A stretch of 23,525 nucleotides of DNA, taken from a virus. The translations under genes were made by a program, and so were the position numbers. The notes beneath the pieces are model-generated. The model had not been told where the DNA came from and made no database searches. It saw only the letters and a program-made list of their open reading frames with translations. This document shows positions 1-23,525 of this stretch, piece by piece. The DNA lies in IMG/VR virus record IMGVR_UViG_3300049719_000135, positions 1 through 23,525 of that record, one strand, 5' to 3'. Each line of letters begins with the position of its first letter. Position 1 is the stretch's first letter.

Positions 1-604
1 GACAAAGCAACACATCACAAATTTTGTAATTTCTATGAACAACATTTTTCACATCTATGTGATAGATACATCAAATTATTAGAAATTGGCGTGTATAATG
101 ACGCATCTGCGTGCATGTGGAAGGAATTATTTTCCAAATGCCGAAATACACTTCATTGACTGTTTGTCTGATCTAAAGCTAAACTACCTGAGGGGTGCAT
201 ATTTCATCACGTTGATTGTCATGATGAAATATGCATTGAGCGCTTTTTCACAAAAAGAACGAGATTTTGACATAATTCTTGACGATAGCGCTCATACAAT
301 GAAAGCTCAACAAATGACTTTTAAGTTTCTTTGGCCGCTTGTAAAGTCACAAGGATATTACGTAGTTGAAGACTTACACACAAGTTTCGGGTTTCGGTAT
401 CACAAGTATTGTAATCCTGACAACACAAAATCAACAACATACGAAATGGTAGACGTATTACGTTCACAAAGACATGACTTTGAAAGTAACCACGTGTCGT
501 TAGATTTTTTAACACAACAACGTAAAATAATTGATTTTGTACAAATTTTCAACCCGACAGGTTGTTTAGAACAGAGCGTAACAAGTGTTATTAAAAAGAA
601 GTGA
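1..604 (+). pseudogene. Class I SAM methyltransferase, partial and frameshifted
   Basis: Left-edge fragment of a class I SAM methyltransferase resembling the macrocin/CmcI-type O-methyltransferases. Frame 1 from base 1 reads a plausible N-terminal part with the SAM motif KLLEIGVYNDAS, then hits a stop at 157. The homologous continuation YFPNAEIHFID is in frame 2 from 128, so one extra T lies near 127. From about 172 to 250 the frame-1 reading (GCIFHHVDCHDEICIERFF) looks more protein-like than frame 2, and frame 2 resumes with FDIILDDSAHTM and YYVVEDLHTSFG to the stop at 602-604. Several compensating indels, some near T and A runs at 244-257, suggest either sequencing error near a contig end or a decaying gene. 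The frame-2 part alone is open from 86. It converges on and overlaps the minus-strand glycosyltransferase by 14 bp. Family assignment is fairly sure; functionality is doubtful. Confidence 0.7.
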
Positions 605-1328
605 TACGTTTGTTTGCTTCTTCAAACGCTTTTAAAAATTTATCGTCACCGTAATTGAATTCAATCGTGCCGCGAAACTTTTCGCAGTCATCAAATCCTG
701 CTAACGCAAACATTCGCGGCAGCGATTTTAACGTCGCCCGAATTTTGTCTCTTTTATCAAACTGTCGCTTCAATCCACGATGCACGCCATAATGATATGC
801 CTGAACGTTTGACAACATCGTAGCGTGCGAGCCTGCTGGAATTAACGACTTCGGAAAATCTTCAAAATTATCCGGACGCATCGTCTTGTTATTTTTTGTG
901 CACCTATCAGTGTATAAATTATCAATCTTTACGTCCCACTCGACTTGTGTAGAGTACACGTTTAAACCCATCACGTAGTCATTTGTCAAATAGTCAAACA
1001 ATGGTGCCTGTAACGACGTAAACGTCTTTGTATTATCTCGCAAAGGTGCTAAATACGCGTACAATGCTTTAGTTGCATGATCAAAAACCAAATCATGCGC
1101 GAGTATTGTGTCTGCGTCGACTTGAACAAAAAAGTCGTATTCGTCCTTTACAATGTTCCACGTTGAATACAGTTCTTTTGCTGCTTTGTGTTCAGACTTA
1201 TTTTTCACTATGTATTTTGACACGAACACGTTCTTTTGATCGTCAATGAACTGTTGTGAACAATCAAATTCGTTTTCACCGCTGTACATTGTGCCGACAA
1301 AAACGTTAAACACATCACGCTCCTTCAT
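591..1328 (-). CDS. GT-A-type glycosyltransferase
   Basis: Probable GT-A-fold glycosyltransferase, 245 aa from the ATG at 1328. The metal-binding DxD motif is visible as QVDADT (residues 69-74), preceded by an N-terminal strand FNVFVGTMYSG that would begin the nucleotide-sugar fold. The frame stays open upstream to 1397, but the extra 23 residues lie inside the tail-fibre gene. Starting at 1328 gives a 14-bp overlap with that gene's stop, in keeping with the other overlaps here. No strong ribosome binding site is visible. It is the last gene of the long minus-strand run and sits directly after a tail-fibre-like gene, so modification of a virion or host surface glycan is an attractive but unproven role. 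Substrate cannot be predicted. Confidence 0.7.
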   Translation of the reverse strand: MKERDVFNVFVGTMYSGENEFDCSQQFIDDQKNVFVSKYIVKNKSEHKAAKELYSTWNIVKDEYDFFVQVDADTILAHDLVFDHATKALYAYLAPLRDNTKTFTSLQAPLFDYLTNDYVMGLNVYSTQVEWDVKIDNLYTDRCTKNNKTMRPDNFEDFPKSLIPAGSHATMLSNVQAYHYGVHRGLKRQFDKRDKIRATLKSLPRMFALAGFDDCEKFRGTIEFNYGDDKFLKAFEEANKRITSF

Positions 1329-2460
1329 CAATTGAAGATTGACGTAACTGTAAAATGTCCCAATTTGCAAGGCCAGCAGGAATATATTCACAGCCAATCC
1401 CCCATCGCGTAGGTATTAGTTGTGATCCAATACCATATAATAACACATTTGTGCCGCCATTCGTTGAAATGCTCCAGTTACGTCCATCGCGTGAGTATTC
1501 TGTAAAATATAATCCAGCTGAAGTGTGTCGTATTCGAACATGATATGTGTAATTTGCAGGATTTAAATCCGACATTTCGGGACTGTTTAGCGCACTATAA
1601 TAATTACGAGTGTGCCCAGTAAAACCTGCAGCATGTGCGCTTGCAAAAAATGATATTCCAAGAGAAATTCCCCACATAAATCTATGATCATTTTCATCAA
1701 GCAAAAATATTCCAACGTTTTGATACAAATTTGTAGAACCAGCCACGCCAATGCCTGCGTAACGAATTGTGGCAGTGATCGTCCACACGTTATTTGTTCC
1801 ACCAACAATTGTCGGAGAGGCAGACAAAAAATCAACATAATCAGGCGTTGGATTTTCTGCTAAGCAAGTTAGCGTTGAATAAACTCCACCGTGCGATAAC
1901 ATGTTTGCGTAATTTGGCGTTCCACTTTCATACGTCCACGTTGATAAATCACCCGGAGATTGTAATACGGGACAATATGGTACGTCAATCAGCCAGCTTT
2001 CACCGTTTGATACAAAACGATAATCATCGTCAATTGGAAAATAAATTGTTCCTGGTCTAACTGCTGACGCGGCAGGAATTATCGATATTGAACCAGGTGA
2101 TACTAATGTCGAAAGTCTTGGATCGTTTCCTTCACAAAACGTGCCTGCAGAAGTGCCAAATGGTGGTAATGCGTGAACGTGATCGGAGTGTGCAGTAAAA
2201 TTTTCATTTCCTGGCGCTCCCGATATGCCCGGAGTTTCATCAATGGGCACGTCTGTGCCAAGCGGCATGCCGATAGATGAATTTTGCCACGTTGCAGTTG
2301 TAACTGACATTGCCGTTAAGACTTGACCTATCTCTGGCGGCGCGGCATTTGACACATTTATGACTGTTGAATTTGATGTTTGAAGCCCGGATGAGCCAAT
2401 GACACTAATTCTTTTATCAATTATGTAGTTGAGTTCTGAAAGTGAAAATGTGCGACCCAT
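1315..2460 (-). CDS. Tail-fibre-like virion protein with lectin-like C-terminus
   Basis: A 381-aa structural-type protein. The N-terminal part has phrases typical of phage fibre and receptor-binding proteins: GQVLTAMSVTTATWQN (46-60) and an HxxHxH cluster, HSDHVHALPPFG (91-102), followed by GTFCEGNDPRLS. Such His clusters are known to bind metal ions in some fibre tips. The C-terminal half is rich in Ser, Thr, Gly and aromatic residues. Its pattern YTYHVRIRHTSAGLYFTEYS followed by DGRNW resembles concanavalin/LamG-like beta-sandwich carbohydrate-binding domains. There is no signal peptide or membrane segment. It likely acts in host attachment. It is embedded in a glycosyltransferase-rich run and its end overlaps the start of the next glycosyltransferase. 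Fibre-like nature is fairly sure; the exact structural position is unknown. Confidence 0.72.
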   Translation of the reverse strand: MGRTFSLSELNYIIDKRISVIGSSGLQTSNSTVINVSNAAPPEIGQVLTAMSVTTATWQNSSIGMPLGTDVPIDETPGISGAPGNENFTAHSDHVHALPPFGTSAGTFCEGNDPRLSTLVSPGSISIIPAASAVRPGTIYFPIDDDYRFVSNGESWLIDVPYCPVLQSPGDLSTWTYESGTPNYANMLSHGGVYSTLTCLAENPTPDYVDFLSASPTIVGGTNNVWTITATIRYAGIGVAGSTNLYQNVGIFLLDENDHRFMWGISLGISFFASAHAAGFTGHTRNYYSALNSPEMSDLNPANYTYHVRIRHTSAGLYFTEYSRDGRNWSISTNGGTNVLLYGIGSQLIPTRWGIGCEYIPAGLANWDILQLRQSSIDEGA

Positions 2461-2463
2461 TAC

Positions 2464-2709
2464 TTATTTCTTTTTCTTTGCATTTTTGAGCAATTCACGT
2501 TTTTCCAGTAACGCAACAAATCTGTTCATGTAAAATTGTGCTTTTTTAGCATCACGAATTGAAGGAGTTTCATCTTTCATCCCTAATCTCCACAAATATT
2601 TAAATACGTTTCCGGAACAGAAATCCATGTGTTCAACGATGTCAATGCACTCTACGCCTGACGGGTGTGAATTATAGTGTGCAGGATGATTTACGTGTTC
2701 TTTACGCAT
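2464..2709 (-). CDS. DUF3310 family phage protein
   Basis: An 81-aa protein with the hallmark pattern of DUF3310 (Pfam PF11753): NHPAHYN near the N-terminus, GVECIDIVEHM in the middle, then FKYLWRLGMKD and a C-terminal helix with KKAQFYMNR. The family is widespread in tailed phages and includes T7 gp1.7, reported to be a nucleotide kinase. Whether this copy is a kinase cannot be told from sequence. The C-terminal tail is Lys-rich (KNAKKKK). Its ATG lies inside the 3' end of the upstream glycosyltransferase (19-bp overlap). The presence of a nucleotide-metabolism-type gene among glycan genes shows that this run is not a pure glycan operon. Confidence 0.88.
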   Translation of the reverse strand: MRKEHVNHPAHYNSHPSGVECIDIVEHMDFCSGNVFKYLWRLGMKDETPSIRDAKKAQFYMNRFVALLEKRELLKNAKKKK

Positions 2710-3485
2710 ATATAATTATCTATTTTATCACGTAACGTGTGTAAATCAACCGCACCAAAATTATTACCTGCTTTTATTCGAGTGCTCGTCTCTTGTGGAA
2801 ACGTGTGACAAACACCACCGTCAATAAATCCAGAAACGTACGTCAAATCTTTGTCTACACAATCATACATGTGTTTTTCAAAAGATTGCATCACTTGACA
2901 TGGATTGGGATACCCAATAATTCTTTCAAAATCAGACGTTCGCCATAATGTTGGACGAGATATTGGACGAAAATTTGATTTGTAAAAAGTGTGATTTCCA
3001 ACGATTTGTTTGTTACGATGAATTACGTTTTGTCCTCTTACACCAACGTGTGACACTGATTCCGGGTTAATGCATTTTGGCGTTATCAAGCTATCATAGC
3101 GTTTAACGTCGCTTGCATTGTATTCCGCTATCCGAATACAACTAACGTCTGAATTTTTATCCATGTATGCTACCGCATCTTCAACGAAGCTTCCATCATA
3201 CACGATAAAATCGTCATACATGTAAGCAAAGTACTTGTGTCTCAGAGATTTTGCGCGCTGTAAAGCAACATAATGCGCGACAACATCAAACCATTTATTG
3301 TTTGCATTGAAATATTCGTACTGCGTGTTAGTGAGTGATCTTGTTGGCAATGCATTGTCAACGACAATTATGTGAGCATTTTTTATGAATTTTAACGATT
3401 GATATGATTTTTCCCAAATTTCAAGTCGTTTATCACGATTTTCTTCTGTCAAGTATGACAACCACGATATGACTATTTTATGCAT
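2691..3485 (-). CDS. Putative glycosyltransferase (GT-A-like)
   Basis: A 264-aa protein with features of a GT-A-type glycosyltransferase. It opens with a beta strand MHKIVISWLSYL and has a second strand AHIIVVDNA (37-45), the usual nucleotide-binding start. A possible DxD equivalent appears as YMYDDFIVYD (88-97), with further acidic residues downstream. A HTFYKSNF/RPTLWRTSDF segment follows, similar in character to the acceptor-side region of such enzymes. The assignment rests on fold-like patterning rather than a strong signature, so other nucleotide-sugar enzymes are possible. Its start overlaps the end of the upstream glycosyltransferase by 13 bp and its end overlaps DUF3310 by 19 bp, indicating one transcript. 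Confidence 0.6.
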   Translation of the reverse strand: MHKIVISWLSYLTEENRDKRLEIWEKSYQSLKFIKNAHIIVVDNALPTRSLTNTQYEYFNANNKWFDVVAHYVALQRAKSLRHKYFAYMYDDFIVYDGSFVEDAVAYMDKNSDVSCIRIAEYNASDVKRYDSLITPKCINPESVSHVGVRGQNVIHRNKQIVGNHTFYKSNFRPISRPTLWRTSDFERIIGYPNPCQVMQSFEKHMYDCVDKDLTYVSGFIDGGVCHTFPQETSTRIKAGNNFGAVDLHTLRDKIDNYICVKNT

Positions 3486-4279
3486 GTTAACACCGAACTA
3501 ATGATTGCTCCCGACGTCATGTACTTTTCCCACACGTATTTGCAATATTCACTTCTTACGTTGTAATCATCGCACACCAAATCAATGTAATCAGGAACGT
3601 GACCAGAAACGTATTCGATGCAACAATCCAATATTTCTTTTTTCCAGTATGTTGATGGCGGTACTAAGGATGGGACGCCTAAACACATCGCTTCATAAGT
3701 TCCATGTCGAGGTCCAACACCGTGAGGTTGCAACGTGAAGTACGATTTCATCAATTCTTCAACGTATTTGTTCGTTTGCAGCCCCGACATTTCAATAAAA
3801 TTCATACCATATGTTACCGCGGCTGAACTAACGTCGATTTTTCGATTATACGCGTAGCATGAAGCGTACCCACCAAAGAAAGCAACGAGATATTCACCGC
3901 TTAAATTTTCTCTGAACAATTCTCGATTGTTAGTGATGTATGAGTATGCGTCGTAGTACGACCATGGAAAACACGTGATGAGCTCACCCTTTACATCATC
4001 AATTTTTTCATAAAAGTGTTTGCTACACGTTGGTGACAAATTAGGCTTTACGTAGAAAAACTTCTTGTTCACATTTCGTGATGCAAGGCACAAGTCAAGT
4101 CGCTCAGCGCTTTCGACTTGTGTGTCTAACGTGCCGTCATGGCACTCCCACCAGACTTCACACGCAGGCATCTCCCACAACATCGTCTTTGCGACTTTTT
4201 CGTGTTGCAAAGTCCAATCATTAGGAACTGATGACAGGATATAATTGAAACGATGTGATGAGACGTGGCAAGTTGTCAT
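3473..4279 (-). CDS. GT-B glycosyltransferase, exostosin-like
   Basis: A 268-aa protein with a GT-B C-terminal nucleotide-sugar binding signature, PHGVGPRHGTYEAMCLGVPS (residues 185-204). The conserved Glu of the E(x7)-type motif is E196. The arrangement, with Phe/Tyr-Thr-Leu before a Pro-rich glycine segment and then YEAM-x-GVPSLVPPS, resembles exostosin (GT47-like) or GT1/GT4 C-terminal domains. The N-terminal half (1-150) has no recognisable motif, and the protein is shorter than usual two-domain GT-B enzymes (350-400 aa). It is translationally coupled to the upstream beta-helix gene by an ATGA overlap at 4276-4279. Confidence 0.65.
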   Translation of the reverse strand: MTTCHVSSHRFNYILSSVPNDWTLQHEKVAKTMLWEMPACEVWWECHDGTLDTQVESAERLDLCLASRNVNKKFFYVKPNLSPTCSKHFYEKIDDVKGELITCFPWSYYDAYSYITNNRELFRENLSGEYLVAFFGGYASCYAYNRKIDVSSAAVTYGMNFIEMSGLQTNKYVEELMKSYFTLQPHGVGPRHGTYEAMCLGVPSLVPPSTYWKKEILDCCIEYVSGHVPDYIDLVCDDYNVRSEYCKYVWEKYMTSGAIISSVLTCIK

Positions 4280-4728
4280 TTTACGATTTCAATGTTGTTG
4301 TAACGTCCACCAAATATTGTTGCAACACCGTGAATGATTGCATTTTTGCCAATTGATCCACCAATCACACGAGCGTTTCCAGCAATTACAGCATTTTCCA
4401 TTACAAAACCACCCAATACTTTTGCAGTCGTTGAAATTCTTACATTGTCAAAGACCATTGCGTGACCACACACTTGCCCGCAATTGTACACCCACACGTG
4501 ATCTTTTAACGTCACAGAACCATACACTTTTGCATCACAGTTGACAACCACATAATCTTCAATGATCGCTTCGTCAAATACCAGCGCATTCCTGCTAATG
4601 AACGCAGTCGGTGCAACGTGTGCAGTGTCGGCAACCCAACCACCAAGAATTCCTGACTTATTTTTGTGTCGATGTGCAGGAACTAATCCATGACCATCAC
4701 CAAAATCATAAAAACATTGTTGTGACAT
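4276..4728 (-). CDS. Left-handed beta-helix (hexapeptide-type) protein
   Basis: A 150-aa protein made of imperfect hexapeptide-type repeats from about residue 30 onward (GGWVADTAHVAP, NALVFDEAIIED, AKVYGSVTLKD, AMVFDNVRIS, AKVLGGFVMEN, ARVIGGSIGKN). This pattern forms left-handed parallel beta-helices, as in acyl- or acetyltransferases and YdcK-like proteins. The catalytic His typical of sugar O-acetyltransferases cannot be assigned with confidence, so a purely structural or scaffold role is also possible. The ATG at 4728 is preceded by a good Shine-Dalgarno (AGGAAAAT before ATG), overlapping the stop region of the upstream glycosyltransferase. It is followed by an ATGA-coupled glycosyltransferase. 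In this context acylation of a sugar is the natural guess. Confidence 0.7.
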   Translation of the reverse strand: MSQQCFYDFGDGHGLVPAHRHKNKSGILGGWVADTAHVAPTAFISRNALVFDEAIIEDYVVVNCDAKVYGSVTLKDHVWVYNCGQVCGHAMVFDNVRISTTAKVLGGFVMENAVIAGNARVIGGSIGKNAIIHGVATIFGGRYNNIEIVK

Positions 4729-4734
4729 ATTTTC

Positions 4735-5670
4735 CTAAATAGAATTGAGCAACGTTCGATATTTTTCAAACCCACGTGGAATTTTCCAATCGTCCGGAAC
4801 GACGGGAACAGTTGAAACGCACTGTAACAAGTTCGTTGAAATTGCTTGTGCTGGTAGCACATCTTCTGCAATTCCAACAGGTGTAGAAATTGTTGGAACG
4901 TTACACAACGCGGTCTCAAGTAAAGCCTGTGGGCCGCCCTCGTAACGAGCAGAAACAACGTACAAGTCTAAACACCCGTATAATTCATTTATCGTTTCAA
5001 TCTTCGGAAGCTCGATGTACGTGTAAGAAATATTTGCGCACTGTAAACGATTGATCACGTACTGTCTCCGCCACCCAGCAAGCAACACGTGAACGTTTGG
5101 ATGAACTGTCGCCTGAGCTATCACGTAATCACAAAAAGTATCGGGTCCTTTTTCCCACTTTCCGACGAATTCACCCGATGAAATTGATGAACCTTCGGTG
5201 TCTCGTTGAAAACTACCCACGACGTAAGCATCTTGTGGAACATTGTACTTTTGTCGAAGTAATAACTTTTCGCTTGTTGGCTTAAACAAGTGATTATTTG
5301 CCCAATAGGGCAATACGTGAACGTCCTTTTTGGGAAGTTTAAGATTTTCCTGAATTTCTTTCACTTGTTCAAGCGTGTGATTGTTGAAAACGTGATACGC
5401 AGTCGTGTACTTGTCACGAAGAACAAATTCTGCAATCTCCGCCTTTCCGAACTTTGTTGGTACAAAATGATGTGAACAAGTGAGAACTTTTTTGTTGTCG
5501 AGAAGTCCAGCTTTTGCCAACCCAAAAAAGCACCAATCAGCCATCAGCCATATTACGTCTGCCTGCATTGGACTTGCAACGCACATATCACGATTTCCTT
5601 CGAAGAATTCGTTGCCCATGCGATCAACGCACCAGTCTTCGTTTGGTTTAAGAATAAAAACTTTCTTCAT
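4735..5670 (-). CDS. GT-B (GT4-like) glycosyltransferase
   Basis: A 311-aa glycosyltransferase of the GT4 type. The C-terminal donor-binding motif is clear in YEGGPQALLETALCNVPT (243-260), with E252 as the conserved Glu, followed by ISTPVGIAEDVLP. A typical domain-linker strand precedes it (NVHVLLAGW, 192-200), as does a VVGSFQRDTEG segment (150-160) like the start of the second Rossmann domain. The acceptor-side domain is compact. The product is likely a cytosolic retaining glycosyltransferase acting on a surface polysaccharide or protein; the donor is unknown. It starts 9 bp after the preceding small gene and ends 6 bp before the beta-helix gene, so it belongs to the same transcript. Confidence 0.85.
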   Translation of the reverse strand: MKKVFILKPNEDWCVDRMGNEFFEGNRDMCVASPMQADVIWLMADWCFFGLAKAGLLDNKKVLTCSHHFVPTKFGKAEIAEFVLRDKYTTAYHVFNNHTLEQVKEIQENLKLPKKDVHVLPYWANNHLFKPTSEKLLLRQKYNVPQDAYVVGSFQRDTEGSSISSGEFVGKWEKGPDTFCDYVIAQATVHPNVHVLLAGWRRQYVINRLQCANISYTYIELPKIETINELYGCLDLYVVSARYEGGPQALLETALCNVPTISTPVGIAEDVLPAQAISTNLLQCVSTVPVVPDDWKIPRGFEKYRTLLNSI

Positions 5671-5679
5671 ATTAACTTT

Positions 5680-5949
5680 CTACGCCAAATCGTACACGTT
5701 GTACTTTCCGAATTCGTTCTCACGTTCTTCGACAAACTTCAAATCTTGAGTTGCACACACGTGAACTACATTTCCACGTTCAGTTTTACAAAATGAGTAA
5801 AAACCATCAAGATGACGGAACCATACATATGATGACCCATCACTTGTTGAACAATTTATCATTGAATTCTGTGGTATTTCATATAGCTTCATGGTATTTT
5901 CATCATAACACACAGCGTCAAACGTTACACACGATGTTTGTCTTGTCAT
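5680..5949 (-). CDS. Hypothetical small phage protein
   Basis: An 89-aa protein I do not recognise. It is mixed hydrophilic/aromatic with no membrane segment, and contains SSYVWFRHLDGFYSFC and VVHVCATQDLKFVEE, suggesting a small beta-rich domain with several Cys that do not form an obvious zinc motif. From the ATG at 5949 it overlaps the SLOG gene by 32 bp. An internal ATG at 5892 (MKLYEIPQNS) would remove the overlap and give 70 aa, and neither start has a strong Shine-Dalgarno. The YVWFRHLDGFYSFC pattern suggests a single beta-sheet domain of the kind common in small phage ORFs. Function unknown. Confidence 0.6.
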   Translation of the reverse strand: MTRQTSCVTFDAVCYDENTMKLYEIPQNSMINCSTSDGSSYVWFRHLDGFYSFCKTERGNVVHVCATQDLKFVEERENEFGKYNVYDLA

Positions 5950-6367
5950 TAATTTTTCTAATGATCTCGCGCAGCTCGCTTGGCATTACGTTCATGAAGT
6001 CGACGATTTCAATGTCACCTGCATTTTGACACCTTGTAACCATGTCAAAAGTGCCTTTACTTTCTTCAAGTTTTTTCGGGTACACGAAGTATGCGCACAC
6101 GTTAATTGGACATGATGCGACATGTTCACTGTCCAACATTTTTTGATTTCTCAAAATTCCCGCTGCATAATTGCAGACTATCCAATTCGCAGGATAGTCA
6201 TGCACCGTCATGCCCATCATTTTTGCACACTCGCTCGCAAGTTTATCTGCTCCTCGAGCATATCCCGTTATGACTGTCGTGCACTTGCACTTCGGAAAAT
6301 AGTCAAGAAAGCTGACAATGTCGTCAGAATAACTAAAATCACGACTGCCACAAACAAGAATTTTCAT
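5918..6367 (-). CDS. SLOG-superfamily (DUF2493/YspA-like) protein
   Basis: A 149-aa protein with the SLOG/DUF2493 signature: N-terminal MKILVCGSRDF (1-11) and the nucleotide-binding-type motif VITGYARGADKLASECA (33-49), followed by GMTVHDYPANW. This Rossmann-like family is related to DprA, YpsA and lysine-decarboxylase-like proteins and is common in phages. It is thought to bind nucleotides or nucleotide-derived ligands, but its role in phages is not established. Length is typical of the single-domain form. It lies between a methyltransferase (9 bp upstream) and a small unknown gene (overlapping), all on the minus strand. Confidence 0.82.
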   Translation of the reverse strand: MKILVCGSRDFSYSDDIVSFLDYFPKCKCTTVITGYARGADKLASECAKMMGMTVHDYPANWIVCNYAAGILRNQKMLDSEHVASCPINVCAYFVYPKKLEESKGTFDMVTRCQNAGDIEIVDFMNVMPSELREIIRKINDKTNIVCNV

Positions 6368-6376
6368 GTCATGTCC

Positions 6377-6946
6377 TTACATCAATGCTAAAAATGAAAA
6401 AACACCTATCGTGTCATATATTGAGAATAAATTCAAGTGCAAAAATGATTTAAATCCAATCGTTCTTAGCAAATTTTTCCACTCTTCTTTTGATTTACAA
6501 TTTATGTGTGTAGGATCTTTTTGTGACACTTCTAAGTAGAAACTACTTGAGTTGTACGAACAAGGTATTCTACAAATCAACGCTTTTGTTTTTACGTTGC
6601 AAAATAGTTCTTTTATTTCATCATCACGCATGTGTTCAAAAACGTCGAGCGCCGTCAATAAGTCAATGTCGCCGAAACACTTCACTATTTTGTTTCCTCT
6701 TTTTGTCGCGATGTCAGTCGCGTACTCTGATATGTCATATCCAAAAACGTTTGCATATCCTTGTTTGTTGAAACCTTCAAGCAAGTAGCCAAATGCACAC
6801 CCATAGTCAAATATCTTTGACGAGTTGTCAATTAACTTTATTTTTGTCAATAACTCACACAGCTCACACGAAAGACGATGATATCTATCAGCTCTTTCAG
6901 AGTAGTCAACGTAGTTAATGCTTTTATAATAATTTTCGTCGTACAT
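6377..6946 (-). CDS. Class I SAM-dependent methyltransferase
   Basis: A 189-aa methyltransferase of the Methyltransf_11/12/23 type, counted from the ATG at 6946. Motif I is KIFDYGCAFGYLL (44-56), the acidic post-motif is FGYDIS (68-73), and the motif corresponding to the catalytic-side strand is LLTALDVFEHM. Two in-frame starts lie upstream, at 6967 and at 6988, within the preceding radical SAM gene. The 6946 start leaves a 5-bp gap after that gene's stop at 6952 and is preferred. It lies directly downstream of two coupled radical SAM genes and a glycosyltransferase, so a small-molecule or sugar substrate within one pathway is plausible. N- versus O- versus C-methylation cannot be decided. 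Confidence 0.85.
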   Translation of the reverse strand: MYDENYYKSINYVDYSERADRYHRLSCELCELLTKIKLIDNSSKIFDYGCAFGYLLEGFNKQGYANVFGYDISEYATDIATKRGNKIVKCFGDIDLLTALDVFEHMRDDEIKELFCNVKTKALICRIPCSYNSSSFYLEVSQKDPTHINCKSKEEWKNLLRTIGFKSFLHLNLFSIYDTIGVFSFLALM

Positions 6947-6951
6947 TTTGA

Positions 6952-7680
6952 TCACGGACGTGGACATGACATGCAATGCGGGTGACATTTTCTGCCCACA
7001 GACACCGCAAGTTCGTTTACATATCGTTGGTGTTCTTCACTGTACCACAATTCTTTGACAGAACGTTCATAAATTGTTCCAAGCTTGAAATTTCCTGTCA
7101 AGTCATCGCAACACAGCAACATCTCGCCCTTGTGATTGACTATCATTCGCTTACGTGGAAGTAGACACACATTATTTTTGTAATTTTGTGACAATTTCAC
7201 GACGTCCGCGATTGGACTGAAGTGTGTTATCATCCTGTCATTTCCATGAGAAATTTTCAACGTTGTCTTCTTGAAAAGAGATTGTATCCAACTTGATCGC
7301 TTTGTTAGATCGTCCATGTACAACGTAAATCCAATCAAGTCAACGTTTCCATCAAGAGCTTTTGCGAGACTTTCTGTCAAAAAATCTGCATTTGAACAAA
7401 ACATAACGTATGAAAAGTGATGACGTGCAAGGTGCGCAATGTCTGTTATTCTGTCGTCCAACAATGGTTCGTTGTAATGTGACAAGCAAACGTGATTTCT
7501 AAATCCCATTGAATTTACTTGTGCAAAGACACGTCCAATGTCTTCAAGCGGTAACAAATTTTGTTTAAACCACGATGATGTCAGTTCCTTGTTGGGCGTT
7601 GAATTTCGAATGCACGTTGGACACTTTCGATTGCACATCGAACACGTTTCAATTTCAAATTGTCTAAACATGTCTATCAT
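6952..7680 (-). CDS. Radical SAM/SPASM enzyme, second of a pair
   Basis: A 242-aa radical SAM protein. The cluster motif CxxxCxxC is at C16, C20 and C23 (ETCSMCNRKCPTC). The core contains SHYNEPLLDD, where the glycine-rich second motif would sit, and FCSNADF. The C-terminus has a SPASM-like pattern: NHKGEMLLCCDDLTGNFKLG, then SVKELWYSEEHQRYV, then CHPHCMSCPRP. It is short but contains both parts. SPASM enzymes modify peptides, sugars or cofactors using auxiliary iron-sulfur clusters. The start overlaps the stop of the first radical SAM gene (ATGA at 7677-7680), so the two are coupled. Substrate unknown; no peptide precursor is evident nearby. Confidence 0.88.
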   Translation of the reverse strand: MIDMFRQFEIETCSMCNRKCPTCIRNSTPNKELTSSWFKQNLLPLEDIGRVFAQVNSMGFRNHVCLSHYNEPLLDDRITDIAHLARHHFSYVMFCSNADFLTESLAKALDGNVDLIGFTLYMDDLTKRSSWIQSLFKKTTLKISHGNDRMITHFSPIADVVKLSQNYKNNVCLLPRKRMIVNHKGEMLLCCDDLTGNFKLGTIYERSVKELWYSEEHQRYVNELAVSVGRKCHPHCMSCPRP

Positions 7681-8660
7681 GCGAAATTTTTGTCCGGTAG
7701 TTCAGTTGCGACTGTGTGAAGTAATTTGTTGTTGTTATAGTAATAACAGTGAAAACACTTGTTCACATCAACGTCGTAAGGCTTGCTACCTGCAGCAAAT
7801 TTATTGTTGCAATCTCTCCAAAAGTTGATTACGTTCTCAACGTCACACAACTTCCAATCAGGTTCATACTTGCGGGTCGCTAAGACGAACGATGAGCAGA
7901 TGTACACGCCTGAGTGCGTCCAATACGGTCTTACGAGACCCACGTAGCAGTGATCATGTGGCAAGAAATTTTCATTGATCTCCTTTAAAAACATTTTTCC
8001 ACGCGAATTGTGCTTTTTTATCGTCTCATTCCAATCACTCTTGATTGTCAGTGAGTTATCGTTCAAACAATTTGGCGCCAACCTTACAAACTTTACGTCA
8101 TACGTTGATGCAATTGACGCGATTTTATCAATGATCGCTTCAGTCGTTTTGTCGTTGATGATGTATGATAGTCCAAGCTTGGAGCTTGAAATTTTGCTAA
8201 AATTCACGTTTGCGTTCAGATTAATGTCAAGAATTGACATCGACACCCTGATCCAAGCCAATGCATCTATTGACTGTTGTGACAGATATTTTGTTGGCAC
8301 AACAGAGTTTGTTATGACACCCACGTCGTAGCTCAACTTTTTTGCAAAGTCTATCACATCATTGATGCCGTGATAAAGTAAAGGATTTCCTCCTCCTGTG
8401 ATTTCAAGCGCTTTTGCGCCCAATGTCTTGAAATCAGTCAATCCTTTCTTGATCGTTTCGATGTCAATTGACTTTGACTTGTCTCTATTTTTTACCGAGC
8501 AGTAATTACAGTTTAGGTCACAAGTCTCAGTCGGAGCGAGTTGAACGGTAATCGGCTTGAACTTTTTGTTATTTTGTATTGAATAAAGTACGTCTGTGTG
8601 TTGTAATAGTTTATCACCAAACGTCGAGTACCGTTGTGTTAGTTTTTCATAGTCACTCAT
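7677..8660 (-). CDS. Radical SAM enzyme with Cys-rich C-terminus, first of a pair
   Basis: A 327-aa radical SAM protein from the ATG at 8660, a start supported by GAGG seven bases upstream and by an 8-bp overlap with the upstream glycosyltransferase stop. The cluster motif is C47/C51/C54 (CDLNCNYC). The glycine-rich motif LEITGGGNPLLY (85-96) replaces the more usual GGE pattern. Downstream there are at least seven more Cys residues (around HDHCYVGL, VYICSS, LCDVEN, RDCNN and KCFHCYYY), consistent with a SPASM-like or auxiliary-cluster domain. Together with the following coupled radical SAM gene and methyltransferase it may form one pathway. Confidence 0.88.
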   Translation of the reverse strand: MSDYEKLTQRYSTFGDKLLQHTDVLYSIQNNKKFKPITVQLAPTETCDLNCNYCSVKNRDKSKSIDIETIKKGLTDFKTLGAKALEITGGGNPLLYHGINDVIDFAKKLSYDVGVITNSVVPTKYLSQQSIDALAWIRVSMSILDINLNANVNFSKISSSKLGLSYIINDKTTEAIIDKIASIASTYDVKFVRLAPNCLNDNSLTIKSDWNETIKKHNSRGKMFLKEINENFLPHDHCYVGLVRPYWTHSGVYICSSFVLATRKYEPDWKLCDVENVINFWRDCNNKFAAGSKPYDVDVNKCFHCYYYNNNKLLHTVATELPDKNFA

Positions 8661-9567
8661 TGATGCGCCTCGTGAGTTCTTCAACGATTATTTCATAGTA
8701 CCTACGTTGTTTCAATATTTCAACTGTTCCTGCGATCATTTTGTTTCGAACGTTTGGATCCAATTTCTTTATCCACTCAATTTTTGAGGGCATCTCCTCG
8801 ACATCATCAACGAGACACGCAGTAGGTAATTCATCAATTTTATAGTGTAATGCCTCTGTTTGTCTATTTCTCACCAAAAAACATCCACGAGACAATATTT
8901 CAATTGCTTTTGGCCAAAGTGCATTGTATTCAATGGGTTGTTTGTCAACGATCGTCGGTTCACCCTCAAACTGCACCCACACTCGCAGGTCATCAAGATA
9001 TCGCAAAAATGCGCTGTATGGATTGACAAAATCACGTTTCCATACATCATTTATACCAAGCTGCGTGAGCCTATCAAAATTTCTTTGGCGGCTCTCACGC
9101 CACGAGCCCCTGAACTCGACGTCAAGTTTTCTTTCTTCCCACGGCGTGAACTTGCACGTCTCTTGCGAGACGCCAAGCTGAACACCAAATGCCGGTAATC
9201 CACGTGACTTCACAACGTTTGACCACTCGACTGACGAGAGCATGAAGTTTTTTACATTCAACCTTGATGAAATGACGTCATACGCACCCTTGTAGTGTGA
9301 ACCATCCTCAAATGACACCCATGGGTCATAGTCCTGCACGGTGATTGACGAAGTTCCAATGAGCTGTTTCACACGATCTACGTTAGCATACAACGTGCGA
9401 AGTTTTAATGCGCTTAACACATGATCATAATCATGAAAAATTGATTGTGTGTTATTTAATTCAACGTATGTGCAATCGTGCATTTTTTGCAGCACTGGGT
9501 GCAGGTGTTGTTGATATATTTCACCGTTCACGTATTGAACGCTGTCAATGAGAACAAGCAATTTCAT
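8653..9567 (-). CDS. GT-B-like glycosyltransferase
   Basis: A 304-aa protein from the ATG at 9567 (MKLLVLIDSV); an in-frame TTG at 9585 is less likely. The C-terminal half has the pattern of a group-1-like glycosyltransferase donor domain: EYNALWPKAIEILSRGCF (213-230) with LVRNR after it, similar to the 'E-ILACG' motif of GT4-like enzymes. The usual upstream Gly-rich loop is not obvious, and the match is weaker than for the neighbouring glycosyltransferases. It is the first gene of a coupled set: glycosyltransferase, radical SAM, radical SAM, methyltransferase. A TATAAT hexamer at 9579-9584, about 11 bp upstream of the start, could be a promoter element but has no clear -35 partner. Confidence 0.6.
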   Translation of the reverse strand: MKLLVLIDSVQYVNGEIYQQHLHPVLQKMHDCTYVELNNTQSIFHDYDHVLSALKLRTLYANVDRVKQLIGTSSITVQDYDPWVSFEDGSHYKGAYDVISSRLNVKNFMLSSVEWSNVVKSRGLPAFGVQLGVSQETCKFTPWEERKLDVEFRGSWRESRQRNFDRLTQLGINDVWKRDFVNPYSAFLRYLDDLRVWVQFEGEPTIVDKQPIEYNALWPKAIEILSRGCFLVRNRQTEALHYKIDELPTACLVDDVEEMPSKIEWIKKLDPNVRNKMIAGTVEILKQRRYYEIIVEELTRRINE

Positions 9568-9577
9568 GTAAGAAAAA

Positions 9578-9778
9578 TTATACAATTTGCGATTGATTGT
9601 ACAATTTCTTGAAATCTTTTTGTTGAATGAAATACGTGCATGGAAATTCGTCCAACGTTAGAACGCCCCAACCTGTGACTGACCTCGTCTTGTGTCCTCG
9701 CCACGGGTGATGCCAAATTGTTTTGTAATTTAAACGCAAAATTGTTCCAAATTCAACCGTTTGTTTTACGTCAGTGTG
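9578..9778 (-). pseudogene. 5'-truncated small phage gene remnant
   Basis: The minus-strand frame ending at a TAA at 9578-9580 is open for 66 codons and reads as ordinary protein: VEFGTILRLNYKTIWHHPWR, then GVLTLDEFPCTYFIQQKDF. It has no ATG or GTG. The only candidate start is an internal TTG 14 codons in. The frame continues upstream into the end of the foreign-looking ORF, where it meets a stop at 9812-9814. It therefore looks like a small phage gene whose 5' end has been replaced. Its codons and its ACGT-rich stretches match phage genes, whereas the upstream ORF does not. Function unknown; the Trp/His-rich GTILRL-NYKTIWHHPWRG pattern recalls small phage beta-barrel proteins, but I cannot name the family. 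Confidence 0.6.
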
Positions 9779-10727
9779 ATCTCGTGAACAAGCGCTTGTT
9801 GAAAATCTCGATCACTGATTCCCACTGTGTTCGTTGGCTTCCCGCAGCCTCTTCGATTTCCTTCTTTCGAACCTCAGCAGCTCGGTACTTTGTGAGCAGT
9901 TCCCGGTATGGCTCGATCCTAACTTTTATGTAGGACTTCCAGATTTCCTCCTTGAAACTCTCGATGTTGGAAAGCATAGGAAGAAATTCCTCATGCTCCG
10001 CGAGGTAGGCTTCAAAGTCCCGAACGTTGGCGTTCTTTTTGATCAGTTTCTCGATTTCAGCAAACTTCTTCTTGAGATCCTTATCCTTCGAAATGCCCTC
10101 CTTCTCCTTTGCTATCAAGTCTTCGAGTTCCTTTTCACTGGTGATTTCTAGCCTTGTGCCAGCATTCAAACTTACTGTGTGCTTGGCATCAAAGAAGCCA
10201 TTGTCCGCGAGACTCTTTGCAATGGTGGCGGCGTTGTAGTAGTTGAATGTCCCCTTCTTGAAGTATGTAGAGGCAGCAAGGAGTTCGTTGTACCTCTTGA
10301 TGTACTCCTCAATTGCCAAACGGAAGTCCTTGGTACCGAGAAAAGCCAAGACCTTCTCATCAAAGATCTTGTCATAGCGGATCTCGGAAAATGGGGCATC
10401 TTTCTGCGTGAGGACTTCTGCCTCAATCCGAATCAATGCACGGTAGAACTCTTCGTCACTTCTAGTAAACGTTGACGACACCTCCTTCTCCAAGTCCTTC
10501 TTTGAGCCGGATTGTTCCTTCAATGCCCTCAAGAAGGTTTCTTTGGACTTGTCGATTTCGACCTGAAGTCCCTCGTATTCCTTTCTCAGCTTACTATCGA
10601 CGAGCAGAGTTGAAGTCTTCTCAGTGTGACCAAAGACCTCGTCATAGGGGGCAACAACATGGACGGATTCTTTTACACGAGAGTTCATTGGAACGTGCTT
10701 GTGAAGCGTAGGTTGATATGTTGTCAT
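9771..10727 (-). CDS. Foreign-looking coiled-coil ORF, fragment of an AAA-ATPase-type protein
   Basis: A 318-aa ORF that is mostly charged helix and likely coiled coil: Lys/Glu-rich stretches from 40 to 110 and again from 195 to 310. It has neither a Walker A nor a Walker B motif. From memory of sequences I cannot search here, residues 21 to about 310 resemble the middle region of a large bacterial AAA-family ATPase; the stretch VVAPYDEVFGHTEKTSTLLV and the end WESVIEIFNKRLF fit that picture. The first ~20 residues, MTTYQPTLHKHVPMNSRVKE, look phage-like. Base use differs from its neighbours: many AAG and GAG codons, and the tetramer ACGT occurs 3 times in 957 bp against 12 in the adjacent 915-bp glycosyltransferase (counted by eye). 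The phage gene downstream has lost its start. Whether the ORF is expressed is unknown. Confidence 0.55.
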   Translation of the reverse strand: MTTYQPTLHKHVPMNSRVKESVHVVAPYDEVFGHTEKTSTLLVDSKLRKEYEGLQVEIDKSKETFLRALKEQSGSKKDLEKEVSSTFTRSDEEFYRALIRIEAEVLTQKDAPFSEIRYDKIFDEKVLAFLGTKDFRLAIEEYIKRYNELLAASTYFKKGTFNYYNAATIAKSLADNGFFDAKHTVSLNAGTRLEITSEKELEDLIAKEKEGISKDKDLKKKFAEIEKLIKKNANVRDFEAYLAEHEEFLPMLSNIESFKEEIWKSYIKVRIEPYRELLTKYRAAEVRKKEIEEAAGSQRTQWESVIEIFNKRLFTRSH

Positions 10728-10745
10728 GTGATTATGATATCACAC

Positions 10746-11705
10746 TTACGAACGAATTACACTCTCTAACAATTCAACGTATTTCTTTGCAACGTTCTTT
10801 ATCGACACGTCTGCATGTGAACCCATGTTACACATTGCATCAAAAAGTGGCATTTGCACGATCTGCTTGACGTCAATTATGGGTGGTGAATCCCAATCAA
10901 AGTGTCCAGGCTCAAGTTCGCACTCTTCTTTTATGACTATTCCAAAGTCTTTTACAATCTCTTTTGTTCCACCGCTGCTCGCAACGACGCACGGCGTCTC
11001 TTGTGAAAGAGCGTGCGTAATTACGTTTGGGCAGTGATCTGCAAACGATAAATGCAAAAACGCGGTACTCATTGCATACACTTCTGCACACACGTCGAGT
11101 GGTTGACACCCGGCATAAAAAATTCCTGTGTCTGCACGAAGCAAGTCATAATTTTGTTGGTTATCAATCGTTCCAAGAACTATCAAGCAACTCTTTTTGT
11201 CAGGTGACAAGCTTCGCAGGTGCTTGAACAGTTCAACATTCGTTGCAAGCCTTTTTTGTGGGTGCCACATTGCCGAACAAGAATACACAAAGTCAAACTC
11301 TTGCCTTAACTTTTCAAGTCCTGTGAACTTGTGTTCACGTATTGGCACAAGGTGCGTGCCATTGTGAATGACATCACACGATTTAGGATATCCAAATAAC
11401 TTCGTGACAACACTCTTGTCGAACTCGCTCTGAAACACGACTGCGTCCGCAATATCGTACGTTTGTTTTATACTCCTGTTTTTTTGTTCAAAATCTTTTT
11501 GTGACGACCATATGCCATCAAGACGATGCACAACTTTATCACACAGCTTTTCTCCCGTTCGCTCAATGAACACCAAGCTGACATCTGCATTGTTGTCAAA
11601 GACGACTTCGTGTCCCATCTCAAAGAGCGCCTTTACGAGACAAGCACCGAAACAATTTGGACCGCTCGAGCTCGACAGATTAACGTTGTTCAGCTGAATT
11701 CGCAT
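10746..11705 (-). CDS. GT4-like glycosyltransferase
   Basis: A 319-aa GT-B glycosyltransferase from the ATG at 11705, which is preceded by GGAG five bases upstream; a GTG at 11711 is the alternative. The first domain begins with a Gly-containing SSSSGPNCFGACLVKALFEM segment (11-30), as in GT4 enzymes, then FQSEFDKSVV (91-100) and HNGTHLVPI. The second domain has VYSCSAMWHPQKRL (140-153) and the donor motif HCPNVITHALSQETPCVV (224-241) with GGTKEIV. The usual E of the E(x7)E motif is replaced by N/T-H around 'NVITHALS', which may alter catalysis. It starts 26 bp inside the preceding small gene and ends just before the foreign ORF. Confidence 0.82.
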   Translation of the reverse strand: MRIQLNNVNLSSSSGPNCFGACLVKALFEMGHEVVFDNNADVSLVFIERTGEKLCDKVVHRLDGIWSSQKDFEQKNRSIKQTYDIADAVVFQSEFDKSVVTKLFGYPKSCDVIHNGTHLVPIREHKFTGLEKLRQEFDFVYSCSAMWHPQKRLATNVELFKHLRSLSPDKKSCLIVLGTIDNQQNYDLLRADTGIFYAGCQPLDVCAEVYAMSTAFLHLSFADHCPNVITHALSQETPCVVASSGGTKEIVKDFGIVIKEECELEPGHFDWDSPPIIDVKQIVQMPLFDAMCNMGSHADVSIKNVAKKYVELLESVIRS

Positions 11706-11949
11706 CTTCACTCCACGTCTTATAAAGTTTTCTCAACACGTCAAGACCATTTTCGTTAATTGACAATTGCGAAGACAATGCATATGTCAGCGCGTCTTTT
11801 ACAGGACCTTGCTCATATCTACGCGTCAAATTTTTCTTTGCGATGCGATGTGCCGCATCACCGTCTCGTTCGCATCCAGGTTTTCTCATACAAACAGACG
11901 TCAATGCGTGAAGTTCATGTATAAAATCAGTAAATTCTTTGTCTGTCAT
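11680..11949 (-). CDS. Hypothetical small helical protein
   Basis: An 89-aa protein that I do not recognise. It is hydrophilic and probably all helical: MTDKEFTDFIHELHALTSVC, then CERDGDAAHRIAKKNLTRRY, then LSINENGLDVLRKLYKTWSE. No signal peptide, membrane segment or metal motif is visible, although two Cys occur early. The ATG at 11949 is the first in frame and has no strong Shine-Dalgarno, while its 3' end overlaps the glycosyltransferase start by 26 bp, supporting co-translation. It lies 30 bp downstream of the endolysin. Small genes next to lysis genes are often lysis regulators or unrelated fillers, but nothing in this sequence decides it. Confidence 0.6.
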   Translation of the reverse strand: MTDKEFTDFIHELHALTSVCMRKPGCERDGDAAHRIAKKNLTRRYEQGPVKDALTYALSSQLSINENGLDVLRKLYKTWSEDANSAEQR

Positions 11950-11979
11950 AACAACATTTTAAACTATGTGACTGTTAAA

Positions 11980-12585
11980 TTACAACCCGTGTATTTGTGA
12001 AGGATCATCATCAGGTTTTATCGCGAGCAATAACTTCTTATTTATGACGTTACGAGGTATTACACCCGCATTGTTCGTCTCGTTGATGTGACACTGCTCT
12101 GACGCACCAACCCAATCAAAACTCTCGCAGCAGTGAGTGAAGTCTTTCCACGTGTGCTCAAACCCTGCACCGAGAGCCCACGCCATCGAGTGTATCACAA
12201 GCTGCGCACTGGCAGGAAACTTGTTCCAATTCACGAACGCTTTCTTGATGTATGCGTCGTTTAGTTCCAGCTTTTCCAAAACGAGCGCGTCGATCGTTAC
12301 GTCAGTGAGCATTAGCGTTGCGATTTTTTCTGCCGCCTTGTGTCCAAGGTGTGCCAACGATTTGTCATCCTTTATCATGTTCCATTCAGAGATAATTTCG
12401 TCTCTTGACGCAGGTAATTTCGTGTCTCGATGTATCCAATTTATGCGAAGCGCTTGACTAATTGGCTCGATGAGTACACCAACACCCGTCGTGACAAGTT
12501 GTTTTACGTCAACATACATGACATTAACGTACCCTTCAAGCTTCTTAGAAAATGAAGGAAATGCGTCTATGACCGATTGATACAC
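11980..12585 (-). CDS. Endolysin, T4-lysozyme-like
   Basis: A 201-aa lysozyme-like protein. The catalytic triad pattern of T4-type lysozyme (E-8aa-D-5aa-T) is exact: E17, D26 and T32 in KLEGYVNVMYVDVKQLVTTG, followed by the Gly pair GVGVLIEP. In T4 the same residues are E11, D20 and T26. The C-terminal part, with CHINETNNAGVIPRNVINKKL, resembles the end of phage lysozymes. It would cleave peptidoglycan for host lysis. The start is the GTG at 12585, with GAGG six bases upstream and the previous stop TAA directly before it. There is no signal peptide, so export would need a holin, which is not identified with certainty. A Cys pair at CHCC-like positions (HCCESFDW) is of unknown importance. Confidence 0.75.
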   Translation of the reverse strand: MYQSVIDAFPSFSKKLEGYVNVMYVDVKQLVTTGVGVLIEPISQALRINWIHRDTKLPASRDEIISEWNMIKDDKSLAHLGHKAAEKIATLMLTDVTIDALVLEKLELNDAYIKKAFVNWNKFPASAQLVIHSMAWALGAGFEHTWKDFTHCCESFDWVGASEQCHINETNNAGVIPRNVINKKLLLAIKPDDDPSQIHGL

Positions 12586-12948
12586 TTATCGCCTCTTCAG
12601 GAACAAAATTATGTCCTCGCTAAAGTCTGTTCCGTTCAACAACATCGCCATGAGAGCGAGTTCTTTTGAGGGAATGTTTTCCAGCTTTGCTTTCTTGTCA
12701 AAGATATTTGGATCGAATTCTTGTTTCCCGTTTATTTTCAAAGAGCCATAATATTCTTGTGCAATCCAGTTGACGCTCTCATTGTCAAGCCTCACGTTTG
12801 ACTGCTGCAACACGTCGGCGAGACAATTAAAAATTACGGTGTACACTTCAACACACGTTGACTTGTCTAAGTCTCTGTCAATGAACATTGACAATCGCTC
12901 GCTAAGCAACACGCTGAACACGTCGTTAAAAGTTTTCTTACTTGACAT
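12586..12948 (-). CDS. Hypothetical phage protein, paralogue of the gene at 13500
   Basis: A 120-aa helical protein of unknown function. It appears homologous to the 121-aa product at 13500-13865: both begin with TF(N/E)xVxSxxLSE, share a hydrophobic central helix (VNWIAQEYYGSLKING here, AQWLVNEVFKNVQLTN there) and end with a similar acidic/leucine pattern, LLNGTDFSEDIILFLKRR here and MFEGTHLSEKLLIEHQRR there. Overall identity is low, so the relationship is an inference from shared spacing. The ATG at 12948 has a good Shine-Dalgarno (AGGAAGAAA before ATG) lying in the end of the preceding gene (11-bp overlap). The stop is immediately followed by the endolysin start, so translation is coupled. 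Confidence 0.7.
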   Translation of the reverse strand: MSSKKTFNDVFSVLLSERLSMFIDRDLDKSTCVEVYTVIFNCLADVLQQSNVRLDNESVNWIAQEYYGSLKINGKQEFDPNIFDKKAKLENIPSKELALMAMLLNGTDFSEDIILFLKRR

Positions 12949-13507
12949 TTTCTTCCTGTTTCCTTTTCAATGTAAGCTTTGTTGCGGCGTTTTGAACTGC
13001 TTGCTTTTGACACTCGTCTACCCATGAGTTGCCCGCGCTAATTCCCAACGCAGTCAATCCAGTTCCAGTGCCGGTCGTTATCAACGCGCTGATCATGATG
13101 TTTTTGTTCACGTTGGTTTCGGCAACTGCCAAGCCCGACAGTCCAGTTCCTATTCCTGCCGCGGCGATGCCTGCCGATGTGCCCACGATGTGCAACGTGT
13201 CGAGCGTGTTGCAGTGATCCTGCGTCACTGTAGCTGCCGTCGCTTGAGGCGTTGCAATGGGCGACACGTCAAAGTGACTGACACACCCCATCATCAACAT
13301 CGTCACAAGGAGAGAAATTTTCTTAACAAGAGGCAATGCCCATTCAGGTATAGTCATGTTCGTTTTCTCACACAGTTGCAAAGCTTCTGCACGAGCGTAC
13401 TCGGCATTTTGTTGAAGACCAACATCGCAAAAGTACACGTAATCCTTTTGCAGGTTTTCGAGTTTATTTTCTGTTCCTGTAGTGTAAAGAGGCATGTTGT
13501 TATTCAC
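12938..13507 (-). CDS. Lipoprotein-like, glycine-rich membrane protein
   Basis: Up to 189 aa; starts are possible at a GTG (13507), an ATG (13495) and an ATG (13357, MTIPEWALPL). Near residue 60 a Lys-Lys pair is followed by a hydrophobic stretch ending in Cys: KKISLLVTMLMMGC. This resembles a lipoprotein signal, though the residues before the Cys are not an ideal lipobox. If the 13357 start is used, this signal would be N-terminal. Two further hydrophobic Gly/Ala/Thr-rich segments (IVGTSAGIAAAGIGTGLSGL and ISALITTGTGTGLTALGISA) look like glycine-zipper membrane segments. The protein ends in a basic/acidic tail. It lies between paralogues and just upstream of the endolysin, so a spanin- or holin-related lysis role is possible but not shown. 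Confidence 0.62.
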   Translation of the reverse strand: MNNNMPLYTTGTENKLENLQKDYVYFCDVGLQQNAEYARAEALQLCEKTNMTIPEWALPLVKKISLLVTMLMMGCVSHFDVSPIATPQATAATVTQDHCNTLDTLHIVGTSAGIAAAGIGTGLSGLAVAETNVNKNIMISALITTGTGTGLTALGISAGNSWVDECQKQAVQNAATKLTLKRKQEENVK

Positions 13508-13865
13508 TCATCCTACGTTGGTGTTCAATCAACAATTTTTCAGACAAGTGCGTTCCTTCAAACATTTCAGACAACGAGACAATGTCACCCACGTCAATCT
13601 GATCAAGCTCAATGTCGTTCGTGACTATCAAATCATTTATCTTCGTGTCGTTGGTCAGCTGCACGTTCTTGAACACTTCATTGACGAGCCACTGCGCACC
13701 GGCGACTGAAATCGACGTTGTGTACACGCTATCGCGCAGGCATTCCATGAACGCATTTGCAACCACATCACGGACATCGTGCAGGTACTCAACTGTGACT
13801 TCTTTGTTATACAGTTCTGACAACTTTATGGAAAGCACGTTTTCAAACGTTTGTGCAAAAGTCAT
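13500..13865 (-). CDS. Hypothetical phage protein, paralogue of the gene at 12586
   Basis: A 121-aa helical protein starting at the ATG at 13865, giving an ATGA overlap with the glycosyltransferase stop; the frame is also open to 13898. It has no recognised domain. It appears to be a diverged paralogue of the gene at 12586-12948: both share the N-terminal TFxxVLSxxLSE-like start, a central AQWLVNEVFKN helix and the acidic end with GTHLSEKLLIEHQRR. The duplicates flank the lipoprotein-like gene and precede the endolysin. The end overlaps the next gene's GTG by 8 bp. A joint role in the same phage function, possibly tail or lysis related, is a guess. Confidence 0.65.
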   Translation of the reverse strand: MTFAQTFENVLSIKLSELYNKEVTVEYLHDVRDVVANAFMECLRDSVYTTSISVAGAQWLVNEVFKNVQLTNDTKINDLIVTNDIELDQIDVGDIVSLSEMFEGTHLSEKLLIEHQRRMSE

Positions 13866-14779
13866 GACATCAATACTTCCAGGTATGAATTTATACACTC
13901 ATCCCATGTTTGTACTCTGTAATCATTTAGCATGTACTTTTTTCCGAGCAAAATTCTCTCAAGCTGCTTCATGTTGTCGTACACGTGTTTTTTGTCTCCT
14001 GCGAATTCAATTGCGCCGCCACCGTCTGACAACACGTACGTAGGCAAACCACAACTAATACTCTCGAGCACGACGTTAGGGCCCGGGTCGCGGTTGGACG
14101 CAAACACGTAAACGTCGTGTTTTGACAGCTCGCGTCCGAGCTCAATACCACATAAGGGTTCAACGTGTGTGCTGTTCTTGAATTCAGCTTTTGTTCTGCC
14201 GATGAACGTGAACTCAAAGTCGTCGTGCTTCCCGACGAACTCATCGAGCCATGCGAACACGTCCTCGCCCTTTAGCTTGTTGTCTGACCAGGAGTGCGAG
14301 ACAATGTGGACCTTGTCTGACACTCGAGACAATTTGTTGTTGTGATCCTTGAAAATCCCCTTGTCACACCCATTGATTATCACGTGTGTATTCGGGTGTC
14401 TCAGGTGAACAAACTTGTGATTGGCAAAGTAGCTACACATCCACTCAGAGACGTAGACGACGTGCGTGCTTTCACGAACGACCGCAGCAATCTCACCGTC
14501 GACGTTGTGCGTGTCCTTTCGGGCATCGCAGTCGTTGACGCGGGTGATTATCTTCAACTTCTTGAGGCGAGTTCGAGGAGAATTCGCGTAGTTCATAACC
14601 TGCATTGCAGATGGCATGAAGCTGTCATTGTCTGCACCCATGCCGGCGATCAACAACGTGTTGGCGTCCTCGATGCGATCGACGATCTTATCACCGAGAC
14701 GTTCGTAGAGCGCGTTGACGAACTTCGCGCCACCGCCAAAGGGACCGTAAAAAGGCCGACGATTTACATATAACTTCAT
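13862..14779 (-). CDS. GT4-like glycosyltransferase
   Basis: A 305-aa GT-B glycosyltransferase. The N-terminus carries the Gly-rich acceptor-domain loop FYGPFGGGAKFVNAL (10-24), typical of GT4 enzymes. The middle has a Rossmann strand VHIVSHSW (157-164). The donor-binding motif is complete, GPNVVLESISCGLPTYV (233-249), with E239 as the conserved Glu, then DGGGAIEF. The ATG at 14779 follows a 71-bp gap without a strong Shine-Dalgarno. It is the first gene after that gap in the minus-strand run and is ATGA-coupled to the next gene. Donor and acceptor cannot be predicted. Confidence 0.88.
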   Translation of the reverse strand: MKLYVNRRPFYGPFGGGAKFVNALYERLGDKIVDRIEDANTLLIAGMGADNDSFMPSAMQVMNYANSPRTRLKKLKIITRVNDCDARKDTHNVDGEIAAVVRESTHVVYVSEWMCSYFANHKFVHLRHPNTHVIINGCDKGIFKDHNNKLSRVSDKVHIVSHSWSDNKLKGEDVFAWLDEFVGKHDDFEFTFIGRTKAEFKNSTHVEPLCGIELGRELSKHDVYVFASNRDPGPNVVLESISCGLPTYVLSDGGGAIEFAGDKKHVYDNMKQLERILLGKKYMLNDYRVQTWDECINSYLEVLMS

Positions 14780-14850
14780 GAGGCTATTTTAAAATTTGCT
14801 CCAGAAAACGTCATACTTATTTTCTATTTAAATATTCATCACGACGTCAT

Positions 14851-15159
14851 TTAATCTTCTTGATCAAGCTCTTCTTCAATAATCGATAGTTCAGCCTCGA
14901 GTTCACGAATAAAGTCACCAATTTGACCTAATATTCCATAAATTTCATCATTTGTTTGTAATAGATCAGATTTATCAAAAACGTTTTGTGCTAATGTTTG
15001 AGCTTGATCAAGCCGATTGATCGCATTCTTCATTGCGCGCAACGCTCGTTTTGGACTTAATTTAGACGTTGCCACGGGCGACGTTGTTGATACATCGCCT
15101 ACGTTTTCAATCTCTTCTCGAATTATGTGTCGTAGTTGTTTCTGGTTCATGATTGCCAT
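14851..15159 (-). CDS. Hypothetical small helical phage protein
   Basis: A 102-aa helical protein (or 99 aa from an in-frame ATG three codons in, MNQKQLRHII). The N-terminus KQLRHIIREEIEN is a short amphipathic opening seen in small virion-associated or internal proteins of T4-like phages. The rest is a likely coiled coil: SPKRALRAMKNAINRLDQAQ and a strongly acidic end, ELEAELSIIEEELDQED. No domain can be named and no signal or membrane segment is visible. It has little Shine-Dalgarno (AT-rich leader only). It lies 50 bp downstream of a 27-codon ORF. Confidence 0.65.
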   Translation of the reverse strand: MAIMNQKQLRHIIREEIENVGDVSTTSPVATSKLSPKRALRAMKNAINRLDQAQTLAQNVFDKSDLLQTNDEIYGILGQIGDFIRELEAELSIIEEELDQED

Positions 15160-15209
15160 GTTTTTTAATTATTCATTTGACGTTGCTAATGAAAAATGTT
15201 AACGTGAGA

Positions 15210-15293
15210 CTATTTGCGCTCTTCAACGGGACGCTCATGCTTTGCATCAAGATCCATGTCGTCGAGCCAGCTTGGGATGTCTTCGTTTTCCAT
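15210..15293 (-). CDS. Possible 27-aa acidic microprotein
   Basis: A 27-codon minus-strand ORF starting with ATG at 15293 and ending with TAG: MENEDIPSWLDDMDLDAKHE, then RPVEERK. It is very acidic at first and basic at the end. It lies in the gap upstream of the 102-aa gene, on the same strand, and next to a 34-bp dyad. The short Trp/Leu/Asp-rich peptide resembles typical tiny phage ORFs, but length alone gives little statistical support and no clear Shine-Dalgarno is present. It is included because the gap would otherwise be empty. Confidence 0.35.
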   Translation of the reverse strand: MENEDIPSWLDDMDLDAKHERPVEERK

Positions 15294-15322
15294 GATTCAA
15301 ATCTACCACAAGCTGTGAAAAC

Positions 15323-15356
15323 TTACACATTTAACAAATTATTTGAGAAAGTGTAA
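15323..15356. promoter_or_regulatory. 34-bp dyad, possible operator
   Basis: Nearly symmetric: TTACAC at 15323-15328 pairs with GTGTAA at 15351-15356, TTT at 15330-15332 with AAA at 15348-15350, and CAAAT at 15335-15339 with ATTTG at 15341-15345 around a single T. The arms are interrupted by one bulged A and an AA/AG mismatch. The central loop is too short for a hairpin, so a protein-binding site on DNA is more likely than an RNA terminator. It lies in the divergent gap between minus-strand and plus-strand genes. A regulator is not identified; the RHH protein at 22322 is one candidate. Confidence 0.5.
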
Positions 15357-15385
15357 ATATGGTGAGATTGTTGTATATTGATGTT

Positions 15386-16075
15386 ATGGCAATGATCAAA
15401 AATGCAAAGTCTCTCGAAGAAAAACCTGCTTCAAAGAAAGCTTCCAAAAAAGAAGAGTTTGTTGTCGAGCAACTCAGCGAGCTCGCAAAGCTCGACGCGC
15501 TAATAAAATCGCTCGTCGCGATGAAACAGGTTGCGGAGCAAAATGTAAAGACTGCAGCTTTCAACAAGCTGATTGAAAATGCTCGAGTGACCCACAAGAA
15601 AGCAGATAGCATTCGTGGAATTGAAGGAAAAGCAAGCGCTTCTCTTGAAATGCGAAAGCGCAGCACGGCATCAAAGCTGAGCGAAGAAGAGGTTTCATAC
15701 CTGACTTCGAATGGTTATCCTGTCGAAAAAGTTGTCATCACGCCGAAATTGTTTGCAATCAATCCGAAATTTGCTGCTGACGAAGCCTTGATGGAACGCG
15801 TTGAAGTGGCAATGGAAAATGCGTTGAAGGACATCGTGGACACCGAAAATTTCTTCATCATTCAGAACGAGGTGAGCAAGAACGTTGTGAGCGATGATAC
15901 TATCGAGAGCGTGTTCAAGGCATCAACAATTGATCCTGAAGCAGTCGCAATGACGACGTGCATGGCGGTGAAGCCCAAGATTGATGGGTTTGACTTTGAA
16001 GAGGCGCTGAAATCGGTGTTGGGATCATGTGAGAGCGTTGAGGAAGAAGCCGAAGAGAACGCGAAGGCTGCGTAA
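15386..16075 (+). CDS. Hypothetical phage protein
   Basis: A 229-aa protein from the ATG at 15386 (MAMIKNAKSLEEKPASKKAS); an in-frame ATG at 15359 adds nine residues. No domain is recognised. The first ~35 residues are Lys/Ser-rich and low complexity, then helices with KLDALIKSLVAMKQVAEQN and a Glu-rich C-terminus ending SVEEEAEENAKAA. A central part with SYLTSNGYPVEKVVITPKLF looks globular. Small Lys-rich then acidic proteins of this sort are often virion-internal or assembly proteins, but nothing here proves that. It is the first plus-strand gene of a two-gene unit; its stop shares one base with the ligase start (TAATG). Confidence 0.65.
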   Translation: MAMIKNAKSLEEKPASKKASKKEEFVVEQLSELAKLDALIKSLVAMKQVAEQNVKTAAFNKLIENARVTHKKADSIRGIEGKASASLEMRKRSTASKLSEEEVSYLTSNGYPVEKVVITPKLFAINPKFAADEALMERVEVAMENALKDIVDTENFFIIQNEVSKNVVSDDTIESVFKASTIDPEAVAMTTCMAVKPKIDGFDFEEALKSVLGSCESVEEEAEENAKAA

Positions 16076-16683
16076 TGGAATACAACGAATTCACTTACGT
16101 GTACCCGCCGCGCCCGTCACAACAAGTTCCAAAAAGTTTGCTGGGCTTCTACGAAAAACACGGCTACCTTGCACAGGTGAAGAAGAACGGCACTTGCACC
16201 GTGATATTCGCTCGAGGGCTTGACGTCACGTTCATGACACGTCACAATGACTATCACAAGCAATGGACTGCACAAGACTTGCACAAGTGCCCGTTTCAAT
16301 CATCAAGTCTAAAGTACAACGTCTTCGCTGCAGAACTCATACATTCAAAGACAAAACTGACGAAAAATCAACTATACATTTTTGACACGATCGTGTTAAA
16401 TGGCGTGCAACTTGTCGGAACAACGTTTGCAGAGCGTCAAGCGATGTTGCACTCGATGTTAGGAGGAAAAGACGAGGGACACCAGACACGTGTGAACGAA
16501 TTCGTGTCGGTTGCAAACAGCTTCAACAGGAGATTTACTGACGTGTGGAATTCATTGAGCGAAGAGGATGAGGGAATTGTCCTAAAGAAAGCTACGGGTA
16601 AGCTTGAACCTTGTTTCAATCAGTCTGCAAATACAGGGTGGCAGTGCAAGTCACGCAAGAGCACGAAGAACTACTCATTTTGA
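16075..16683 (+). CDS. Minimal ATP-dependent DNA/RNA ligase-type nucleotidyltransferase
   Basis: A 202-aa nucleotidyltransferase domain of the covalent ligase superfamily. Motif I, KxDG, appears as YLAQVKKNGTC, so K36 is the likely adenylated lysine, with N in place of D. Motif III contains the conserved Glu in NVFAAEL (E87), followed by LYIFDTIVLNG. Motif IV is DEGIVLKK and motif V is the Lys cluster QCKSRKSTKNYSF at the end. The usual OB-fold domain after motif V is missing, so this is a core-only enzyme, shorter than typical phage DNA ligases. It could seal nicks or modify RNA ends, or rely on a partner protein. It is cotranscribed with the preceding plus-strand gene. Confidence 0.78.
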   Translation: MEYNEFTYVYPPRPSQQVPKSLLGFYEKHGYLAQVKKNGTCTVIFARGLDVTFMTRHNDYHKQWTAQDLHKCPFQSSSLKYNVFAAELIHSKTKLTKNQLYIFDTIVLNGVQLVGTTFAERQAMLHSMLGGKDEGHQTRVNEFVSVANSFNRRFTDVWNSLSEEDEGIVLKKATGKLEPCFNQSANTGWQCKSRKSTKNYSF

Positions 16684-16717
16684 TCACACAAGTATATAAT
16701 TATATTCAACTTTTCGC

Positions 16718-16791
16718 TTCCATTGAGGTGAACTTTTGAGATTGTGATATATGATTACCAATCAAATGTTTCAAAGTTCATCTCGATGGAA
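16718..16791 (+). repeat. Long imperfect inverted repeat between convergent genes
   Basis: The 22-nt arm at 16718-16739 (TTCCATTGAGGTGAACTTTT then GA) pairs with the 21-nt arm at 16771-16791 (TCAAAGTTCATCTCGATGGA then A). In plus-strand RNA the differing positions are G-U wobbles, apart from one extra U. In minus-strand RNA those positions would be A/C mismatches, so the structure favours a plus-strand transcript. Inside the loop GATTG (16740-16744) can pair with CAATC (16759-16763), and outside it ACACAAG (16686-16692) with CTTGTGT. It follows the ligase stop and has no clear poly-U tail. Possible roles: 3'-end stabiliser, processing site or regulatory RNA. Confidence 0.6.
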
Positions 16792-16858
16792 ACTGTGAAC
16801 TCACTCTTGTGTAAGATAACACGTTGTTTACACATGAAACACGTGTGTCAATAATGAT

Positions 16859-17641
16859 TTACCTTATGACGTCTTCCCAACGCGTGCCTTCGCATATGAA
16901 GCCACGTCGGGAGATAAAATCGGCTTCTTCCTTTTGAAAACGTGCGTCTTCTGTACGATAGACTTCGCCGTTTTGTTCATCAATTGTATATGAATACGTC
17001 ACCATCGGCAAGTACCCCGAATGCTTTGCTTTGTATAAAATTGGCAAATACAATGCTCTATCGCCGGCGCGTTTGACAAGCTCGCCATTCATGTTCGTAA
17101 AATTTTCGTAAGGAACATCATTGATGAGCTTTTTGCGAAAGCTTTTAAGATGAGAAGATCGCCATTCGCTTTTATAGGGATTTTTGTCCGTAAGTGGACC
17201 ACTAATGTTTCTGCCTGATCCTGTCCAACGATGAGCCGTCCAGACACAATCATAACCTCGTTGATATGACACATCTAAAGCATGCAGTGCATCACAGTCG
17301 CAAAGTGCGTCATCACCATCAATTCGAAGCACGATGTCTTCATCGGAACAAAAATTCTTTATACCATAAAGCACGTTCGAAGTCTCGTAACACTTGCCAC
17401 GATCGATGTCTTCGTTCCAGACTGTTATGATTTTGTCTTCGTCATAACCTTCTTGATATAACAACCACGAAAATGCCTTGATGATGTCGTTTTCTCTGTC
17501 TGCCTCTTCTCTGCTCGAACAGTCGTCTATCAACACGATCTTCCAGTTCTTCGTGTACGACTGGCACGCAATCGAGTGAAGACAACGTGCGAGCGTCTTT
17601 GACGCGTTAAAGATGGGACATATAAACACAAAATTGTTCAT
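16859..17641 (-). CDS. GT2-family glycosyltransferase
   Basis: A 260-aa GT2 glycosyltransferase. The N-terminal strand MNNFVFICPIFNASKTLARC (1-20) is the canonical GT2 opening, with IVLIDDCSS (36-43) carrying the first Asp pair and RIDGDDALCDCDA (107-119) the DxD metal site. A later segment with NMNGELVKRAGDRALYLPIL could hold the acceptor-side aromatic region. No membrane segment is present, so it acts on a soluble or membrane-adjacent acceptor. Its ATG overlaps the stop of the preceding zinc-ribbon-like gene (ATGA at 17638-17641). The gene ends just before the structured intergenic region at 16684-16858. Confidence 0.88.
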   Translation of the reverse strand: MNNFVFICPIFNASKTLARCLHSIACQSYTKNWKIVLIDDCSSREEADRENDIIKAFSWLLYQEGYDEDKIITVWNEDIDRGKCYETSNVLYGIKNFCSDEDIVLRIDGDDALCDCDALHALDVSYQRGYDCVWTAHRWTGSGRNISGPLTDKNPYKSEWRSSHLKSFRKKLINDVPYENFTNMNGELVKRAGDRALYLPILYKAKHSGYLPMVTYSYTIDEQNGEVYRTEDARFQKEEADFISRRGFICEGTRWEDVIR

Positions 17642-17942
17642 GTCAACATCTCCTGCCCACGCATGAACTCTTCACAAACGTCAACGATCTTTGCTTGTGG
17701 AAGTTCTTCAAACTTATCACCAATTCCAATCTCTTCAAGGCGTCGTCTATTTGCACAATTTAAACACAAATATTCAGTTGGACGTTGATGATTTTTGTCA
17801 CGCAACATATACATTACATTGCATGTTCTTTGTAAAAAAGCGTTGAATGACACTTTTCATCAGTGCACTTTAACGTGAAAAATTGGAGCAAATCATCGAC
17901 CAAATTTGCAGGACACTGTTTATACCATTTTACGTCAAGCAT
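17638..17942 (-). pseudogene. Zinc-ribbon-like gene in two frames, poly-T frameshift
   Basis: Two minus-strand frames look like one gene. Frame A begins at the ATG at 17942 (MLDVKWYKQCPANLVDDLLQ), overlaps the upstream gene stop by 8 bp (ATGCTTGA), and runs 42 codons through FFTLKCTDEKCHSTLFYK to a TAA at 17814. Frame B, open over 17638-17853, continues with LRDKNHQRPTEYLCLNCANR and ends QEMLT. A -1 shift at a six-T run (GCTTTTTTAC) joins them into a protein with Cys pairs CxxxxC and CxxC, a zinc-ribbon-like arrangement. Either the sequence lacks one T, or the phage uses programmed frameshifting, or the gene is broken. The downstream GT2 start overlaps its stop. About 99 aa if joined. Confidence 0.6.
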
Positions 17943-18204
17943 GTGATAGTTTTTCTTTGACTGTTTCAAGCCAATCACACAAACTTTGTTTGTCAGCGTC
18001 AGAAGTAATTTCTGACGTCATTATGATTGAGTTCAAAGCGTCAATGTTGCTTGAAATTCCAAGTTGTTGACGTTGTTTTACGTATTTCTTTTTACTCCCG
18101 TGAGCACGTCTGTACTTGCGATTTTCATGAAAGAGCCCACGAATGAAATTGTTAAAATCATTGTCACAAACTTCTGATGCAGGCAAAACTTCTGGAGGGT
18201 GCAT
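17935..18204 (-). CDS. Hypothetical basic phage protein
   Basis: An 89-aa protein from the ATG at 18204 (MHPPEVLPASEVCDNDFNNF); the frame is also open to a GTG at 18240 within the methyltransferase. The 18204 start is 4 bp after that gene's stop and is preferred. It contains a basic stretch, ENRKYRRAHGSKKKYVKQRQ, that could bind nucleic acid, followed by an acidic C-terminal helix (TSDADKQSLCDWLETVKEK). No known domain is recognised. Its stop overlaps the ATG of the zinc-ribbon-like gene, indicating translational coupling. A nucleic-acid-binding role is only suggested by charge. Confidence 0.6.
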   Translation of the reverse strand: MHPPEVLPASEVCDNDFNNFIRGLFHENRKYRRAHGSKKKYVKQRQQLGISSNIDALNSIIMTSEITSDADKQSLCDWLETVKEKLSHA

Positions 18205-18208
18205 AATT

Positions 18209-18964
18209 TCACCAATCGCAAGCGTCTCTGACGAGATCACGCTTTGTCATTAGACATTGCCCGTAGTTCACCTGCTCATCAGTGTATCCGCGTTCATCTG
18301 CAAAAATTCGCCTGTCGAGTTTAATCAGTTCAATTTCATTGCAATTTTCTTTTTCAACGTCAATTGTGTCGATCAAGTCGCGACACTTAATTCCTGGATC
18401 GTCTTTCGACAGGAGATGATAGTCGTCAAACAACACTGCACGCTGATACAATCCCTTCACTCCCTCCCAGTCTGCCTTCGTGCCCTCGAAGGAGTGATCA
18501 GCGTCAATGTACGCAAAGTCAAACTTTTCACCTTTCTCATTGAGCTGCGCTAAAACTGCTTGTGACGGACCTTTGACAAAAGTTATGTTCTCGAACCATT
18601 CTTTTGGAAACACGTTCTGAAGCTGTTTAAAGAAATTTTCGTCTGCGGCAATGTCCATCGTCAAGATTTTTCCCTTGACACCCATGTCATAGAATGCCTT
18701 CGCGACGCAGAACGTGACGTAGCCGCGGCCCGTGCCGACCTCAAGAAACGACTTGAAACCGTATTGCTTCACGAGGTAATACGTGAGAATTCCTCGCTCG
18801 TACGCGCTTCGATAGTAGCAGCCACAACTTGTATACAGAGTATCACCAGGTGAACGAGTTCTCTTAGCTGTCAGCTCACCAATTTGATCAAAGTCACCAA
18901 GACAAATGTCTTCGATCGACACGCCAAGTTCTGCAAGCTTATCTTTAATATGAACTATTTTCAT
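18209..18964 (-). CDS. Class I SAM methyltransferase (Methyltransf_24/CmcI-like)
   Basis: A 251-aa class I methyltransferase. Motif I is SFLEVGTGRGYVTF (72-85), the acidic strand end is LTMDIAADE (101-109), and the FDFAYIDADHSFEGTKADW segment (148-166) is characteristic of O-methyltransferases of the CmcI/Methyltransf_24 group, where the Asp residues bind metal. LFDDYHL (178-184) supplies a further Asp pair. The first ~60 residues form an N-terminal extension. It is related in type to the broken methyltransferase at the left edge of the window. The ATG at 18964 is preceded by a repeat-containing gap. In this glycan-rich region the substrate is plausibly a sugar, but that is inference. Confidence 0.88.
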   Translation of the reverse strand: MKIVHIKDKLAELGVSIEDICLGDFDQIGELTAKRTRSPGDTLYTSCGCYYRSAYERGILTYYLVKQYGFKSFLEVGTGRGYVTFCVAKAFYDMGVKGKILTMDIAADENFFKQLQNVFPKEWFENITFVKGPSQAVLAQLNEKGEKFDFAYIDADHSFEGTKADWEGVKGLYQRAVLFDDYHLLSKDDPGIKCRDLIDTIDVEKENCNEIELIKLDRRIFADERGYTDEQVNYGQCLMTKRDLVRDACDW

Positions 18965-19031
18965 ACAATGATATTAACTTGTCAACGACAACGGGTACAA
19001 GAATACGTGTCAAAACGCCACTATGTACATG

Positions 19032-19060
19032 GTCAAATAGTCATCCCACGAGGGGATGAC
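19032..19060. repeat. Hairpin repeat, module A copy 1
   Basis: GTCAAATA followed by a hairpin GTCATCCC-ACGAG-GGGATGAC, identical over 29 nt to 23426-23454. Here the flanks extend the stem (ATAGTCATCCC with GGGATGACTAT, 19038-19063). It lies in the 104-bp gap upstream of the methyltransferase. No poly-T run directly follows on either strand, so it is not a standard terminator. Confidence 0.75.
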
Positions 19061-19068
19061 TATTCTTG

Positions 19069-19179
19069 TCAAGATCTCGAACATAAATTATCAGTCCACA
19101 CTTCTTGAGTGTGTGCCTTTTCCATGAGAAGCATTTTCTTGATGGCTTCTCGCAACAACGTCTCTTCATGCTTTGTCAT
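19069..19179 (-). CDS. Small 36-aa ORF
   Basis: A 36-codon ORF, MTKHEETLLREAIKKMLLME followed by KAHTQEVWTDNLCSRS. It begins with an ATG at 19179, five bases after the stop of the secreted protein gene, with AGTAGG five bases upstream of the ATG as a Shine-Dalgarno. It is amphipathic and helical at first, so it could be a small adapter, but its function is unknown. A longer frame to 19263 would lie inside the secreted-protein gene and is less likely. The good ribosome binding site and spacing support it; the short length limits confidence. Confidence 0.5.
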   Translation of the reverse strand: MTKHEETLLREAIKKMLLMEKAHTQEVWTDNLCSRS

Positions 19180-19184
19180 AAAGC

Positions 19185-19712
19185 CTACTTCACTGTAACA
19201 GTGACGATGCACTGATTTGCTGCTTTTCCACACGTAACGCTTGCAACTACTTGAGCATAACACCGGTTTGCATATGCGTGAGCAACATTTTCGTTTGACA
19301 CCGCTTGAACTCCTGCAATGTCTTGTGAAAGCTCAAGCCAACGTGATGCCTGGGCACCATAAAAAGTCTTGTCAGTTCGAAAAAAGTTTGCTTCGACATT
19401 GTCATTTCCACGAGGCGTTTTCTTGACGTAACAGTTATCATCAAAACAACTGTACGAAATAGCTACAGAAAACCCATCTGCAGTCGTGTCGTTAGCATCT
19501 GGAATTCGCTGCGTGAATGTGCGATGTTTGCAGGCATCAATGAGATTTGGCGATGACGTCACAGCTTCGTGCTTTTGTTCAGCAACGGGATCAGGTGTCT
19601 TTTCGACGGCTTGTGGCGTTAGCTGTTGTGCGTCATCGAACCACGTGTTTTCAGTGGCGTTAGCGACAGATGTTAGGGCGAGGATTGAAAATAACGTTGT
19701 GAATTTGTTCAT
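19185..19712 (-). CDS. Secreted Cys-rich protein
   Basis: A 175-aa protein from the ATG at 19712 (MNKFTTLFSILALTSVANAT); the frame remains open to 19730. The first 20 residues form a classic signal peptide (Lys, hydrophobic core, then ANA before the cleavage site). The mature part has about six Cys residues (around DACKHR, YSCFDDNCYV, NRCYAQVV, VTCGKA and NQCIVT), consistent with disulfide bonds in a periplasmic protein. The domain is not recognised. Phage-encoded periplasmic proteins can act in superinfection exclusion or lysis, but nothing here decides the role. It is followed by a 36-aa ORF with a Shine-Dalgarno in its 3' end. Confidence 0.7.
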   Translation of the reverse strand: MNKFTTLFSILALTSVANATENTWFDDAQQLTPQAVEKTPDPVAEQKHEAVTSSPNLIDACKHRTFTQRIPDANDTTADGFSVAISYSCFDDNCYVKKTPRGNDNVEANFFRTDKTFYGAQASRWLELSQDIAGVQAVSNENVAHAYANRCYAQVVASVTCGKAANQCIVTVTVK

Positions 19713-19750
19713 GACAACACTATAACACACTCGTTATAATATTACACAAT

Positions 19751-19873
19751 TCACTGAATGGCGTGAAAAAGAATGCCAAGCAAGAAACCAAAAATGCTTC
19801 CCACAAGAACTCCCAAAACTGGCCACCTGCGAAATATGTCGGACAAAGACGGTGTTTCAAATGAAAAACTCAT
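19751..19873 (-). CDS. Small 40-aa single-pass membrane protein
   Basis: A 40-codon ORF, MSFSFETPSLSDIFRRWPVL then GVLVGSIFGFLLGILFHAIQ, starting at the ATG at 19873. Its start overlaps the stop of the nuclease gene (ATGA, 19870-19873), the same coupling seen elsewhere in the window. After a short polar N-terminus, residues 18-38 form one hydrophobic Gly-containing segment. Small membrane proteins like this occur in phages as holins, antiholins or exclusion proteins. The assignment as a membrane protein rests on hydrophobicity; the function is unknown. Confidence 0.6.
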   Translation of the reverse strand: MSFSFETPSLSDIFRRWPVLGVLVGSIFGFLLGILFHAIQ

Positions 19874-20655
19874 AATAACTCCTTTTGCACGCTCACGTAA
19901 TCAATGTTCAAGTCTTCAAGCTTCTTTTTGTCGTAGATCACAAGCTTCATCGAAGGATTTGAGTTCCTGATGTGATCGAGCTTGTCACGTTGTTCCCAAT
20001 TCCAAAACGCGCCCTTGACGTCGACGTGTTCGTTAGTCAACGGGAGAAAGAAGTCTGGATAGTACGAGCGAGTTGCACCGTCAGGAGTTGTGTAGGGAAA
20101 CCTACCTCGGTGAGCAACGTAGTCGACGTGATTTGCATCAAAGTAACGAGCGACTGCGACTTCCCAGGTGCCTTGAAACTTGACGATCTCGCCAGAGGGC
20201 TTGACATGGGCGTACCACTTGCACTTTCCGACGGGCACGTTGTCGTACTTGCCGTCAGCCCACGCTTGACGCGTACATTCCGCAATCATCTCTTTAAATT
20301 CAGGATCATTTGCAAACTTTGCTTTACGAGTTTTTGAAGCCTTTGCGCGCGAGGCAGGCTTTTTCATTGGATTGTCATTTAGCATTTTTTCACGAACTGC
20401 TTTTGCTTGTGCTAAATGCGCGCATTCTTCAGAACATGTACAATGCCAATCTGCAAATTTTGTTGTAAAAGTTTTTACGCATCCATGACATACCTTAACA
20501 ACATCAGGTTGTGTAGCCTTGAATGCATCTCTTTCAAGTTTTTTCTGATGTGCAGCTTCTGCAGCTTTATGAGAAGCATATAAATGAGAACAATGCGTTG
20601 AACAACATTTTCGTCCAGGGGCAACTTGATTTTCGCACTCAAGACACATTGTCAT
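19870..20655 (-). CDS. Zinc-finger plus PD-(D/E)XK homing-type nuclease
   Basis: A 261-aa protein. The N-terminal third has two Cys-rich metal-binding-like clusters: C4, C7, C17, C18, C22 and C56, C59, C72, C74, C78. A basic region DNPMKKPASRAKASKTRKAK (94-113) resembles NUMOD3-type DNA-binding repeats of homing endonucleases. The C-terminal half fits a PD-(D/E)XK fold: E165 in FQGTWEVAVARYFD, D201 in SYYPDFFLP, and D212-x-K214 in HVDVKG, as in phage-type nucleases and VSR/I-Ssp6803I-like enzymes. It likely acts as a free-standing homing or defence-related nuclease. The start overlaps the upstream dehydrogenase stop (ATGA, 20652-20655). Confidence 0.7.
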   Translation of the reverse strand: MTMCLECENQVAPGRKCCSTHCSHLYASHKAAEAAHQKKLERDAFKATQPDVVKVCHGCVKTFTTKFADWHCTCSEECAHLAQAKAVREKMLNDNPMKKPASRAKASKTRKAKFANDPEFKEMIAECTRQAWADGKYDNVPVGKCKWYAHVKPSGEIVKFQGTWEVAVARYFDANHVDYVAHRGRFPYTTPDGATRSYYPDFFLPLTNEHVDVKGAFWNWEQRDKLDHIRNSNPSMKLVIYDKKKLEDLNIDYVSVQKELL

Positions 20656-21617
20656 TTTTTCTCACTAACGGCGCGCCCGACCATTTTTTCCCAATCACGA
20701 CCGGGCCTCACTTCTACGTTTTTTGTAGTTGTTGCTTGTAACATCGTAGGAATTACACCAAGTTCCTTTGCTCGATATGTTAACGCATTCACGTCTTTTG
20801 GAAAGCAACTCAAACTATAACCTCGCAAAGGATTTCCTTCACTATCCTTCTCAAAAGAAGGAACCGACCAATGACTATTACCTGCTCGTTTATCGAGTTT
20901 AACACATTCCAATGTTCTATCATAATCAACATCGCACCCATTTTCTGCTAACTTTTCGCAAATTTGATAAATTTCATTTGCGAATGAAACTTTCATAGCA
21001 AGAAAACAATTTATGATATATTTTGTTAGTTCGGCATTTGTGCTGCTTGTCTTCACAATTTTTACATTAGGAAAAGCTTGTTGAAGAAGTTGTTTTACTT
21101 TATTCACACTGTCTTTTGGCCCACCTAAGATTATGCGATCCTGATTTCGCATATCTTCAAGAGCAGTTGCTTCTCGAAGAAATTCGGGGTTAAATGTCAC
21201 GCGTAGTAATGTATTTTCGTATTGTTTGTTCCAGCGTTCAATTGATCCGGGTGGTACGGTACTTTTTACGACTGCGATCAAATCGACATTTGTATTTGCA
21301 AGCTCGTTTAACACGCCTTCAACAATTGAAAGATCAGCTTTTCCGCTACTTTCCATTGGCGTGGGCAAACACACAAACACAATTCCCGAAAACCCTTCCT
21401 TCGCTTCACAACATTCAACGAGTTCTCGAACGTTCTCGACAGGACGAGTTGCTCTGCCTCTTTCAAAGCAAGGAAAAACTGTTGCCTTTTCAGCGCCCAC
21501 AGCACATTTACCTGCCTTATCGTAATTGTAAACAGTCAGTCCACGCTCACTCAACACTTGAGCAAGTGATCCGCCAACAAATCCTGCACCAACGACGCAA
21601 CATGAAATCTTTGTCAT
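20652..21617 (-). CDS. UDP-glucose/GDP-mannose dehydrogenase-like enzyme, C-terminally short
   Basis: A 321-aa nucleotide-sugar dehydrogenase. The NAD-binding loop is VGAGFVGGSLA (9-19); VVKSTVPPGS (116-125), FNPEFLREATA (142-152) with E145, and NCFLAMKVSFANEI (203-216) with K209 and N214 are all typical of the UGD family. The catalytic Cys is C271 in GYSLSCFPKDVNAL. The family normally has a third, UDP-binding C-terminal domain of about 100 residues or more after the Cys; here only about 50 residues follow, so that domain appears reduced or missing. It would make UDP-glucuronate-type sugar for the glycosyltransferases nearby. Several viral homologues are short, so it may still be active. Confidence 0.88.
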   Translation of the reverse strand: MTKISCCVVGAGFVGGSLAQVLSERGLTVYNYDKAGKCAVGAEKATVFPCFERGRATRPVENVRELVECCEAKEGFSGIVFVCLPTPMESSGKADLSIVEGVLNELANTNVDLIAVVKSTVPPGSIERWNKQYENTLLRVTFNPEFLREATALEDMRNQDRIILGGPKDSVNKVKQLLQQAFPNVKIVKTSSTNAELTKYIINCFLAMKVSFANEIYQICEKLAENGCDVDYDRTLECVKLDKRAGNSHWSVPSFEKDSEGNPLRGYSLSCFPKDVNALTYRAKELGVIPTMLQATTTKNVEVRPGRDWEKMVGRAVSEKK

Positions 21618-21650
21618 GTAAGAGAATTTAAACCATGCACCTACGTGTGT

Positions 21651-22154
21651 TCACCTAATAAACCATTCCGGAGTTTTTGCTCTCGGCTCCCACGCAGCAA
21701 ATTTTGCCTTTTCACCCACGTAGTAGTTTCTATATGCTTGCACTGCGTCGTCGCATCGATACTTTTCTGGCATCGCCTGTACAAATGGCGAGTGATGCTT
21801 GAAGTTTCCACAACTGTAAAATTCTCCACCCGCGAACTCAGACGCATTTTCTATCACACGTCGGGACGCATGAACACGATTGTAACGTCGTGTGTACTCA
21901 TCACACATTTCAAGCGAGTGCTTCACAAGCCAGTCGAAGTTGTCCGACGTTGCCATTGCCCACTTGACGCATGGGTGATGCTTGTGCGTCGGCTTGTATA
22001 GGCAACACGCGTATTCACCGTACAACGCTGGATCTCGAAGAGAAATTGCAGTCGACAAGATCTGTGCGCTTTCACACGTCATTTTCACAACGTGGCGATT
22101 GCACAGCATTTGTGCAGCTTCGCGAGGGTCGGACGAAACAATGAATATGTTCAT
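21651..22154 (-). CDS. Conserved viral MNIF-type protein of unknown function
   Basis: A 167-aa protein from the ATG at 22154. Its N-terminus MNIFIVSSDPREAAQMLCNR followed by HVVKMTCESAQILSTAI is a recurrent pattern that I recall from phage and large-virus hypothetical proteins; I cannot assign a biochemical function. HPCVKWAMATSDNFDWLVKH is another conserved-looking segment. No membrane or signal sequence. The start lies just downstream (in the minus direction) of a copy of the hairpin repeats (22171-22231), which may regulate it. The frame is also open to 22175. Confidence 0.65.
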   Translation of the reverse strand: MNIFIVSSDPREAAQMLCNRHVVKMTCESAQILSTAISLRDPALYGEYACCLYKPTHKHHPCVKWAMATSDNFDWLVKHSLEMCDEYTRRYNRVHASRRVIENASEFAGGEFYSCGNFKHHSPFVQAMPEKYRCDDAVQAYRNYYVGEKAKFAAWEPRAKTPEWFIR

Positions 22155-22170
22155 ATTATTTGCGGAGACA

Positions 22171-22231
22171 GTCAAATAGTCCGTAGATACCTTGGCACGA
22201 ACCCGCGGGTGGCATCACCCGCGCTTCGACC
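22171..22231. repeat. Hairpin repeat, short leader and module B copy 1
   Basis: GTCAAATAGTC (22171-22181), the same leader as at 19032 and 23426, is followed after eight unrelated bases by module B (22190-22231), 42 nt identical to 23454-23495. Module B contains the perfect hairpin CGCGGGTG-GCAT-CACCCGCG flanked by CCTTGGCACGAAC and CTTCGACC. Module A is absent between leader and B here. It lies immediately upstream of the MNIF-type gene on the minus strand. Confidence 0.85.
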
Positions 22232-22247
22232 ATTTGTTCAACACAAT

Positions 22248-22268
22248 GTCATCCAACGAGAGGGTGAG
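22248..22268. repeat. Degenerate module A copy
   Basis: GTCATCCAACGAG then AGGGTGAG resembles module A (GTCATCCCACGAG then GGGATGAC) with one inserted base and some substitutions. It is 16 bp after module B copy 1, so the module order differs from the copy at 23426. Low-complexity coincidence is possible, but the shared GTCATCC-ACGAG core supports relatedness. Confidence 0.45.
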
Positions 22269-22321
22269 AGAACATAAATACTCGTAAATTACGCTAAAAA
22301 TTAACGGCACAACACAAATCA

Positions 22322-22504
22322 TCACAACCCACAGTGTTCGCACACTGCTAACAAACCATCATAATCACAGCTTTGTGACAGAAAGTCTAACGTGATCTTT
22401 CTGAGAAGCTTGCTAATAGACATGTCTCTTGCTTTTGCTATTGTCGATAATTTTTCGTAGTGTTCGTCTGATAAACGTAACGTAGCAGAACTTTCGTAAT
22501 TCAT
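22322..22504 (-). CDS. Ribbon-helix-helix (Arc/CopG-like) regulator
   Basis: A 60-aa protein with a ribbon-helix-helix pattern: a short strand SATLRLSDEHYEKL (6-19), then helix LSTIAKARDM, then SISKLLRKITLDFL. Such proteins bind DNA as dimers and usually repress their own or neighbouring genes. The C-terminus has CDYDGLLAVCEHCGL, with three Cys that may have a separate role. The ATG at 22504 is preceded by AAGGGG about 10 bases upstream. It is divergent from the plus-strand CCC-motif gene, so the shared 120-bp gap is a likely control region, and the dyad at 15323 is another possible target. Confidence 0.72.
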   Translation of the reverse strand: MNYESSATLRLSDEHYEKLSTIAKARDMSISKLLRKITLDFLSQSCDYDGLLAVCEHCGL

Positions 22505-22598
22505 AGTAATGTTCCCCTTTCAACGTGAATAATAACATTCTCACCCGTAGTTTTCACTGTTTACAAAAAAATAAAAGATTACTAAATATACATGACTT

Positions 22599-22625
22599 TT
22601 GATATTTGTCCATGCTATCTATAAA
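22599..22625 (+). promoter_or_regulatory. Candidate sigma70-like promoter
   Basis: TTGATA (22599-22604) and TATAAA (22620-22625), separated by 15 bp (short of the usual 17), lie just before the plus-strand gene. If used, the transcript would start near 22632, leaving about 26 nt before the ATG at 22658. That fits the later start and argues against the 22625 and 22634 starts. TATAAATG also resembles phage late promoters. Weak evidence only. Confidence 0.3.
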
Positions 22626-22657
22626 TGTGCCAAATGGCAAGAAAGAAGAAAGTAATT

Positions 22658-23335
22658 ATGGCTACAGTACTAACACCCATGCCCGGACAAACAGTCGTGT
22701 CTTCAGACGATAATGACGATCGACGGAACCGTGGTTACGAACATCACGAACATCGCGAGAATTTCGACAAGCGAGAACATTGGATCGACCAGCAAATTCT
22801 TGACAACCGCAAGGCGATTTCGGCTGACAATACTGTCATTCAAACTAATCAGTTTGCGATCGAAGGCCGATCTTTGGTCGAAGCCGCAAAGAATGCTGCT
22901 GCACAAATACTTGAGAGTGCAAAGAACACCGCTGCTTTAGACGTTCAGGCAGAGAAAAACGTTGCCGCTTTGGCCGTCGAAGCATCAAAATATGCCAGCG
23001 CACACGAAGTTCAAGCTGAGAAGCTTGCTGCGGCGTCGCTTGTTAATAGCCTAACGCTGAATTCAGCGACAAACGTGCTCATTCAGACCAAAGCTGACGC
23101 CGCGACCATGTTTGCTGCTCAGAATGCTGCTGCGATTGCTGCACAGGTTGCGCAATGTTGCTGTGCAATGAAAGAAACCGTGCGAGACGACGGTGACAAG
23201 ACGCGTGGTGCCATTGATGACCTCGAAGAGAGAATTAATAACATCAACGACCTACAAAATGCCGTCGCGCTGGTCGATGCCAAGAACGAAGTGACCTTAC
23301 TGAAGACGAAATTACCTTCAGGGACAGTTGTTTGA
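22658..23335 (+). CDS. Ala-rich CCC-motif phage protein
   Basis: A 225-aa protein from the ATG at 22658 (MATVLTPMPGQTVVSSDDND), preferred over in-frame ATGs at 22625 and 22634 because a candidate promoter and an AGAAGAAAG leader precede it. The N-terminal part is low complexity and charged (RRNRGYEHHEHRENFDKREH). The middle is a long Ala-rich coiled coil (about 75-165) with heptad-like patterns such as KNVAALAVEASKYASAHEV. The three Cys QCCC (167-169), then MKETVRDDGDKTRGAIDDLE, match a family of phage virion-associated proteins I recall, which have no established function. The gene ends at 23335, before the hairpin array. Confidence 0.65.
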   Translation: MATVLTPMPGQTVVSSDDNDDRRNRGYEHHEHRENFDKREHWIDQQILDNRKAISADNTVIQTNQFAIEGRSLVEAAKNAAAQILESAKNTAALDVQAEKNVAALAVEASKYASAHEVQAEKLAAASLVNSLTLNSATNVLIQTKADAATMFAAQNAAAIAAQVAQCCCAMKETVRDDGDKTRGAIDDLEERINNINDLQNAVALVDAKNEVTLLKTKLPSGTVV

Positions 23336-23345
23336 ACTGACCCGT

Positions 23346-23368
23346 GTGATGGTGGGGGAACCCATCAC
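23346..23368. terminator. Hairpin 1 downstream of CCC-motif gene
   Basis: GTGATGG (23346-23352) pairs with CCATCAC (23362-23368). The loop is TGGGGGAAC. It starts 10 bp after the stop of the plus-strand gene. There is no poly-T run right after it on the plus strand (TAATTAAAAAGTG follows), so it is not a textbook rho-independent terminator. Confidence 0.4.
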
Positions 23369-23381
23369 TAATTAAAAAGTG

Positions 23382-23411
23382 ACAAAGCTCTTACGAAAGT
23401 GGGAGCTTTGT
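23382..23411 (-). terminator. Hairpin 2, terminator-like in minus direction
   Basis: ACAAAGCTC (23382-23390) and GAGCTTTGT (23403-23411) form a nine-bp perfect stem with a 12-nt loop. Read on the minus strand, the stem is followed by CACTTTTTAATT, a weak U-tract after three bases. This could end transcription coming leftward from outside the window, converging on the plus-strand gene. Confidence 0.5.
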
Positions 23412-23425
23412 GTTAATGTGTTATC

Positions 23426-23495
23426 GTCAAATAGTCATCCCACGAGGGGATGACCTTGGCACGAACCCGCGGGTGGCATCACCCGCGCTTCGACC
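23426..23495. repeat. Hairpin repeat, modules A and B joined
   Basis: Module A (23426-23454) has the stem GTCATCCC/GGGATGAC around ACGAG and is 29 nt identical to 19032-19060. Module B (23454-23495) has the stem CGCGGGTG/CACCCGCG around GCAT and is 42 nt identical to 22190-22231. The two modules are directly joined, sharing one C. GC content is high compared with the flanks. No gene overlaps. Confidence 0.85.
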
Positions 23496-23500
23496 GTCGA

Positions 23501-23518
23501 CACGCGTTTGATCGCGTG
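23501..23518. repeat. Hairpin at right edge
   Basis: CACGCG (23501-23506) and CGCGTG (23513-23518) form a short GC stem around TTTGAT. CGT and ACG outside it may add pairs with a bulge. It follows module B and is the fifth consecutive stem in 175 bp. The window ends at 23525, so further modules may lie outside. Confidence 0.45.
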
Positions 23519-23525
23519 ACGTTTG

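Follow-up and report, generated by a model that had tools for sequence, protein, structure and literature searches.

The stretch of DNA analysed here, which we call the window, comprises 23,525 nucleotides, positions 1 to 23,525, of the IMG/VR virus record IMGVR_UViG_3300049719_000135. Its minus strand carries an open reading frame (ORF) of 318 amino acids (aa) between a conserved glycosyltransferase gene and the start-less end of a small phage gene. The features of this region, compared with two related phages, L026 (IMGVR_UViG_3300028563_000016) and L029, are listed below from high to low coordinates.

10746 to 11711, minus strand: conserved glycosyltransferase gene forming the upstream flank, 80 to 82% aa identity to L026 and L029
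10729 to 10750, minus strand: left arm of an imperfect inverted repeat (17/22) that flanks the foreign DNA
9771 to 10727, minus strand: chimeric ORF, 318 aa, consisting of 18 residues from the leader, a 296-residue ATPase arm of the PDC-S46 family and a 4-residue tail
10676 to 10727, minus strand: leader of about 53 bp with no match in phages, IMG/VR patterns or relatives, supplying the start codon and the first 17 or 18 residues
9791 to 10675, minus strand: captured bacterial segment of about 885 bp encoding a RecF/SMC-like ATPase helical arm, assigned by 57 to 78% aa identity, junction alignment and codon use
9578 to 9790, minus strand: 3' remnant of the small phage gene, corresponding to the C-terminal 70 or so codons of a 231-aa gene of L026, with no in-frame ATG or GTG start
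9769 to 9790, minus strand: right arm of the inverted repeat, lying in native coding sequence of the remnant that is conserved in L026
8653 to 9585, minus strand: downstream cargo gene, 310 aa, with no Pfam or PHROG match and no counterpart found in the records of L026 and L029

We found that ORF residues 19 to 314 or 315 were 57 to 78% identical to the middle (about residues 79 to 375) of bacterial RecF/SMC/Rad50-type ATPases of about 720 aa, and that the fragment aligned end to end with positions 77 to 370 of the 719-position PADLOC profile PDC-S46 (PDLC05023; E value, 9e-90). Among the close relatives, the match began at ORF residue 18 to 22 and ended at 313 to 315. In a phylogenetic tree, the fragment fell inside the bacterial clade with a normal root-to-tip length. 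The E value, the identity and the nesting within the bacterial tree show that the arm region shares ancestry with the PDC-S46 members. An earlier note on this DNA had proposed a mid-region fragment of a host-like ATPase and about 0.9 kb of foreign DNA, and both proposals agree with a bacterial homology that spans about 885 bp. Searches of the ORF against Pfam gave no match, and a sequence search of solved structures gave nothing useful. Weak NCBIfam matches to aminotransferases and GrpE were rejected as noise.

The captured segment sits between the Walker A and signature motifs of the family gene. In the alignment, it opens just ahead of the strand preceding the arm and closes before the residues VPF, so that all three motifs fall outside it: Walker A with its loop APNGxMKSS, the signature LSTGE and Walker B with VDDIADSFDY. 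The earlier note had likewise read the ORF as lacking Walker motifs. Since the fragment corresponds to profile positions 77 to 370, Walker A upstream and the signature and Walker B downstream are absent. Unlike the PDC-S46 members, the ORF is located in a phage and lacks the N-terminal 78 or so residues with Walker A and the C-terminal 345 or so residues with the signature, Walker B and the C-terminal domain. It matches neither the full length of the profile nor the set of three motifs that marks the RecF/SMC/Rad50 ABC ATPases.

The structure predicted for a full-length bacterial homolog (L007, 722 aa, mean pLDDT 76) begins with strands at the N terminus, which are followed by a long insertion of helices (about residues 86 to 377) and then by the remaining ATPase head. 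On this predicted structure, the captured piece (residues 79 to 375) is almost exactly the helical arm: one end lies within 7 residues of the predicted limit and the other about 2 residues from it. Both ends would fall within 7 residues of the limits with a probability of 0.0008 for random ends and 0.023 for a sliding piece of fixed length; the coincidence was noticed post hoc, and its weight is moderate. The L007 model resembles the heads of RecF, SMC and Rad50 and the retron and Septu PtuA proteins (Z score of 15.5 to RecF 5z67 and 13.0 to the retron Ec83 PtuA 9e91). While this likeness belongs to the model of the full-length bacterial homolog, the phage ORF has the inserted helical arm alone, without the nucleotide-binding head. 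A model of the fragment (mean pLDDT 71) gave no significant Foldseek match in the PDB or BFVD.

Bacterial matches to the ORF came from 25 plasmid records, from 20 genome loci that reach 78% identity, and from further genomes. Apart from copies cut short or broken, these homologs are full length, mostly 720 to 777 aa, are scattered across phyla and have E values below 1e-280 against the PDC-S46 profile. Scans of one order and two phyla gave no donor closer than 78% identity. PDC-S46 is listed in PADLOC as a candidate single-gene phage defence family. In four loci, the host copies adjoin type III, type I or type IIG restriction genes. A literature search on anti-phage activity returned no paper that mentions the family.

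The gene that received the fragment can be recognised from its 3' end. The start-less frame of 65 aa at 9578 to 9775 on the minus strand, pointed out in the earlier note, matches the C-terminal part of a 231-aa gene that is intact in the syntenic phage L026 (L026:4500-5195), with 88% identity over 65 codons and 90% over the first 62. In L026, this gene directly follows the same glycosyltransferase gene. The segment is absent from L026, so the comparison with related phages that the note had proposed was borne out. Homology to L026 resumes at about position 9790, and host homology runs from about 10675 to 9791; the junctions are placed to within about 3 nt. Only a few bases are shared at each junction. 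On crossing into the remnant, the ORF is out of frame with it and ends four residues on. The first 161 or so codons of the small gene are absent from the whole window, and the two halves of the gene therefore do not flank the insert: the event was a replacement rather than a clean insertion. Thus, the earlier proposal that foreign DNA had entered a small phage gene and left its 3' part behind stands for the remnant, but not for the insertion.

The first 19 or so residues of the ORF, which had been thought to look phage-like, differ from the N terminus of the small gene, and no match to them was found among the host ATPases or the phage relatives. Searches of IMG/VR with degenerate DNA patterns gave chance matches only, with no open frame, and tblastn searches of 50,697 phages, the L026 record and other loci gave nothing useful. 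No Shine-Dalgarno-like motif was found upstream of the ORF, as with many genes of the window.

We compared the region between the conserved glycosyltransferase gene and the conserved gene at 5918 to 6367 in the three phages. In the window, this slot contains the arm ORF, the remnant, the 310-aa gene, two radical SAM genes and a methyltransferase gene; in L026, it holds the small gene in intact form together with ORFs of 77 and 581 aa. In L029, the first 55 or so codons of the small gene are fused to the 3' part of the homolog of the gene at 5918 to 6367 (L029:4983-5343), which is an independent deletion in the same small gene. Since L029 broke the same gene in a different way, the slot is a hypervariable and rearrangement-prone site for cargo genes. 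The radical SAM and methyltransferase genes of the window lie at 6377 to 8684, with several glycosyltransferase genes around the slot.

Exactly outside the foreign DNA lies the imperfect 22-nt inverted repeat (17/22), a similarity that random flank pairs reach with a frequency of about 0.00025 to 0.001. We did not adopt a mobile element with terminal inverted repeats as the principal explanation, since in L026 the right arm forms part of native coding sequence. The corresponding L026 sequence is less similar to the right arm than the left arm is.

The base composition of the ORF differs from that of its surroundings, as the earlier note had judged by eye. Exact counts gave 3 ACGT sites in the 318-aa ORF and 12 in the 933-bp gene at 8653 to 9585. 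The ACGT count alone is weak evidence, because the native gene at 20652 to 21617 likewise has 3. The ACGT density is 10.6 per kb window-wide against about 3.6 expected, and the ORF is at expectation. ACGT is enriched about threefold in the window, L026 and L029 (9.7 to 10.6 per kb) and is below expectation in donor-like bacterial loci. The codon fit of the ORF to the phage (-1.226) is the lowest of all, the 33 other genes that were scored ranging from -1.202 to -0.986; its GC3 is 0.61 compared with a mean of 0.43. The segment has retained a composition foreign to the phage.

Synonymous sites are saturated between the fragment and all bacterial homologs (dN to the nearest, 0.137), which indicates that the donor is not among the genomes sampled. 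Twelve other sequences are invariant at 109 positions; the fragment departs from them at 2 of these, one of which is at the junction, and its deviations at conserved positions are as few as in the bacterial genes themselves. The remnant shows no decay relative to L026 (dS 0.80, dN 0.068). If a neutral fragment had been resident since the divergence from L026, many of its conserved positions should by now have been lost. The few deviations and the undecayed remnant suggest that the capture is recent, that the protein is constrained or, less likely, that the contig is chimeric.

Taken together, these results are best explained by a recent illegitimate recombination in the hypervariable cargo slot of an uncultured tailed phage, by which about 885 bp of a PDC-S46-type ATPase gene was captured; we give this reading a probability of about 0.72. 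A single event would have brought in the bacterial segment in place of the first 161 or so codons of the small phage gene and set the complete helical arm, which lacks the ATP-binding motifs, in frame with a start codon. Mosaicism through illegitimate recombination is a known pattern in phages, and the present case shares with it the pieces joined with little common sequence, the disrupted small gene and the variable cargo slot. It differs in what was captured: not a random piece or a whole gene, but a single near-complete domain of a candidate defence gene. We infer that the molecule is real rather than chimeric, and that the capture is recent. In its present state, the ORF is most likely newly arisen and without an established role. 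If it does act, it would most likely do so through the arm, by pairing with the host ATPase or by competing for its partners. Several points count against this reading: a single record carries the junctions, the searches gave no source for the leader, a cut that so closely matches the arm boundaries would not be predicted for plain debris, and the inverted repeat is unexplained by simple end joining.

On the other hand, the arm-only protein may be expressed and act as a dominant-negative decoy, as the earlier note had speculated, poisoning the way in which the full-length PDC-S46 ATPase assembles or binds its partners, so that the phage escapes the candidate defence. The ORF keeps the arm, a putative interaction module, and loses the head, and in SMC-like ATPases a headless arm could interfere with the complete protein. 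This makes a decoy plausible, given also that the cut is domain-exact and that the family is a defence candidate found beside restriction genes. The segment of 296 codons is intact and in frame with a start, and its conserved positions have been kept. However, an in-frame state on the coding strand arises by luck with a probability of about 1 in 6, conservation is explained equally well by recency, codon use is not adapted to the phage and no relative carries the arm ORF. No paper found shows defence activity for the family, and the arm, modelled in the fragment with a mean pLDDT of 71, is only a putative dimer interface. Since luck could account for the frame, the decoy is not established and appears doubtful; a non-functional or not yet selected ORF ranks above it. 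Literature searches for dominant-negative anti-defence and for captured host fragments turned up no paper. The fuller version of this idea, that domain theft has let the phage turn a bacterial defence ATPase against itself and that the stand-alone arm is a dominant-negative inhibitor caught early in counter-defence, seems unlikely. At so early a stage, the composition would still be donor-like and the recipient gene would still bear its scar.

An assembly or library chimera, in which bacterial reads were joined into a phage contig, is improbable. Zero time since capture would fit a fragment that is un-ameliorated and almost unchanged at conserved positions, and the junctions are carried by one record only. 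But such an artefact requires two chimeric junctions 885 bp apart, each with few shared bases, and a further piece of 53 bp from a third origin; phage sequence lies on either side of the whole, and part of a phage gene is deleted as well. Finally, it is highly improbable that the ORF is an established phage gene, vertically inherited in unsampled relatives and similar to bacterial genes through an old exchange: the saturation of synonymous sites, with no close donor known, would agree with this, but peptide patterns gave no viral relative of the whole ORF in IMG/VR, the one long homolog in an unannotated phage record (an 817-codon frame) is at 33%, the composition is not phage-like and both L026 and L029 lack the arm ORF.

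Phages carry inhibitors of defence systems, and to our knowledge the first emergence of a new one is rarely seen. If functional, a fresh, domain-exact piece of a candidate defence ATPase beside a broken recipient gene would be a snapshot of an inhibitor's first step. Should it be debris, it still clearly exemplifies the recent entry of part of a bacterial gene into the cargo slot of a phage. In either case, PDC-S46 is singled out as a gene family worth testing. The PDC-S46 genes repeatedly lie near a gene for an SbcD-like phosphoesterase, some also near an SbcC-like AAA gene (L007:6305-7168, L009:6031-8888, L011:6564-7793, L017:6042-8891 and L004:7992-9872), which suggests a shared system larger than a single PDC-S46 gene.
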